This document shows, in pieces, positions 1 through 64,000 of a stretch of 64,000 bases of DNA. Source of the DNA: Armatimonadota bacterium (GTDB lineage: Bacteria > Armatimonadota > UBA5829 > DTJY01); the NCBI GenBank assembly GCA_023511795.1, contig JAIMAU010000005.1:1-64000 (forward strand). Direction: 5' to 3'. The position numbers and the translations under genes are program-made. The notes below the pieces were generated by a model, which saw only the letters and a list, made by a program, of their open reading frames with translations, did not search any database and was not told the DNA's origin. Position 1 is the stretch's first letter, and every line of letters starts with the position of its first letter.

Positions 1-185
1 GTTAGAAGCGTATTCTCGGTAACATAGACGTCGTCGTCCCAGATATATCCTCCTTGCATTGCCGGGATGTAGGCAACAGCAATCATAATGACAATTGCCG
101 CTATACCCAGCACAATAACTTTACGTTCAGCTTTGTTGAAATCCTGGAAGATGGTTGGTCTACATTTTGCGGCTTTTTTATTCAT
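1..185 (-). CDS. TMTC-like membrane glycosyltransferase, N-terminal part only (cut by window edge)
   Basis: The first 61 codons of a gene that runs off the left edge. The ATG is at 183-185. A cytoplasmic start of about 22 residues is followed by one hydrophobic helix (about 23-43) and then the motif GGYIWDDD, the same helix-then-acidic-loop layout as in the four paralogues upstream. In GT-C enzymes such as TMTC/DUF1736 O-mannosyltransferases, acidic residues in this first outward-facing loop are part of the active site. The gap from the preceding gene is 56 bp, so it is probably the fifth member of the same transcript. The C-terminal TPR part is not visible. Confidence 0.75.
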   Translation of the reverse strand, partial: MNKKAAKCRPTIFQDFNKAERKVIVLGIAAIVIMIAVAYIPAMQGGYIWDDDVYVTENTLL

Positions 186-241
186 CGCAGATGTGGGTTT
201 AATCTAACATGAGGGCTTTAAGTAAGTCAAGTTATTTTCAT

Positions 242-1852
242 TTACTTGGGAACAGCGCTGCGGGGCATTTTTCTTTCAAGGGCTTCAATAAAAGTTGGGT
301 CGGGCTTGCCTCCATATTTGCGACAAAGCTCAACTTCCCGCCATGCCTCAGCATATCTCCCCTTGTAATATAATGCAACAGCCAAATTATTATGGGCATC
401 AGCGAAATCGGGCTTAATCTTCAATGCTTTTCGGTATTCTGCGATCTCAACATCTAGATTTCCTTGCTCTCCCATGAGCACACCAATATTAAAATGAGCA
501 TTGACATGATCTGGCTTAATATGAAGCACAGCCTTAAAGTGAGAAATTGCTTCTTTAGTTTTGCCCTTATCTGCCAAGACTCTACCTAGGTTGTTGTGAG
601 CCATCCAACAAGCAGGGTTCTTTCTAATCGTATCAGTCCATAGAGTTTCCTCATTCTTATAAATTTTTTCCTGATTCCAACTCAATACCATAAACAGCGA
701 AACTACGAATACTCCAATGACGGCACAAATTAACTTCCCAGCATAACCTGCCCTATTAGCGAAACTAGCAATAACCCCAACAACAAGGGCAATTATGCCC
801 AAGATTGAGATGTACTGCCAGTGGTCTGCTACCAAAGAATATCTCATAAAGTAAATATCTAGAAATCCTAACACAGGTAGTAAAGTTACAACAAAATAAC
901 CAAACCCCATTAGCAGTGGGCGTCCCCAACTTCTGCGATACCTCCACAAAATCCAAAACCACATAAATACCGCAAGTGTGGGAATATATGAGACTATCGA
1001 ACTTGAATCTAGATTCCACCGGGGATATACAAAACATAAGTTGCTAGGTATGAGAGCTTTATAAAGGTAAAACCACACTGCCCAACCTGCACCTGCTAAC
1101 CGCCCGCAATAATTATCCGCCCTTACTACTTCTTCACCGATTGCCCGATGTGACTGAACCCATGCCGTAACCAATCCAAACGCTATCGCCAATACAAAGA
1201 ACGGTATGCTCCTAATTATGTCCCTGCGCTGAACTTTGCCGCTTTCCCACCAAATACATCCTAGTAGAACAAGCGGCATCATTACTACTGATGTCTTGCT
1301 TAGCAAGCCAAGTGTGAAAGTTATTAGCGCAGAAATATACCAGCGAGCTTTGCCTTCAACAACAAAACGAAGATATGCCAGTATCGTAAGCAATGAAAAT
1401 ACCATTGGCATCGTCGTTCTTTGCTGGAAAATCCACGCTACTGATTCAACATTAACCGGATGGACAGCAAATATTAAGGCAGCAAACCACGAACCTGGTA
1501 TTCTAAGTCTCCTAAGCACTAACCAAGATAGGACTGATGCCAAAGCATGCAGAAATATGCTCACAATATGGTAGGGAATGGGATTTTTGCCCCAAATTTG
1601 ATACTCAATCCAAAAGAGCGTGTATACCAATGGATAGTAGTCAGGAGAATCCGTCGTAAACCAATAACGATAAAGTGCATTGGGAGAATTCATTATGGGA
1701 CTTTCAATAATAAAGACATTATCATCCCATACAAACCCATTACATATCGCTGGTACATAAGCAATTGCCGTAATCAAAAGTATGCCGGCGATGCCAAATA
1801 ACAACAATCGAAAGTGTAGACTGCTGCCTTTTAGAACGCGTCTTCTTTTCAT
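242..1852 (-). CDS. TMTC-like membrane O-glycosyltransferase with C-terminal TPRs
   Basis: 536 residues. Helix at about 15-35, then VWDD (41-44) in the first outer loop, DYYPLVYTLFW near 71-81, HPVNVESVAW at 131-140 and about nine further hydrophobic segments up to about 395. Three to four TPR units follow (AHNNLGR, AHFNIGV, AHNNLAV). It ends in the tail KYGGKPDPTFIEALERKMP, shared with two neighbours. This plan matches the TMTC/DUF1736 family, which moves sugar (mannose in animals) from a polyprenyl phosphate to protein outside the membrane; the donor and target here are unknown. The start codon overlaps the upstream stop as ATGA, so translation is probably coupled. The family call is firm; the substrate is inference. 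Confidence 0.8.
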   Translation of the reverse strand: MKRRRVLKGSSLHFRLLLFGIAGILLITAIAYVPAICNGFVWDDNVFIIESPIMNSPNALYRYWFTTDSPDYYPLVYTLFWIEYQIWGKNPIPYHIVSIFLHALASVLSWLVLRRLRIPGSWFAALIFAVHPVNVESVAWIFQQRTTMPMVFSLLTILAYLRFVVEGKARWYISALITFTLGLLSKTSVVMMPLVLLGCIWWESGKVQRRDIIRSIPFFVLAIAFGLVTAWVQSHRAIGEEVVRADNYCGRLAGAGWAVWFYLYKALIPSNLCFVYPRWNLDSSSIVSYIPTLAVFMWFWILWRYRRSWGRPLLMGFGYFVVTLLPVLGFLDIYFMRYSLVADHWQYISILGIIALVVGVIASFANRAGYAGKLICAVIGVFVVSLFMVLSWNQEKIYKNEETLWTDTIRKNPACWMAHNNLGRVLADKGKTKEAISHFKAVLHIKPDHVNAHFNIGVLMGEQGNLDVEIAEYRKALKIKPDFADAHNNLAVALYYKGRYAEAWREVELCRKYGGKPDPTFIEALERKMPRSAVPK

Positions 1853-3870
1853 TCACTTAGCCGCGGCTTAGGCATCTCTTTTGATAGCGCCTGAATAAAG
1901 GCTGGATTCGGTTTCATTCCATATTGTTTAGCCAATCGAATCTCCTCCCATGCCGCAGCGTAATCTCCTTTTGAGTAAAATGCCACTGCAAGGTTGTAGT
2001 GACCCTCGGCATTTTCAGGAGAAAGCTCAAGGCCGTATTTTAAATGTTTGATTGCTTCATCATAATTTTGCATTAAAGCTAATAGGGCTCCTAAGCTCAA
2101 ATGTGCCTGAGCAAAGTTTGGACGGAGTTGGATTGCCTTAGAATAATGTTGAATTGCTTCCTCATAGTTCCCCTGGCGGCTTAAAATATCGCCAAGATTA
2201 TAATGCCCTTCGACAAAGTCTGGATTAAGCTCCAATGCACGTCTATAATGGCTAATTGCCTCATCAACCTTCCCCTCCATAGCAAGCAGTGTCCCAAAAT
2301 TATAATGAGCATTCGCATTTCGAGGATTAAGCTTAAGTGCTATAACATAGTGTTTTCGTGCCTCGTCTGTTTGTCCTTTAGCAGCAAGGGATACCGCGAG
2401 ATTGCTGTGTGCATCGGAATAATTAGGGTCTAGTTTAAGAGCGATTTTATACTGTTCGATACCATCGTCAATTCTCCCCAATCTCACCAACGCTGTACCC
2501 AAATTGTAGTATATCTCCGGCTCTTTGGGGTTGCTTTTTAAAGCTTCCTTATACTCCTTTACTGCCAGGTCCAACTTTCCTTGATGTGTGTATTCGTTAC
2601 CCAGATTGTTGTGTGCCATCCATGAGTCCGGATTTTTGGCAATAGTGTCAAGCCACAGTGTTTGACAATCCTTATAAATAAAACATTGGCGGTATGTGAG
2701 AACCCCTAGAATCAGTAATATTGGTGCTACGCCGATGAAACTTACCGACCCCAATTTTTTTGCTACAGTAGCAAGCATTCCAGAAATAAGCGCTATAATC
2801 CCGACACTTGCCAGATATTGGAAGTGGTCTTGAACATAAGAATATCGCATAAAATAGACATTAAAGATTCCAAGCGCGGGCACCAGCGTTACCCCAAAGT
2901 ACAAGACTGCGGCAAGCGGTGAGGTTCCAATCACCCTACGCAACATAAAAAGGAAAACTATGAGGATGACAACCCCTATGGGGTATATATACTGCAACGG
3001 CTCAGTCGGATTAATATGCCATTTTGGATAATTGAACGTGAGATTAATAGGCCATACTAGCTTCCAAGCATAAAACCAGGGTATTCTTCCTGCTACGAGG
3101 ATTTTATTAATTAGTGGCATGTTCCACTCTTCACCGACTGCTCCAACGTGATGTTTCTCAAGATATGCCGTTAGCTGCCCCATTCCGCCTCCGAGCAAGA
3201 AAAAAGGAACAAGAGGAAGTATATCATTCCATTTCAAGCAGCCTTGCTTCCACCAAATAAGTATCAAGAGCACTGCAGGAAGAGTAGAAACAACCGTTTT
3301 GCTAAGGACCGCACAAATGAAAAGCACAAATGCCAGCCAATAACAGCGCGGCGAACCAGAAGTGCCATCAAGCCCGGCAAAGCGGATATAGGCAAGCATA
3401 GAAGCAAAATAGAATGCACCCGAGAGCACATTTTTTCGCTCCGTTATCCATGCTACCGACTCTACATGAACCGGATGAATTGCAAATACTGCCGCCGCAA
3501 GCCACGCTCCGGGGATTAAAAGCCGTCTTAGGATGAACCAAAATAAAATTGCATTCAGAGAATGAAGCAGAATATTAGCCAAATGGTATGCAAAAGGGTT
3601 GAGATTCGATAAATGGTATTGAATCCAGAAACTAGTGTGCGTCAACGGATAATACTGCTGATTTGCACGAAGATTAGTCCATATCTCAACAAGACCTTTC
3701 CAACTTCTGAGCGTCATATTTTGGGTAACGTTAGCTTCATCATCCCAAATGAACGCTCCATCCATAGAAGGAATATATGCGACTACAACCATCAAAACGA
3801 TTGCTACTGCGCCCAGGATTGACAACTCATTTCGCTTAAAAAATCCTTTAAAACGAACTGTAATCTCCAT
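1849..3870 (-). CDS. TMTC-like membrane O-glycosyltransferase with seven TPRs
   Basis: 673 residues, the longest of the array. Helix near 17-37, FIWDD in the first loop, QYYPLTHTSFW, HPVHVESVAWITERKN and several more helices up to about 400. Seven clear TPR units follow (AHNNLGN, IYYNLGT, AHSNLAV, AHYNFGT, GHYNLGD, AHLSLGA, GHYNLAV) and the shared tail KYGMKPNPAFIQALSKEMP. It differs from its neighbours in the second loop (TERKN in place of FQQRT), closer to the usual TMTC form. Likely role: transfer of a lipid-linked sugar to exported protein, with the TPRs perhaps choosing the target. The stop overlaps the next start (ATGA at 1849-1852). It lies 3 bp after the broken copy upstream. Confidence 0.8.
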   Translation of the reverse strand: MEITVRFKGFFKRNELSILGAVAIVLMVVVAYIPSMDGAFIWDDEANVTQNMTLRSWKGLVEIWTNLRANQQYYPLTHTSFWIQYHLSNLNPFAYHLANILLHSLNAILFWFILRRLLIPGAWLAAAVFAIHPVHVESVAWITERKNVLSGAFYFASMLAYIRFAGLDGTSGSPRCYWLAFVLFICAVLSKTVVSTLPAVLLILIWWKQGCLKWNDILPLVPFFLLGGGMGQLTAYLEKHHVGAVGEEWNMPLINKILVAGRIPWFYAWKLVWPINLTFNYPKWHINPTEPLQYIYPIGVVILIVFLFMLRRVIGTSPLAAVLYFGVTLVPALGIFNVYFMRYSYVQDHFQYLASVGIIALISGMLATVAKKLGSVSFIGVAPILLILGVLTYRQCFIYKDCQTLWLDTIAKNPDSWMAHNNLGNEYTHQGKLDLAVKEYKEALKSNPKEPEIYYNLGTALVRLGRIDDGIEQYKIALKLDPNYSDAHSNLAVSLAAKGQTDEARKHYVIALKLNPRNANAHYNFGTLLAMEGKVDEAISHYRRALELNPDFVEGHYNLGDILSRQGNYEEAIQHYSKAIQLRPNFAQAHLSLGALLALMQNYDEAIKHLKYGLELSPENAEGHYNLAVAFYSKGDYAAAWEEIRLAKQYGMKPNPAFIQALSKEMPKPRLSE

Positions 3871-3873
3871 AGC

Positions 3874-5690
3874 CTAACGAACCAAGTATTCTGGCATCTT
3901 TTTGGACAATTCCCTTATAAATGCTGGATTAACCGCCATTCCATATTTCCTACACCACCGAACCTCCCTCCAAGCATCTTCATACATCCCCTTCGCAAAG
4001 AATGCAACTGCTAAGTTTTGATGCGCTTCCCGATAATCTGGTTTCAATTCGATAGCTTGCTTATACCTAATAATTGCTTCGTCATAACTACCTTGGCTTG
4101 CAAGAACTACACCTAGGTTATTGTATGCTGAGGCAAAATATCTATCAATCCGAATGGCTTCTTCATACTCGCGCATAGCCTCTTCGTATTGTCCCAAATC
4201 CGCAAGCACATTGCCAAGGTTGTTATGTACTTCAGCCATTATCGGCTTAATTTCCAATGCTTTCCGAAAGTGCACTACGGCCTGGTTCAATTCGCCACGT
4301 ATTTGAAGAATAAGGCCTATGTTATTATGCGCTTCTGCATAACGTGGGTTGAACCTCAAAGTTTCCCTAAAGTGTTCGAATGCTTCATCATGCTTTCCTT
4401 TTCCAACTAAGCTGAGACCGAGATTGTAGTGCGCTAGCCAAGCTGTTGGGTTTTTTGCAATTGTGTCACGCCATATTGTTTCTTCATTTTTATAGATCTT
4501 CTCCTGTTTCCAACTTATCCCGGTTAACAACCCAACTATGGCAATGGCTCCAATTGTCCCAATTAGCATACCATTTCTTCCAAAACGTTTAAATATAAAA
4601 GCTGCAGTACCTATGACAAGAACGATAACTCCAGGGATAGCAACATATTGCCAATGGTCAGCCACAAGCGAGAATTTCATTAAATAAATATCAAAAAAGC
4701 CTAGAACTGGCAGTAACATCAAGAAATAGTAACCAAAAGCAGCTAAAAGAGGACGGCCCCAACTCTTTCTATATTTTGCAAAGACTATAAGGCAAAAAAC
4801 CAAGATTGCCAGGGGCATGTAAGAAATAATTGATTTGGAATTAATATTCCATTTCGGGTAGACAAAGGTGAGCTTATATGGAATTAGAGCCTTGTAGAGA
4901 TAGAACCACACTGCCCATCCAGCCCCAGCCATTCGGGAAGGAAATTATCGTTTCTAATAATTTCACTGCCAATTGCTCTATGTGACTGAAACCATATCGT
5001 AAGTATCCCAAATGCCAACGCTTGGATAAAAAAAGGCGCACTCCAAATTAAATCACGTCGCACAATCTTGCCTCTTTGCCACCAAACACACCCAAGAAGA
5101 ACGCAAGGAAGCATAACGATGGAAGATTTGCTAAGCAATCCCAGCAGAAATACAACCAAGGCGATTATATACCAACGTGCCCTAAAATTTGTGTAAAATT
5201 GTAGGTATGCAAGGATTGCAACCAGCATAAAGACCATCGGTAGTGTAGTTCGTTGCTGGAATATCCATGCAACTGCCTCGACATTAACAGGATGAACTGC
5301 AAACACCAATGCTGAAACAAATGCTCCTGGAAACTTAAGCTTGCTTAGAACCAACCAAAGAAGCGCCGAACCCAAAGCATGTATAAAAATGTTAGCCAGA
5401 TGATATGGACGTGGGTTCATTCACCAAAGTTGATACTCTATGCGGAATAAGCTGTAGACCAAAGGGTAATAATCGGCACTCTCTGTTGTAAACCATAACT
5501 TATAAAATGCATTTTGAGATTTAATCAGAGGACTATTAAGAAAGCTGTCGTAATCATCCCAAATGAACCCGTTATTAATTGCAGGCATATAGGCAATTAT
5601 CGCAACAACTGCAACTGCAAGTACGCCTAAGATAATTGCATTATTACCGCTTGCAAAAGCTATGAATGATAATTTTTTCATAAACTTCAA
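3874..5690 (-). pseudogene. TMTC-like glycosyltransferase gene broken by a stop codon and a frameshift
   Basis: Three consecutive open pieces together make one full paralogue (about 600 residues). Piece 1 (5690-5421) carries the first helix and FIWDD and ends at YQLW. A TGA at 5421-5423 stands where the paralogues have a glycine codon (YQIW-G-KNP), so GGA to TGA is the simplest change. Reading resumes in the same frame at 5420. Near 4935-4937 a run of three G (C on the coding strand) needs one more base to join NDNFLP to RMAGAGWAVWF, a -1 frameshift. The last piece (4932-3874) holds five TPRs and the tail KYGMAVNPAFIRELSKKMP. Two separate lesions point to real decay, although a homopolymer error could explain the second one. 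The 4932 and 5420 ATGs are probably not true starts. Confidence 0.8.
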
Positions 5691-5705
5691 CGGATATTGC
5701 GAGCT

Positions 5706-7520
5706 TCAGTAAGATTGTCTAATTACCCTGAGCGCATATGTGAGATTTCGCTGGGCTGATTCATAGTCTGGTTTCAAACGCACAGCCTCTCGAAAATGCA
5801 CAATTGCTTCTTCAATTAATCCGCATCTTGCCAAAGCAACGCCGATATTGTTATGCATTTGAGGTGAGTTTGGATCTAACCTTATAGCGGTGACAAAGTA
5901 TTTTCTAGCCTCGTCTAACCTCCCTAGTTCAACAAGAACTATTCCAAGGTTGGCATATGCTTTTGCAAACCCAGGGTCCAACTTAATCGCCTTTCGATAA
6001 AAAGCCAAAGCTCCGCGTATATCTCCTTTTCCCGCTAGCGCAACACCAAGATTGTAATGCACCTGGGGATTATTTGGTTTGAACTTCAATGCACGCTTTA
6101 GATAGTTCGTCGCTTGGCCAAACTGTTTCTTTTCATTATAGATAGCCCCAAGCGATACAAGTGCCTCAACGCAACTGGGGTCAATTTCTAGAGCGCGATT
6201 GAACTCAGCAATTCCCCTCTCTACCATACCACGTTCGGCGAACGCAAGCCCTAAGTTGACATGTGCCATCCAGGCAGTCGAATTCTTTGCAATCGTATCT
6301 TGCCAAAGAGTTATTTCATTTCTATAAATGCTTTCCTGCCGCCAACTTAATGTGATAAATACAGCCATTACGACGGCTACCAAAGCTGTTGCATATCCTG
6401 TGCGGATTCCAGTTAGTCGCACAATCCCACCTATTATGAGCGCTATTATGCATAGTATTGACTGATATTGCCAATGGTCTGCAACAAGTGAATATTTCAT
6501 GAAGTAAATGTCAAGAAACCCTAGAACTGGCAATAGAGTAACAACGTAGCATCCAAATCCGACAAGTAGCGATCGCCCCCAACCATTGCGATAAATCCAG
6601 AATACAGCAAAGCAAACCACTACCATAAAAGATGGAATATACGAAACTATTGAATGCGGGTCTATTTCCCACCTTGGATAAACAAAAGAAAGTCTATATG
6701 GAAATAAAGCTTTGAAAAAGTAGAACCATACCGCCCAACCGGCTCCGGCTATGCGAGAGGCTAATCCTTCAGGCCGAATAACCTCGCCAGCAATCGTTCG
6801 GTTAGCTTGTACCCATGCCGTGACAAACCCCAGAACCACGGCTGTCACAAAAAACGGAACAGCTCTGATTATGTCATACTTCTTGATACTTCCCTTACGC
6901 CACCATGTCAAACAAAGAATGACAAATGGCAGGGTTACAACCGAAGTCTTGCTTAGCAAAGCTAACAAAAACAATAACAATGAAAGCCCATACCAAAATG
7001 TCTTAGCATTGTCCTCAAAACGCATGTAAGCAAGCAAAGCCGCAAGCGAGAAAACCACTGGCAATATGGTGCGTTGCTGAAACATCCAGGCTACGGATTC
7101 AACATTTACTGGATGAACAGCAAATATCAATGCTGCTGCAAATGCTCCAAGGATTTTCAAACGCTTCAACACCATCCATGCAGCAACCGAGGTTAAGGCG
7201 TGCAGAATTACGCTTATAATATGGTAAGGAACTGCGTTCTTACCCCAAGTTCGATACTCTAGCCAAAAAAGGGTATAGGAAAGAGGATAGTAATCAACCG
7301 AATCGCTGGTAAACCAATAGCGATATAATGCGTTTGGCGAATTCATTATCCGTCCATGGATTACATATGTATTGTCATCCCAGACGAAGCCATTATTAAT
7401 TGAGGGAATATAGGCTAGAATGGTTGCAATGACGAGTGCAGCTATGCCCCAAAATGTCAACTTGCTTTGAATGCTGCACGATATAGCATGTGCCTTTCTC
7501 TTGGCAAAAAGTTTTTTCAT
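5706..7520 (-). CDS. TMTC-like membrane O-glycosyltransferase with five TPRs
   Basis: 604 residues. Helix at about 26-44, FVWDDN in the first outer loop, DYYPLSYTLFW, HPVNVESVAWMFQQRT and many hydrophobic segments up to about 400. TPR units follow (AHVNLGL, ALVSLGA, VHYNLGV, AYANLGI, MHNNIGV and a half unit AQRNLTY). Unlike the other complete copies it lacks the KYG...MP tail and ends right after the last helix of the repeats. Its ATG overlaps the TGA of the gluconolactonase gene (ATGA at 7517-7520), so the two are translationally coupled. That links the array to an envelope sugar-lactone enzyme. Function is inferred from the TMTC family. Confidence 0.8.
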   Translation of the reverse strand: MKKLFAKRKAHAISCSIQSKLTFWGIAALVIATILAYIPSINNGFVWDDNTYVIHGRIMNSPNALYRYWFTSDSVDYYPLSYTLFWLEYRTWGKNAVPYHIISVILHALTSVAAWMVLKRLKILGAFAAALIFAVHPVNVESVAWMFQQRTILPVVFSLAALLAYMRFEDNAKTFWYGLSLLLFLLALLSKTSVVTLPFVILCLTWWRKGSIKKYDIIRAVPFFVTAVVLGFVTAWVQANRTIAGEVIRPEGLASRIAGAGWAVWFYFFKALFPYRLSFVYPRWEIDPHSIVSYIPSFMVVVCFAVFWIYRNGWGRSLLVGFGCYVVTLLPVLGFLDIYFMKYSLVADHWQYQSILCIIALIIGGIVRLTGIRTGYATALVAVVMAVFITLSWRQESIYRNEITLWQDTIAKNSTAWMAHVNLGLAFAERGMVERGIAEFNRALEIDPSCVEALVSLGAIYNEKKQFGQATNYLKRALKFKPNNPQVHYNLGVALAGKGDIRGALAFYRKAIKLDPGFAKAYANLGIVLVELGRLDEARKYFVTAIRLDPNSPQMHNNIGVALARCGLIEEAIVHFREAVRLKPDYESAQRNLTYALRVIRQSY

Positions 7521-8500
7521 TTGAGGTTTGACTTATTGTTTTGCCTCCCCTTCATCCAAGGACGATTTCCCTCCACCTTGGTTCTAAAACGGTAGAGACT
7601 GGTGCGCGCGGTGATATAGAGGGTTTTGCCATCTGAATCACCCCAGGCGCAGTTTGCCGGCACCTCAGGAGTTTTAATTATGCCAAGATGTTTGCCAGAC
7701 CTATCAAAAACCCAAATTCCTCCTGGTCCAGTAGTCCAAACATTACCCTTTGTGTCAACTTTCAACCCGTCTGGGCAACCGGGGTCTCGAGATTTTAAAA
7801 CGGTGAAAAGGCGTCCATTCGCTAATGTTCCATCCTCCTTTACATCGAAAGCCCTGATATGCATTCGTGCAGATGAATCCGCAATATATAGTGTCTTCTC
7901 ATCAGGGGAGAACGCCAAGCCATTGGGGCAGTCAAAGTCTTTAACAAGAAGAGTTAGCTTGCCCTCAGGTGAAAGACGATATACACCTTGAAAATCTAGC
8001 TCACGATCTTCCTTTTTTACACCATAAGGTGGGTCGGTAAAATATATGCTTCCGTCCGACCTAACTACAACATCATTTGTCGTGTTCAATCGCTTGCCTT
8101 GATATTCAGAAACAAGCACGGTAATTTTACCATCCTTCTCTTCGCGTGTAAGCCTATGCATGCCATATTCAACGGCTATTAGTCGCCCTTCGTTGTCAAA
8201 GGTGAGTCCATTCGAGTTTCCTGGCACTTCCCGATACAGGCTTGTCTTGCCGGTGGCTGGGTCCCACTTGTAAATGCCTACCTGATGGCAATCGCTAAAT
8301 AGCAAGTATCCGTCTTTATGCCACACGGGTCCTTCAAGAAACTCGAACCCTCCAGCTACCTTTTCAACCTTTGCATCTTTTGGGATTAGCTTCTCAAACT
8401 CCGGTGCCAATACAACAACCGGCCTCGCCTCATCTGCCCATGAGATCGTGATAAAAGCAATTGCAATGAATGCACAAAGTGCCAATCCTGTTACATTCAT
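7517..8500 (-). CDS. SMP-30/gluconolactonase-like beta-propeller, exported
   Basis: 327 residues with an N-terminal signal peptide (hydrophobic 4-20, then SWADEARP). The rest is the six-bladed propeller of the SMP-30/Gnl/LRE family, which uses one divalent metal to hydrolyse sugar lactones. The expected metal ligands are visible in order: E in FLEGPVWH, N in TTNDVVVRSDGSIYFTDPPYG, N in CPNGLAFSPDEKTLYIADS and D in CPDGLKVDTKGNVW. Closest in style to the secreted gluconolactonases of polysaccharide degraders. A sugar lactone is what an upstream C1 sugar dehydrogenase would supply. The exact substrate is not known. Confidence 0.87.
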   Translation of the reverse strand: MNVTGLALCAFIAIAFITISWADEARPVVVLAPEFEKLIPKDAKVEKVAGGFEFLEGPVWHKDGYLLFSDCHQVGIYKWDPATGKTSLYREVPGNSNGLTFDNEGRLIAVEYGMHRLTREEKDGKITVLVSEYQGKRLNTTNDVVVRSDGSIYFTDPPYGVKKEDRELDFQGVYRLSPEGKLTLLVKDFDCPNGLAFSPDEKTLYIADSSARMHIRAFDVKEDGTLANGRLFTVLKSRDPGCPDGLKVDTKGNVWTTGPGGIWVFDRSGKHLGIIKTPEVPANCAWGDSDGKTLYITARTSLYRFRTKVEGNRPWMKGRQNNKSNLK

Positions 8501-8585
8501 AAAATCTTGCTACTTCAAATGAAAGTATATGTAAATTGCCACAGATTACTATCTGTAAAAAGCAAATAGCTCAATCATTCGAAAA

Positions 8586-9461
8586 CTACATTTTCCAATA
8601 CTTTAGTATCAAATCTCTTGTCTTTTTCACTCCGGCAATCTCATCTCCACCGCCTTCGTATTCAATTGAGATGGCGCCCTTGTATTTCGCATCCTTAAGC
8701 ATTTTTAGGATTCTTCCATACTCAACACTCTCTTCCTCGCCCTGCGCGTTAAATGAATGGGCCTTGGCATGAGTATGATATGCATATGGAGCAAGCTTTG
8801 CATTTTCTTCATAGAGTATGTCTTTGGGCCAATTCTTAAAATCCAAGCAAGAACCCACCCATTTGGGATCTGTTCCTTTGATGATTTGAATAATCCAATC
8901 AGCTTTTTTTGACACTCCCCCATGGTTTTCAATAGTAATCTTCACATTCATTTCCTTTGCAAGCGGGATAAGTTGATTGAACGCATCGATAACACGCTGG
9001 ACGCCTACTGTGCCATCACGTACTGGATCGCCAGTGCCTCCAAGATCGAACCTGACTACTTTAGCCCCAAGGTATCCTGCCGCTCGAAGCTTCATTTTGT
9101 TTACTTCTATCTGGCGCTTTCTTGCTTCCTCATCATCGGTAGCTAGATTTCCTTCACAGATAAGTGCCGCGATTATTATGCCGTTTTCCTTAGCCGCTTT
9201 CTTAATCTGGTCAAGGTAGGATTTGTCGTAGGATTTCATCCAAATATCATTTAGAGCAACGCCTTTCATGCCCATTTCCTTCATAAGCTTCATCACGGTT
9301 ATGGGGGTATACTTCCTCTCGCCCTCTCCCATCAAGCTTCTAACACTGTATGTCTCACAACACAAATAAACCTTCGGTGTTTTTGCTGCATATGCAGCAG
9401 ACACTGCAGTGATTAAAACGGTGATAATTATAAAACTAGTGATTCGAAAAATCCTTTGCAT
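8586..9461 (-). CDS. Sugar phosphate isomerase/epimerase-like TIM barrel, Sec-exported
   Basis: Start set at the ATG 9459-9461 because AAGGAAG lies 8 bp upstream; the longer GTG form at 9470 would sit on that site. A Sec signal (hydrophobic 8-22, AYA cleavage site) leads into an AP-endonuclease-2-type TIM barrel (Pfam family of xylose isomerase and IolE). Landmarks are the ETYSVR strand near the start, KITIENHGG (Glu on a metal-binding strand), VGSCLDFKNWP, HTHAKAH (His ligand) and ISIEYEGGGD with the last Glu. The family covers isomerases, epimerases and 3-keto-glycoside lyases. Export argues against a phosphorylated cytoplasmic substrate. It follows the two Tat-type relatives upstream, 30 bp after the frameshifted one. 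Confidence 0.82.
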   Translation of the reverse strand: MQRIFRITSFIIITVLITAVSAAYAAKTPKVYLCCETYSVRSLMGEGERKYTPITVMKLMKEMGMKGVALNDIWMKSYDKSYLDQIKKAAKENGIIIAALICEGNLATDDEEARKRQIEVNKMKLRAAGYLGAKVVRFDLGGTGDPVRDGTVGVQRVIDAFNQLIPLAKEMNVKITIENHGGVSKKADWIIQIIKGTDPKWVGSCLDFKNWPKDILYEENAKLAPYAYHTHAKAHSFNAQGEEESVEYGRILKMLKDAKYKGAISIEYEGGGDEIAGVKKTRDLILKYWKM

Positions 9462-9491
9462 AAAAAGCACTTCCTTTCCTTTAAAACAAAA

Positions 9492-10371
9492 TCAAACTGC
9501 CCCTTTCAGGGCACGAACAATTTCCGGAATAGCTATCCTTGGCTCTTCTGAGGCTTCGTACTCCAAAATGAGATACCCCCGATAACCAACATTTTTGAGT
9601 ATATTAGCTATCATTTTGTAATCAGCTGGCTTTTGGGGTGAAACTGTTGTTTTTACATGAGTTGTTATAGCAAATGGCGCAGCTTTTTCTATATCTATAT
9701 GGGTCGTCGCCTCGGAAATTGCCTGTGTCAAGATTGACACCAAACCAACTTGTTTTTACTTCCTTTATAATTGCCAGAAAATTTTCTATGTTGCCAGTAA
9801 ATGCTCCATGATTTTCTAAAGCTAGCATGACGCCGTGTTTTTCGGCTGTATCCCCGCAGGCTTCAATGCACTCGGCCACCCAGCGCGCAGCATCTTTGCT
9901 TGAAGTACCTTTAGGGGGGTCCCCGGCAAATATTCTAATGCAGGGCGCCCCCAGTTCTGACGCACGATGAATCCACTCATTAACAGCGGACACTTCCTTT
10001 TCACGCATATTTCCAGGAGGTACGCAGAAATTATTTTGCACCGACATCCCGGTAATTTCGAGACCGAGCAGGAAAGCTTTTCGCTTTAAACGGTTTAGGT
10101 AGCTCGTAGTAACGGGGTTCGGAAAATAATAGGATGTAATTTCAACTCCATCACAACCAATCTCTGCTGCAGTATCAAGAAAGTCTTCCAGCGTTATGGG
10201 ATTTTCTTTTGCTGTAAGATACTTTTTATAGGAATATGCGGCACAACCAACTTTCAAAATGGGGCCACCTTTGCGAGAGATTGATTCTGCACTGTTAGCA
10301 ATATTTGTGCTACAAACAACCCCAGCGGCCAGCCCTACACCCAATTTGAGAAAGTCTCTTCTGGTTGTCAT
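9492..10371 (-). pseudogene. Tat-exported sugar isomerase/epimerase-like protein, frameshifted
   Basis: Two overlapping pieces (10371-9622 and 9743-9492) make one barrel. The N-terminus has a Tat signal (TTRRDFLKLG, then a hydrophobic run). Barrel landmarks are CDGVEITSYYF, MLALENHGA and FGVNLDTGNFRGDDPY. The family would continue with DIEKAAPFAITTHVKT, which is present in another frame. The break lies at 9689-9700, where CTATAT occurs twice in a row; the coding strand has one base too many (or two too few) between the codons for DPY and DIEK. The rest (YRGYLILEYE) is intact, so the mutation is young, or a sequencing error, or a programmed slip. It overlaps the upstream stop by one base (TAATG). 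Confidence 0.75.
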
Positions 10372-11240
10372 TATCTAATCAACTCCATCCATAGTGCGCG
10401 ATAGTACCTTAAGATACGTTCGGAATCTGGGCTGTCTGGTATTTCTGCAAGCGTAAATCTATCATAACCTGAAGCTTTAAGCAGCGAAAAAAGCTCTCGC
10501 CATGGGTAGTTCGTATTCCAAAGTTCGTTGATATGACAAGATTTTATCTCGTTATGCAAAAGGTTGAAGTACTCAGCTACAGAACCATTCTTAATATCGC
10601 TTGCGTTAGAATTCCAGCAGACGCCAACTGACGGATGGGAACAATAATCAAGTATGTTCCTTATATACGGCGGATGTGATGTTCCCCGACCGTGCACCTC
10701 AAGCCATAATTCAACCCCATGGTCCATAGCAATCTTACCACACTCTCTCAATGCATGACCAATCTGCTCTAGCGTTTTCTCTACTGGAATTCCCTTGTCT
10801 TCCATAAGAGAGTTTGGCCTAACTTTAACACCCTTTGCTCCGACATCTTCGGCCAGTAGTATAAAATCCTTGCATGTTTCAATATTTTGCTTTACAACAG
10901 CACGGTCGTCTGAATGAAACTCACATACTGAGCCGAGGCCCCAAAGGACGATTCCTGAATCTTCGAACCGCTTTCTAACTTCTGCACGCTCAAGCTTCCC
11001 CAGAGAAGGTTCCACTCCATGCGCATGCGTTGTTCGAAGCTCGACTCCTTGCAATCCTATCATTTTACATTTTTCGATTAAGGTTGGGATATCCCAATCC
11101 TTGGCGATGTTGTAAGTCACGAGACCTAATTTCATTTTTGATTCCGTCTTCCTTTCTGAATATGAAAACGCTGGCAAAACAAAGGTCATGCCAAGAGTCA
11201 ATCCAATCTTTAGCCATTCGCGTCGAGTGATTTCAGTCAT
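10371..11240 (-). CDS. Tat-exported sugar phosphate isomerase/epimerase-like protein
   Basis: Start set at ATG 11238-11240, which puts the twin-arginine motif (TRREWLKIG) at residues 5-13 with a hydrophobic run behind it; the longer form to 11267 would bury it. The mature part is a xylose-isomerase-like TIM barrel: LGLVTYNIAK, LQGVELRTTHAHGVEP, VELWLEVHGRG (Glu and His), VGVCWNSNASD, SCHINEL and TLAEIPDSPDS. The aspartate usually found after the VGxCxD strand is replaced by Asn/Ser (CWNSNASD), so metal binding may differ. First gene of the minus-strand cluster, divergent from hflX. Probable envelope role in sugar modification; substrate unknown. Confidence 0.8.
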   Translation of the reverse strand: MTEITRREWLKIGLTLGMTFVLPAFSYSERKTESKMKLGLVTYNIAKDWDIPTLIEKCKMIGLQGVELRTTHAHGVEPSLGKLERAEVRKRFEDSGIVLWGLGSVCEFHSDDRAVVKQNIETCKDFILLAEDVGAKGVKVRPNSLMEDKGIPVEKTLEQIGHALRECGKIAMDHGVELWLEVHGRGTSHPPYIRNILDYCSHPSVGVCWNSNASDIKNGSVAEYFNLLHNEIKSCHINELWNTNYPWRELFSLLKASGYDRFTLAEIPDSPDSERILRYYRALWMELIR

Positions 11241-11356
11241 TATTAGCAACAGCCCTCTCACCCACACTCCAAAAGAGGGCGAATTCTAAATCTCTTCCTA
11301 TTCTACGCAACGCCCTCAGCAGAGTCAACCAACTCGCCAAAATAATAATTGCAGGG

Positions 11357-11362
11357 TATAAT
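11357..11362 (+). promoter_or_regulatory. Perfect TATAAT -10 box directly before hflX
   Basis: TATAAT at 11357-11362. A weak -35 candidate, TCGCCA, sits 17 bp upstream at 11334-11339. Transcription would start around 11369, only about four bases before the ATG at 11373, which would give an almost leaderless mRNA. No Shine-Dalgarno sequence precedes that ATG. Confidence 0.45.
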
Positions 11363-11372
11363 ATGGTTGGAA

Positions 11373-12626
11373 ATGCATGAGATTAGACACGTTGAGCGAG
11401 CGATTATAGTAAATCTGGATGTATCTGAAGAAGAATCTAACCGCTGGTCGCTCGATGAACTGAGAGAACTAATAATAACCGCGGGCGCAATAGTTGCTGG
11501 CGAATTTCACCAGAAGCGCGCAAAGCCGGATATTGCCTACTATGTTGGGCAAGGAAAAGCTGAGGAGCTTTTTGCTGAAGCTAAAAGCAAAGAAGCAGAT
11601 CTTGTCGTGGTAAATGACGATCTTACTCCTATTCAACAAAGGAACCTGGAGGAAACCCTAGAGATACGCGTCATTGATCGCACTCAGCTTATTCTTGACA
11701 TCTTCGCACAACGAGCACACACGCACGAAGGTAAACTTCAGGTCGAGCTTGCCCAGCTCAACTATCTTTTGCCAAGACTCACAGGCCGCGGCAAGGCATT
11801 GAGCCGTCTCGGCGGCGGTATTGGAACGCGAGGGCCTGGTGAAACAAAACTCGAAAGCGACCGGAGGCGAATTAGAAAGCGAATTGCGGACCTCTCCGAA
11901 GAAATTGAGGAGGTTCGCCAACATCGGCGCGTCCAAAAAGAGAGCCGCCGCAAGCTACCTTTCCCAACAGCAGCACTTGTTGGCTATACAAGCGCAGGAA
12001 AATCAACGTTGTTGAATACCCTATCGGGATCAGAAGTTTTAGTAGACCAAAAACTTTTCGCCACCCTTGATCCAACAACCAGGCGCGTCGTGCTTCCCGA
12101 CGGATGGGCAGTGTTGATAACCGATACAGTAGGCTTCATTCGTAAGCTACCTCACGAACTAGTAGCTACTTTTCGAGCCACTCTTGAAGAAGTTACCGAA
12201 TCCGATTTTCTAATTCACGTTGTGGATGCGAGCCATCCACAAATGACAGCTCAAATGGAAGCTGTTCGCAATGTTCTCCACGAGCTAAATTCGCATGAAA
12301 AGCCGATGGTAACCGTTTTTAATAAGAGCGATCTCATCAAAGACCAGTATGTGCTACGCAAGCTTGTAGCAGAAACCCCAAATAGCGTCTATATCTCAGC
12401 CAAAAACCGAGAAGGAATTCGACAATTAATGAACCTGCTTTCTAAAACTCTTAGAAGTCTTTTGGTTCGAATGTCGCTGAATATCCCTTACGAGCGAAGT
12501 GACCTCGTATCGCTGTGTTATGAAAATGGTCGCGTACTAAAAGCAGAATACACAACCACTGGCATTCTTATTGAAGCAGAGGTTTCTCGCGAAATTGCAG
12601 GAAAGCTTGAGCGCTATGCTCCATAA
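11373..12626 (+). CDS. hflX: GTPase HflX
   Basis: About 417 residues from the ATG at 11373 (the frame is open back to a TTG at 11349). HflX splits stalled or heat-damaged 70S ribosomes. Visible in order: N-terminal nucleotide-binding-like domain with VGQGKAEEL and VVVNDDLTPIQQRNLEE; the Gly-rich linker GGGIGTRGPGETKLESDRRR and a helical arm; then the G domain with Walker A GYTSAGKS, switch II DTVGFI, NKSD and a C-terminal SAKN. Length is typical. Stand-alone gene between a divergent sugar isomerase gene and a radical SAM gene. Family call is secure; the start is not (see the -10 box overlapping the leader). Confidence 0.95.
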   Translation: MHEIRHVERAIIVNLDVSEEESNRWSLDELRELIITAGAIVAGEFHQKRAKPDIAYYVGQGKAEELFAEAKSKEADLVVVNDDLTPIQQRNLEETLEIRVIDRTQLILDIFAQRAHTHEGKLQVELAQLNYLLPRLTGRGKALSRLGGGIGTRGPGETKLESDRRRIRKRIADLSEEIEEVRQHRRVQKESRRKLPFPTAALVGYTSAGKSTLLNTLSGSEVLVDQKLFATLDPTTRRVVLPDGWAVLITDTVGFIRKLPHELVATFRATLEEVTESDFLIHVVDASHPQMTAQMEAVRNVLHELNSHEKPMVTVFNKSDLIKDQYVLRKLVAETPNSVYISAKNREGIRQLMNLLSKTLRSLLVRMSLNIPYERSDLVSLCYENGRVLKAEYTTTGILIEAEVSREIAGKLERYAP

Positions 12627-12712
12627 AATAAACTTTTAGCTTTTGCAATTTAATGCTCCGTTTATCTTAATTCTTCAGGGAGCCATGCCACATCCAATAT
12701 TGAAAGGTTCAA

Positions 12713-13537
12713 ATGGCTGTAATTCGAGAGGTAATCGCAAAATCTATACTATGCAAGTCAGGTATTTCTAACTATTGCGTCAACTGCTATACTGGCTGCT
12801 TACATGGTTGTATTTACTGCTATGCCAGATTTATGAAGCGCTTTACGAACCACGAAGAACGCTGGGGCCAGTTTCTAGATATTAAAGTAAACGCTCCCGT
12901 ACTTCTAGCGCGGGAGGTCAAGCGAAAACGCCCAGGAACTGTATTCTTCAGCTCCGTATGCGATGCCTACCAACCAGTCGAAAAACGATATGAGCTTTCC
13001 CGTTCATGCCTAAAGAGATTGATAGAAGCCGGTTTTAGTATTGCAGTGCTAACAAAAAGCAAATTGGTGACCAGAGACTTTGACATTTTGGCAGGATACC
13101 CCTATTGCGAGGTAGGGAGCACCCTAACGACAGCGAATGAGAAATTGAGGTTCCTTATTGAACCTGGTGCCTCACCGACTTATGAGCGGATTGCAGCATT
13201 GGAAAGAGCATGCGAAAAAGGAATCAGAGCATATGCCTTCCTCGGTCCGTTCATGCCAGAGCTCTCAGACACTGACGAGGCTCTTAGTTCACTTATTTCT
13301 TCGATTGCACCCCTGCCTCTTGAATATTATTACGCGGATAAGCTGAACCCACGGCCAGGAGTCTGGAATTCGGTACTGCTGTTTTTAAGAAGGTACTATC
13401 CGCAGTTAATAAATCACTACCACCGCTTATTTTTCAACAAAGAAGAATATCGCATGTATTGCGCAGACTTAGGAAAGCGTCTAAGGGCAATCGCCGCCGA
13501 GCATGGCGTCGGCGATAAGCTAAAGGCTGTGTTTTAA
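12713..13537 (+). CDS. SplB-like radical SAM protein
   Basis: 274 residues. N-terminal motif NCYTGCLHGCIYCYAR has the radical SAM cluster ligands C29, C33 and C36 (CX3CX2C) in the style of the spore photoproduct lyase/COG1533 group, followed by FFSSVCDAYQPVE, which is common in that group. The family reduces SAM to a 5'-deoxyadenosyl radical. True SplB repairs spore DNA and is longer, so this shorter form more likely belongs to the broad Rv2578c-like branch with no known substrate. Two more cysteines (C22, C25) precede the motif. Eighty-six bases separate it from hflX, so co-transcription is possible but not shown. Confidence 0.85.
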   Translation: MAVIREVIAKSILCKSGISNYCVNCYTGCLHGCIYCYARFMKRFTNHEERWGQFLDIKVNAPVLLAREVKRKRPGTVFFSSVCDAYQPVEKRYELSRSCLKRLIEAGFSIAVLTKSKLVTRDFDILAGYPYCEVGSTLTTANEKLRFLIEPGASPTYERIAALERACEKGIRAYAFLGPFMPELSDTDEALSSLISSIAPLPLEYYYADKLNPRPGVWNSVLLFLRRYYPQLINHYHRLFFNKEEYRMYCADLGKRLRAIAAEHGVGDKLKAVF

Positions 13538-13643
13538 ATAGCCTGTTTTGCAAACATTTCTCCAATTTTTCCTGTTATAACTTATCAACCAACTTTGAAC
13601 CCATAAAGGTTTTCTGCCACCCAATGCCTAATAAAAATTTGGA

Positions 13644-15791
13644 ATGAAAAAGAAGCTCTTCATAAAAATTGTCATTATCATCTCAGCGATAAGCAACCTA
13701 GGGGCAACCACAATGAATCTAGAAAGGCCGTCCGTTTTCCTCAACGCGAAAGAAATCGCTAGACTACGCAAGGAAGTTAAAACAGTCTCATGGAAACGAG
13801 AACTTTATGAAAAAGATTCAGGACGGCCAATGTTCCTAGGCGGCACATCCATCAAAGCCACAGCCGATAGGTGGCTGAATATTGACATCCAAATTCCTGA
13901 AAGGAGTGGGCACTTTCATAATTTCTTCTGCAAAGATGGCAACATGCTGGAACTCCCCGAAGATCTCAAACCACGACCAGAAGGCTATAAATGCCCAGTC
14001 TGTGGACAAATATACAAAGGCGAAAAATACGATGGTGCGGTACGCTGGCGAGCTCATAATGAGCTATCGGTTGCCGCATTTAATTTAGCTCTCACCCATG
14101 TTTTGGAAGGAGATATCCAGTATGCTCGCAAGGCTGCCGAAATTCTCATAAAATATACAAATGCTTACCCCGGACCCCATACTTCCCCAACTGCTGGCGG
14201 TATTATGTACCAATCGCTTTGTGAAGCAGTTTGGGTCATTCCACTTGCCGCTGCCTATGATTTGGTCTACAACGAATTGTCAGAAAATGAAAAAACAAAA
14301 ATCGAGACAAAGCTATTTCGGCCTGTTGCTGAGGGACTGCGTAACATGGGCATTGGTGGCAATTGGGGCTCATGGCATCTCTCGGCAGTAGGCGTAATCG
14401 GCTATGCAATAAAGGACAAAGAGCTTATTCAATATGCTTTGGAAAGCTTTAAGTCGCAAATAGATAAACAACTTGGAGATGACGGCCTTTGGCCCGAGTC
14501 AGTCCACACCTACCATTTTTATCCAATGAATGCATTTCTCTACCTTGCGGAGGCAGCACTTCACAACGGTACTGACCTCTATAACTGGGAAGCAAAACCA
14601 GGCAAAGGGCTCAAGGCAATGTTCATCGCTCCACTTAATTATGCATATCCCAATTTTCAACTTCCTGCAATCAACGATGGGTGGTTCAAATCTTTCTTGC
14701 CGCTTGGTCTTTATGAACTTGCCTATGCAAGATATGATGACCCAATGCTAGGCTGGGTATTAAAACAAGGCTATGACAAGCTCAAATCCCCTAGGTCAAG
14801 TCTTTGGGCACTGTTACACGGCAGATCTCTTGACAAGAATTTCAAAGAGCCGAGTTTTAAATCAATTAATTTCCCTGTCTTAGGTATAGCTGTCCTGCGT
14901 TCTCAGAACGGAAACATGATAACCTTCGATTATGGACCGCATCTCGGACACGGACAACGCGATAAAATGGGAATCACTCTTTTTGCAAATGGCAAACCGC
15001 TTGTTCTAGATTATGGAACACCTGGTTACGGCTCTGAAATTATGCAATGGTATGTAAGCACTCCAGCTCACAACACGGTAGTCGTAGATTGCAAAAACCA
15101 AGCTACGACAAAGGAACGCCGGCTTACTTGCTTTAATTCAGGTGATTTTTTTGAAGTTGCCGAAGCTGAAACTGAGGAAGCTTATCCTGGGGTGCTTCAT
15201 CGCCGCACGGTAATTCGCGTTGAAGATTATTTTATTGTGGTTGACTACTTAGAAAGCGAAGAAGAGCATTCCTATGACTGGTTCCTCCGATGTGAAGGCG
15301 ACCTTACAATAAGGATGGTTCCAACTACAGATGCCCCTCCAATTTCGTACAAATACGTTGAGCAGTTAGCTTCTTTCGCCCCCAAAGGACCATGGCAAGC
15401 AAGGTGGAAGACTAAAGATGGAGGGCTTGGTCTTATCATGCTTGATGATTCTCCATCGCTAGTATATTCTACCGAATGTCCTGCCGAATTGGGAACGCGA
15501 AAAGTACCTTTGATAGTTTCTCACAAAAAAGGCAAAACGGCAACATTTACTGCGATTTTGTTTCCATACCTAGGTTCACTAAGGGTAACGGCAACTTTGA
15601 AAAGGGGTTTGATAGAAGTCAATCATGACGGAGTTACTGACTGGATCTCAATTGAGCCCCATATAGGGGAACGGCCGCTACTAACCGACGGTCGCTATGC
15701 TTTTGTGCTAACAAAAGACTCCAAACCCCTGTGCTCCTCCATAATTGGAGGAAGCTATTTGGATTGGAATGGGGCGAAAAGCCCTTTCTAA
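13644..15791 (+). CDS. Heparinase II/III-like polysaccharide lyase, secreted
   Basis: 715 residues with a Sec signal (KKKLFIKIVIIISAIS). An N-terminal alpha/alpha toroid of the alginate-lyase/heparinase type spans about 100-400, with NWGSWHLSAVG and SVHTYHFYPMNAF holding the likely His/Tyr catalytic residues. The C-terminal heparinase II/III beta-sandwich follows, with DYGPHLGHGQRDKMG, LDYGTPGYGS and STPAHNTVVVD, the standard signature of PF07940. A CPVCG pair with another cysteine upstream (FFCKDG) may bind a metal, as in related proteins. The family cleaves uronic-acid polysaccharides by beta-elimination; the polymer here is unknown. Single plus-strand gene facing the mannosidase. Confidence 0.87.
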   Translation: MKKKLFIKIVIIISAISNLGATTMNLERPSVFLNAKEIARLRKEVKTVSWKRELYEKDSGRPMFLGGTSIKATADRWLNIDIQIPERSGHFHNFFCKDGNMLELPEDLKPRPEGYKCPVCGQIYKGEKYDGAVRWRAHNELSVAAFNLALTHVLEGDIQYARKAAEILIKYTNAYPGPHTSPTAGGIMYQSLCEAVWVIPLAAAYDLVYNELSENEKTKIETKLFRPVAEGLRNMGIGGNWGSWHLSAVGVIGYAIKDKELIQYALESFKSQIDKQLGDDGLWPESVHTYHFYPMNAFLYLAEAALHNGTDLYNWEAKPGKGLKAMFIAPLNYAYPNFQLPAINDGWFKSFLPLGLYELAYARYDDPMLGWVLKQGYDKLKSPRSSLWALLHGRSLDKNFKEPSFKSINFPVLGIAVLRSQNGNMITFDYGPHLGHGQRDKMGITLFANGKPLVLDYGTPGYGSEIMQWYVSTPAHNTVVVDCKNQATTKERRLTCFNSGDFFEVAEAETEEAYPGVLHRRTVIRVEDYFIVVDYLESEEEHSYDWFLRCEGDLTIRMVPTTDAPPISYKYVEQLASFAPKGPWQARWKTKDGGLGLIMLDDSPSLVYSTECPAELGTRKVPLIVSHKKGKTATFTAILFPYLGSLRVTATLKRGLIEVNHDGVTDWISIEPHIGERPLLTDGRYAFVLTKDSKPLCSSIIGGSYLDWNGAKSPF

Positions 15792-15915
15792 GCGAATAAT
15801 AGTCTCATCCGCTTATGTAAAACTCATTACTTACATTTTTTAGGCAGGTCTCATGTCCAAACACAAATTACGCATTTCAAACACAGAAGAAATTATCCTA
15901 AACTAATCTTTTCCT

Positions 15916-18900
15916 TTAGCCAGCGACCAGCTTAACCGTCTTAATCTCAAAAGGTGTAAATGATAGCTGGATTTTATTATTATCAACTTCAAGTTCTTTC
16001 TTATCTCTCTCAAGAAGGTCACACTCTGCCGCACGAGAAATCGAAGAGCCTGCTGTAAGCGTGACCTCTGCAAGACCACCTGAGCATTCATACAATCGCA
16101 TGATTAACGCATCTTCCCTTTCTGCCTTCTTTATTGTTTCAACAATCACATTTGGCGAATCTACGGATAACAGACTTCCGCTGAATCTTGGTTTATCCTC
16201 CGAAAGCCACGCCGTCATAGGAACGTTTAGCTCATATGCCCTGCGCACAGTCTCCCCTGCTATCCAGTCGCCTTGGTGGGGCAGAAGTGAATATGTAAAT
16301 ACATGCTCGCCCATATCAGCCTGCGAATCTGGCATTTTTGGTGAACGGAGCAAAGTTAGCCGAATTACGTTGCTGTATATATCGTGGCCATACTTGCAGT
16401 CGTTTAAGAGGCTAACTCCGTAATCCGCTTGCGAGAGATCAACCCACTTTTGAGCAGGAACCTCAAAGCGAGCAAAGTCCCAACCGGTATTCCAATGATT
16501 TGGGCGCTCAACGCTTCCGAATTGAATCTCGTATCTCGCTTTGTTTCCATGAACATTCACAGGAAAAGCAACCTTTAACATCTTTGTCGCTTCATGCCAG
16601 TCAACATGCGTTTCAAAATCAATTCTTGGATTTGAGCCCCAAAGTACAATCCTTTGCTCAATCTGAGAGTTCCCAAACCTTCTTACCATTCTCACAGAGC
16701 CTCGAACTGGCCCTGCCTCTTCTACCGTAATTTCCGTAAGGTCGGTTATATCATTGCCTTTATCGCGGTAGTAGAACTCGATATCCCATGCATCCCAAGA
16801 AAGCGGCTTGTCCTCGAATAGCTGGAAAAGATTGGCACGGGCTCCTCTGGGAAGCACCTCCCTTTTTGCCCGCTTATCGTAAATCGAGGTTATTAACCCT
16901 TGCCGGTCAATTTTGACGCGGTAGAAAGAGTTTTCCATGCATGATGTTGAAACCTTTATGTTTGCCTTAGCTATCCTTGGTACGCCCTTAACAAGTTTAA
17001 ATGAGCAAAGTCCTATGCCAGGTAGTGCCTGCGGTTCGAACCAAAGTTCCGATGCGTTTCCAGCTTTCGGTTGTGATGGAAGCACCTGACCATCAATAGT
17101 TTCAACGTGCCAATTTTTTGCATTCCCAGGTACCTTCAAGCAGACTGCATCCGACCGATTCCATGCTAGGCTATTAAAAACAATAATTTGATTACCATCT
17201 GCCTCTGATGCGCCAATTACCCGCAGACCCTGGGCTCGCATTTTCTCGCCAATTTCGGCAATTTCTTGGTAGTCAATGGCTGTGTCTTTGTAAACATCTG
17301 TAACCGAGGTTCCAGGAATTACATCATGGAATTGATTCTTGCAAATGAGCTTCCAAGCACGTGTAAACCGTTCATGTGGATATTCAGCTTTCGCAAGAAG
17401 CCATGCAAGGCCGCATGCCATTTCAGCGTCACGAAGGAGCAACTCTGATTTTCGATTCGCTCTCTTGTTTCGCGATTGGGTGGTATACGTACCCCGATGG
17501 TACTCCAAATAGAGCTCGCCCACCCATGTGGGAAGGTCCTCACTTCTTTTCTCTAGCTCATGGAAAAAGTCGCTAACCCACGACGGTTTGCATTTAGGAA
17601 CGCCCTCTAAATTTGCAGCACGCTTCAGATGCTCCAAATGTTCTCTAGTTGGCCCGCCCCCGCCATCGCCAAAACCATATGGGTAAAGGGCGATATCCGA
17701 TCTATCTTTCTCTCTATAATTCTCTGCCGCTCCTCGAAGCGTTCCTGGATCAATCCTTGCGTTGTAGTCGTTGCTAGGAGGAAAATGAGCTAAAACCCGC
17801 GTTCCATCTATTCCCTCCCACCAAAAGGTTGAATAGGGAAACTTATTAAATTGGCTCCAACTTATCTTGATAGTTGAAAAATACTTAATTCCACCAAGCT
17901 TTAAAATCTGTGGCAATGCGGCGCTGTATCCAAATACATCTGGTAGCCAGAACACGTCTGTTTCGATTCCAAATTCATCTAAAAAATAACTCTTGCCAAG
18001 CAAAATCTGCCTTACAAGGGATTCACCTGACGTAAGATTGCAATCTGCCTCAACCCACATGCTTCCCTGAGGCTCAAATCTTCGTTCATTTATGCGCTTT
18101 TTAATTTTTTGATAAAGCTGAGGATAATGTTCTTTTGTAAACTCGTAGAGCTGAGCTTGGCTTTGGGTAAAAAGATAATACGGATATTCCTCCATTAAGC
18201 GGTCAACAGTTGAAAATGTGCGTGAACACTTGCGTATGGTCTCCGCATATGGCCATAGCCAAGCCACGTCAATATGAGAATGACCGTTACATGCAAATTC
18301 AAGGGAGCTTGCGTTTGCAGGAGCCTTGTATAGGGGCATGAGTATCCTTGCCGCGTTTCTTGCGCTTTCTGCAAGTGCGTCAAAACTGTTTGCGTCGGGG
18401 TTGAACGAATCCACGCTTTTATTAGCAATCCGAACTATTCTTGCGCGACGCCTATCTCCCTTTGGCAAGGATTCGGCAATCCCAAGAATGAATCCAAGAT
18501 CATAGTAATAGTCCTTAACATCGGTATTCAGCACTGCAATATCTGCTTGCTCAAGCACCATCTTGTGTTTGATGCCCTGCCAAACTGGGGTGGAAACACA
18601 TGCCACCACAATGTCAAATTTCTCTCCAGGCTTTGCTTTTTCAGTCAAAATTACGTCCGGATGGTTGGGATCTATCCCTTGGTATGGAATGCCGTCTATA
18701 AAGAGGCATCCTTCGCCACCTAACCAACCTGTCTTTCCGAAACGAAACAATGCTACAAGCGTCTTACCAGCGAATTCCCTTGGAACTGTAAATTGGAAGC
18801 GAAACCAAGCAAACTCACCACCGCCAGCCCACTCATCACCGACCTTGATAATACGCCAGTCACTTGCGTTCAACGCCTCATCTATCTTCTCATATGCGGT

Positions 18901-19038
18901 AGTCTCGCGTATTAGGATTTTTTCGATTTGTCGAGTGCCCCACCAGCGCAAATTGCCTATTTCATTCCAGCGCTGTCGAGCTTTTTGGAGCAATAGCTCC
19001 TCGATTCTATCATGGAGCATGGGTTGTTCTATTGGCAC
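15916..19038 (-). CDS. GH38 alpha-mannosidase
   Basis: About 1040 residues. The start is set at GTG 19036-19038, five bases after a clean GGAGG; the longer TTG form at 19050 would contain that site. Layout is of the cytosolic GH38 type: an N-terminal beta domain, then the catalytic domain with HSHIDVAWLW (zinc ligands His and Asp near 253-257) and VFWLPDVFGYS with the nucleophile Asp near 367, a three-helix bundle including KNQFHDVIPGTSVTDVY, and the long beta-sandwich C-terminus. No signal peptide, so it works in the cytoplasm, releasing mannose from imported oligosaccharides or from mannosylated material. Convergent with the lyase gene; 144 bp from the secreted hydrolase behind it. Confidence 0.93.
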   Translation of the reverse strand: MPIEQPMLHDRIEELLLQKARQRWNEIGNLRWWGTRQIEKILIRETTAYEKIDEALNASDWRIIKVGDEWAGGGEFAWFRFQFTVPREFAGKTLVALFRFGKTGWLGGEGCLFIDGIPYQGIDPNHPDVILTEKAKPGEKFDIVVACVSTPVWQGIKHKMVLEQADIAVLNTDVKDYYYDLGFILGIAESLPKGDRRRARIVRIANKSVDSFNPDANSFDALAESARNAARILMPLYKAPANASSLEFACNGHSHIDVAWLWPYAETIRKCSRTFSTVDRLMEEYPYYLFTQSQAQLYEFTKEHYPQLYQKIKKRINERRFEPQGSMWVEADCNLTSGESLVRQILLGKSYFLDEFGIETDVFWLPDVFGYSAALPQILKLGGIKYFSTIKISWSQFNKFPYSTFWWEGIDGTRVLAHFPPSNDYNARIDPGTLRGAAENYREKDRSDIALYPYGFGDGGGGPTREHLEHLKRAANLEGVPKCKPSWVSDFFHELEKRSEDLPTWVGELYLEYHRGTYTTQSRNKRANRKSELLLRDAEMACGLAWLLAKAEYPHERFTRAWKLICKNQFHDVIPGTSVTDVYKDTAIDYQEIAEIGEKMRAQGLRVIGASEADGNQIIVFNSLAWNRSDAVCLKVPGNAKNWHVETIDGQVLPSQPKAGNASELWFEPQALPGIGLCSFKLVKGVPRIAKANIKVSTSCMENSFYRVKIDRQGLITSIYDKRAKREVLPRGARANLFQLFEDKPLSWDAWDIEFYYRDKGNDITDLTEITVEEAGPVRGSVRMVRRFGNSQIEQRIVLWGSNPRIDFETHVDWHEATKMLKVAFPVNVHGNKARYEIQFGSVERPNHWNTGWDFARFEVPAQKWVDLSQADYGVSLLNDCKYGHDIYSNVIRLTLLRSPKMPDSQADMGEHVFTYSLLPHQGDWIAGETVRRAYELNVPMTAWLSEDKPRFSGSLLSVDSPNVIVETIKKAEREDALIMRLYECSGGLAEVTLTAGSSISRAAECDLLERDKKELEVDNNKIQLSFTPFEIKTVKLVAG

Positions 19039-19194
19039 TTTTACCTCCAAAAACTACAATGCATTAGTCCGGAAACATTAATTAGCAAGCTTTCTCTTGC
19101 TTCCAACAAAAGTGCTATTAAACTGGCAAAAGATTTTTTCCTTCGTATTCCGCCGATGCTTTTTAGCATAGCAATTCATAAAAAGGATGAAAAG

Positions 19195-20292
19195 TTAATG
19201 TGTCTGAGAAGCATGTTTTCCTAGTTGCCTTAACGTTGAAGATAGGTCCTTTAGAAACGGCTTTGTATATTCGAGTGTAAAGAACACTATGCCATCGGCG
19301 CCCAGCCTCATTGCTTCATTTATCTGAGCTTTGATTTCGTCTACGGTGTTAAGCCTACCATGACTTGTAATCACACCAATAGTTACCAAATATGGGAAGC
19401 CTTTGGGTATAGCCGAGCGATTTTGGCTCACGCGGTCGGAGAAAGACTTCATATTGTAAATGTAGCCAGAAGGATTAATCCAATCGAGCCAACCTTTTTT
19501 GATCCATGTCTTCCAATCTTGACAGGTCTGGTATTTCTCACTGTAGGTGTGCACTCCCCATACATAGCTAGAAATCGGCAGTCCAGGCTTAATCTCGTCA
19601 ACAACTTTGCGAATCTGCTCCATCTCTAAATTTATCTGCTTCATTCGCCAAGCCCGCCACTTGCGCCATTTATCAGTTCCTGGCATAGCTTTGTCCGCAT
19701 CACGTGCATCATAGCCTGTTGCTTCTTTAAAAAGTTTCACACACCTATCACAGAAGCAATTGCGGCCGCTTGGATAACGCAGATAATCAAGATTGATTCC
19801 GTCCACATCGTACTTGCTTACAATTTCTTTTATTACAGAGCACACATAATCGCGTGCTTCCTGCGAAGAAGGGTCAATATAACCACCGCTTCTTCCATCA
19901 ATGCTTACAACTCGCCATTCTGGATGTTCTTCGAGAATTTTTGATGGTTGTTCTCCACCATCGCAATTAACGCATATCCAAGGATAAACTTTGAGTCCTC
20001 GTTTATGTGCAGCGTCTATAACGATTTTTAACATATCCGGAGAGCCGGGACGTGCTTCAGGAATAATTTCGCTTTTGTAGTATGCTTTGCCGCTTGTGGA
20101 CTTGGCAATAGGCATAAGAAATTGAATTCCCAAATCTGCAGCCTCGTTGATAAGAGCAGAAATGTTTTCAGCAGAACCATCGCGCAAGTTCATATAAGCC
20201 CCGACATTGCCTGGAAATTTACAATCTGCCGGACATGCGTCAATACCTAGTAACACCAACACCGCAAGTATCCATAGAAAAAAAGTTCTCAT
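19195..20292 (-). CDS. GHL10-type glycoside hydrolase-like protein, exported
   Basis: About 365 residues from the ATG at 20290-20292 (an in-frame GTG lies 27 bp further up, but a GGAGG just before the ATG favours the shorter form). A signal peptide (RTFFLWILAVLVLLG) ends near a cysteine in GIDACPADC, so it could be a lipoprotein. The body is a TIM barrel of the GHL10 family (PF02638): LKVYPWICVN, GGYIDPSSQEARDYV, DVDGINLDYLRYPSG with the likely acidic pair, and GFPYLVTIGVIT. A NCFCDRCVKLF cysteine cluster follows the DYLRYPSG strand, as it does in many relatives. The family is linked to peptidoglycan or glycan cleavage but is poorly characterised. Confidence 0.8.
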   Translation of the reverse strand: MRTFFLWILAVLVLLGIDACPADCKFPGNVGAYMNLRDGSAENISALINEAADLGIQFLMPIAKSTSGKAYYKSEIIPEARPGSPDMLKIVIDAAHKRGLKVYPWICVNCDGGEQPSKILEEHPEWRVVSIDGRSGGYIDPSSQEARDYVCSVIKEIVSKYDVDGINLDYLRYPSGRNCFCDRCVKLFKEATGYDARDADKAMPGTDKWRKWRAWRMKQINLEMEQIRKVVDEIKPGLPISSYVWGVHTYSEKYQTCQDWKTWIKKGWLDWINPSGYIYNMKSFSDRVSQNRSAIPKGFPYLVTIGVITSHGRLNTVDEIKAQINEAMRLGADGIVFFTLEYTKPFLKDLSSTLRQLGKHASQTH

Positions 20293-20485
20293 AATAAAAC
20301 CTCCGCAATTATTTTTCACTTGGCTCCCCTAATTACCTTCAAAAGCTTTGTAAATCTAGCCATTTAGTTTCAACATGAATATTTTAAAAGTAACGAACAT
20401 GCATTAAAGGATAACTCAGTGCAAAGCAGGGAATTCTTGCCAGCCTGCTGAACTGAAAGATGATAATTATTGGAGGTGCGTTATT

Positions 20486-22051
20486 ATGGCGTACTTAAAC
20501 TTTGCCGCTGTCCTACTCCTCATGATATTATTAGGTACAGCGTCTGCGACAACAAATGAATACCGGCTTTGGATTGAACCATCAGCAAAGAAAATTCTAC
20601 AAGATGCATTACCTTCCGAGCAAGCGCCATCTGCCGCCGATCTTTGCGCTGCACACAACGAATGGGAATCCTTTCAAATATGCCTAAGGTCTAACAAGAC
20701 CATACGAAACATTGGAGTCGAAGCTTCTGACCTCAAGCAGGTAAAAGGCAAAGGCGTTATTCCAAGTACAAACATCTGGTTAGGCCTTGTTTCATATGTG
20801 CCTATAATGGACCCACCAATTCCATATCCAGATCCACTGCCGCCTCTTCGCCCCTTCGACCTTCAGCCTAACGTTACCCAACCAATATGGGTTACAGTCA
20901 AAGTACCTGAGGGAATTCCAGCAGGCGAATACAAAGGAAGCATTAAGGTAACAGCAGGCAGGTCTACGTTAAACATAGCAATCAAACTTCATGTTTGGGA
21001 CTTTACCCTACCTAAGACACCCAGTTGTGTGACGGCTTTCGGCATCACCATGGAATCAGTCGCTCGAACCCACGGCGCTACTGGCGACGCTGATAAGACT
21101 TTAGAGCTACATAAGAAATACCATGAGATGCTTCTCGACCATAAAATTTCACCGTACCATATCCCGGTTGACCTTATGTCGCCTGATGCAAAGGCATATC
21201 TAGATGATCCGCGGATGACTTCGTATATCATCCCCTACATCGAAGATGATGCAAAACTCAAATCGCTAGTTCAGTATCTCATCGAAAATAACTGGTTTCG
21301 AAAAGGCTACTTTTATCCCCTTGATGAGCCGGTCGATAAAAACGCTTACAACCAGCTAAAACAAATTACAGACCGCTTACGTGCAATTGAACCAAGATAC
21401 CGCATTGTGGCGCCTTTCTTCCGAGGACCAGATTTTGCAGAAGGAAAAACCATTTGGGACCTTGCAATCGGGCAGATAAACATCTGGTGTCCAAACGAAC
21501 ACTATTTCGACCTTGAACCGCGTACCCGGCCAATGATAAGGACCCGCAAGAACGCCGGAGAAGATGTTTGGTGGTATGTTTGCTGTGGGCCTGGCGATCC
21601 ATATTCGAATTTCTTTGTTCAACAGGAAGCAATGAAACACAGAATGCTTTTCTGGCACCAGAAACGAGAAGGCATTGACGGACTCCTTTACTGGTCAACG
21701 ACTTATTGGATGCCTTGGGCAGGATGTGATGATCCATGGAAGTCAATGATGACAGTAAAAAACATAAACCCAAATATATTCGGCGACGGTTCGCTCTTAT
21801 ATCCTGGAAAACCCGTTGGAATTGACGGCCCGGTTTCGTCGCTTCGGTTGGAAGTAATTCGCGATGGCATCGAAGACTTCGAATACCTATGTCTTGCTAA
21901 TAACTTGGTTGGCTCTAGCACAACGAACCAATACATCCGCACAGTAGCAAAATCGCTAACATATTATGAGCTAGATCCGCTTAAACTTGAAAAAGTGAGA
22001 AGAAAATTAGGAGCTGCAATTGAGAAAGCCTTACAGAAGAAAATTAATTAG
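20486..22051 (+). CDS. DUF4091 / GH123-like protein, secreted
   Basis: 521 residues, good GGAGG ten bases before the ATG. Signal peptide (NFAAVLLLMILLGTASA). An N-terminal beta-sandwich (to about 175, with VTVKVPEGIPAGEYKGSIKV) precedes a TIM-barrel domain with FYPLDEPVD, where Asp-Glu fits the catalytic DE pair of GH123, then WWYVCCGPGDPYSNFF, WHQKREGIDGLLYWSTTYW and RLEVIRDGIEDFEYL, all standard for DUF4091. GH123 members release N-acetylgalactosamine by substrate-assisted catalysis; whether this one does is unknown. Single gene, divergent from the GHL10 gene and convergent with tspO. Confidence 0.85.
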   Translation: MAYLNFAAVLLLMILLGTASATTNEYRLWIEPSAKKILQDALPSEQAPSAADLCAAHNEWESFQICLRSNKTIRNIGVEASDLKQVKGKGVIPSTNIWLGLVSYVPIMDPPIPYPDPLPPLRPFDLQPNVTQPIWVTVKVPEGIPAGEYKGSIKVTAGRSTLNIAIKLHVWDFTLPKTPSCVTAFGITMESVARTHGATGDADKTLELHKKYHEMLLDHKISPYHIPVDLMSPDAKAYLDDPRMTSYIIPYIEDDAKLKSLVQYLIENNWFRKGYFYPLDEPVDKNAYNQLKQITDRLRAIEPRYRIVAPFFRGPDFAEGKTIWDLAIGQINIWCPNEHYFDLEPRTRPMIRTRKNAGEDVWWYVCCGPGDPYSNFFVQQEAMKHRMLFWHQKREGIDGLLYWSTTYWMPWAGCDDPWKSMMTVKNINPNIFGDGSLLYPGKPVGIDGPVSSLRLEVIRDGIEDFEYLCLANNLVGSSTTNQYIRTVAKSLTYYELDPLKLEKVRRKLGAAIEKALQKKIN

Positions 22052-22129
22052 AATTTTCTGTAAAGGTAACCTTAACCTGCCGAATCATCCTAAAAACCTG
22101 GCAGAAGAAAGAGATTTGTGGAAATAAAC

Positions 22130-22615
22130 TCATACATTAAGACGCCAAATCACCCATGTTAAATACGTTGCAAACCCAGTCCAGAGGGCATATGGGATGA
22201 AAAGAAAAGATGCAATGCGTGAAATACGCCAAGAAATAATAATTATCCCTATTACAGAGAGACAAATCGCCGCCGCATCCCATATTGCAAGGTATACCAT
22301 GCGGTTTCCAAAGAATAGTGCCGACCACGCAATATTTAAAACGCCATTAAAGAGAGCAAGGCTTATCACCCAAAATGTGCCGTTCGTGTGTGGGCGGCTA
22401 TTCCATACAAGCGATAGCGACACAATTGCAAGTAGAAATATAACATTCCATACAATTGGAAATACCCAATTCGGTGGCTGGAACGGAGGCTTTTTCAGCT
22501 GTTCATACCAATCCCTGTTTTGATTGCTAAAGTAGCTTCCAATTAAAGCAACCAATATCACAATTAAACCTATTACTATAACTGAAAACCATGAAATTCG
22601 TAATTCGTATGCCAT
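22130..22615 (-). CDS. tspO: TspO/MBR family membrane protein
   Basis: 161 residues from the ATG at 22613-22615, with AAAGGAGCC six bases upstream. Five hydrophobic helices and the tryptophan-rich signatures of the family: WYEQLKKPPFQPPNWVFPIVWNVIF, LFNGVLNIAWSALFFGNRMVYLAIWDAA and PYALWTGFATYLTWVIWRLN. TspO binds porphyrins and sterol-like ligands in the membrane and acts in stress or tetrapyrrole signalling. Length is typical (about 160). Monocistronic by position, between two plus-strand hydrolase genes. Confidence 0.93.
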   Translation of the reverse strand: MAYELRISWFSVIVIGLIVILVALIGSYFSNQNRDWYEQLKKPPFQPPNWVFPIVWNVIFLLAIVSLSLVWNSRPHTNGTFWVISLALFNGVLNIAWSALFFGNRMVYLAIWDAAAICLSVIGIIIISWRISRIASFLFIPYALWTGFATYLTWVIWRLNV

Positions 22616-22703
22616 GCCAAGGCTCCTTTTGCCTAATTTAGTACCCGTAAACCGCTTTGTTAAAACAATCAAATCTTGATTGCAAAACATGAGGGGGTCT
22701 ACT

Positions 22704-24965
22704 ATGAATAGATGCCTTACAGTAGTTCTTATTCTTGCAGTACTTGCATGCCTACCAAGCTATGCTGATATTTCTCCTCCTGTTTCCAAACATTTGGTAG
22801 CCTGGTACAAAATGAACGAAGGTAAAGGCAATGTAATGCACGATTCCATCCAGCCGTCTGCTGATGGAAAATTGAATAACGGTAATTGGGCACCAACGGG
22901 AGGGGTCATTTTTAATGGAAATGGAAATGTCCAAATTGGAAGCGCTCCAAAGTTGCTATTCCGCTCAAACTTCACACTCGCCGCAAGAATAAAAAGTAGC
23001 TCCACCTCGTTTGGTCAAATTATCGGATCTGCAGGTGCTGGTGGGCTAGTATTCTCCACAAATCAACTAAAGCTTGCTATCTGGGGTCATGATTGGCACG
23101 TTGAACAATTCCTGCCCGAGGACCAATGGCTCCATATCGCTGTTACCATGGACGAAGAACAAAACGCACGAATGTATGTCAATGGTTCTGAGGTTGGAGC
23201 ATCAAGAGTTATGGCATGGCCAAAAGATCCTGACAATTGGACAATCGGGGGATGGAACGTTGGTGAAGGATTCCGAGGGATAATTGCTGATGTAATGATT
23301 TACAATATTGCCCTTAATAAAAGGCAAGTTAAAGAATTAGCAGCTATGTTTGGACTTGATAAGGAGCCTCTAATTCCAATTGACGAACCCGCGCCTTTGA
23401 ACAAAACACCAAAATCAGTATGTGAGATGGCGAAAATTTTAGCGCCTCTTGCACTTGAACCTGACCTCCTCCCAAGATATCCTTTCAGCACTATGATGGG
23501 GGCTAAGCGATTTGCTGAAGCTTTGCGTATTCACAAGTATGCCGACAGAGCAGCCGCAGAGAAATGGCTTGCAGATAATATACCAATCTTCGACTGCCCA
23601 GACGCAAAATGGACACGTTGCTGGTACTACCGCTGGTTTTTAGTTAAAGTAAACTATCAAGAAGAAGATGGCATTCCTGGATTCTATGAAGGTAAGCGCG
23701 GCGGATATACGCGACATATAACTTATTCTGCGCCTCACATAATGGATGAAGTTCGCTGGTTACGCGATGGCAAGTACGCCTATGGTCAAGCAGAAATTCT
23801 CGGCAAACGTCGGGAGCCAAATGGTAGAAGGTTTGGAGGATATACCCATTGGATTTCAAGCACACTATGGAATACTTACCTCGTGCATCCGGATAAAAAG
23901 AGATTAGCGAAACTTCTACCAGCATGGGCAGAAGACACTGAATGCGCTTTCCGCGGCAGACTCGATACCAATAGGCCTCTATGCGATTATCTTCTCAATC
24001 CACCAAGTCACTGGGCAACAGGCATGGAATGGCAACCTGCTTGGTTCTACTTCGACAATTATGACCGAAGCAAGGAAACAAACCTCTACCGACCCGATTA
24101 CACAGCCTATTACTACGCAAACGCCCGCGCTGTGGCAAATATGTATCGCGAACTAGGCAATATAAATAGAGCTAAACAATTTGATGCTTTGGCTGACAAA
24201 ATTAAAGAAGCGCTCAATACACTCATGTGGGATGCAGATACAAACTTCTTCTATTCAATCAAAACTGGCACAGATGACCAAAAAGCAATGGTAAAAGAAA
24301 TTGTCGGCATTTATCCGTTTGCATTCGAAGTTCCAGAGAAAACGCAAGTTGGAGCATTCGAGTCTATTTTGAATCCAGAAGAGTTTTGGGGACCTTGGAA
24401 GCTTACCACCTGCACAATGAAGTGTCCAATGTTCACCCCAAAAGTTGTGCTTTGCAATTGGAATGGTCCCGTCTGGCCTCATGCAAATAGCATTGTTGCC
24501 AATGCGCTTGCCCAGGGAATACGGAGATACATGGCTCCAGCCGTTTCACGGAAGCATGTTTGGGAGCTTCTCGATTCATACACAAATCTTCATTATGAGG
24601 ATAAAGGGATTTGGAAACAACCGAATATCCGAGAAGAAGGAAACGCAGATGATGGACAAATGTTTGGATGCCCAGACTACTTTCATTCCACATACAATAA
24701 TTTAATCATCACACTAGTAGGAGGTTTGGTGCCAAGGAATGACGATGAGGTTGAGCTTTTCCCTGTTGTTGACATACCTTGGAACTATTTTAGGCTGGAC
24801 AAAATCCCATACAAAGGTCATCAGCTAACTATTGTTTTTGATTTAAGGGAGGATGGCAAGCGATATAAAGGCTGCCCAAAAGGGTATAGCCTATTCATAG
24901 ACGGAAAGCTGGTAGCCACCAAACCAAAGCTTGAACGAATGACAGCGAAGCTGCCAGGCCGATAA
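22704..24965 (+). CDS. LamG domain fused to MGH1/trehalase-type (alpha/alpha)6 glycoside hydrolase, secreted
   Basis: About 753 residues. Start at ATG 22704 behind GAGGGGG; the frame runs back to 22680. Sec signal to about 20. Residues about 30-215 form a LamG/concanavalin-like sandwich (LVAWYKMNEGKGN, FTLAARIKSS, WLHIAVTMDEEQNARMYVNGSEVG, GFRGIIADVMIYNIALNKRQ). The rest is an (alpha/alpha)6 barrel of the MGH1/GH63/trehalase type: SHWATGMEWQPAWFYFDNYDRS, DYTAYYYANARAVANMY, LMWDADTNFFY and NWNGPVWPHANSIVANAL. GMEW and NGPVWP are typical active-site strands of this clan. Likely acts outside the cell on an alpha- or beta-linked glucan-like or mannosyl substrate. Confidence 0.83.
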   Translation: MNRCLTVVLILAVLACLPSYADISPPVSKHLVAWYKMNEGKGNVMHDSIQPSADGKLNNGNWAPTGGVIFNGNGNVQIGSAPKLLFRSNFTLAARIKSSSTSFGQIIGSAGAGGLVFSTNQLKLAIWGHDWHVEQFLPEDQWLHIAVTMDEEQNARMYVNGSEVGASRVMAWPKDPDNWTIGGWNVGEGFRGIIADVMIYNIALNKRQVKELAAMFGLDKEPLIPIDEPAPLNKTPKSVCEMAKILAPLALEPDLLPRYPFSTMMGAKRFAEALRIHKYADRAAAEKWLADNIPIFDCPDAKWTRCWYYRWFLVKVNYQEEDGIPGFYEGKRGGYTRHITYSAPHIMDEVRWLRDGKYAYGQAEILGKRREPNGRRFGGYTHWISSTLWNTYLVHPDKKRLAKLLPAWAEDTECAFRGRLDTNRPLCDYLLNPPSHWATGMEWQPAWFYFDNYDRSKETNLYRPDYTAYYYANARAVANMYRELGNINRAKQFDALADKIKEALNTLMWDADTNFFYSIKTGTDDQKAMVKEIVGIYPFAFEVPEKTQVGAFESILNPEEFWGPWKLTTCTMKCPMFTPKVVLCNWNGPVWPHANSIVANALAQGIRRYMAPAVSRKHVWELLDSYTNLHYEDKGIWKQPNIREEGNADDGQMFGCPDYFHSTYNNLIITLVGGLVPRNDDEVELFPVVDIPWNYFRLDKIPYKGHQLTIVFDLREDGKRYKGCPKGYSLFIDGKLVATKPKLERMTAKLPGR

Positions 24966-25056
24966 AATGGTTCACTAGCCGCTTTCAACCAATTTGACAC
25001 CGATTGTTACCAAAATTGAGCCAGATTTATAAAAATCCTTTCAGAAGGCTGATATC

Positions 25057-25677
25057 TTATCCCTTTATTTTGCCAATTTCAAATGGATTAAATACTGCTA
25101 GCTTTTCCATCCAAGCTGCAGCACATATGGGTTTTTCTAGGTTTGCGAAAATACCACTATCTACAACATACTTAGCTGCTTCAAGAGGAGTTTCTGCAAA
25201 AAAGGGATAATCTTTATCTTCTACCTTATTCATCTCATAAGTGCAAATTATTCGACAAGAATTAGGCTTCAGGTTAAAATGAGCAGTCTCCACCTTATCC
25301 GGACGAACAATCCCAATGTAGCCCACTGAATCTTTCACAATCCCGGCAATTCGAGGTGTGTTCAGCTCATCCCTTTCGTAACCCATCTCAGCAAGCACGT
25401 CACTCAACGCTGTCTCTGGTTCGACTCCACCCTCAAGTTTCTCCCAAATTGGGTCAGTGTGCGAACCATTTGAGACTACAACTCCATTCTTCGATACGCG
25501 TATGCAGTTGTAAGCTATATAAGGGTTTTTTTTCAAATCCTCGGAATCTAATGGCTGGATAGCAACACCTATATCGGTAATTCTAGCAACTCGGTTTGGA
25601 AACGAACGTGATGAAACCCTATATGCAACAAATGGCTTACTAGTCATCCCTACAGCGACTATTCGCCCAACATACAT
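25057..25677 (-). CDS. purO: Archaeal-type IMP cyclohydrolase
   Basis: 206 residues, the usual length of PurO. The start MYVGRIVAVG, then FVAYRVSSRSFPNRVARI, NPYIAYNCIRV, VVVSNGSHTDPIWEKL and PRIAGIVKDSVGYIGIVR match the archaeal PurO family (PF07826), which closes FAICAR to IMP, the last step of purine synthesis. Most bacteria use the cyclohydrolase domain of PurH instead. No other purine gene is in view. pdxA lies 80 bp upstream on the same strand. Family call is strong; whether it serves purine synthesis here depends on whether the genome has a PurH. Confidence 0.9.
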   Translation of the reverse strand: MYVGRIVAVGMTSKPFVAYRVSSRSFPNRVARITDIGVAIQPLDSEDLKKNPYIAYNCIRVSKNGVVVSNGSHTDPIWEKLEGGVEPETALSDVLAEMGYERDELNTPRIAGIVKDSVGYIGIVRPDKVETAHFNLKPNSCRIICTYEMNKVEDKDYPFFAETPLEAAKYVVDSGIFANLEKPICAAAWMEKLAVFNPFEIGKIKG

Positions 25678-25757
25678 TTTGAAAACCTCCGCAATTCAAT
25701 TCATGTAGTATTCACGGCATAACAGGCTGTAGAATAATACCAAACTGAACATTCCTT

Positions 25758-26765
25758 TTACAAGTTTCGCCTTTGATGTTCGAGTAAGTCTGCAGCAGCA
25801 ATAATGGCAGCTTCCATACTAACGGGATTCGCCCTGCCCTGCCAAGCGATGTCAAACGCCGTTCCATGGTCAACGGATGTGCGAAGGACAGGCAATCCTA
25901 GTGTTGCTGAAACTGTTCGATAGAAATCGCGCGTTTTTGCAGCTATGTGACCTTGGTCATGGTATAGCGAAACCACGCAGTCATACCTGCCCTCAAGAGC
26001 TTGGTGAAATACAGAATCCGCTCCCACAGGTCCCTGCACATTTATGCCCTTTGCCTGTGCTTTTTTGACAGCAGGGATTAGAATTTTCTCTTCCTCATTG
26101 CCAAATTGCCCACCATCGCTTGCATGCGGATTAAGCGCGGCTACTCCAATTCGTGGCGACTCGAAACCCAATTCTCTCATCGCATTGTTCACTAGTTGTA
26201 GCATGTTGAGCAGACGTTCCTCTGTTATATAGTCAATTGCTTCTCTTAGCGAAAGATGGCGAGAAAGGAAGAAAATCTTCATATTCTCAGTTATAAACAT
26301 TGTGAGTGGGTTTGGTGCATCCAGATAGTCGGCAAGCATTTCGGTGTGTCCAATGCCTTCAACGCCGGCAGCCCTCAGCGATTCTTTGCTAATTGGGGCG
26401 GTTACAATAGCATCTATCTTTTGCCACAATGCCAATTCACATGCATACCTTATGTATGCATCGGCGGCACGACCTCCAATTGCTTGGACCTTTCCTGGTT
26501 CGATTTCTTGGATGCCTTCGACAACGACATCCAAAACTTCAATCATTCCTGGAATCCCTTGGGCACTTCGAGGATCACTGATGGCTAATAACGGTGTTCG
26601 AATACCTAAGATATCAGCCACTCGCTTGAGCACAGAAAGGCTGCCTATCACGACGGGAACCAAACGCTTATAAATATCTCGGCGTTGTAGGGCAACAAGT
26701 ACGATTTCTGGGCCAATCCCAGCTGGATCGCCCATAGTTATTCCAATTACCGGTCGTGTTGACAT
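25758..26765 (-). CDS. pdxA: 4-hydroxythreonine-4-phosphate dehydrogenase (PdxA family)
   Basis: 335 residues, normal length. Opens with VIGITMGDPAGIGPEI, followed by IDAIVTAPISKESLRAAGVEGIGHTEMLADYL (substrate and metal site) and SLYHDQGHIAAKTRDF with the later metal-binding His/Asp, then SVDHGTAFDIAWQGRANP. PdxA oxidises 4-phosphohydroxy-threonine for pyridoxal phosphate synthesis. PdxA2 relatives act on 4-phospho-threonate or -erythronate from sugar acid breakdown; the sugar-rich setting leaves this open. Divergent from the URO-D-like gene; probably co-transcribed with purO. Confidence 0.92.
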   Translation of the reverse strand: MSTRPVIGITMGDPAGIGPEIVLVALQRRDIYKRLVPVVIGSLSVLKRVADILGIRTPLLAISDPRSAQGIPGMIEVLDVVVEGIQEIEPGKVQAIGGRAADAYIRYACELALWQKIDAIVTAPISKESLRAAGVEGIGHTEMLADYLDAPNPLTMFITENMKIFFLSRHLSLREAIDYITEERLLNMLQLVNNAMRELGFESPRIGVAALNPHASDGGQFGNEEEKILIPAVKKAQAKGINVQGPVGADSVFHQALEGRYDCVVSLYHDQGHIAAKTRDFYRTVSATLGLPVLRTSVDHGTAFDIAWQGRANPVSMEAAIIAAADLLEHQRRNL

Positions 26766-27095
26766 TTTAACTCTCCAAGTACTTGGTTAAACCAATTTAA
26801 CTCAAAAATGTTGCATCTCGACTTTCTTCCAAATTAGTATTAACTTGTCTGAAGTATGCAAAAACGTCGGTTAAGCAGAAGTCAAATTCGCATAAAAGCC
26901 CGTGTCGTTTTTCTCACGCCTTGCACTGCACATAGAAACTAGGTTATTCAAATAAAAATTGCTTCTTCCGATTCGCTCAGCTACTTTACCTCTTGTTTTT
27001 TTATATAACTATACCAGCTAGACTCACAACTTCAAAGTCTGTATAATCAAAAAACAACGATGGCCAATTGCCATGTGGAGGTCAGCATAACCCAT
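26766..27095. other. Divergent intergenic region between pdxA and the URO-D-like gene
   Basis: About 330 bases with no gene. It holds the plus-strand promoter listed separately at its right end. No tRNA-like fold, long repeat or strong terminator was seen; the remainder is AT-rich and carries the unassigned promoter of pdxA. Confidence 0.5.
27019..27047 (+). promoter_or_regulatory. Sigma-70-type promoter for the URO-D-like operon
   Basis: TAGACT (27019-27024), 17-bp spacer, perfect TATAAT (27042-27047). Transcription would start near 27054. That leaves a leader of about 42 bases to the ATG at 27096 but only six to the earlier in-frame ATG at 27060, which helps decide the start. Confidence 0.5.
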
Positions 27096-28157
27096 ATGTC
27101 CCCAAAGGAACGAGTTCTAGCTGCTGTAAATCACATTCAGCCAGACCGCCCACCAATTCAAATATACGTCACGCCGGAAATCCACCAGCAGCTTATGGAA
27201 TATTTTGCCCCGTCAAATTACATTGAGGTTTTTGAAGTTGATTTTCGCTATGTTTCCCCGATTGAACTCAAAGCTCCACGAAAACCCGAACAGGGGAGTT
27301 CAATCGACTACTATGACATCTGGGGTGTTGGTTACAAGAACGTTCCCAATAATGCAGGTGGCGTATATAGCGAGGCATGCGATCTCGCTTTGGCACGATT
27401 AAAGACAATCGATGATGTTCAATCATATCCATGGCCGAACCCTAACGACTACGACTACTCATCCATCCCCAAACAAATTGAGCGAGTGAAAGACTACGCT
27501 ATTTGCTTAGGTAATGCAGGCATTCCCGATATTATTAATGGAGTTGGCCGTGGCCGTGGAATGGAACAGGTGCTTATAGATATTATTACAAAAGATGAAG
27601 TTGGAATCGCTATTATCGACAAACGCGTAGACTTTTATTATGAATGGTGTCGCAGAGGGTTGGAAGCAGGCGGAGGAAAAATAGACATCCTATGCATCGG
27701 GGAAGACTTGGGCACACAAAAAGGACCAACCATGAGCCCCGCAATCTTCGATAGCTTCTTCCGGCCTCGGATACAAAAGTTCATTGACTTAGCCCATGAG
27801 TTCGGAGCAAAAGCAATGCTCCACTCATGCGGCTCAACCCGCTTGCTCCAACACAAGTTTATTGAAATGAAACTTGATATACTGGACGCAGTCCAGCCGG
27901 AACCCGTAGGAATGAATCCGGAAGAATTAAAGAAGGAGTTCGGCGACCGTTTGACGTATTGCGGTATGATAAGCACCCAACAAACGCTACCCCATGGTAC
28001 AATTGAGGAATGTCGGGCGGAAGCAAGACATCGTATTGATGTCATAGGAAAAAATGGCGGCTATATATTCGCACCGGCACACTGCATCCAGCCGGACACG
28101 CCACTCGAGAATATACTTGCAATATATGAAGAAGCAACAGGCAAAAAGTTTATGTAG
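27096..28157 (+). CDS. URO-D-like (MtaA/CmuA-type) methyltransferase
   Basis: About 353 residues from MSPKERVLAAVNHIQPDRPP, the usual opening of the family; the frame is open 36 bp further up. GGAGG lies 14 bp before the chosen ATG. The protein is a TIM barrel of the uroporphyrinogen decarboxylase fold. LHSCGSTRLL provides the HxC zinc ligands, with a later cysteine in FAPAHCIQPDTP, the pattern of zinc-dependent corrinoid/CoM methyltransferases rather than true HemE. Likely moves a methyl group from a corrinoid protein to a thiol or demethylates a small molecule; no corrinoid-binding partner is adjacent. First gene of a plus-strand run to 30536. Confidence 0.82.
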   Translation: MSPKERVLAAVNHIQPDRPPIQIYVTPEIHQQLMEYFAPSNYIEVFEVDFRYVSPIELKAPRKPEQGSSIDYYDIWGVGYKNVPNNAGGVYSEACDLALARLKTIDDVQSYPWPNPNDYDYSSIPKQIERVKDYAICLGNAGIPDIINGVGRGRGMEQVLIDIITKDEVGIAIIDKRVDFYYEWCRRGLEAGGGKIDILCIGEDLGTQKGPTMSPAIFDSFFRPRIQKFIDLAHEFGAKAMLHSCGSTRLLQHKFIEMKLDILDAVQPEPVGMNPEELKKEFGDRLTYCGMISTQQTLPHGTIEECRAEARHRIDVIGKNGGYIFAPAHCIQPDTPLENILAIYEEATGKKFM

Positions 28158-28205
28158 TTTTTAGATCAACGCCAACAGCAGAAATGATAGAAAGGACAAA
28201 CTGCA

Positions 28206-29684
28206 GTGAAGCCTATTACCATCTCAGAAACCGAATACCGCGACAAAGTATACGCATGCTGGCTCGGGAAGAACATTGGAGGCACGCTTGGTGCACCATA
28301 TGAGGGCCGAAAGGAAGCACATAACCTCACCTACTATGACCCACTTCCCTCCGGGTCAGCAGCAAATGACGATCTCGACCTTCAACTTGTTTGGTTAAAA
28401 ATGCTACAGGAGCGTGGCATCAACCCGCGCCTCCAGGATTTCGCTGATTATTGGATGAAGCACCTCTATCCATATCCTTGGGATGAATATGGATTCTGCC
28501 AGCGCAACTTGCAAAGGGGGCTTAGGCCTCCAATTAGCGGATGCTTCGAAAATGATTTCATTGACCAGATGGGCTCACCAATCCGAAGCGAGATATGGGC
28601 ATGCATTGCCCCAGGAGACCCGCAACTTGCCGCCATTATGGCATGGAAGGATGCAGTTCTCGACCATGCGGGCGGCGAGGGCGTCTGGGGGGAGATGTTT
28701 TGGGCGGCCGTCGAAAGCGCTGCGTTTGTCATCAACGACCCTCTCAAACTTATCCAAATTGGACTCAGCATGATTCCAATTTGGTCTCATATTAGCCGCG
28801 CCGTTAATTCGGCTGTTTGGTGTTACCATAACAATATCCCCTGGGAACAAGCCCGAGAAAAAATATTGAATCGCTTCGGACACAACCATCCATGCCATGC
28901 CCCTCAAAACCACGGCTTCACGATAATTGGTTGGCTTTATGGCAAAGATTATGGCGACAAATTGTGCAAAGCTGTTAACTGCGGCTACGATACTGATTGT
29001 ACTGGCGCTACCCTTGGCTCCGTCCTTGGAATCCTTGGCGGTACGAAGAATATACCCAAGGAATGGTCGGATCCCGTAAGAGAAGGAATCGTTCTCCACA
29101 AGTTTACACAGAAACTGGATGCTCCGAAGACAATCGCCGAACTGACAGAGCAAACAGTAGAAATCGGGAAGAAGGTGCTTTCTCAACGCTCCAAAATCAG
29201 CATGGTTGGCGAAAGCACTAAAGTTCCGCCCAATATCCTTCACATTTATTCAATAAATGAAAAAGCGCGCACGCTTTGGAAGCGAGATATGGAATCTGCT
29301 ACAATTCCAATCTCAAAAGACATGGAGGTAACACTCCATTACCACGGCGATCCCGTGATTAAGCCTGGCGTTCCAAAGGTCTTAAGCATCACGGTTGAGC
29401 GCAACGAAGAACCCATACCAGCCAACGCCATGCTTGAATTCCCCTCGGACTGGCATGTTAAGCCAATCGAATCATCAGAACTTGAGATGGCATACGAAGT
29501 CTTTGCTGACAACCCAGTGGATTCGAACACAATCAAGGCAAAGGTCGAGATTGGCGCCGATAAGTTCGAGTCGAACTTTATCATCCTTGGGCCAAACACC
29601 GGTAAAGATTGGCAGCCAGCCGCTGGTGTACCGCACTGCCCCAAGTGTGGCGCACGGATTGAGGCTTGCCTTTGCCCTAAATAA
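28206..29684 (+). CDS. ADP-ribosylglycohydrolase family protein with C-terminal zinc-ribbon-like tail
   Basis: 492 residues from a GTG with AAAGGAC nine bases upstream. The N-terminal two thirds is the all-helical, metal-dependent ADP-ribosylglycohydrolase/DraG fold: CWLGKNIGGTLGAPYEG, SAANDDLDLQLVWL (metal-binding Asp cluster) and GYDTDCTGATLGSVLGILGG (second metal motif). Then comes a beta-rich region of about 150 residues and a tail, HCPKCGARIEACLCPK, with two cysteine pairs suited to one zinc. DraG-type enzymes remove ADP-ribose from proteins or small molecules. The NDDLD form is common in members with unknown substrate. The tail is unusual and may mediate binding. It lies 48 bp after the methyltransferase gene. 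Confidence 0.83.
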   Translation: MKPITISETEYRDKVYACWLGKNIGGTLGAPYEGRKEAHNLTYYDPLPSGSAANDDLDLQLVWLKMLQERGINPRLQDFADYWMKHLYPYPWDEYGFCQRNLQRGLRPPISGCFENDFIDQMGSPIRSEIWACIAPGDPQLAAIMAWKDAVLDHAGGEGVWGEMFWAAVESAAFVINDPLKLIQIGLSMIPIWSHISRAVNSAVWCYHNNIPWEQAREKILNRFGHNHPCHAPQNHGFTIIGWLYGKDYGDKLCKAVNCGYDTDCTGATLGSVLGILGGTKNIPKEWSDPVREGIVLHKFTQKLDAPKTIAELTEQTVEIGKKVLSQRSKISMVGESTKVPPNILHIYSINEKARTLWKRDMESATIPISKDMEVTLHYHGDPVIKPGVPKVLSITVERNEEPIPANAMLEFPSDWHVKPIESSELEMAYEVFADNPVDSNTIKAKVEIGADKFESNFIILGPNTGKDWQPAAGVPHCPKCGARIEACLCPK

Positions 29685-29720
29685 GTATCAAGTCTAACGA
29701 AAAACATCGGAGGTTAACTT

Positions 29721-30113
29721 ATGAATAAAAGACTGTCAACTGCTATTGTTGCAATGCTGGCGCTCGCTCTCCTAATGCCGGGATGCGGCAAATATGGGAA
29801 GGAGAAGTTTGCCCGCAAGGTTATTGACGCCACTTATGCCGGGTCTTTCGACCCACTCCGCCCCAAGATGACCGATATGATGAAGGAGACAATGTCGGAT
29901 TACTCCGTCAGCCAGGTGGGCAAAGACCTGGAACAGCGTTATGGCAAAGTCAAAAGTTTAAAGCTAACTGCAACGGAAAAACTCAACGAAGGCACTGAAG
30001 ATGAGTTCGAGCACGAAACATGGGATGTCAAAGCCGAACGCGGTAGTTTCGACATGAAGCTCATTATTGACAAGAAGGGAAGACTTGCAGGAGTCTGGTT
30101 CGTTCCAAAATAG
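29721..30113 (+). CDS. Small lipoprotein, first of a paralogous pair
   Basis: 130 residues, GGAGG seven bases before the ATG. The lipoprotein signal LALALLMPGC puts the lipidated cysteine at 22. The mature part is about 108 residues of alpha plus beta, containing FARKVIDATYAGSFDPLRPKMTD and ending in a beta-hairpin with LIIDKKGRLAGVWFVP. The layout recalls DUF3887-type domains, but the match is not certain. It is followed 36 bp later by a relative with the same plan. Function unknown. Confidence 0.75.
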   Translation: MNKRLSTAIVAMLALALLMPGCGKYGKEKFARKVIDATYAGSFDPLRPKMTDMMKETMSDYSVSQVGKDLEQRYGKVKSLKLTATEKLNEGTEDEFEHETWDVKAERGSFDMKLIIDKKGRLAGVWFVPK

Positions 30114-30149
30114 CGGTTACTTTGTTATATAAAAAGAGGAATTGGTGTT

Positions 30150-30536
30150 ATGTGCAAGAGGAAAGTATTTGCGCTTGTCCTCGCGCTTGTGGTTGCCGCC
30201 ATCTTCTCCGGTTGTTCCAAGATGGAGAACAACCCCAAGTTCGTCCGCAAAATTATATCGTGCGTATACGACGGCTCACTGCGCCCGATATCCAAACACT
30301 TGAGGGCGGACCTTGAAAACGTGCTTACGGACAGCCAGGTTGCCTATATCGGAAAAATTCTTCGCGAGAAGTATGGTAAACCACAGCGGGTGCTGAAGGG
30401 CAAAACCACCACCTATGAAGGGGAAACCGTCACAACCTACGTTGTCGAAGCCCAGAAGGGTTCTTACCGAATGGTAATAACGATAGACAATCGGAACATG
30501 ATAGCTGGGCTTTATTTCCCCGAAGCTGAAGAATAA
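30150..30536 (+). CDS. Small lipoprotein, second of a paralogous pair
   Basis: 128 residues. Signal ALVVAAIFSGC with the lipidated cysteine at 22. It aligns along its whole length with the gene before it: FVRKIISCVYDGSLRPISKHLRAD against FARKVIDATYAGSFDPLRPKMTD, and ITIDNRNMIAGLYFPE against IIDKKGRLAGVWFVP. An old tandem duplication that has diverged strongly. Function unknown; a periplasmic binding or sensor role is possible. Last gene of the plus-strand run and convergent with the cupin gene. Confidence 0.75.
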   Translation: MCKRKVFALVLALVVAAIFSGCSKMENNPKFVRKIISCVYDGSLRPISKHLRADLENVLTDSQVAYIGKILREKYGKPQRVLKGKTTTYEGETVTTYVVEAQKGSYRMVITIDNRNMIAGLYFPEAEE

Positions 30537-30590
30537 ACTATTCTTCACCAAAGCTTCTCAAATATAATAAGAAGCCTCCCGCACGCCAAT

Positions 30591-31097
30591 CTACCGCGCA
30601 TAGTCGTCTTGAATCCGCAAGATGTCGTCTTCGTCCGACGGATTGCTTGGGTCCACGTGCTCCCAAATCTCCGCCACCCTGCCCCAAGAATCCAACGCGC
30701 CCGCTAGGCGGTGCATCTCCCCGCATTCAATATGTATCGTCTCGCCTGCATATAATACGTCATAGGCGAGATGTTCTTGGTCAGGCCCGTGTATAACCAA
30801 CACCGGCCCATCAAGAACCCGCCACAGCTCCGAACGGCGGTTGTGAAGCTGTAGCGAAAGTCTCTGCCCAGGGGCAACGAGCAACACCTTCGGGTCACGC
30901 CGCCCAGTCCTCGAGCCCGTGTCCACTCCCCGCCAATAAGCTTCGAAGAAAGGCTCGAGAGACTCTTCCGAGAACCGAAGAAAACCTCCCCAGGGCCTGT
31001 CAAAATCTTTGTCAACTATTTCCAACCCGAATCCCTTCGCTTCCGCCAGGATTCGCCTGAACATAATGTCTGCATGCTCTCTGCCTGCAAGTTTCAT
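30591..31097 (-). CDS. Stand-alone mannose-6-phosphate isomerase type II-like cupin
   Basis: 168 residues. DFDRPWGGFLRF, VAPGQRLSLQLHNRRSELWRVLDG, GETIHIECGEMHRLAG and the end EDDILRIQDDYAR reproduce the C-terminal cupin domain (PF01050) of the two-domain GDP-mannose pyrophosphorylase/PMI enzymes. Here it stands alone, without the nucleotidyltransferase half. It would convert mannose-6-phosphate and fructose-6-phosphate; the usual HHH ligand stretch is reduced to LHNRR, so catalysis is not certain. It starts 3 bp after the URO-D-like gene (GAGG at the end of that gene serves as ribosome site). Confidence 0.82.
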   Translation of the reverse strand: MKLAGREHADIMFRRILAEAKGFGLEIVDKDFDRPWGGFLRFSEESLEPFFEAYWRGVDTGSRTGRRDPKVLLVAPGQRLSLQLHNRRSELWRVLDGPVLVIHGPDQEHLAYDVLYAGETIHIECGEMHRLAGALDSWGRVAEIWEHVDPSNPSDEDDILRIQDDYAR

Positions 31098-31100
31098 ATG

Positions 31101-32189
31101 CTATCGTTCCTCATACGTCTTTAGAATTTCCGATACCAGCCGCACTCTTTCAATGTCGCAGACCGGCGACGGCTCGTCGGAGATGCCCAGTATTAGGTTC
31201 GGCCTGAACTTTTCGATAATCTCCCGCGTAACCTTCTCGAGGTCCTCCACGCGTTCATGTGGAAGAAACCATGTCATCGGTATGCCATCGAGCAGAATCA
31301 TATCCCCAAGCGCTTCCTTCATTTCGTCAATTGTAATATCTCCTTGCGGCATCGGTGTCAATGCTTCAATCCCGTCTAATCCCGTGTCCTTGGCATATGG
31401 CAACAAGAGCTTAATGTGTCCATCCCAGTGGGCATGCGTGTATTTGCCCTTCGACCGCAGGTACTTCGCTCTGCGCTGATATTCCGGCTCGACGTAGCGC
31501 TTGTAGAGATTCGGCGGCAGGAAGTGATGGTCAATGTTGTCGCCAAAGTTGATAATCGGGATTGGGCTTTCGGCAACCACTTCAAGCATCTGCTTATCCG
31601 TCTCGTTAATTACTTGAATCAGATGCTCAACCATTCGCCTGTCATCGTTTAGCGCAAATATCGTGTTCTCCACTCCCATTATCTCAATGTAGAGGCGCTG
31701 GATGTTGATGCGGGGAATGAAAATCATCGGTGCGGCACGCTCGCCAATTAGCTTGTCATTTCGCTCGAACTCTTCATAATCAAACCACCACGTCCGCCCG
31801 CGGAGGATGTACTCCATCACTCGCGCATCCTCCGGCTTCTCCACCGGGAACTTTTCAGTGTGATGAGCAAGCGCCGTGCGTCGAGAGCGCATCTCAATAC
31901 TGCCAACGGGAGTCGTCCATCTGCTTACGGTAATGCCGCCGTATTCTTCGACTTTGTACTTCACGCTCGGGTCTTCCTTGACCTTAAGGCATCCGTTGAA
32001 GAAGGGATAACTGCGGATGGAACAGCCAAGATCGTCGTATACATCGAGGAGCGACATCCCTCGATAGCGCGCGGGCAAAGTTCCCGCGTTTAAATTCGTC
32101 CAATACCAATGCTCTATCCTCGGTTGGTAGACTATGTTGTCTACCGGCTTGCGGGCGAAGATTGCAAGTGTTCTCTCCCGAAATGTCAT
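31101..32189 (-). CDS. URO-D-like protein lacking the zinc-thiol motif
   Basis: About 362 residues from ATG 32187-32189 with GGAGG ten bases upstream (frame open to 32213). MTFRERTLAIFARKPVD is the usual family opening. The TIM barrel continues with IPIINFGDNIDHHFLPP and ILLDGIPMTWFLP. Where methyltransferase relatives have HxCG, this protein has THAHWDGH, and the C-terminal cysteine is also missing, so it cannot hold zinc in the MtaA way. It may act on a different substrate or be a true decarboxylase-type member. Sits between the cysteine desulfurase (34 bp gap) and the PMI cupin. Confidence 0.78.
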   Translation of the reverse strand: MTFRERTLAIFARKPVDNIVYQPRIEHWYWTNLNAGTLPARYRGMSLLDVYDDLGCSIRSYPFFNGCLKVKEDPSVKYKVEEYGGITVSRWTTPVGSIEMRSRRTALAHHTEKFPVEKPEDARVMEYILRGRTWWFDYEEFERNDKLIGERAAPMIFIPRINIQRLYIEIMGVENTIFALNDDRRMVEHLIQVINETDKQMLEVVAESPIPIINFGDNIDHHFLPPNLYKRYVEPEYQRRAKYLRSKGKYTHAHWDGHIKLLLPYAKDTGLDGIEALTPMPQGDITIDEMKEALGDMILLDGIPMTWFLPHERVEDLEKVTREIIEKFRPNLILGISDEPSPVCDIERVRLVSEILKTYEER

Positions 32190-32223
32190 GCCGCTCACGC
32201 CTCCGTGAATCATTCTCCCGTCG

Positions 32224-33399
32224 CTATTTGTTCCAATCTCCCGAAATTATCTTGCCTCCGCTAATCTCTTGCATGGCGTCAATTACAGCGTCTATCTCTT
32301 CTTCCGCAGTAAAGTAGCTTAGACTAAACCTAACAGTGCCCACGGGAAACGTGTTCGCAGTCTTGTGCGCCGCCGGAGAACAGTGGAGACCCGCCCTGGT
32401 GAGGATTCCATACCTGTCCTCAAGGAGATAAGCAAATACCGACGGGTCGAAGCCGCCGATGTTTGCCGATACAATGGATATGCGGTTCTCGCTATCTTTT
32501 GGGCCATACACCCTAACATACGGGATAGCCTTTAGCCCTTTGATTAGCTTTTCTGTCAATGCTTTCTCATGCTTGCGGATTTTTTCGATGCCTTCAGCCA
32601 AAACAAACTCCACGCCTGCACCAAGGCCCGCTAGCCCAGGACCGTTCAGCGTCCCGCTTTCACCGACGTCAGGAAGGAAATTAGGCTGGATCTCACTGTC
32701 TGAACGGCTTCCGGTCCCGCCACAAACAAGTGGCTTAAACTGTGAACCTTTGACCGTCCGCGATACTACAAGTCCGCCAGTCCCTTGAGGACCGTACAGC
32801 GATTTATGACCGGTGAAAGCGAGGAGATCAACGCAGTCCCGCTCAATATCAACGTCAATCACGCCCAATGTCTGCGCGGCATCGACAAGGAAAAGGATTT
32901 CCTTCTCGCGGCAAAGACGTCCTATCTCACCAATCGGCTGAACGCTCCCAAGAACATTCGACCCGTGGCAGATGGCAACCATGTCTGTGTTCGGCTGAAT
33001 TGCCTCTGCAATCGCATCAACCGAAATATAGCCCTCGCGACTGCAGTCTACAACGGTTACTTCAACGCCCGTGGATTCTAGCTGTCGGAGCGGCCGCATA
33101 ACCGAATTGTGCTCAACACTGCTTGTGATTACGTGCCTCCCAGGCTTGAGGAGCCCCTGAAGGGCTATGTTGATTGCGGTAGTCGCATTTGCCGTGAGGA
33201 TGATGCGCAGAGGGTCCTCCAAGCCAACTAAGCGAGCGATGCTTTCTCTAGTTCGGTAGATGATGCGCGCCGCTTCCGTCGACATGCGATGACCCGACCG
33301 CGCAGGGTTGCCACCAACTTCCGTGAGATATCTAACAACAGCGTCGACCACCTGAGGCGGCTTGGGGAATGAAGTTGCGGCGTTGTCAAGATATATCAA
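32224..33399 (-). CDS. Cysteine desulfurase (class V aminotransferase)
   Basis: 391 residues from a TTG at 33397-33399 behind GAGGAG. IYLDNAATSFPKP opens the protein; LVDAAQTLGVIDVD gives the PLP Asp, FTGHKSLYGPQGTGG the Schiff-base Lys, and GILTRAGLHCSPAAHKT the active Cys. This short Cys loop and the ending TVRFSLSYFTAEEEID fit the NifS/SufS-like subgroup often annotated as cysteine desulfurase family protein. It removes sulfur from cysteine as a persulfide for Fe-S, thiolation or selenium chemistry. No scaffold gene is adjacent, so the acceptor is unknown. A palindrome 22-41 bp upstream probably controls it. Confidence 0.9.
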   Translation of the reverse strand: MIYLDNAATSFPKPPQVVDAVVRYLTEVGGNPARSGHRMSTEAARIIYRTRESIARLVGLEDPLRIILTANATTAINIALQGLLKPGRHVITSSVEHNSVMRPLRQLESTGVEVTVVDCSREGYISVDAIAEAIQPNTDMVAICHGSNVLGSVQPIGEIGRLCREKEILFLVDAAQTLGVIDVDIERDCVDLLAFTGHKSLYGPQGTGGLVVSRTVKGSQFKPLVCGGTGSRSDSEIQPNFLPDVGESGTLNGPGLAGLGAGVEFVLAEGIEKIRKHEKALTEKLIKGLKAIPYVRVYGPKDSENRISIVSANIGGFDPSVFAYLLEDRYGILTRAGLHCSPAAHKTANTFPVGTVRFSLSYFTAEEEIDAVIDAMQEISGGKIISGDWNK

Positions 33400-33420
33400 T
33401 TCAACGCTCCTCTTTTCAAA

Positions 33421-33440
33421 TGTTGTAATCCTTTACAACA
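33421..33440. promoter_or_regulatory. Perfect 8+4+8 palindrome upstream of the cysteine desulfurase start
   Basis: TGTTGTAA, four-base spacer TCCT, TTACAACA. It lies 22-41 bp before the TTG start codon, in the place of an operator or a leader element. The half site TACAACA also occurs in units 3 and, with one change, 2 of the array 200 bp further up, which hints at one regulator for both. Confidence 0.6.
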
Positions 33441-33623
33441 CTTAGATACAGGGATTTTTGCACATGATATCCCGCAATGTCAAGTGATTGCTGATTTTTT
33501 CAAGGTTTTTTGCCGCTTTTTTAATTGAATTCGATATTTTTCAGCCCTTTTTGGCCGCTTTTCTATCTCCATTGCAGGCCCGATTTTCAGCTTTCACCGC
33601 TAGCTAATTATTTTGGGGCCATC

Positions 33624-33703
33624 GTACAAAAGTTTTGTACAGTCGTGCAACATTTTTGTACTTCGGTACAACATTTTTGTACTGCGGTACAAAACTTTTG
33701 CAC
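33624..33703. repeat. Array of four 17-bp palindromes at exact 21-bp spacing
   Basis: Unit 1 GTACAAAAGTTTTGTAC (33624), unit 2 GTGCAACATTTTTGTAC (33645), unit 3 GTACAACATTTTTGTAC (33666), unit 4 GTACAAAACTTTTGCAC (33687). Spacers are four bases each (AGTC, TTCG, TGCG). Unit 1 is a perfect palindrome about its central base and the others have one to three mismatches. Twenty-one bp is two helical turns, so all dyads face the same side of the DNA. It lies 225 bp upstream of the desulfurase operon and 180 bp past the sulfatase stop. Confidence 0.85.
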
Positions 33704-33882
33704 CAAGTGATAATTCCTTTGGTCGGGCTTCTCTTTTTGTTAGAAAAGGGTAAAATGACGAGAGAAAAGCCTTCCACAAAGTTTGACCATATTCTGCAAA
33801 AGAGCGCCGCCTTGCGAACTTTCTCCAAGCTTATGCTTTAATGTGCCGCAGTGCGCCAAATGGAAGGCGCGGTACCGCGCAC

Positions 33883-35283
33883 TTACTTTGGATACCCCGT
33901 TTCCTTTTTAAGCCGCTCGAGGCGCGACTTCATTTCGGCAAGGATGTGTTTGTATTTTGGGTCATCCACCAAGTTGCGGAGTTCCTGCGGGTCATCTTTC
34001 AAGTTGTAAAGCTCAGACTTGTCGTTTATTTCGGGGTATTCGATGTATTTCCAGCAGTCAGTGCGAACGCCGATTATAGTGGGTGTGCGAGGGAAGCCCT
34101 TCTCTTGGAAGTATTCGTAAAGCCAGTCGCTACGCCAGTTCGACTTGCGTCCTTTCAGCAAAGGGACAATAGAAAGCCCTTGGTTGCCGGGGAGCATTGG
34201 AACGCCAGCCAAATCGAGAAACGTTGGCGCAAGGTCTATATTTAGCACCATTCCATCAACTAGCGTGCCGGGCTTAATAAGCTTCGGATACCGCATTAGG
34301 AAGGGAATGCGTATTGATTCTTCGTACATCGCGCGCTTGTCGAGGCGCCCGTGCTCGCCTTGGAAGTAGCCGTTGTCGCTTGCGAAGACGACAACGGTGT
34401 CGTCCAGCTTGTTAATTGCCTCAAGTGTTTTGAGTATCCGACCGACGCTGTCGTCCACAGCCATTATAGTGCGGTTGTAATCGCGGATGAAAAGTTCGTA
34501 GCCTTCTTTGCTTTTGAGCGCGCCCTTCGCATCGTGGCCCGGCTCCATGCCAAGCTTCACCCACTCGGGTTTGCCTTCGAGGGTGTCATTCATGCTCGAG
34601 GGCTTTGTTATGCGCACATTTTCATACAGTTTGGAATGCCTTACAGCGGGCTGGAAAGGACCGTGGACGGCTTTATGACAAAGGTACAAGCAGAAAGGAT
34701 TTTTGTTGGTCTTCGACAGCCAATCCACCGCAAACTCTGTAAGGATATCGGTCATGTAGCCATCGACTTTCTTAGCTTCGCCATTGATGTTCAGCGTTGG
34801 GTTGTAGTAGACGCCCTGCCCTTTAAAGCTAATCCAATGATTGAAGCCGGGCCTAGGCCTTTCTTGACCGTCCATGTGCCACTTGCCGATGAAAGCCGTA
34901 TCGTAGCCGACTTTTTGGAGTGCCTGCGGCATTGTTGGGATTTCGTCGCTAAAAGGAGTTCCATTATTAATAACTCCGTGCGAGTGGGCATAACGGCCGG
35001 TAAGGAAGCAACCGCGGCTTGGGGAGCAGAGTGCGATTGTTACGAAGGCGTTTCTGAAGCGTGCGCCTTCTTTTGCGAGGCGGTCTATATTTGGCGTAAA
35101 AAGGAACGGGTGCCCAGCACAGCTCATCGCATCGTAGCGCTGGTCGTCTGTGAGGATGAAGACGAAATTGGGCTTTTTATCGGCGGCGAAAGCTCTGTGA
35201 ATATTGATGAACGGCAGGCTTGCAACGGCGGCGCTTGCGCTTGCTAAAAATTCCCTTCTTCCGATTTTCTTGTTGTCTGGCAA
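33883..35283 (-). CDS. Tat-exported sulfatase (formylglycine-dependent)
   Basis: About 466 residues. Start set at TTG 35281-35283, with GGGAGG nine bases upstream; this gives MPDNKKIGRREFLASAS, a Tat signal near the N-terminus. The longer frame to 35355 has no such site. The type I sulfatase fold is clear: NFVFILTDDQRYDAMSCAGHP (metal Asp pair), IALCSPSRGCFLTGRYAHSHGV with the CxPSR sequence whose Cys (about 86) becomes formylglycine, IGKWHMDG, and VFASDNGYFQGEHGRLDKRAMYEES (second metal site). Removes sulfate from a sulfated glycan or small ester. No maturation enzyme (FGE/anSME) is in the window. Confidence 0.92.
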   Translation of the reverse strand: MPDNKKIGRREFLASASAAVASLPFINIHRAFAADKKPNFVFILTDDQRYDAMSCAGHPFLFTPNIDRLAKEGARFRNAFVTIALCSPSRGCFLTGRYAHSHGVINNGTPFSDEIPTMPQALQKVGYDTAFIGKWHMDGQERPRPGFNHWISFKGQGVYYNPTLNINGEAKKVDGYMTDILTEFAVDWLSKTNKNPFCLYLCHKAVHGPFQPAVRHSKLYENVRITKPSSMNDTLEGKPEWVKLGMEPGHDAKGALKSKEGYELFIRDYNRTIMAVDDSVGRILKTLEAINKLDDTVVVFASDNGYFQGEHGRLDKRAMYEESIRIPFLMRYPKLIKPGTLVDGMVLNIDLAPTFLDLAGVPMLPGNQGLSIVPLLKGRKSNWRSDWLYEYFQEKGFPRTPTIIGVRTDCWKYIEYPEINDKSELYNLKDDPQELRNLVDDPKYKHILAEMKSRLERLKKETGYPK

Positions 35284-35443
35284 GATAATTATCCTCCCAC
35301 ATTTGGCACTTTTGTTTGGTAAACTTTTATCCGAAAAGAAAGGTTTTTCCTGCAACTTCGTGGACTTTCGAAATCGGGCGAATGTGCCGATTCTTTTTTA
35401 GGAGGAATATTCAAATAATTGGATAAAAATACTAAAAATGCTG

Positions 35444-35449
35444 TATAAT
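35444..35449 (+). promoter_or_regulatory. TATAAT -10 box upstream of the Cys-rich small gene
   Basis: Perfect TATAAT. The best -35 is TTGGAT at 35419-35424, 19 bp away, which is longer than ideal. Transcription would start about 90 bases before the small gene, leaving room for the hairpin at 35502-35519 in the leader. Confidence 0.4.
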
Positions 35450-35501
35450 AAGCGGTAGAGGTTAGACCATCTTGTCCTAGAGTTGGGCAAGCGAAGAAAT
35501 C

Positions 35502-35519
35502 TCCGACGACGACGTCGGA
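35502..35519 (+). promoter_or_regulatory. Leader hairpin before the Cys-rich small gene
   Basis: TCCGACG, loop ACGA, CGTCGGA: a seven-base GC-rich stem in the presumed 5' leader, 25 bases before the start codon. No T run follows, so it is not a simple terminator. It could affect translation or mRNA stability. Confidence 0.4.
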
Positions 35520-35544
35520 AATATTCCAATGGAGGAATGATCCA

Positions 35545-35799
35545 ATGAAGGAAGGCATTTGCACATCTTGTGTAAAGCGCAACGTTTGCACATTCACGAC
35601 CAACTCCGAAAGCATTATTGAATGCGACGAATATGAGGGGGAGGTCAACGGCAACGGCAAGAAGATCCCCAAAGATTACATCCCCTACCTAATCTTTGAG
35701 ACAAACAACGAAGGGCTCTGCGATACTTGCGGATTTAGGGAAAAGTGCACCTATAAGGAGAGCCACTCGGCAGTAGTTCAGTGCGAGGATTTCTGTTAG
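35545..35799 (+). CDS. Small cysteine-rich protein with two duplicated CxxC units
   Basis: 84 residues, GGAGG nine bases before the ATG. The protein is an internal duplication: GICTSCVKRNVC...IIECDEY at 4-29 and GLCDTCGFREKC...VVQCEDF at 57-83, joined by a linker with many Lys, Gly and Pro. Each half has a CxxC-x5-C plus a fourth Cys about 12 residues on, enough to bind one zinc or Fe-S cluster per half. Similar single units occur in small uncharacterised proteins of anaerobes. Stand-alone gene between sulfatase and flavoprotein genes on the other strand. Clearly coding by repeat structure and start signal; function unknown. Confidence 0.8.
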   Translation: MKEGICTSCVKRNVCTFTTNSESIIECDEYEGEVNGNGKKIPKDYIPYLIFETNNEGLCDTCGFREKCTYKESHSAVVQCEDFC

Positions 35800-35904
35800 A
35801 GTAAGCCTCTGAATTAAGAAGGACAATTTGCGAACGGGGCAATCGGCACCCTTCAACTTTTTGCGTGTTGGGTGACTTTCGTTATTGAGATAGACGAGCG
35901 CCGC

Positions 35905-36471
35905 CTAGGCTTTCACGCGTTTTTTCAGCGACCTGCCAATCTCATAGGCACGTTCGAGGACGGTCGGCTTCTGCAAGACGGCGCCTTTTGGTCCGACTCC
36001 ATCCACGACCAATCGCTCGATGAGGCTGATGCCGAGGTAGTCGAAGCTCATCTCAAACATTCTAAGGAGAGGGTCGGCGGCTTGGGGACCTTCCTCTTCG
36101 TATGCGACGACGAGGATAGCCTCTTTACCTTTGATAATAGGCCGTCCTTCGGGGTGGTTAAACACAACAAGGCGGTCAATGAATGTCTTCATAATTGCGG
36201 TGGGCGCATACCAATAAACCGGCGTGGCGAGCAAAAGGAAGTCGGAGGCGGCAATTATTTCATATAAGCGAGTCATATCGTCATCAAACGCACAAGGGCG
36301 TCCCTTCCGCCAGCATTTCCCGCAAGCGACGCATGGTTTAATTTTGAGCCTTCGGAGGGCGACGACGTCGGTTTCGACGCCGGCTTCCTCAGCGCCGTCT
36401 AGGATGCGGGAGGCGAGGATATCCGTATTGCCCCCAGGTCTTGGACTTCCGAGAAAAGCGGTGATTTTCAT
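35905..36471 (-). CDS. Flavodoxin-fold NAD(P)H-dependent oxidoreductase (iron-sulfur-flavoprotein-like)
   Basis: 188 residues. ITAFLGSPRPGGNTDIL is the FMN-phosphate loop; CVACGKCWRKGRPCAFDDDM is the four-cysteine motif of the iron-sulfur flavoprotein branch, spaced CxxCxxC-x5-C; LLLATPVYWYAPTAIMKTFIDR forms the flavin-binding and dimer segment. Members move electrons from NAD(P)H or ferredoxin to quinones, metals or oxygen species. Length is normal. Single minus-strand gene, convergent with the Cys-rich gene. Confidence 0.87.
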   Translation of the reverse strand: MKITAFLGSPRPGGNTDILASRILDGAEEAGVETDVVALRRLKIKPCVACGKCWRKGRPCAFDDDMTRLYEIIAASDFLLLATPVYWYAPTAIMKTFIDRLVVFNHPEGRPIIKGKEAILVVAYEEEGPQAADPLLRMFEMSFDYLGISLIERLVVDGVGPKGAVLQKPTVLERAYEIGRSLKKRVKA

Positions 36472-36651
36472 TGCATGCTTTCCAACAAGCTCCTTTGCAA
36501 TTTTATCTGCGAACGCCAGACGACATTATAAGACCATCCGCAAATTATGCAAATGGATATCATCCTGCATCCGAAAGCTAATCCTGCTAAATTAATTGGA
36601 AGACACGCGACAGCTTAGGCAGAGCAACTGCAAGCTGTTCGGCAATGGTGC

Positions 36652-38091
36652 TTATCTTGGCGGGAACGGCGGCTCGGGCGTCCACATTCCTGGAACAACT
36701 TGGTCAGTTGCATATACTTCGAAGCCGAGATAGTTGCCGAAAGCCTCCCAAAGGACATCCTCGACCTTTCCTCTTGTAAACCCGACGTGATGCGGGAAAT
36801 GGCGCACGAGGATGTCTCGATAAAGCTTCGTTAGGTTGTTAATTCTTGCCCACCCATACGCACCGAATGTTTTAGCATTGCTTGCTTCGATGTTGGCAGG
36901 GACAATCACTGCCTTGTGGTTGCCATCTGCGTCCTGGGTTGCGCGAAGTAGCGTCACGGGCCCTTCTTTGACTTCGAACTCGACAGCACCCCAAGAGTTA
37001 TCCTTGCCAATGGTGTGGGAGATTATTTCCTGGATGCCAAGCTTTAGGCGGGTTTTTGCGAAACTTCCGGGGAAGACACCGCAATGCCAGAGGTTAACCA
37101 AGTTAGGGTCTTCGTTGTGAAGGTTATTCCAATCAGCAAGTCCCGCAGGGCTACCAGAAGCAAGGAGAAGCGCATGCATCGAAAGGGTCCCGAGTATGTC
37201 CGATTCGCAGGCACAAGGGATTCCTTCCTCCCCGAGGCGGCCCATTGTTGCGCATGCACACATGCTCAGATTATCCTGGAAACTCGTCCAGCACTGAATT
37301 GCCAATCCATTCAAGTCCTTCTCTTCGACGAACTTCCGCAGGAAAAGCTCGAAGCGAGCCATTTTATTGACGACGCCTTCGGGTGCATCTGACGTGTCGC
37401 AGTATCCGCGTATGTTGTCTTCAATTCTCTTGACGTCCTCGGAGGCGGGGTCCATATTCGAGACGGCACGAATCGCTTCAGAAAGGTCTAGCGTAACTGT
37501 AGTGACTCCTAGACGCTGGAGAGCTTTCTCGCTAACGCGGCAAGTCCAGAATGCATCGGGGCGGGCCCCTATTTGACCGTATCTAGCATTCCTAATACCA
37601 TTCACCACCCGGCAAAGTGCCATGAAGCGTTGGAGTTCGTCTTGGAAAGAATCTTCTCTTGGGAAGCAAATAGGCACACGAGCGACGGTATACTTCACAC
37701 CTAGCTGTCTTAGGGCTTCTCCAATCGAAATAAGCCCGCAGAAAGAATCTCTCCTATCCGTGCTAGGCTTTAACACCTCTTCTTCCTGACAGCCGAATAT
37801 TAGTATTGGCACGTTCAACGCCGCTGTTTTGATTGTAAAAGCCACTGCTTGTTCGTCGCCAAAATTGACTGCGGCGACAATAATGCCTTGGACACTTTCC
37901 TCCCTGAAGAGGCGTCCCGTCTTCAGCGCCTCCTCGTAGGTTTCAACGCATCCAAGCTTTGTCATATCTTCGCTTGGAACCACAACCTCAATGCCAGCCT
38001 TTTCCATGGCCGCGATAGTTTCTTTGCGCATTTGGGCAGCAAGGATGTCGCTGAAAAAACCTCTGTTGGCGGGTATTAAGCCGATTTTCAT
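36652..38091 (-). CDS. L-fucose/L-arabinose isomerase-family protein
   Basis: 479 residues with AGGAGG nine bases before the ATG. The N-terminal alpha/beta domains (KIGLIPANRGFFSD, VQGIIVAAVNFGDEQAV, VPILIFGCQEE) and the later strand LNGLAIQCWTSFQDNLSMCACATMGRLGEEGIPCACESDILG belong to the fucose/arabinose isomerase fold, where the Glu and Asp in this part bind manganese. The C-terminus (HFPHHVGFTRGKVEDVLWEAFGNYLGFEV) supplies the usual conserved His. The true substrate cannot be told; many relatives act on other aldoses. Follows the large membrane protein gene with a 104-bp gap. Confidence 0.8.
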   Translation of the reverse strand: MKIGLIPANRGFFSDILAAQMRKETIAAMEKAGIEVVVPSEDMTKLGCVETYEEALKTGRLFREESVQGIIVAAVNFGDEQAVAFTIKTAALNVPILIFGCQEEEVLKPSTDRRDSFCGLISIGEALRQLGVKYTVARVPICFPREDSFQDELQRFMALCRVVNGIRNARYGQIGARPDAFWTCRVSEKALQRLGVTTVTLDLSEAIRAVSNMDPASEDVKRIEDNIRGYCDTSDAPEGVVNKMARFELFLRKFVEEKDLNGLAIQCWTSFQDNLSMCACATMGRLGEEGIPCACESDILGTLSMHALLLASGSPAGLADWNNLHNEDPNLVNLWHCGVFPGSFAKTRLKLGIQEIISHTIGKDNSWGAVEFEVKEGPVTLLRATQDADGNHKAVIVPANIEASNAKTFGAYGWARINNLTKLYRDILVRHFPHHVGFTRGKVEDVLWEAFGNYLGFEVYATDQVVPGMWTPEPPFPPR

Positions 38092-38195
38092 CGCCTACTA
38101 ATCCTCCTGTTTGGCACTCTGAAGTAGGAAAGAAAACTCAACAATTTGGTTTATACACGCTACTTCGGCGTATGGACTCTTTTTTCCTTCTGTTA

Positions 38196-40169
38196 TTATG
38201 CGCCCCAAAAGCTGTATGTCGGTATTTTGAAAATAATCCCATAAATGCTCCAGAATGAACCGACAACGCACTGTCCTAGTATTAGCCCGAGGAAAAATGG
38301 GATTGCCCACCGATATGTTTTTAAGCCGCCGAAGCGGAGAATCAGCGACTTTAACAACCAAGCAATGAATAACGGAAGCCAGACAAGGTTCATCGACCAA
38401 CTTCCCGAAATTGCGTAGCCGATAGGATGAAATGGAAACCCGACCGACCGAATGCGAATTAGGTTTAGAAGCATGCAGAAAGTGAAACCTATCACGATTG
38501 CCCAAGTAGCCAGAAGGTTTGGCGGCTGAGGTGAACTAATCCAGGCGTTTAGGCGGGTGTACATCTCGGTGCTGAACCATATGCCGGAGTTAAATTTCGC
38601 CGCTGTTCCTTTAATATAGGCGTGGTGGAGAAATGCCCAGAACGCCGAAAAGGTTCCAAGAAAGCACGCTGCGCTCATTGCCCAGAAGTAGAAGCGCCGA
38701 CTTGATTTGGTCGGGTCAGAAACCTTCAGCCCTTCCATTAGCACTGGCATCGGGTGGCTTCGGTAAGCGCGGTTGAACCAGAAGAAATAACTCAAGGCGG
38801 TCAGCGAGCGCCCATCAATGTTTTCCGTGCCAACCACCCTTGTAATGATATGGTCAGGTCCGGAGAAATGGAGGTCGTGCACTGGCGGCCCAAGTTCGGC
38901 GCGGATGCGTGTTACGGCAACCGACAAGGCAAGGTAAATCAACATCCCGGCGAAAGCCAACCAGGGCTTCAAACCCAGCAGAACAAAGAATCCAACAAGC
39001 ATGAAAGTCCCCACAACCGCTCCAATCCCTGCCACACGATAGTCAATGGCTTCGTTGCTACAATCAACTGCAGAAGGCCGACCAAGGATTTTCTTGATAA
39101 TTTCTCTAAGTTGTCGTCTCCCCGTATAAAGAAGGAAAGCCACGATAGCCATATAGCCGCCGAAGCACTGTTCGGTTATGAACGGGAAGTTAGGAGTGAC
39201 GTCCCAAGCCATAGCGTTTGACACAACTAGCTGCATCTTCCAGAAAACATAGAAGAACCAGCACGAGAAAAGAAGGTCCACGGGGAGCAGGAAACCCAGA
39301 CCAATTGCAAAGGGATAAAACGAATACGGAGTCCAGCCAACTGCACTCCACGGTTTTGCAGTAAGATATGGCCGCAAATCAGTATGTTTGACGACAATCT
39401 CAGGGATTGCGGGATAGAGGTAATGAAGCCCGTTAATGAAATCAATTCCTCCGGCTAGTATGAAACCCGCCCACATCAGCTTATTTCGATAAAGCTTTCC
39501 CTCGACATCGCTCATTTCGATTGGCAGATAAACAATCGGGAACGACAGTTTTTCTCTGTCTTGCCATTGCGCTCTAACCAATGTATTGATGCACATGAAA
39601 ACAAAAAGTAGCACGAAGATGAAGCCTGCCCAAATCAGCACGGGTGATATCCAAGGCTCAAGATTGCTCCACCTATAAAGCGATGAAGCGCCATTATAGT
39701 AGCCTTTCAGCGCATCCATGTCGTCAACAAGAACAAACTTTGGCAGATATCCGCCAAAGTTGCTCATCCATCTGTTGCTTGCATTGGCAAAAAAGTAAGG
39801 ATGGCCCATCATCATTATGAGCACAGGAATGGAATCGTGGCCTGCAAGCGCACTTCCTATAGCAACCATTGTGTAAACTAAGAGCAACTCGGTTTGGGTT
39901 AGCGCAACCTTAGGAGCAAATTGGTGGATAAAATGATTTAGCAACCAAACGATTAGCAATATGAAGATGACGTTAGCAAAAAGCGATATACTCGTTGGAA
40001 ATGGCCCGGGTAAAACCTTTTCCATTAAGATGACCCAGTAGCTATTGATAGGAATTATCAACAGCCCAAGAATCACTGCACGAAATCTTAATACGCGGGC
40101 ATGTGCGAGCTTTTCGGGCCTACCAGGCCGAGCAACCTCTGACTGCTTTTCGAGGGATGTTTTTTCCAT
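38196..40169 (-). CDS. Large multi-pass membrane protein, DUF6785/DUF6784-like
   Basis: 657 residues with roughly 14 hydrophobic helices from 32 onward. Features: WVILMEKVLPGPFPTSISLFANV, TQTELLLVYTMVAIGSALAGHD, REKLSFPIVYLPIEMS, GIDFINGLHYLYPAIPEIVV and a C-terminal GYAISGSWSMNLVWLPLFIAWLLKSLILRFGG. The last segment recalls the oligopeptide transporter (OPT) fold, to which DUF6784/6785 proteins appear related. They are frequent next to sugar catabolism genes in Planctomycetota-like bacteria. A transport role, perhaps for oligosaccharides, is inference. Upstream of the isomerase gene on the same strand. Confidence 0.65.
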   Translation of the reverse strand: MEKTSLEKQSEVARPGRPEKLAHARVLRFRAVILGLLIIPINSYWVILMEKVLPGPFPTSISLFANVIFILLIVWLLNHFIHQFAPKVALTQTELLLVYTMVAIGSALAGHDSIPVLIMMMGHPYFFANASNRWMSNFGGYLPKFVLVDDMDALKGYYNGASSLYRWSNLEPWISPVLIWAGFIFVLLFVFMCINTLVRAQWQDREKLSFPIVYLPIEMSDVEGKLYRNKLMWAGFILAGGIDFINGLHYLYPAIPEIVVKHTDLRPYLTAKPWSAVGWTPYSFYPFAIGLGFLLPVDLLFSCWFFYVFWKMQLVVSNAMAWDVTPNFPFITEQCFGGYMAIVAFLLYTGRRQLREIIKKILGRPSAVDCSNEAIDYRVAGIGAVVGTFMLVGFFVLLGLKPWLAFAGMLIYLALSVAVTRIRAELGPPVHDLHFSGPDHIITRVVGTENIDGRSLTALSYFFWFNRAYRSHPMPVLMEGLKVSDPTKSSRRFYFWAMSAACFLGTFSAFWAFLHHAYIKGTAAKFNSGIWFSTEMYTRLNAWISSPQPPNLLATWAIVIGFTFCMLLNLIRIRSVGFPFHPIGYAISGSWSMNLVWLPLFIAWLLKSLILRFGGLKTYRWAIPFFLGLILGQCVVGSFWSIYGIIFKIPTYSFWGA

Positions 40170-40274
40170 GTCTACAAGATAGGATTATACTTTGGAAGCA
40201 TTAATCCTCTTGAGAGAAAAAACAATTTGAAAGGAGGCATCAATGTATAGAGGGAAAAATTGCAAAGAAAACAA

Positions 40275-40967
40275 TTACCAGATATCTTTTACGTTCGGTC
40301 TTCCGGCGGCTTTCGCACGGACATAGCTTAAATAAGTATCAACTGCATGCCACTCAAATCCATCACTAACTACAGGTCGTAGGATATCCGCTTTTTCAAG
40401 ATCCCTGAGAGCACATTCCCATTGCTTAAGGCGCGCGAAGAGCACTCCGCGTTCTAAATAAAGCCTATAGTTTTTCGGATTGTGCCGAATTCCCTCGTTA
40501 ATGAAGGCCTTTGCGCGGTCATATTCCTTTGTGCGATAAAACCAATAAGTGCCAACACACCATGCTTCTACGTAGTGAGGATTGAGGCGGACAGCAACAA
40601 CGAACCAGGGAAGAATCTCTTTCTCATCTGCGCCAACGACATGCCTTTCGCTGCTTGGTATGGCGGTCTCCTGAAGTAACTTAATATATCTCATTAATGG
40701 GAGACTTAAATTTTCTGGTTTATTACCCTTCTTATGGTGTAAGTTTTCATTCTCCTCATGTGATTCATTGCCGCGCACACCGGAATGGAAATAAACATCA
40801 GCCTGCTTATATGCTGCTTGCGCCGCAACCTCCGACGCCCCGCCAAGTAGCTGTGTTAGAACATCTTCAGGCTGCGGATTTGCAGAATGAACTATGGGGT
40901 TAAGAATAGCAGCAAGAAGAACCACGGAAAAAAGAAAAGAAATTACGACCGCAATGGACTTCACCAT
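40275..40967 (-). CDS. Exported TPR protein linked to an ABC transporter
   Basis: 230 residues from the ATG at 40965-40967, which overlaps the permease stop as TAATG; the longer frame to 41078 lies inside the permease gene. Signal peptide or anchor (VKSIAVVISFLFSVVLLAAIL). The mature part has TPR-like helices: LPWFVVAVRLNPHYVEAWCVGTYWFYRTKEYDRAKAFINEGIRHNPKNYRLYLERGVLFARLKQWECALRDLEKAD, about three units. Probably an envelope adaptor for the transporter. Function is unknown beyond the coupling. Confidence 0.75.
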   Translation of the reverse strand: MVKSIAVVISFLFSVVLLAAILNPIVHSANPQPEDVLTQLLGGASEVAAQAAYKQADVYFHSGVRGNESHEENENLHHKKGNKPENLSLPLMRYIKLLQETAIPSSERHVVGADEKEILPWFVVAVRLNPHYVEAWCVGTYWFYRTKEYDRAKAFINEGIRHNPKNYRLYLERGVLFARLKQWECALRDLEKADILRPVVSDGFEWHAVDTYLSYVRAKAAGRPNVKDIW

Positions 40968-41734
40968 TAAAGCCACCTTCGCCGAAAAATTAGCGAACAT
41001 ACAGCTATCAAGCCAATTGCGTAGACTATCCCGTAAATTGCAATATAAAGAAATATCCAAAACGGAAGGGGTCCCCATCCATGAACAAACCGCTGGGTTA
41101 CATTAAAAAATTCGAAATGCGGCATCAAAAGATATAAACACCACGCTATATACTGCCATATACTGGATACTCCCAGGATCATATCCGACAGCGATTTTGC
41201 GCCATATCTCATGACGCATAAGATTATGAAAGAAAATGTTACCGCACCTGCAGTTGTTGAGAAAGAGGAAAAGAAAACAGCCAGCGAGCACAACATAAAT
41301 AATGCCACCAGCTGAAGAGCAAATGCCTGCCACAGCATCGGATCAACTAATGCTTCTCCACCTTTTACGCAGAGCATAGTAGCTAGGACAAGAAACAATC
41401 CTGTCAGACAAATGCCAGCAGCTCCAGCCGCTCCAATTGTCCTTCCAAGTACATATTGCCACCTAGGTAAAGGCCTAGCGAGTATTACATAAACTGTTTT
41501 GCTTTCTAAATCCTGAGGGATTTGGCGAGCTGCAAGAGGAACAGCCAGAGCAAAGGATGAAAGCCATACGACTTGCATTATTACATCTTTTGCAAACCTG
41601 CCCGCGCTTGATTCACCAATATTGATTAGATGAAGCCAAATAGCAAGTCCAATGATTAAAACAAGAACGACATAAAATTCCTTGCGGCGCAAAGTCTCAA
41701 TAATAGAAAGGTATGCAACTGCTAGGCAGCCCAT
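40967..41734 (-). CDS. ABC-2-type transporter permease
   Basis: 255 residues, six hydrophobic segments. A short N-terminal amphipathic stretch (YLSIIETLRRKEF), then ALAVPLAARQIPQDLESKTVYVILARPLPRWQYVLGRTIGA, which is the typical coupling region of ABC-2 (Nat/Gld-like) permeases, and paired helices to the end. It overlaps the ATPase gene by 13 bp and its stop touches the TPR gene start. Forms an exporter or envelope machine with that ATPase; the load is unknown. Confidence 0.85.
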   Translation of the reverse strand: MGCLAVAYLSIIETLRRKEFYVVLVLIIGLAIWLHLINIGESSAGRFAKDVIMQVVWLSSFALAVPLAARQIPQDLESKTVYVILARPLPRWQYVLGRTIGAAGAAGICLTGLFLVLATMLCVKGGEALVDPMLWQAFALQLVALFMLCSLAVFFSSFSTTAGAVTFSFIILCVMRYGAKSLSDMILGVSSIWQYIAWCLYLLMPHFEFFNVTQRFVHGWGPLPFWIFLYIAIYGIVYAIGLIAVCSLIFRRRWL

Positions 41735-42471
41735 GGCAATTCCTCCCCAAGTAACCGCACGAACGCCTGCTCCAAATTAGTCTCATTTCCGACGAGCTCT
41801 GCAATCGGTCCTTGAAATACTAGGCTTCCTTCATTCATTAGCAAAATCCTATCGGCTACCATCTCAATCTCCCCAAGCTCATGGGAGGAGAATAAAATTG
41901 TTTTTCCTTCTGACCTTAGACTTGAAAGCATCGTGCGCATTCTCATTCGAGCAATCGGGTCCAAGCCCGACATGGGCTCGTCTAAAATAAGTATCTCAGG
42001 GTCATGTAGAAGCGCCTGGGTAAAGCCAGCCTGCTGAAGCATGCCCTTTGAGAAACCCAAAAGTTTCGTTTTTAGATAAGGGGTCATTCCCGTCCGTTCA
42101 GCCGCAAACTTAACACACTTTTCTCGTTGTCCTCTAGGAACCCCAGACAATGCGGCACAAATACGAAGAAATTCGCAAAGCTTCAAATATTTTGGATAGT
42201 AAGATACCTCCGGCATGTACCCAACGCTCAATCTTGATTTTGGGTTGGAGCTTGAAATACCTGCTATGAAACATTCACCATGTGCCACGGGGATTAAATT
42301 AAGCAATGCTTTGATTGTAGAAGTTTTTCCTGCACCATTTGGGCCGATAAAACCAACTATTTCGCCACGGTGAACTTTGAAAGACAAATCCTTTACCGCT
42401 TGACGTTTTTTACCATGCCCTGCAGAGTAATCAATATTAAGACATCTTGCCTCAATTATCGGTGCCCCCAC
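41722..42471 (-). CDS. ABC transporter ATP-binding protein
   Basis: 249 residues from a GTG. Walker A GPNGAGKT near 42-49, signature FSKGMLQQAGFTQALLHDP (a KGM form of the LSGGQ loop), Walker B ILILDEPMSGLDP and the switch His in ILFSSHELGEIE. The short length and the ABC-2 permease partner fit the CcmA/Nat-type export class. First gene of a three-gene operon. No receptor or substrate-binding gene nearby. Confidence 0.93.
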   Translation of the reverse strand: MGAPIIEARCLNIDYSAGHGKKRQAVKDLSFKVHRGEIVGFIGPNGAGKTSTIKALLNLIPVAHGECFIAGISSSNPKSRLSVGYMPEVSYYPKYLKLCEFLRICAALSGVPRGQREKCVKFAAERTGMTPYLKTKLLGFSKGMLQQAGFTQALLHDPEILILDEPMSGLDPIARMRMRTMLSSLRSEGKTILFSSHELGEIEMVADRILLMNEGSLVFQGPIAELVGNETNLEQAFVRLLGEELPWAA

Positions 42472-42510
42472 GATTCTTCAACTCCCAATCGTAGTTATCG
42501 GCATGACCTC

Positions 42511-42558
42511 GAAGATTCATTAGCCTTGTCTTAAGAAGATTCATTAGCCTTGTCTTAA
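42511..42558. repeat. Perfect 24-bp tandem duplication
   Basis: The 24-mer that starts GAAGATTCATTAGCC and ends TTGTCTTAA occurs twice with no gap (42511-42534 and 42535-42558). It sits between the divergent ABC and htrA-like genes, 15 bp before the htrA-like promoter. Confidence 0.9.
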
Positions 42559-42572
42559 ATAGAAAAACAGTC

Positions 42573-42601
42573 TTGACCTCACTCAATAAACAGTCTATGA
42601 T
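42573..42601 (+). promoter_or_regulatory. Sigma-70-type promoter for the HtrA-like operon
   Basis: TTGACC (42573-42578), 17-bp spacer, TATGAT (42596-42601): five of six matches in each box. The start of transcription would be near 42608, giving a 40-base leader with AAGGAGGGA before the ATG. Confidence 0.65.
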
Positions 42602-42648
42602 TGTAACAATAATACCGTTACTGCGCCAAAAACGATAAGGAGGGACTC

Positions 42649-44703
42649 ATGATACGCACCACGTGCAATAAAATTCCGCATTATATCCTGCTCATCATAA
42701 TAAACATCTCCCTTTTAGCTACATTCACCCCACTTCAAGCAGCAGCAGGAGAAATGCCTTCCAAGCTTGTTCGAGACGCAATAGAAAAGGCTGTTATGGC
42801 TGTCAAGCCCGCTTTAGTTCGGATTCACGTGGTGAGCGCCGAATACTACGAGGGGAAAGAATCTAAGAGCGAGAGTTTTGGCAGCGGCTTTATAATCTCA
42901 AAAGAGGGCTATGTCATAACCAACCATCATGTTGCTGGCGATGCAAAGCAGATAATCTGCACCCTTGCAAATAAAGAAGAAATTGATGCCGAGTTAGTTG
43001 GCACAGACCCAATGACTGATATTGCAGTCATCAAGCTCCTTCCACCAACAAAACGAGTGTTTCCAACTGCAAAATTCGGTGACTCTTCTAAAATAAAAGT
43101 TGGCGATTATGTTTTTGCAATGGGCAGTCCACTAGCCTTCTCTCAGTCAGTAACCATGGGGGTGGTAAGCAATACTGAACTTGTAATACCAGAAACTTGG
43201 GGCATGGATTTTAAACTTGACGGCGAAGATGTTGGGTCAATGGTGAGGTGGATAGGACATGACGCAGCAATCTACGGCGGCAACTCCGGCGGACCTCTTG
43301 TGAATTTGAATGGTGAAGTTATTGGAATAAATGAAATTCGAATTGGCCTCGGAGGCGCAATCCCCAGCAACCTGGCTAAGCAAGTAAGTGAACAGATAAT
43401 AAAACATGGAAAGATAATTCGCAGCTGGATTGGCGTTTGCGTTCAGCCACTCTTAAAATCAACCAAAGTAAAGAACGGCGTATTAATCAGTGGCGTCATC
43501 TCCGGCTCTCCTGCCGAAAAGGCAGGCATCAAATCCGGCGACATCCTTCTCAAAATTGGCGGGCGCGACGTAAGCGTGAGGTTCAAAGAGGAACTCCCTC
43601 CATTCAACCAAATTATGGCAGCGCTTCCGATAGGAAAGCCTGTTAAAGCTGTAATATTACGTAATGGAAAACAAATCGTTGTATCTATTGTACCTGAAGA
43701 GCGAGAACCTGCGTTAGCCCGACCCCAGGAATTTAAACAATGGGGTATTTGTGCGAGCAATATAACTTTTCTCAAAGCCAAGGAATTAAAGCGCAACTCA
43801 CGTAATGGTGTGCTTGTTAGAAGCGTCCGTCCGGGAGGGCCAGCTGGTACTGCCAAACCAAACCTAAAGGAAGACGATGTTATTATTGAAGTAGGCGGCA
43901 AACCAGTAAATAATATCAACGATTTGGCAAAATTAACAGAGGAAATAACAAAAGACAAAACCGAACCAACCCCTACCCTTGTTGCCTTCGAGCGCTCTTC
44001 CGAAAAGTTCCTTACGGTTGTAAAAGTAGGAATCAGAGAGTTAAAAGACCCTGGGCTCGAGCTAAGCAAAGCTTGGCTACCAGTGTCTACACAAGTTCTA
44101 ACAAGGGACCTTGCAAAAGTGCTAGGCATTGAAGGTAAAATGGGAGTCAGGGTAACCAAAGTATACCCAAATGCAAAAATTGACCTCCGTGTTGGAGACA
44201 TTATAACCAAAGTTGATGGCGAGCTAGTGCCTGCTTCACAACCCGAGGACGAAGAGGTACTATCTACAATGATTAGACAGTACCCAATAGGTTCCAAGGT
44301 AGAGCTCACTGTCCTACACAATAATGAAGAAATAAAGGTGCCGGTGGAGTTGCCTGCCTCGCCTAAACTGCCCCGTGAGATGAAAAAATATCAGGATATC
44401 AACTTCGACTTTATTGTTCGCGACATCGCATTTTTAGACCGAGTAGAAGAAGGTTGGCCAGAGAATCAAGAAGGTGTTATTGTCGAATCAGTCAGCGAAG
44501 GCGGTTGGGCGGCTTTAGGAAACCTTTTGATTGGCGACCTTATCTGCACAGTTGACAACCAGCAAGTGAAAAATGTCCAGGAATTCCAGAAAATAATGGC
44601 AAGGATAGCAAACGAAAAACGGAAAATGGTAGTTTTTCAGATTAAGCGTGGTATTCAAGAAATGTTCATAGAAATAAGGCCAACTTGGTCACGTGTACCA
44701 TAA
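42649..44703 (+). CDS. HtrA/DegP-like serine protease with four PDZ domains
   Basis: 684 residues, Sec signal to about 33. The trypsin-like domain (about 40-245) has the full triad: His94 in VITNHHVAG, Asp124 in PMTDIAVIK and Ser213 in GGNSGGPLV. Four PDZ-like units follow: about 253-350 (GVLISGVISGSPAEKAGIKSGD), 365-465, 485-575 (VTKVYPNAKIDLRVGD) and 590-684. Ordinary DegP has two and DegS one, so this is an expanded form, probably for reading several substrate ends or building a larger cage. Acts in the envelope on misfolded or regulatory proteins. Followed 15 bp later by an inactive relative. Confidence 0.92.
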   Translation: MIRTTCNKIPHYILLIIINISLLATFTPLQAAAGEMPSKLVRDAIEKAVMAVKPALVRIHVVSAEYYEGKESKSESFGSGFIISKEGYVITNHHVAGDAKQIICTLANKEEIDAELVGTDPMTDIAVIKLLPPTKRVFPTAKFGDSSKIKVGDYVFAMGSPLAFSQSVTMGVVSNTELVIPETWGMDFKLDGEDVGSMVRWIGHDAAIYGGNSGGPLVNLNGEVIGINEIRIGLGGAIPSNLAKQVSEQIIKHGKIIRSWIGVCVQPLLKSTKVKNGVLISGVISGSPAEKAGIKSGDILLKIGGRDVSVRFKEELPPFNQIMAALPIGKPVKAVILRNGKQIVVSIVPEEREPALARPQEFKQWGICASNITFLKAKELKRNSRNGVLVRSVRPGGPAGTAKPNLKEDDVIIEVGGKPVNNINDLAKLTEEITKDKTEPTPTLVAFERSSEKFLTVVKVGIRELKDPGLELSKAWLPVSTQVLTRDLAKVLGIEGKMGVRVTKVYPNAKIDLRVGDIITKVDGELVPASQPEDEEVLSTMIRQYPIGSKVELTVLHNNEEIKVPVELPASPKLPREMKKYQDINFDFIVRDIAFLDRVEEGWPENQEGVIVESVSEGGWAALGNLLIGDLICTVDNQQVKNVQEFQKIMARIANEKRKMVVFQIKRGIQEMFIEIRPTWSRVP

Positions 44704-44718
44704 ATTAAGGAGGATACG

Positions 44719-45549
44719 ATGAAAACACTAAGATTTGGATTTGCGGTCGCGGTTTCACTTTTGTGTGTGCTATGTAGTTTGTTTTCTCCCGCACCCCTGG
44801 CCGCTGATGAAGCCGCTCAAGCAGGAAAGGATATCATCACTAAATATGGCGATGCCATTGTTACTCTGCAATTAGTCGTCAAGACCGAGATGTCAATGGA
44901 AGGCGAGGAAGCATCGAAAGAAGAGAACAAAGCTGAGGCCACAGGAGTCATAATTGACCCATCAGGTCTCACAGTTGCATCGCTCTCTGCAGTAGATCCA
45001 TCTGAAATGATGAGCAAGATGATGAGCTCCAGCGAATATAATCTTAAGATTTCTAGCGAGGTCACCGATTTAAAAATTCGCCTTGCAGATGGCACAGAAA
45101 TCCCTGCAAAAATTGCCCTGCGAGACAAGGACCTAGACCTTGCTTTTATTCGTCCGATACAAAAGCCGACAAAACCGCTAAATGTACTAGACCTTTCAAA
45201 ACAAGCTAAACCAGCATTATTAGATCAAGCAATAATGCTATCAAGACTCGGAATGATTGCCAACCGAACGATTGCCGCTAGCGTTGAGCGCATCCAAGCA
45301 ATTGTAGAAAAACCGCGTACATTCTATATCACAGGTATGTCTATAGGTGACCTAAACCTTGGTGGGCCAGTCTTCGCGCTCGATGGAAATGTAATTGGCT
45401 TGCTTATTATGCGAATTCTTCCAACGCGGGCTGGTGGGGAAATGTCCTTTTCCCTGTTTAGTATGAACTATATGCCAATAATGCCAATGATTCTCCCAGC
45501 ATCCGACATTCTGGCCGCTGCAAAGCAAGTCCCAGAATCAGTGCAATAG
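44719..45549 (+). CDS. Inactive trypsin-like (HtrA-type) protein
   Basis: 276 residues, Sec signal to about 29, AAGGAGG before the ATG. The chymotrypsin fold is recognisable (ATGVIIDPSGLTVASLSAV, DLDLAFIRP, LNLGGPVFALDGNVIGLLI), but the catalytic His position reads SLSAV instead of NHHV, and the Ser position reads NLGGP instead of NSGGP (Leu near 214). Only the Asp near 140 remains. No PDZ domain. It cannot cleave by the usual route and may act as a regulator, decoy or chaperone for the protease 15 bp upstream, with which it is co-transcribed. Confidence 0.8.
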   Translation: MKTLRFGFAVAVSLLCVLCSLFSPAPLAADEAAQAGKDIITKYGDAIVTLQLVVKTEMSMEGEEASKEENKAEATGVIIDPSGLTVASLSAVDPSEMMSKMMSSSEYNLKISSEVTDLKIRLADGTEIPAKIALRDKDLDLAFIRPIQKPTKPLNVLDLSKQAKPALLDQAIMLSRLGMIANRTIAASVERIQAIVEKPRTFYITGMSIGDLNLGGPVFALDGNVIGLLIMRILPTRAGGEMSFSLFSMNYMPIMPMILPASDILAAAKQVPESVQ

Positions 45550-45555
45550 GCATTC

Positions 45556-45584
45556 TTGTACATTTAAATCTAACGCGATATAAT
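45556..45584 (+). promoter_or_regulatory. Promoter for the ThuA-DUF1080 / oxidoreductase operon
   Basis: TTGTAC (45556-45561), 17-bp spacer, perfect TATAAT (45579-45584). Transcription would begin near 45591, just before the AGGAG site of the gene at 45616. It separates this operon from the protease pair. Confidence 0.5.
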
Positions 45585-45615
45585 AAAGCGGTTACTCTTT
45601 TATTTAGGAGCGACA

Positions 45616-46980
45616 ATGTTGAAAACGCCTAACCTTAAAGTAATAAGCACTTTAGCACTTGTTTGCTGTCTTTCAATGTTTTTCCTCGGTTCAACTCTTG
45701 CACTCCCATCATCCCCCAAGAAATCGGTGCTCGTTATATCAGTTACCAAAGGCTTCCGACACAGTTCCATACCTCTTGGAGAAGAACTGATAAGAAAGCT
45801 TGGAACTGAATCGGGCGAGTGGGACGTAGATCTCGTGCGCACAGACGAGGAAATGGCACAAAAAATGACGGCGAATGCTCTCAAAAAGTACGATGCCATA
45901 GTCTTCAATAATACAAGCGGCGACTTACCACTTCCCGATAAGCAGGGGCTCCTCGATTGGGTAAAAGCCGGCGGAGGCGTAGTCGGAATACATGCCGCAA
46001 CCGACACATTCCGTGAACGCGGCGATTCTCCCGGCTGGGCCGGATTCCGAGAAATGATGGGAGGTCAATTTGTTTCCCATGGACCTCAATCAGAAGTAGA
46101 ACTTCTTATCCAAGACCCCAAACACCCAGCTACAAAAGAACTGCCTCCGAAATTTAAAGTCAAAGAAGAAATTTACCTTTTAAAGGATTGGTCACGGGAT
46201 AAAGTCCGCGTACTGATTGCATTGGACAAACATCCAAACTCAGGCGAACCAGGCGACTACCCAATTGCCTGGGTACACCAATATGGGAAAGGACGTGTTT
46301 TTTACACCTCACTTGGCCATCGAGAAGATTTAATGCAAACGGAGAATTACAAAAAGCACCTCCGTGGCGGCATTCGATGGGTTCTCGGCATTGCAAAAGG
46401 AGACGCAAAACCACTGCCCCCACCTGCACCCATTACTAAGCAAGAAAAGAAAGAAGGCTTCAGAGCGCTTCTAAACGCCAAAGACATTACAGGCTGGCAT
46501 CCCAGGCACGAGGGTGCCACTCCATGGACAGTGCAAAACGGAATGTTGGTTATGGGGAAAGGTGGTTCAGACTTAATTACCAATGAAAAATTCCGTGATT
46601 TCATTATACGCTATGAGTACATGATTCCAAAAGGCGGTAACAGCGGCGTCTATCTGCGGGGGCGTTATGAAATACAAATTCTCGATGATTTCGATAAAAA
46701 AACCCCCGACATTCACGGCAACGGTGCTATTTACGGTCTAATTCCGCCGTCCCAATTCGCTAGCAAAGCCCCGGGGGAGTGGCAAACCGTCGAAGCCAAA
46801 CTAATCGGCAATAAAGTAACCGTAATTCTAAACGGCGTAAAAATCATTGATAATCAGGAACTTAGCGCACCAACGGGAGGCGCATTGGATGATAAAGTAA
46901 ATGAACCAGGGCCAATTATGCTTCAAGGAGATCATGGCCCGGTTGCATTTAGAAATATAAGAATCAAGGTGCTGAAGTAA
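45616..46980 (+). CDS. Exported ThuA-DUF1080 (3-keto-disaccharide hydrolase) fusion
   Basis: 454 residues, Sec signal to about 32. Residues 36-255 are a ThuA-like class I amidotransferase fold: [69 protein letters not shown]. Residues about 265-454 are a DUF1080 beta-sandwich: [75 protein letters not shown] and the ending RNIRIKVLK. ThuA is needed for trehalose/sucrose use via 3-keto sugars in rhizobia, and DUF1080 proteins hydrolyse 3-keto-glycosides, so joining both in one envelope protein fits one pathway. Two bp separate it from the next gene. Confidence 0.88.
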
Positions 46981-46982
46981 CT

Positions 46983-48245
46983 ATGAGCAACGGAGCAATT
47001 GATAGGCGAGATTTCATCAAAGGTGCAGCAGCATCAATGGCACTTCTTTTTGCTGCAGAGGAACTTTTTGCAGCAGAAGGGGCAACTGAAACCGCGGTAG
47101 CAGGACCGCCAGTAAAGTTCGGAGTTGTCGGGATTGGCCAATGGGGAAGAGAAATTTTATCAACACTTTCTAAAATGCCCTCAGCACAAATAACGGCAAT
47201 TTGCGATACCTACGAACCTTTCCTAAACAAAGGAAAGGAAATTGCACCAAATGCTGTAACTTTTACTGATTTCAAAAAAGTGTTGGAATCGCCCGATGTC
47301 GAAGCCGTTATTGTAGCAACTCCAACTCACCTGCATAAAGACATAGTAATTTCGGCTTTGCAAGCTGGCAAGCATGTCTACTGTGAGTCGCCACTTGCTT
47401 CAACCATAGAAGATGCAAAGGCCATTGCGATGGCTGCACAGGGAACGAAGCAGGTATTCTATGCTGGACAGCAAGGGCGGTCGAACCTTCTTTACAAGCA
47501 TGTCGCCAACTTTGTAAAGGCCGGCGTTCTCGGAAATACTGCGATGGTCCATGCCCAGTGGCACAAAAAAGATAGCTGGCGGCGCATGGCTCCAACACCC
47601 GAACGCGAGGCAGAACTCAATTGGAGAATTTCCAATAAGACCTCTGCCGGCCTAGTTGCAGAAACAGGAATTCACAATTTAGATTTAGCAAATTGGTACC
47701 TCAACTCGCTACCCACCGCTGTAATCGGGTTTGGCTCAATAATAAACTGGAATGACGGACGTGATGTACCTGATACGGTACAGTGTATCTTTGAATACCC
47801 AAAGAACGTCCGCATGATATTCTCAGCCACACTAGCTAACTCATTCAGCAACGCGTATACACTGTTCCAGGGAAGCAATAGCAGCCTGATAATGCGCGAA
47901 AAACGAGCTTGGATGGTAAAAGAAGCGGACTCACCCTTGCTTGGATGGGAAGTATACGCCAAGAAAGAACAATGCTTCGACGAAACCGGCATTTGCATGG
48001 TCGCTGATTCGACAAAACTTCTTGAAGCAGGCAAAGAACCAAGCAAGGAAGGTTCGGTTGAACCAACCAAAGAAGCTTTATATTGCGCGCTAGAGAATTT
48101 TACCAGGAGCATCCGAGAAGGCTCCAAACCAGCCTGCGGAGCACTTGAAGGTTACCAGGCAGCGGTGGTAGCAATCAAAGCTAACGAGGCAATCCTATCT
48201 GGGACCAAAATTTCCTACCAGCCAGACTGGTTTGAGCTAAAATAA
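46983..48245 (+). CDS. Tat-exported Gfo/Idh/MocA oxidoreductase lacking the EKP lysine
   Basis: 420 residues. Tat signal [12 protein letters not shown]. Rossmann domain with [13 protein letters not shown] (NAD(P)-binding GxGxxG), ICDTYEPF and [15 protein letters not shown]. The family motif EKP, whose lysine takes part in hydride transfer, reads ESP here (Ser136 in VYCESPLAS). The C-terminal beta-sheet domain is complete ([18 protein letters not shown] with the usual HxxD). Either it uses another residue, or it is a partner subunit without activity. Operon with the ThuA fusion (2 bp) and the next oxidoreductase (20 bp). Confidence 0.87.
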
Positions 48246-48264
48246 GTATAAGGAGTGCAATTCT

Positions 48265-49572
48265 ATGTCTGAAAAGCAAAAAAAGAAAAGACTAAGCCGC
48301 AGAGAGTTTATCAAAGCTGCGGGCGTAACTGCCACCGGGGTTGTAGCGGGCTCAATTGTTCCCACGAATCTTCAGGCAGCTGAATCACTTCCATCCCCCA
48401 AGGTTCTGGGAGCAAATGACCGCATCAACGTGGGAATAATAGGCGTTGGCGGCATGGGACAAGGCCATCTCAATCACTTAAAAGGCATGCAGGAAGAGCA
48501 AAACATCCGAATAGTCGCCGTTTGCGATGTGTGGGACAAGCGCCTAGAAAACTCAAGAAATGCTCTCAATCTGCCTCGTTCCTATGCCTATAAAGATTAT
48601 CGAAAACTTCTAGAGCGGAATGATATCGACTCTGTTGTAATCGCCACGCCAGACCACTGGCACGCACCAATTGCCATTGCCGCCATGGAATCTGGCAAAC
48701 ATGTATATATAGAAAAGCCCATGACCCACGACTTCGAAGAAGCGGTTGACATGTGGAAAACCGCTCAGCGTACAAAAAAGCTTGTGCAAGTGGGTTCGCA
48801 AGGCTGTGCTGATGCAAAATGGCATAAGGCAGGTGAATTGATAAAAGCCGGCCGAATTGGAAAGCCGATTTGGGCACAGGGTGGCTACTGCCGAAATAAC
48901 CCCAATGGCGAGTGGAATTATAACATCGATCCTGATTTGACTCCGGAAACATGCGATTGGAATATGTGGCTTGGCAATGCGCCCAAGCGGCCCTTCAGCC
49001 CTGAACGCTACTTCCGATGGAGGAAATTCTGGGATTATGGCACAGGAATCATTGGTGATTTGTGGCCCCACCGCCTTCACCCGTTAATGATTGCACTAGC
49101 AATGACCGAAGAGTGGCCATCCAAAGTTACCTGCATCGGAAGCATACTCTGTAATACTGATGCAGGCCACGGTGAACCACGCGATGTTGCCGAAGCAACA
49201 TTGTTGACTGTTGAGTTCCCTAGTGGAACAATGATCTTTCTCGCTGGTAGCACAGTAAACGAACGCGGCGTAGAAGACATGATACGTGGGCAAAAGGGAA
49301 ATCTCTATTTCGGCGGCGGAAAAGTCCGAATAGAACCCGAGCGACCTTTTGCAGATGAGGTTGAAGCCAAAGATGAACCTTACGAGGGCCCTGGTGAGAG
49401 CCAAGTCGAAATGCACAAGAACTTGTTCGATGCAATTCGAAATGGCGCAAAACAATATTGTCCGATTGATTTAGGAATTAGAGTTCAAACCATTGTCTCA
49501 ATGGCAGTAAAAGCATACCGCGAGAATAAGACTGTACGCTTTGATCCGAAAAAGATGCGAATGATAGCTTAA
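48265..49572 (+). CDS. Tat-exported Gfo/Idh/MocA oxidoreductase
   Basis: 435 residues. Tat signal LSRREFIKAAGVTATG. NVGIIGVGGMGQGHLNHL binds the nucleotide; VIATPDHWHAPIAIAAMESGKHVYIEKPMTH keeps the catalytic EKP lysine; GIIGDLWPHRLHPLMIA is the metal-like/substrate His-containing strand of the C-terminal domain. The class oxidises a sugar hydroxyl, often C3 of a glucoside, with bound NAD(P). Export in folded form by Tat fits a tightly held cofactor. Last gene of the operon; a strong hairpin lies 16 bp after its stop. Confidence 0.9.
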   Translation: MSEKQKKKRLSRREFIKAAGVTATGVVAGSIVPTNLQAAESLPSPKVLGANDRINVGIIGVGGMGQGHLNHLKGMQEEQNIRIVAVCDVWDKRLENSRNALNLPRSYAYKDYRKLLERNDIDSVVIATPDHWHAPIAIAAMESGKHVYIEKPMTHDFEEAVDMWKTAQRTKKLVQVGSQGCADAKWHKAGELIKAGRIGKPIWAQGGYCRNNPNGEWNYNIDPDLTPETCDWNMWLGNAPKRPFSPERYFRWRKFWDYGTGIIGDLWPHRLHPLMIALAMTEEWPSKVTCIGSILCNTDAGHGEPRDVAEATLLTVEFPSGTMIFLAGSTVNERGVEDMIRGQKGNLYFGGGKVRIEPERPFADEVEAKDEPYEGPGESQVEMHKNLFDAIRNGAKQYCPIDLGIRVQTIVSMAVKAYRENKTVRFDPKKMRMIA

Positions 49573-49587
49573 AAATATAAGTCTAAC

Positions 49588-49623
49588 AACGGATGAGGGG
49601 AATTAATATTCCTCTCATCCGTT
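49588..49623 (+). terminator. 16-bp-stem hairpin after the oxidoreductase operon
   Basis: Arms AACGGATGAGGGGAAT (49588-49603) and ATTCCTCTCATCCGTT (49608-49623) around the loop TAAT, with a single G-T pair. It is 16 bp past the stop codon. No T run follows on either strand, so it may act as an mRNA end-stabilising hairpin or a Rho-assisted or non-canonical terminator. Confidence 0.6.
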
Positions 49624-49673
49624 ACACAATCCTCATTAATTGAGTTTACCTCATACATATTAGAAAACCCTAT

Positions 49674-50585
49674 ATGGTCCCAACATTGCCAGTTAAATTA
49701 TCAATTCCTGCAATGGGGACACGCTTTGAACTAGTCCTCTACGGCGATAACCCATTACGGCTACGATCAGCAGCAGAGGAAGCCATTGCCGAAATTGAAA
49801 GACTTGACCAGCAGTTGAGTTTCTACCGTCCGGATAGCGACCTGTCATGGATTAACACGCATGGAGCAAAAGGACCCGTCAAGGTAGAACCACGCATGTT
49901 TCGGTTGCTTAAGCAAGCGCTTGAAATCAGCCGCCGCACAGCCTCTTCGTTTGACATTACAATCGCACCACTAATGAGAGCTTGGGGATTCGTTGGCGGC
50001 AAAGGTAAAACACCTGATTCAAGTGTTATTGAAACCGCAAGGTCTGCCACAGGAATTGACCATATCCACCTAGACCCTGAGCGATTCACCATTGCTTTTG
50101 ACCATCCTGGAGTTGAACTTGACCTTGGAGCGATTGGTAAAGGTTATGCAATTGAACGAGCAGTTGAAATACTGCGAGAAAACGGCATTAAAAGCGCCCT
50201 TCTTCATGGCGGAACCAGTAGTATCTCTGCAATTGGTACTCAACCAGACGGAAAAAGGTGGAAAATAGCAGTAAATCATCCAATCATAAAAAATAAGCCG
50301 TTTGATATATTTGAAATTGAAGACAGTTCGCTGTCTGTATCCGCATCGCATGGGAAAGCCTTTACCGATGGCAAAATGCAATATTGTCATGTAATTGATC
50401 CTAGAAGTGGGCAGCCAACCCGCAAAGCCTTAATCGCCGCAGTTGCAGGTCCATCATCAACAATTTGTGATGCCCTCGCAACCGCTTTACTTGTCCTAGG
50501 CGCACCAGGCTTGGAATTACTTGCGGCCGAATTTCCCAACTATAGCGCAAAAGTTTTGGATAACGAACACAAAGTTTTTGAATAA
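49674..50585 (+). CDS. apbE: FAD:protein FMN transferase (ApbE)
   Basis: 303 residues. PAMGTRFELVLYGD, LDQQLSFYRPDSDLSWINTHG, FDITIAPLMRAWGF, GVELDLGAIGKGYAIERAVEILRENGIKSALLHGG and HVIDPRSGQPTRKA are the ApbE signatures, including the flavin-binding loop and the magnesium-binding Asp near the C-terminus (STICDALATAL). ApbE moves FMN from FAD onto a Thr of exported redox proteins such as NqrB/C or RnfG. No lipoprotein signal is seen, whereas many ApbE proteins have one. No target gene is near. Weak start signal. Four bp from the next gene. Confidence 0.92.
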   Translation: MVPTLPVKLSIPAMGTRFELVLYGDNPLRLRSAAEEAIAEIERLDQQLSFYRPDSDLSWINTHGAKGPVKVEPRMFRLLKQALEISRRTASSFDITIAPLMRAWGFVGGKGKTPDSSVIETARSATGIDHIHLDPERFTIAFDHPGVELDLGAIGKGYAIERAVEILRENGIKSALLHGGTSSISAIGTQPDGKRWKIAVNHPIIKNKPFDIFEIEDSSLSVSASHGKAFTDGKMQYCHVIDPRSGQPTRKALIAAVAGPSSTICDALATALLVLGAPGLELLAAEFPNYSAKVLDNEHKVFE

Positions 50586-50589
50586 GGAC

Positions 50590-51978
50590 ATGGATTGCAG
50601 ATTTTTAACATTAATAATATTTGCGATTATGTTACTTTCATGCAATGCTGAGGCAAAGCTCAATCCTTTTGCCAAAAGCATCCAAATTGACCCAAACTTC
50701 AGCTATTATATGGACCGCAGTCCGGAGAGCATAGCATTGGAGATAAAAGCGAACGGATTCAGTGCCGTCCGTCTAATAGTTACCAATGACAACAACGTCA
50801 ATCCCAAATTGATTGAAGAGTTCCATAAAGCAGGCATTGCGGTTTGGTATGAAACATGGGGCAATGGAACATATGCATTTGCTTCGCTACCGCCAGGCTC
50901 AGAAAAATGGCAGATGAAGCTAAAATCAAAAAAGGCAAATGAAGCAGCAGCTGGGTTTGTATACCTTTGCATGAATAATCCTGAATACCGCAAATGGAAA
51001 AAAGAACAAGTCGTCAAGACACTCAAGCACATTCCATTCGATGGCTTTGAAATCGCCGAAACATTCTGGCCTGCGGTTAATGGACCAGAAAGTGACTACT
51101 ATGGCTGTTTATGCGACCATTGTAAAGCCGCCTTCCTTAAAATGTATCCAGAGGAGAAGTCAATTCCCGACTTCTTTGATAAAAAAAGCCCGAATTATTA
51201 CAAAACCAACTCTAACCTTTATAAGAAATGGGTGAGCTTCCGTTGCCAGAGCATAGCATCATTCCAAGATTTCATTATAAACAGCCCAGGCGGAGTAAGG
51301 AATACTCGACCGAACATCAAGGTTGCTGCTTGGGGAATTGCAGATGATATTCCAAATCCCGTTGAAACGCTCAGGGAGTGGGAAGGGTCGGATGGACCGC
51401 TTATTGTAACGACCGTAAGGCCGGACATCTATGTTATCCAAACCGATTGGCCAGATTGGTCAAACCCGAACTTGCCTGCTGATTATCCATTAAAATACAA
51501 ACCCTTCGTTGATGCCGTTCGCAAGGTTTCAGGTGTTCCGATTATTATGCAAACAGACGTTGGCTCAAAAGAGATGTGCCGACGTGGCTATGAATGGATG
51601 CATAAATGTGAAGCATCAGCAAAAGAAGCAGGAATGCTAGGTATCACCGCATATGAATATCACCTTAATCTTGATATTTATAAACTAGAACCCCGCCCTC
51701 TTTATGCAATTGGCAAGAAAAACCTAATTACAATAGTCTTCAATAAGCGGCTTGATCCTAAAAAGGCATCTTGTATTGAGAACTTTGTGGTCACTCCATG
51801 CAAAATCAACGATATAGAAGTAGACGGCAACATTGTTCATTTAAAGGTAAAAGGTAAGCCTAATGTTGTTGCCGTGCGCAACCTTGCTGACGATTATTCA
51901 AAAAGGTTTTTCAAAAATTACCCTGCTGTTGCCATGTCTGCCGAGGTAAAAATACCTGTGAAGTGGCAAGAGAAATAA
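50590..51978 (+). CDS. Secreted TIM-barrel-like (putative glycoside hydrolase) protein
   Basis: 462 residues from the ATG at 50590, four bp after apbE; the frame is open further up, inside apbE. Signal LIIFAIMLLSCNAEA with a lipobox-like LLSC, so possibly a lipoprotein. The first about 330 residues look like a TIM barrel: SIALEIKANGFSAVRLIVTND, GIAVWYETWGNG, FDGFEIAETFWPA, YGCLCDHCKAAFLKMYPEE (same cysteine cluster as in GHL10 proteins) and SGVPIIMQTDVGS. The C-terminal about 100 residues (LITIVFNKRLDPKKAS) resemble an Ig-like domain with a big-domain sign. Family not recognised with certainty. Confidence 0.7.
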   Translation: MDCRFLTLIIFAIMLLSCNAEAKLNPFAKSIQIDPNFSYYMDRSPESIALEIKANGFSAVRLIVTNDNNVNPKLIEEFHKAGIAVWYETWGNGTYAFASLPPGSEKWQMKLKSKKANEAAAGFVYLCMNNPEYRKWKKEQVVKTLKHIPFDGFEIAETFWPAVNGPESDYYGCLCDHCKAAFLKMYPEEKSIPDFFDKKSPNYYKTNSNLYKKWVSFRCQSIASFQDFIINSPGGVRNTRPNIKVAAWGIADDIPNPVETLREWEGSDGPLIVTTVRPDIYVIQTDWPDWSNPNLPADYPLKYKPFVDAVRKVSGVPIIMQTDVGSKEMCRRGYEWMHKCEASAKEAGMLGITAYEYHLNLDIYKLEPRPLYAIGKKNLITIVFNKRLDPKKASCIENFVVTPCKINDIEVDGNIVHLKVKGKPNVVAVRNLADDYSKRFFKNYPAVAMSAEVKIPVKWQEK

Positions 51979-52010
51979 TAGCAATTTCCTTCTAATGAAC
52001 ATTTGCCCTT

Positions 52011-52943
52011 TTAAGTCCTGTACTTTCTAAGCAACCCAAGCAAGTCCGAAAGATGAGCAGTTGCTAGGCAGACGCAAGTGTCGGCAGCGCCATAATATAC
52101 ACGAATTTCATCACCAAACCGCGTGTGTCCACAAGCAAAAACCACATTTGGCACAGCACCGCTTACCTCATAGTGTTCGTGGGGACCAAGAACCCAAAAA
52201 GGAAGTCTTGCAATCATTTTTCTGGGGTCTTCTAAATCAAGTAACGCCATTCCCATGCGATAGGTTGGTCCAGCGGCGAACTCTTTTACTCCATGATATA
52301 ATACAAGCCAACCTTCAGGTGTCTCAATTGGCACAGTGTTTGTGCCAACCTTACTTCCATCCCACATTGGCCCACCGCGTTCCATAAGAACACACCAAGG
52401 TCGGCCCCAATGTATAAGGTCAGTCGATTCGGTCAGCCAAATATGTTGAATTTGCCCTGCCTCTGGCCGGTGGAGCATCCAATATTTGCCGTTAATTTTT
52501 CGTGGAAACACCGCTGCATCCTTATTGCTCGGTGCCAGCGCCAAACCAATACGTTCAATGCTCTTAAAATCCTTTGTGGTTGCAAGCGCTACGCCTGCGC
52601 CAAAAGGAGAATAGGCGGTATAGGCAATTACGTACTGCCCTAGGTCATCCAAATAGGTTATTCGTGGATCTTCACAGCCATACTCTTCATATGGAGAAGC
52701 ATTTTGCGAAGGAGATAACAGCGGGTCAGGCTCAATTCGCCAGTCAGTTATTCCATCAATACTTCTGGCTACAGTCAGGTGTGATTTACCTTCCAAATCC
52801 TCTACTCTTAGGAGCAAAACTGTTTCATTTCCGACTAAAACCACTCCAGGGTTGTAAACCGCCTGGCAGAGATATGGCATATCACGAAAAGTTATTATAG
52901 GGTTGTGCTTCGAACGCCTGAAAACCTCATTTATTAATTTCAC
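52011..52943 (-). CDS. GH130 family beta-mannoside phosphorylase/hydrolase-like protein
   Basis: 310 residues, the five-bladed beta-propeller of GH130. NPGVVLVGNETVLLLRVED, EEYGCEDPRITYLDDLGQYVIAYTAYSPFGAGVALATT with the general acid Asp in EDPR, KDAAVFPRKINGKYWMLHRP (phosphate-binding positions), WDGSKVGTNTVPIETPEGWLVLYHGV and RVYYGAADTCVCLATA. Members split beta-1,4-mannosides, many by phosphate, giving mannose-1-phosphate. No signal peptide, so cytoplasmic. Convergent with the secreted barrel gene. Confidence 0.9.
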   Translation of the reverse strand: MKLINEVFRRSKHNPIITFRDMPYLCQAVYNPGVVLVGNETVLLLRVEDLEGKSHLTVARSIDGITDWRIEPDPLLSPSQNASPYEEYGCEDPRITYLDDLGQYVIAYTAYSPFGAGVALATTKDFKSIERIGLALAPSNKDAAVFPRKINGKYWMLHRPEAGQIQHIWLTESTDLIHWGRPWCVLMERGGPMWDGSKVGTNTVPIETPEGWLVLYHGVKEFAAGPTYRMGMALLDLEDPRKMIARLPFWVLGPHEHYEVSGAVPNVVFACGHTRFGDEIRVYYGAADTCVCLATAHLSDLLGLLRKYRT

Positions 52944-53149
52944 TTTGCACCCAGTGCCCCCTTTACAATTTATTGGACGCTAAGCGTTAATACTGCAAGC
53001 ATCGATTCATCGTGTGTTTCCTAGGTTAGCAAATTTCTATTAATATATTCCCAAGAAAATTAGGAAATTACGCACTAAGCGTCGAATACTTTACTAAATG
53101 CATTTCAAACTCGGCATTTGCTGAGCACTTTGTATAGGAGGAATATACC

Positions 53150-53827
53150 TTGAAACGTTTTTGTACACCTTGCATCACTCTCATTCTGCTTTTGTGCTTC
53201 ATATCAGTTAACCATGCTGGGTCAAAATGCACTGCCGACCCATCAGGATGGAAGTATTTATTCGATGGTAAAACATTAAAAGGGTGGAAAGCAACTGGCG
53301 ATCCAAAAGGTTGGACCGTGGAGAATGGTACAATTGTTAATCTTGCAAAGGGTGGCGGCTATCTCGCTTCTGAGAAGACCTATGGCAATTTTCAACTTGA
53401 ACTAGAGTTCAAGCTTGAAAAAGGAGTAAACAGCGGCGTCTTTTTCCGCTGGGCAAACTTGAGTGATCCAGTTCAAACGGGGATAGAAATTCAGCTTCTA
53501 GATTCTTATGGTGTACAAAATCCGAGCAAGCATGACTGTGGGGCAATCTATGACTGTTTAGAACCAAAAAAGAACGCTTGCAAGCCAGCTGGTGAATGGA
53601 ACAACTTACTACTCACCTGCAAGAACAACATGATTCTCGTGGACCTAAATGGGGAACGAATCATTGTCATGAACCTCGACAAGTGGACAACTCCACATAA
53701 AAACCCTGATGGTACAAAGAACAAGTTCAATACCGCTTACAAAGATATGCCCCGTTCCGGACATATTGGTTTTCAGGACCATGGCGGTAAAATCTGGTTC
53801 AGAAACATACGCATCCGCGAGCTTTAG
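53150..53827 (+). CDS. Secreted DUF1080 (3-keto-disaccharide hydrolase) protein
   Basis: 225 residues from a TTG eight bases after AGGAGG. Sec signal (CITLILLLCFISVNHAG). Single DUF1080 sandwich: WKYLFDGKTLKGWKATGD, GYLASEKTYGNFQLELEFKLEKGVNSGVFFRWA, IEIQLLDSYG, HDCGAIYDCLEP, GEWNNLLLTCKNNMILVDLNGERI and GHIGFQDHGGKIWFRNIRIREL. Homologous to the second half of the fusion at 45616. Proposed to hydrolyse 3-keto-glycosides. A strong hairpin shared with the facing gene lies after the stop. Confidence 0.9.
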   Translation: MKRFCTPCITLILLLCFISVNHAGSKCTADPSGWKYLFDGKTLKGWKATGDPKGWTVENGTIVNLAKGGGYLASEKTYGNFQLELEFKLEKGVNSGVFFRWANLSDPVQTGIEIQLLDSYGVQNPSKHDCGAIYDCLEPKKNACKPAGEWNNLLLTCKNNMILVDLNGERIIVMNLDKWTTPHKNPDGTKNKFNTAYKDMPRSGHIGFQDHGGKIWFRNIRIREL

Positions 53828-53853
53828 GGGCTCTGGAACATAAACTTTTGGTC

Positions 53854-53888
53854 AAAAAAGACAGCCGGCTGTTTGTAAGCCGGCTGTC
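53854..53888 (-). terminator. Intrinsic terminator of the isomerase/oxidoreductase cluster
   Basis: Arms GACAGCCGGCT (53860-53870) and AGCCGGCTGTC (53878-53888), seven-base loop. Read on the minus strand the stem is followed by TTTTTT (53854-53859), a textbook terminator 12 bp after the stop of the gene at 53900. The stem may also slow plus-strand transcription. Confidence 0.85.
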
Positions 53889-53899
53889 CCTGCTTCACA

Positions 53900-54793
53900 C
53901 TATTCGCCGGCTATTATTTTGTCCATGCGAATGGCAACATCTTTTAGATATGCGGCATCGCCTCCCGGAAGCTCCGCCGTCAAATAACCTTTATAACCTA
54001 CCTCGTCGAGCGCCTTGCGTACTTCAATCCAATCGACGCTTCCTTCACGCAGGTTTTTCCACTCACGAGTATCCTTTTTAAAATCCTTTACATGAACCCT
54101 GTAAATTCGTTTTCCAAGCGTGCGGATCCAATCTTGCGGCCATCCAAATGCCACAACGTTTCCGACATCGAAGTACGCTCGAACAAATGGACTATCAAGC
54201 TCATCTACATACCGTGCGAATTCCATTGGGCTTAGCAGGAAGTTATTCCATACGTTTTCAATCGCAATTGTAACATTCAAATCCTTTGCCGTCGGGATAA
54301 TGCGCCTGATATTTTTCTGAGATCGGTGATATGCATCTTCATATCGCGTATGTTCGTTGACCACTGCTGGAACAAGCAGGAGGCAAGCCGCACCCATTTC
54401 CTTCGCTCCTTTGAGCCCTTCTTTGGCCGCTTGGACTGCTTCGTCCTGCGTTTTCTCATCCGCAGCGGATAGTGGCTTTCCCCAGCCACCGTAGATTACC
54501 GAGTGAATTTCTATGCCTGCTTTCTCTGCCGCTAAACGCATAGCTTCGGTTTCTTTTGGATCTGTCAAAGGCGGTGCTTCGACGCCGTCAAATCCACAAT
54601 CTCTTGCAAGCTTCATGCGGTCTTCGGTGCTTAGATTTCCTGGCAGCATGCCGAAAACCAACGCCTTTTTAAGCTCGGATTTTGACACTGAACTTTCCTC
54701 CTTGGCAAATGTTTCCGATGTTATTAAGCTTGGTGACAAGCCAGCCGCCAACGCAATTTTCGCTGCCCGCCCCAAGAACTCACGTCTTTTCAT
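53900..54793 (-). CDS. Tat-exported sugar phosphate isomerase/epimerase-like protein
   Basis: 297 residues. Tat signal KRREFLGRAAKIALAAG. TIM barrel with CGFDGVEAPPLTD, IEIHSVIYGGWG, VTIAIENVWNNFLLSP (Glu), VRAYFDVGNVVAFGWP (Asp), RVHVKDFKKDTREW (His) and YLTAELPGGD (final Glu): all four usual metal ligands of the fold are present. Export and the neighbouring oxidoreductase point to a non-phosphorylated, probably 3-keto sugar substrate. Last gene before the terminator; 73 bp after the oxidoreductase. Confidence 0.86.
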   Translation of the reverse strand: MKRREFLGRAAKIALAAGLSPSLITSETFAKEESSVSKSELKKALVFGMLPGNLSTEDRMKLARDCGFDGVEAPPLTDPKETEAMRLAAEKAGIEIHSVIYGGWGKPLSAADEKTQDEAVQAAKEGLKGAKEMGAACLLLVPAVVNEHTRYEDAYHRSQKNIRRIIPTAKDLNVTIAIENVWNNFLLSPMEFARYVDELDSPFVRAYFDVGNVVAFGWPQDWIRTLGKRIYRVHVKDFKKDTREWKNLREGSVDWIEVRKALDEVGYKGYLTAELPGGDAAYLKDVAIRMDKIIAGE

Positions 54794-54866
54794 AACATTT
54801 TTCCTCTAGAATTCGGAGTGATGGAAATTTTTAAATAACCTATTTTGTTTCTTTACCCCAATCCTG

Positions 54867-56216
54867 CTACACTTTGGGAAAAACCCAGGGCTTTCGGTAG
54901 ATTGGCGTTACAAGTTCGTTGGCTTCCTTGTCGCCAATGATTTCGCCCTTTTTTGCATCCCAACGAACCTTGCGCCCTACTTTCATTGAAATATGCGCAA
55001 TGTCGATGGCAATAGCTATTGGCAAATGGTAATCGAAATTGCATGACGGTTGCTGTCGGGTTTTAATTGCATCCAAGAACTCCCTGTCATGCCCTGGCGA
55101 CGAAGGTATCGTTGGAGGCGGAGGAGTGAATTCTTCGCCCTCCTTCATCTTTTGCTTTTCAACAACCACTTTGTGGCTGCCATAATCACCTAGCAAGGTA
55201 GCATCAGTCCCATGGAAAATTACGCCTAGTCTTCGCCCTCCATCTGGTGGACCGCCAAAGTCGAAGTTATAGCTATTTCCACACATGTTTATCCACGACA
55301 TAGTGAAGCCAGGAAATTCCCAAACTGCATCTACTGTGTCGGGGATGTCGCTAATGTCGTCAGCCACGAATCTTCCACCAGTAGCATTTGCAGACAGGGG
55401 CTGTCCTGGATCCATTGCCCAAAAAGCAAGGTCGAGAATATGGGGACCTAGCTCGCTTAGCCAGCTTGCCACATAGTCTTTAAAATACCTGTGAAACTTA
55501 AATCGTGCTTCATTATATGGCACTTTTGGCGCAGGTCCAAGCCACGCATCCCAATCCAATCCTAGAGGCGGTTCGGAATCTGGTGTCTTACCTATGCCCC
55601 CAGGATACTCGTTCATAGTACAAATCACGCGAACAGCCATCACCTTACCAAGCTTACCTGATTGAACTATTTCGACACAGCGGCGGAAGTTGTCCAAGGA
55701 GTGAATTTGTGTCCCCACTTGCGTTACACGCTTATTATCCCGCGCTGCCTTTGCCATCGCAATTGCTTCGGCAGGATAGCGCGAAATTGGTTTTTCGCAG
55801 TAGACATCCTTCCCAGCTTGGCAAGCATAAATGGACATTAGAGGATGCCAATGAGGCGGTGTTGTTATAACAACTGCATCGATGTCCTTCTGCTCCAACA
55901 CCTCGCGGAAGTCTTTGAATGCCTTTGCCTTGCCTTCGGTCTTTTCAACAGCCGCATTCCGGCGTTCCTCGCTTACGTCGCAGACGGCCCCAATTTCCAC
56001 GTCTTCGTATTTCATGAACCCGTTCATGACGCCCATTCCGCGACCACCAAGCCCAATACAACCAAGAACGATTTTCTCGTTTGCTGAAACCACTTTTCTT
56101 ACCTCCTGTGCTGCAGCGTGGCTAACAGACAGACCCATGCCCGCTGTTAATGCCATCGCCGAAGATGACTTAAGAAAATCACGCCTACTCAATTTGTGAG
56201 CCTTTCTCGCTTCCAT
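54867..56216 (-). CDS. Tat-exported Gfo/Idh/MocA oxidoreductase
   Basis: 449 residues, GGAGG nine bases before the ATG. Tat signal LSRRDFLKSSSAMALTAG. IVLGCIGLGGRGMGVMNGF binds the cofactor; VITTPPHWHPLMSIYACQAGKDVYCEKPISRYP holds the catalytic lysine; WLSELGPHILDLAFWAM holds the conserved His-x-x-Asp pair of the second domain. The ending PIYRKPWVFPKV is usual for planctomycete-type members. Likely oxidises a glycoside in the envelope, feeding the lyase/hydrolase partners. Thirty-eight bp after the GHL10 gene. Confidence 0.9.
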   Translation of the reverse strand: MEARKAHKLSRRDFLKSSSAMALTAGMGLSVSHAAAQEVRKVVSANEKIVLGCIGLGGRGMGVMNGFMKYEDVEIGAVCDVSEERRNAAVEKTEGKAKAFKDFREVLEQKDIDAVVITTPPHWHPLMSIYACQAGKDVYCEKPISRYPAEAIAMAKAARDNKRVTQVGTQIHSLDNFRRCVEIVQSGKLGKVMAVRVICTMNEYPGGIGKTPDSEPPLGLDWDAWLGPAPKVPYNEARFKFHRYFKDYVASWLSELGPHILDLAFWAMDPGQPLSANATGGRFVADDISDIPDTVDAVWEFPGFTMSWINMCGNSYNFDFGGPPDGGRRLGVIFHGTDATLLGDYGSHKVVVEKQKMKEGEEFTPPPPTIPSSPGHDREFLDAIKTRQQPSCNFDYHLPIAIAIDIAHISMKVGRKVRWDAKKGEIIGDKEANELVTPIYRKPWVFPKV

Positions 56217-56254
56217 TTATGAAGCCTCCAAACTTTTTCTATTGCCTATGTTCG

Positions 56255-57910
56255 TCATTGGCTGTTGACCGTCCTTGCAAATTTCAAGACTGGTTCTAAA
56301 TCCGAACTTATATAATGGCAACAGAAAAATACGATTCCTTTAACACCTCTTTTTCGACAAAGTTCAATCTGGTGTCTAACATAATCCTTTTCTTGAGGAA
56401 CCGCTTTTTGGTCCTTAAATGTATAAATCGACAGCCCAGGAATGACCTTCTCGTGCCACTTCGGGAGCTTTTCCCACTCATCAAAAGCCCTAGCCAGCTC
56501 CTCATGGCCAACATACGCCATTGGAATCACATAATCAATAAAGCCCTCTTTAATCCAACGTTGCCAATCTTGGAGAACCCCATCCGCGCTTGCCTTTTTA
56601 TAGAACACAGCCGCAGTTACTTTGATATTAGGGCGAATCCGCTTTGCAGACTGGTAGACATCCTTTACAAGATCGCTGATGCGGTCCATTCTCCACTGTT
56701 TCCACGAGGCCGTTTGTTTCTGCAATAGCTTCTGCTCGCTTAATTCCTTATCAACAGGCATTGCAGGGTCATCTACGGTGGGCGTGATGACTTGCTCATC
56801 AGCAAAGAAGCTTGCCGGACGATCAACACCGAGAACAACCATAAGGTCGTGCATATTCACCGCTGGCCCATCTATCCAAATTACATTCATTCCTTCTTCG
56901 ACAAGCTTTCTCAATTTAGCTGCGTCTTGCTGCGACCAAACGTAAATATTCGACACGACAAGGATTTCGTCAGCGGAGGGCTCATCTTTCCCAAATTCTG
57001 CAGTTGTAGCTTTGAATCCAATGCGTTCCAGCCATGCTTCAGCAGCATTTTTAAAAGCCGAACCATAGCGCTTCGTATTTGCCTCAGAAATGAGAATTCG
57101 GATTCGCTTGGAATCAGCGCCGAATCCTCTGAGCTTTGCGCGCAGAAAATTGTCTAAAACGAGAAATCTAGAGTATTCGGCGTGCCAATTAAACAATAAT
57201 ACACTCCCTTTTCCTAAACGGTTGTCGACAATTGCAGGAATGCCATTATCAAATACAGCGAGGACTCTGCCAGTAGTAGCAGCATGAACTGGGTTTGCAC
57301 TCATAGTCAACCTTAAGGGAAATTTATCCCATGTGGGCAAATCAAGCCCGGTAGCCTTGCGGAACTCTTCAGCTGCTTCCCCGTAGCCCAATGACATATT
57401 CAGAAAGCGTATATAATCGAAATGTATTCCATCCAAATTAGGGTATTGCTTCACCGCCGAGAGCATTAAGTCCCGCTGGAAATCCCGAACTTCTTTTTTT
57501 GTGAAGTCAAACCAACCTGCCTTCTTGCCTTCGGCATCTTCCGCAAGCCAATCTTGATGCTTTGACGTGATAGCACCATTCTCGGCTTCTCCGTTCACAA
57601 ACCAAGCGTGTACCTTAATCCCCCTCTTGTGAGCGGCTTCTATGCAGTACCCGAGGGGGTCGAAGTCGCCCACAACGGAGCTTGACATCGGACAAAGCGG
57701 CGTTTTGAACCAAGCTTGCTCATGATGGAAAACGAGAACAAAGATATTGTCTATCCCACAACGCTGTGCTTGGTCTAACGTCTTATCTGCAACTTCTTTG
57801 CTTATAACTCGCTCCGGGTGTACCCAAAGGCCATTAATTGCCATCGTGGAGCTCCTAAACAACCAAAGGCAAGCACACACCGCAATTAATCTAAAAGCCA
57901 CCATTCGCAT
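56255..57910 (-). CDS. GHL10-like hydrolase barrel interrupted by an inserted domain
   Basis: 551 residues, signal peptide to about 23. The first barrel half (24-205) has GLWVHPERVISKEVADKTLDQAQRCGIDNIFVLV, GIKVHAWFVNGE and NLDGIHFDYIRFLNMS with the acidic residue. About 170 residues (205-375) of different character follow (VLAVFDNGIPAIVDNRLGKGSVLLFNW, RIRILISEANTKRYG, GMNVIWIDGPAVNMHDLMVVLG), similar in outline to amidotransferase/ThuA-like folds. The barrel then resumes (QWRMDRISDLVKDVYQSAKRIRPNIKVTAAVF, DYVIPMAYVG, VIPGLSIYTF). Insertion in a loop of PF02638 is the simplest reading. Leads the minus-strand trio ending at 53900. Confidence 0.75.
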   Translation of the reverse strand: MRMVAFRLIAVCACLWLFRSSTMAINGLWVHPERVISKEVADKTLDQAQRCGIDNIFVLVFHHEQAWFKTPLCPMSSSVVGDFDPLGYCIEAAHKRGIKVHAWFVNGEAENGAITSKHQDWLAEDAEGKKAGWFDFTKKEVRDFQRDLMLSAVKQYPNLDGIHFDYIRFLNMSLGYGEAAEEFRKATGLDLPTWDKFPLRLTMSANPVHAATTGRVLAVFDNGIPAIVDNRLGKGSVLLFNWHAEYSRFLVLDNFLRAKLRGFGADSKRIRILISEANTKRYGSAFKNAAEAWLERIGFKATTAEFGKDEPSADEILVVSNIYVWSQQDAAKLRKLVEEGMNVIWIDGPAVNMHDLMVVLGVDRPASFFADEQVITPTVDDPAMPVDKELSEQKLLQKQTASWKQWRMDRISDLVKDVYQSAKRIRPNIKVTAAVFYKKASADGVLQDWQRWIKEGFIDYVIPMAYVGHEELARAFDEWEKLPKWHEKVIPGLSIYTFKDQKAVPQEKDYVRHQIELCRKRGVKGIVFFCCHYISSDLEPVLKFARTVNSQ

Positions 57911-57944
57911 TTCTCATTTCCCTTGTGGTTAGATTTCTGCTTTC

Positions 57945-58802
57945 CTAATCGCTGTCTTTTACAAACAGCGGTCGAAGGAAATTGTAGCCAAGTTTCAATC
58001 CTTCAACTCTTCGCTCACCAGAAAAAACAGGGTCTTCATGTTCTATCGCCGCCCCACCGTTGTAGCCTACTTCCCTCAGCGCGGAGATGAAACCAGCCCA
58101 GTCTATCACACCAAATCCGGGAATCCTATACCTCCACCAACCGCGGCTGAAAAACCCCTTGCAACTCAAGACGTCTTCTTTTATTTCGGTGTCCTTCAAA
58201 TGAACATGGTGAATCCTCGAACCAAAGGTCTTAACAGCACCGATGTAGTCAATAAACTGCCAAACCAGGTGGGAGGGGTCAAACTCTAAACCTAGAGCTG
58301 GAGAGTCAACTGCGTCGAACATCATTTCCCAAGCAGCTGGGTGAAAGCCAAAATTTTTCGACTTAGCCGGAAGATTTGAAACTGCTGGCCAATTTTCAAA
58401 TGCGATTTTCACACCGTTATTTTCGGCGATTTTTGCAATCTCACCAAACGCCTCTCTAAAAATTGGAATGTTTTCCTCTAATGATTTCTCAGGATCTCCG
58501 GCGGACATTGCAGCAATAACAGGAACGCCCAATTCGGATGCAAATTCAATCACAATGCGGAAGTCGGATATTCGCTCTGCGGCTGGCTTGAAAGTAGCAT
58601 CGTAAAACGACAACGCCGTTAACGCAATGTTGTACTTCGCTTGAAGCTCACTTGCCAACTTTGCGGCCTCCTTGCGCTTGTCCGTGGACTTCAAAACCTC
58701 CGCAGGCCAAGACTTTGCGTGAACCTCTAATCCATCATAGCCGATGGATGACGCCAGCCTAAATTCATCTTCATTGAAAATCGTTAGATATCCTAGCTTC
58801 AT
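57945..58802 (-). CDS. Sugar phosphate isomerase/epimerase-like protein, cytoplasmic
   Basis: 285 residues from ATG 58800-58802 with AAGGAG six bases upstream; the longer frame to 58838 would overlap that site. No signal peptide. TIM barrel with LGYLTIFNEDEF, YDGLEVHAKSWP, VKIAFENWPAVSNLP (Glu), LGLEFDPSHLVWQFID (Asp and His, typical of this branch), IHHVHLKDTEI (His) and AAIEHEDPVF (last Glu). All metal ligands present. Followed 35 bp later by the GHL10 gene and preceded 11 bp earlier by another barrel gene. Cytoplasmic relative of the exported forms. Confidence 0.87.
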   Translation of the reverse strand: MKLGYLTIFNEDEFRLASSIGYDGLEVHAKSWPAEVLKSTDKRKEAAKLASELQAKYNIALTALSFYDATFKPAAERISDFRIVIEFASELGVPVIAAMSAGDPEKSLEENIPIFREAFGEIAKIAENNGVKIAFENWPAVSNLPAKSKNFGFHPAAWEMMFDAVDSPALGLEFDPSHLVWQFIDYIGAVKTFGSRIHHVHLKDTEIKEDVLSCKGFFSRGWWRYRIPGFGVIDWAGFISALREVGYNGGAAIEHEDPVFSGERRVEGLKLGYNFLRPLFVKDSD

Positions 58803-58812
58803 AAGCATCTCC

Positions 58813-59571
58813 TTACCTATTTCCCTCAGCCAAACCATTTGAAGTTAGGTATTCATAGCTTTTCTTAACGTCGAGCAACATGTCTCCATAGGATGCATCT
58901 AACTCAACAATAAGCCAATCAAGAACATTTGGATCTGCGGCGCCAATGATTGCTGGAAAATCAAGCTTGCCTGATCCTACCGCCGTGTGTACATGCTCAC
59001 CTTCTTTCAACAAGCCATCCTTAATATGAAGCAACGGCATACGAGACTTATATTGTGAAATAATCTTTACAGGGTCAGCTTTTCCAAATGCACACCAATA
59101 TACGTCAAGTTCGCTAAAAACTTCGGGAGCCTCCCCCATGATTATGTCAAATGCGTACTTGCCATTCAATGTTACAAACTCCCACCAATGATTGTGAATG
59201 CCAAAAGTCATGTCGTATGCCTTTACTAATTCGGCTGCTCTATTGAATTTGTCAATCGCCCGCTTGCACGCATCAATAGTTTCAAATTCAGCCGGTCCAA
59301 GCCCACTAATCACTCGTTTGTTGCCTAATGTAAGCTCGGTCTCGCAAATCTGGCTTACATTTTCTGAAGTTGGCAGTGGCGTATGGCTGCTGGAAACCTG
59401 GAGACCGAGGTCATCAATAACTTTCTTAATTTCCTTCGGGTCGTGCCCGTGGAGTCCAGCAAATTCGACACCCTTGTATCCGATGTCTGCGATTATTTTT
59501 AGGGTGCCAGGAAAATCTTGCTTTGCCATCTCGCGGACTGTGTACAGTTGAATCGAAATTGGTTTCGCCAT
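58813..59571 (-). CDS. Sugar phosphate isomerase/epimerase-like protein, cytoplasmic
   Basis: 252 residues, shorter than its neighbour. SIQLYTVREMAKQDFPGTLKIIADIGYKGVEFAGLHG, LQVSSSHTPLP, MTFGIHNHWWEFV (the Glu position is shifted to HNHWWEF, as in inosose-dehydratase-like members), FSELDVYWCAFGKADP (Asp), LLHIKDGLL (His) and WLIVELDASYGDM (last Glu). Pattern is of the IolE/IolI type. First gene of the minus-strand run 59571-53900, so the two cytoplasmic isomerases, a GHL10, an oxidoreductase and a Tat isomerase may share one mRNA. Confidence 0.87.
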   Translation of the reverse strand: MAKPISIQLYTVREMAKQDFPGTLKIIADIGYKGVEFAGLHGHDPKEIKKVIDDLGLQVSSSHTPLPTSENVSQICETELTLGNKRVISGLGPAEFETIDACKRAIDKFNRAAELVKAYDMTFGIHNHWWEFVTLNGKYAFDIIMGEAPEVFSELDVYWCAFGKADPVKIISQYKSRMPLLHIKDGLLKEGEHVHTAVGSGKLDFPAIIGAADPNVLDWLIVELDASYGDMLLDVKKSYEYLTSNGLAEGNR

Positions 59572-59780
59572 AAGCTACTCCTTATTATCCAAAGTCTCCC
59601 CTTTTGGGATTAATTCACAACCATTGAGACGTTTCGACAATATCCAAGGAATACCTCCAAAACATAAAGCATATAATTTAATAAAAAACATGTTTTTTTA
59701 GTTGTTTAGCCGAATTCGCGAATACCCTGGCTACACAAGAAACAACACCTCAGAGCACAATCCTGACGACCTAGAAAGCT

Positions 59781-59809
59781 TTGACAAACCCCAGGAGTGA
59801 TATTATCAT
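59781..59809 (+). promoter_or_regulatory. Strong sigma-70-type promoter of the GT87 gene
   Basis: TTGACA (59781-59786), 17-bp spacer, TATCAT (59804-59809). The start of transcription near 59816 leaves about 18 bases of leader, with GGAGGG at 59822-59827. Confidence 0.75.
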
Positions 59810-59833
59810 AATCATGGTCTTGGAGGGCACCAA

Positions 59834-61075
59834 TTGAAACTGCGATGGTACCATATTCTCGCGTTCGCACTGCTGGCGGCCTATTGCATAAGGCTGTTGT
59901 ATGGCTTTGCACAAGAGACATCCAATCTCCAGTGGGACTTCAGGACTTACTATTACGCAGCTAAAGCTCACAAAGCTGGGCTCAATCCATACAGTTTAAC
60001 CGATCTCTCGCGCATTGCCGGTACGTCAATTACGCTTCGCTACGTCTACCCACCCATTATCCTGTATTGTTTTCGTATTTTTGCACTGCTTCCCTACGCT
60101 GCAGCATATTGGGCGTGGCTGTTGCTCAAATCAATACTGCTATTTGCTCTTATTCGGCTCTGGATAAGGGTATTTTTAATTAAAGAAGCAGACCCGTTTT
60201 TCTATGTCTTCTGCGCAGTTGCTTTTACTGGCTGTTTGTTCCACGACATTATTGCAGGCAATATATCTATAGTAGAACAATTCCTTTTGTGGCAAGCTTT
60301 TGCGTTCTACCTGAAACGCAAAACAGGGCTGTTCTGCATTTTTCTGACATTAGCAAGCATTTTCAAATTGACCCCGATATTGTTCCTACTGCTTTTGTTG
60401 TTTAGAGACGACAGAAAAAGGTTCTTATATGCTGTAGTCTCGCTTTCCATATTCACAGCGGCAATCTTGCTACCAATTTTGCGCTATCCTGACCTTGGTC
60501 GAAGCTTCTTAAACACCATAACCCGCCTGGATGAGCGCGCTGAACAATACAATCCCTCAACACTGTCATTCGTAAGAGACGTATGCGACCTAGCGGAGAA
60601 ACATATTGGCATCAAAATATCCTCTCTCACGGAAACTACTCTTTTCCTTGCCATTTGCATAGCCCTGCTTGCAGTATCATGGTGGGCATTTCGCAAGAAT
60701 AGCCTGTTAATAAAAGCAGATGAGAGAATAGGTTTATTCCTTTGGTGTTTTGCTCTTGCGCTCGTGATGCCTCGGTTCAAACCATACTCTTACATCCTCT
60801 TACTTGCTCCAGCCTATTATTTGATAAAAAACACAAAACACATACATGTAAGCACTCTTCTCTTTCTAATTGCAGCATCACCGACGCCTGAAATTATGCT
60901 AGGGTTTGGTCTTTTCGGCATGATGGTGGCGTCCTACTTCCTATTGCTACTGGTATTCGGCCTCTGGGGGCTGTTTATTTATGAAATGACAGTCAGTTCA
61001 CTAGAAATTAAGCAACAAGCTTCGCGACAAGCACGCATTGCACAGGTAGCACAACGTAAAGAAGTGAAAAATTAG
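59834..61075 (+). CDS. GT87/DUF2029 membrane mannosyltransferase-like protein
   Basis: 413 residues from a TTG six bases after GGAGGG. About ten membrane helices. QWDFRTYYYAAKAHKAGLNPY in the first outer loop has the conserved Asp of GT-C enzymes; RYVYPPIILYCFRIFALLPYAAAYW, GNISIVEQFLLWQ and RFKPYSYILLLAPAYY are family landmarks. GT87 members (such as mycobacterial PimE) use polyprenyl-phosphate mannose. This ties in with the TMTC array, which probably uses the same donor. Ends in a charged, Gln/Lys-rich cytoplasmic tail. Single gene with its own strong promoter. Confidence 0.85.
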   Translation: MKLRWYHILAFALLAAYCIRLLYGFAQETSNLQWDFRTYYYAAKAHKAGLNPYSLTDLSRIAGTSITLRYVYPPIILYCFRIFALLPYAAAYWAWLLLKSILLFALIRLWIRVFLIKEADPFFYVFCAVAFTGCLFHDIIAGNISIVEQFLLWQAFAFYLKRKTGLFCIFLTLASIFKLTPILFLLLLLFRDDRKRFLYAVVSLSIFTAAILLPILRYPDLGRSFLNTITRLDERAEQYNPSTLSFVRDVCDLAEKHIGIKISSLTETTLFLAICIALLAVSWWAFRKNSLLIKADERIGLFLWCFALALVMPRFKPYSYILLLAPAYYLIKNTKHIHVSTLLFLIAASPTPEIMLGFGLFGMMVASYFLLLLVFGLWGLFIYEMTVSSLEIKQQASRQARIAQVAQRKEVKN

Positions 61076-61188
61076 ATATCAGATGTTAATGGGATACGAT
61101 TTTATTCACTTGAAGGCTATGACTTGCAAAAGATTTTAAAGCACCCGCCTACTTTGAAATAATAGTTCTATTGGTATTTTCTCATTAT

Positions 61189-61845
61189 TTACTTAGATGC
61201 TTCGCGTTCAAGGTATTTTTTAAACCACTCCCTAGCAAGCCGGGCCACTTCCTCCAGCGCACCTGGTTCTTCAAAAAGATGGCTAGCACCGGGGATTATT
61301 ACAAGCTCCTTTGGACCTGGAAGTAAATCATAAGCTTCGCGGTTCAAGGGAATTATAGGCCAATCTGCGCCGCCAACGATTAGAAGCGTAGGAGAAGTTA
61401 CATTCACAAGATATTCCATGGCAAGGTCGGGACGTCCACCACGCGAGACTATCGCCTTGATAACATTTCCCAACTCCGCTGCCGCAATCAACGCCGCTGC
61501 CGCTCCAGTGCTTGCTCCAAAATAACCCAAGTTAAGAGAACGTGTTTCCGCGTCAAGCAATGCCCAATCGGTCGCAAACATCAGGCGCTCTGCAAGAAGT
61601 TCCACATCGAAAACTTTTTCTCTGTCCTCAGCCTCCCACTGCTCAAGCAAATCAAACAGCAAAGTCGCTATCCCTCCACGCCTTAGCTCATGTGCAACAA
61701 ACTGGTTCCTAGGACTAAATCGCGAACTTCCACTGCCATGAGCGAAAATGACCAATCCAAAAGCATCTTTTGGTATAGCCAGGATTCCTTCCAACGTCGC
61801 TTGCGGAGTTTCTATCGTCACTTTTCTCTCAACTTCAGTTGCCAT
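61189..61845 (-). CDS. Alpha/beta hydrolase of the dienelactone hydrolase group
   Basis: 218 residues. LEGILAIPKDAFGLVIFAHGSGSSRFSPRNQFVAHEL is the oxyanion-strand region; GYFGASTGAAAALIAAAEL has the nucleophile Ser in GASTG; LLIVGGADWPIIPLNREAY gives the Asp; IPGASHLFEEPGALEEV gives the His. Often found fused to or near phosphoribosyltransferase domains; here alone. Serine hydrolase with unknown ester or lactone substrate. Convergent with GT87. Confidence 0.85.
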   Translation of the reverse strand: MATEVERKVTIETPQATLEGILAIPKDAFGLVIFAHGSGSSRFSPRNQFVAHELRRGGIATLLFDLLEQWEAEDREKVFDVELLAERLMFATDWALLDAETRSLNLGYFGASTGAAAALIAAAELGNVIKAIVSRGGRPDLAMEYLVNVTSPTLLIVGGADWPIIPLNREAYDLLPGPKELVIIPGASHLFEEPGALEEVARLAREWFKKYLEREASK

Positions 61846-61967
61846 TTTATTCTCCTTGCCCTAAACAATTTTAAATGAATTTTCCTGCAATTTTTATTTG
61901 CGAAACATAGTCGGTCTACCTTGACACATACCTCTTGAATTATTAGTATACCAACATGGAGGATAAA

Positions 61968-63476
61968 ATGGCAGGCTTTGAAAGAATTACCAAGTTAGAG
62001 GTTGGAATGCCTATTCTTGTCGGAGGCGACCGCATTGCATATGTATCAGCAGATTTGGCTGAAAAATATAAGCCAGGGGACCAGCTGATAATTCTGAGAG
62101 AAACGGGCGATATACTGCTTATCCCAAAGGAGATCCATGATTTGGTAACTTTAGCTGTTGACAAGGCGCTAGAAGCCTTCGAAGCTCTCAGGCTAGTTTC
62201 CGATGAACAAATAACCCAATTCTACACCAATTTTGCCGAGCGATTGGCAGATGATGCTACATGGGCAAAAATTGCTCAGGCAAATGAAGCTGACGTGGCA
62301 CGTGCAAAGGAAAAGGGGCGCTCAACCACTCGACTTGTAGCAGACGAAAAGATGCGGCGAACTATGATTGCTGGTCTACAACAATGGCGTGATCTCCCCT
62401 CCGGGCGCGAAAAGGTGATACGAACCTATCAGCATGAAGGTTGGAAGCTTGATGAAGTCCAAAGCCCCTGTGGAGTTGTCGCCTTTGTGTTTGAAGGACG
62501 CCCAAACGTCCTTGCTGACGCAACCGGCGTACTAAGAACAGGAAATACTGCTGTGTTTCGCATCGGAAGCGATGCATTGGGTACAGCACAAGCAATGATG
62601 AAAACTGCTGTCAAGCCAGCTCTAATATCTTCTGGTTTACCTGAACACTCAGCCATCCTGCTTGAAAGCACAGAGCATTCAGCCGGGTGGGCGCTATTTG
62701 CAGATCCCAGATTGGCACTTGTAGTTGCTAGAGGTTCAGGCAGGGCAACTGAAGTTTTAGGAGCAATTGCGCGCCAGGCTGGGAATGTTGCAAGTCTTCA
62801 TGGTACTGGCGGCGCATGGATTATAACTGATGAAACCGCAGACCCTGCAAAGTTCGAGCTGGCAGTTTATAACTCAATTGACAGAAAAGTATGCAATACT
62901 CTAAATGTTGTTTGCATACATCGCTCTCGGGCAGCCGACCTCATAGAAAGTATGTTAAATGCGCTCAAAAGACGAAGTGAGAAGCTAGGCCATGGATACC
63001 GAATCCACGTCGTCGAGAAAAGCGAGAATTTCATACCAAAAGAGTTGTTCGAGACGGAAACCGAAGTTCTTAGGGCAGATGGAATTCATCGCGAACCCAT
63101 CGCCACCATCTTGCCCCAAAACAAACTAGGGTATGAATGGGAATGGGAGCAAACGCCCGAGGTAACTGTGACAATTATTTCAAACCTAGCGGAGGGCATT
63201 CAGCTTTTCAATGAGCAAAGCCCTCTTATGGTTGCCTCACTGATTAGCGAAGATCCAACTGCTCACGAACGCTTTTTTGCAGAAATCAATGCCCCATTCG
63301 TAGGGAACGGATTCACTAGGTGGGTTGACGGCCAATATGCTCTCAGACGACCAGAGTTGGGGATATCAAATTGGCAAAATGGCCGCCTACTAGCTCGCAG
63401 CGGCATATTAACTGGCGACGGAGTCTATACCATCCGTCTTCGAGCACATCAAACGGACGCCGATGTTCATAGGTAG
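61968..63476 (+). CDS. proA: Gamma-glutamyl phosphate reductase (ProA-like) with N-terminal extension
   Basis: 502 residues from ATG 61968, five bases after GGAGG; the ATG at 61956 lacks a ribosome site. The first about 55 residues (ERITKLEVGMPILVGGDRIAYVS...) form an extra small beta-rich domain. The rest is the aldehyde dehydrogenase fold of ProA: FVFEGRPNVLADATGVLRTGNTAVFRIGSDAL, VARGSGRATEVLGAIA, LHGTGGAWIITDE, DRKVCNTLNVVCIHRS with the catalytic Cys, and INAPFVGNGFTRWVDG. ProA makes glutamate-5-semialdehyde for proline. ProA is usually about 417 residues. No proB is adjacent, so a related substrate is possible. Confidence 0.8.
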   Translation: MAGFERITKLEVGMPILVGGDRIAYVSADLAEKYKPGDQLIILRETGDILLIPKEIHDLVTLAVDKALEAFEALRLVSDEQITQFYTNFAERLADDATWAKIAQANEADVARAKEKGRSTTRLVADEKMRRTMIAGLQQWRDLPSGREKVIRTYQHEGWKLDEVQSPCGVVAFVFEGRPNVLADATGVLRTGNTAVFRIGSDALGTAQAMMKTAVKPALISSGLPEHSAILLESTEHSAGWALFADPRLALVVARGSGRATEVLGAIARQAGNVASLHGTGGAWIITDETADPAKFELAVYNSIDRKVCNTLNVVCIHRSRAADLIESMLNALKRRSEKLGHGYRIHVVEKSENFIPKELFETETEVLRADGIHREPIATILPQNKLGYEWEWEQTPEVTVTIISNLAEGIQLFNEQSPLMVASLISEDPTAHERFFAEINAPFVGNGFTRWVDGQYALRRPELGISNWQNGRLLARSGILTGDGVYTIRLRAHQTDADVHR

Positions 63477-63514
63477 AAAGAATAATTATTTTGTAAAGGA
63501 CAGCGATTCAAATT

Positions 63515-64000
63515 ATGCGAATTTTATTTTTGTTGCTCATATTAGCAACAGCTAGCCCTTGCTTACCAGCTCCAGTTGCTACGTGGATTCCCAACCAACC
63601 GGCAGGACTTAACGTCGTTTCGGTGCCAGACGGCCAGTGGGAAGCTTGCGTAGTAACCAATCGAGATGCAATTCGATTAAAGAAGGGCACCCAACCAAAA
63701 AGCAACTATTTGTACTTTAAGCTTTCCCCAGACTTAAGGGCAAAATTTGGCTTCGACGCTTGGCTGATTGTTGAATTCTTCGACAATGCACTATCGCATG
63801 TAGGAGTTCAATACAATTCTAGCCAGGCGTATACCAATGCTAAAGGTTTCCTTCTTACAGCTACTGGTGAATGGCAAAAAGCTATGATATATCTGCCAAA
63901 TGTGAAGTTTGCTGGTCTCCAAAACGGCGGCGCAGACTTTAGGCTTTCGCATTCCGGAAGTTCGCTCACTGTCTCAAAAGTTGAAATATATGCTGAGAAA
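63515..64000 (+). CDS. Secreted protein, N-terminal part only (cut by window edge)
   Basis: Open frame of 162 codons with no stop before the window ends. Signal peptide (RILFLLLILATASPCLP), then a beta-rich domain with LNVVSVPDGQWEACVVTNRD, NYLYFKLSPDLRAKFGFDAWLIVEFFDNALSHVGVQYNSS, GEWQKAMIYLPNVKFAG and GGADFRLSHSGSSLTVSKVEIYAEK. The repeated strand pattern resembles a carbohydrate-binding or discoidin-like sandwich at the front of large secreted hydrolases of this lineage. AAAGGA lies about 14 bases before the ATG. Thirty-eight bp after the ProA-like gene. Confidence 0.7.
   Translation, partial: MRILFLLLILATASPCLPAPVATWIPNQPAGLNVVSVPDGQWEACVVTNRDAIRLKKGTQPKSNYLYFKLSPDLRAKFGFDAWLIVEFFDNALSHVGVQYNSSQAYTNAKGFLLTATGEWQKAMIYLPNVKFAGLQNGGADFRLSHSGSSLTVSKVEIYAEK

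Follow-up and report, generated by a model that had tools for sequence, protein, structure and literature searches.

The window analysed here, a stretch of 64,000 nucleotides from contig JAIMAU010000005.1 of an Armatimonadota bacterium, opens with a row of paralogous genes in which a GT-C glycosyltransferase core is joined to TPRs, and thus raises the question whether these genes encode relatives of the animal TMTC proteins, and what a bacterium would glycosylate with them. Target choice by TMTC enzymes is itself an open question in animal glycobiology, targeting through the TPRs having only been proposed, as it is for the choice of cadherins by human TMTC1-4 (PMC11292533).

Organization of the gene array in the window

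On the minus strand of bases 1-8500, a gene for an SMP-30/gluconolactonase-like protein (SGL, 7517-8500; PF08450, E 3.7e-57) is followed head to tail by the paralogous GT-C+TPR genes A4 (5706-7520), A3 (3874-5690), A2 (1849-3870), A1 (242-1852) and A0 (1-185). The SGL product carries a hydrophobic N-terminus, and its position upstream of A4 bears out the first-pass annotation, which had placed the array behind an exported gluconolactonase. Three of the five array genes are intact, each encoding a GT-C core followed by a TPR arm that is short in A1 (536 aa) and long in A2 (673 aa), A4 being of 604 aa. TPR repeats were detected with Pfam in A1, A2, A3 and A4. A3 is a broken gene: an in-frame TGA occupies 5421-5423, and the frame shifts by one base near 4938. 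A0 is the start of a fifth GT-C gene, of which 61 codons can be translated before the contig edge cuts it off. Since window position 1 is base 1 of the contig (herein C5), the truncation of the array is attributable to the assembly break and not to biology. Stop and start codons overlap (by 4 bases) at only two of the five junctions, SGL/A4 and A2/A1; at the other three the genes are separated by 3, about 15-24 and 56 bases. The same annotation had described five paralogues with overlapping stop and start codons; the head-to-tail paralogy stands, but five intact overlapping genes are ruled out by the lesions in A3, the edge truncation of A0 and the small number of overlaps. Chance does not explain the array, because the genome as a whole contains 32 such ORFs at full length, and the gene order, from three sugar isomerase-like genes through SGL, A4, A3, A2 and A1 to A0, is kept in a sister genome of the same genus (G001).

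The A3 ortholog in G001 is an intact frame of 604 codons. Recoding of the TGA in A3 was considered and rejected, because A3 is also frameshifted and the 32 other frames can all be read without it. For the downstream part of A3, dN/dS against G001 was 0.080 (core) and 0.106 (arm) by a counting method, and these low values suggest that the loss of A3 is recent. The neighbouring sugar isomerase-like gene (9492-10371) has lost two bases near 9695 compared with an intact G001 ortholog of 294 codons, which brings the lesions in this gene cluster, those of A3 included, to three within about 5 kb.

Predicted fold and conserved residues

Each of the intact array proteins consists of a GT-C membrane glycosyltransferase core and, as in animal TMTC, a TPR arm that would point outward. 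The Pfam family PMT_2 (PF13231, cut-off 26.1 bits) was detected in A1 (42.9 bits) and in one piece of A3 (30.6 bits), A2 and A4 showing no match to this family; among the 32 intact cores of the genome, 22 matched at E 0.1. A2 was modelled with AlphaFold, both in full (eight alignment rows; pLDDT 79.7), with the TPR arm predicted at high confidence, and as the core alone (pLDDT 75.3, pTM 0.82). The best fold matches of the full model were TPR proteins, including OGT. For the core, Foldseek gave nothing below E 0.001, the best match being Pmt4 at 4.2e-3, and VIA-align listed 50 matches, of which 48 are GT-C-fold proteins with Z of 10.6-19.7, the next being at 4.6. These include OST, Pmt4, Pmt1-2, ArnT, PglB, AglB, Alg, Emb and DPY19, together with AftA/B/D, EmbA/B and PimE. 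The first-pass annotation had named a missing GT-C donor pocket as an outcome that would refute its proposal; the model was compared at the level of the overall fold, and this is GT-C. TMTC was absent among the PDB matches listed by either program for the core, a sequence-profile search of PDB gave no match at E 1, and a viral fold library gave none below E 0.001.

From the predicted helices and hydropathy, the A2 core would span the membrane 11 times, with the WDD motif, Lys191, the DHFQY motif and the TPR arm all probably on the outer face and D43/D44 in the first outer loop of this topology. The conservation anticipated for the acidic WDD loop was found: in the catalytic-loop motif [W/Y/F]DD, the first Asp is present in 32/32 cores and the second acid in 31/32, the position of the TMTC DD motif (EL1, M1), assigned by eye, being DD in 30 cores, DE in one and DG in one.

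The likeness to TMTC, which had also been proposed, holds for the GT-C core with its outward TPR arm and ends with the defining features tested. The family TMTC_DUF1736 (PF08409) matched 0/32 cores at E 0.1, and nothing in the whole genome at E 1. At the position of KE(T/Q)xxT (M4), set by eye in an alignment built from other sequences than human TMTC, Lys is present in 32/32 cores and Glu in 1/32, with P, T, S or I in the remaining 31; at that of ERxxY (M7), likewise placed by eye, Glu is found in 0/32, Arg in 27/32, His in 5/32 (the clade of the window) and Tyr in 32/32. The region of the DW motif (EL4, M5), with column equivalence again set by eye, reads FYPH or VYPR in most cores. Motifs to which the literature assigns the binding of phosphate and metal in TMTC differ here. 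As the layout and fold are TMTC-like and tested defining features are lacking, we class these proteins as GT-C enzymes resembling TMTC and keep them apart from TMTC itself. One core, at L045:3420-4974 (C23:29419-30975 of the window's own genome, G000), appeared by eye the most TMTC-like, with YRPI, GRTD, SKE and QRLLY, from which the other 31 differ.

GT-C/TPR relatives were also observed on IMG/VR viral contigs, at L062:3279-4811 (next to integrase and tail collar genes), L063:4971-6602 (integrase and terminase), L064:4656-7007 (DnaB helicase) and L096 near 6001 (P22-like portal and coat genes). At 36.2 bits, the L064 protein lies above the PF08409 threshold of 27 bits, and its alignment to the A2 core (E 5e-7) connects TMTC proper with the group of the window; it may represent a phage-carried TMTC-type glycosyltransferase. 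No match to L062 was found among the INPHARED phages, and of four proteins compared with PHROGs none matched.

Copy number, selection and core sharing

The array turned out to be a small part of a much larger set. The window's own genome (3.09 Mb) carries 32 intact cores and three incomplete ones (the damaged A3, and A0 and its counterpart B0 on contig C18, both cut by contig edges), 35 loci in all. A profile built from the 32 cores gave, at E 1e-20 and with every candidate scored, 34 matches in this genome (A3 being hit twice, in pieces, besides the 32 intact cores), 34 in G001, and 11, 11, 8 and 6 in four other chosen relatives. At 1e-15, 31/61 genomes (the own genome included) carried a match, the highest number outside the genus being 11; in this count 32 of 53 candidates were scored for G000 and 32 of 50 for G001. 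In a sample of the phylum, 76/291 genomes carried a match at 1e-30, the per-genome counts being lower bounds as the best 6 candidates were scored in most genomes. The first-pass annotation had pictured a protein-glycosylation 'factory' in a five-fold array; with most of the about 35 copies lying elsewhere, any factory would be a feature of the whole genome. The larger finding is this expansion outside the window, with about 35 copies against 11 or fewer in the other relatives counted.

The copies stand in runs, such as five consecutive ones on C8 and four on C6, and PMT_2 and DUF2142 membrane proteins that lack TPRs are interspersed in the arrays. A second GT-C+TPR class was recognized by eye as seven ORFs in the same arrays (G000 C6:124867, C7:111602, C7:118337, C11:29007, C11:31233, C11:33357 and C21:31568), and the two that were checked carry PMT_2 plus TPRs. 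In the tree, 24 cores fall into one large clade common to the class relatives and the window's five into another, with members from G003 and G052; the bootstrap has not settled and many forks are open, and the join of the C23 core with L064 is a long-branch one on which we put no weight. In a plasmid search, the 20 matches listed were mainly to the TPR part, and 0/549 records covered 80% of the query.

Inflation of the copy number by assembly errors or by contamination of the metagenome bin must be considered, since the genome is in 35 contigs and these break exactly at shared 77-base stretches within the genes concerned. We regard such inflation as highly improbable: a second genome of the genus gives the same number of matches with the same order around the window's array, the estimated contamination is 2.45%, and an assembly broken at identical repeats would lose copies rather than gain them. 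The opening 77 bases of C5 recur without a mismatch as the closing 77 of C18, and those of C3 as the closing 77 of C21, allowing for reverse orientation, with similarity ending abruptly beyond in both cases; the fixed length of 77 bases suggests the word length of the assembler.

The first of these shared stretches, bases 1-77 of the window (minus strand), lies at the start of the A0 core. It is 100% identical to B0 at the end of C18 and 70% identical to A0's own G001 ortholog, against which the upstream flank is 93-97% identical, while over the same 77 bases B0 agrees to 96% with its G001 counterpart. The A0 core start was therefore derived from B0 in this species. At the core end the pair shows no difference in G000 and 93-99% identity in G001, the TPR arms being about 50% identical. 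A0 and B0 thus carry identical core ends and unrelated TPR arms, by core conversion; the pairing of starts with arms, A0 with that of C3 and B0 with that of C21, was deduced from gene order, the middle of the core being absent from the contigs. Flanks without homology would by themselves confine conversion to the core, so that this sharing is no proof of selection. General gene conversion among the paralogs was examined by scanning 1835 and 1855 windows of 99 bases, and was rejected: a paralog was closer than the ortholog in only 4 and 19 of them, all at the ends of physically overlapping stop-to-stop ORFs. As far as the scan indicates, A0/B0 is the sole case of core conversion.

Selection was estimated by the counting method for 32 G000/G001 ortholog pairs, one of which is the downstream piece of A3. 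The median dN/dS was 0.137 in both domains, with ranges of 0.074-0.277 in the core and 0.029-0.327 in the TPR arm, indicating on this sequence comparison that the pairs are under purifying selection. As the arms are as constrained as the cores, there is no sign of fast arm specialisation. These values also weaken the idea that the expansion is largely non-adaptive, a set of redundant tandem duplicates with several in decay. That idea draws on the two lesions in A3, the two-base deletion in the 9492-10371 gene, the wide variation in copy number among relatives, and a core at C11:27267-28919 that lacks an ortholog among the fetched G001 regions; set against it are dN/dS below 0.33 in both domains for 32/32 pairs, 32 intact frames, and the age of the paralogs, which have a DNA identity of about 63-75% across the longer alignments and are nevertheless retained in both species. 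We therefore hold it to be unlikely. The C11 core itself marks a gain or a loss since the two species split.

Proposed function and comparison with known glycosyltransferases

Taken together, we propose, with a probability of roughly one half, that the array genes encode extracytoplasmic O-glycosyltransferases using polyprenyl-phosphate sugars, the TPR arms choosing the targets and the acceptors being most plausibly exported proteins. The GT-C core, with its 11 putative membrane helices, would take one sugar from a polyprenyl-phosphate carrier, the catalytic base would be an Asp in the [W/Y/F]DD motif of the outer loop that comes first, and the C-terminal TPR superhelix on the outer face would recruit the acceptor, so that the about 35 copies of the genus might perform similar chemistry with different TPR arms. 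Since the arms differ among the copies, different acceptors are most likely, exported proteins being the most plausible ones. As to the donor, a GT2 gene lies inside the GT-C/TPR array of C20 (L043:5682-6491; G000 C20:17681-18490), and its best PDB match is dolichol-phosphate mannose synthase (5mlz, E 1.4e-9), which fits a donor of the polyprenyl-phosphate-sugar type.

GT-C enzymes also act on lipid and polysaccharide acceptors, and the presence of such enzymes among the fold matches of A2 counts against a protein acceptor. The main rival is accordingly that these are ArnT-, Gtr- or Emb-like glycosyltransferases of envelope glycan or lipid, decorating a surface polysaccharide, with the TPR arm as scaffold of an enzyme complex. 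ArnT, AftA/B/D, EmbA/B and PimE all appear among the GT-C matches, and the arrays mix in the TPR-less PMT_2 and DUF2142 proteins. In addition, phage-borne glycosyltransferases are expected in lysogenic surface conversion, and relatives with the same core are found on phage contigs, where their neighbours encode integrase, terminase, tail-collar, portal and coat proteins. About 35 enzymes with separate TPR arms are, however, many for one polysaccharide, and the nearest studied TPR-bearing GT-C enzymes modify proteins, according to PMC11292533. This rival deserves serious attention, but we judge it clearly less probable than O-glycosylation of exported proteins. A wider form of the latter, in which about 35 enzymes make up a genus-wide modular O-glycosylation with a common core and varied TPR address arms, core conversion (A0/B0, in both species) keeping the chemistry alike while the clients differ, is put forward as a tentative extension that we would not yet favour.

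Prokaryotic TMTC-like proteins are already in print (PMC7801869), and we found no report of a comparable TMTC-like expansion in the mostly non-subscription literature searched. The family would bear on the prokaryotic roots of TMTC. Moreover, some 35 natural versions, among them a pair alike at the core ends and different in the arm, would make the contribution of the TPR arm directly testable in a simple host.

Among known systems, Pmt1-2, Pmt4, ArnT, PglB and STT3 have the GT-C fold in common with the window proteins (Z about 15-20), at a sequence identity to the A2 core of about 10-12%. PMTs, ArnT, PglB and STT3 have other C-terminal domains where the window proteins have TPRs. PMT and ArnT also have an acidic first outer loop, as described in PMC7801869. 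O-GlcNAc transferase and SPINDLY likewise combine a TPR superhelix with a glycosyltransferase, and their TPR domains rank high in the fold search. Their catalytic domain is, however, of the GT-B type, soluble and nucleotide-sugar dependent, and the part in common with the window proteins is the TPR repeat only.

TMTC1-4, the animal O-mannosyltransferases of CAZy GT105, are alike in the N-terminal GT-C core, the acidic first outer loop and the outer or lumenal TPRs; the window family differs from them in being without PF08409, in the loss of the KE Glu in 31/32 cores, in the change of ER..Y to DR..Y or, in the window's clade, DH..Y, and in its about 35 copies against four TMTCs in vertebrates. 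TMTC-like genes are placed widely in protists by a review (PMC8724618), and PMC7801869 gives seven motifs for TMTC and reports transferase-plus-TPR homologs in many prokaryotes. Such prokaryotic TMTC-like proteins, for example AMJ42_05695 of Deltaproteobacteria bacterium DG_8 (same source), have the same two-part architecture, from which the family described here is set apart by its high copy number, its tandem arrays and its DH(W/F/Y)QY clade.
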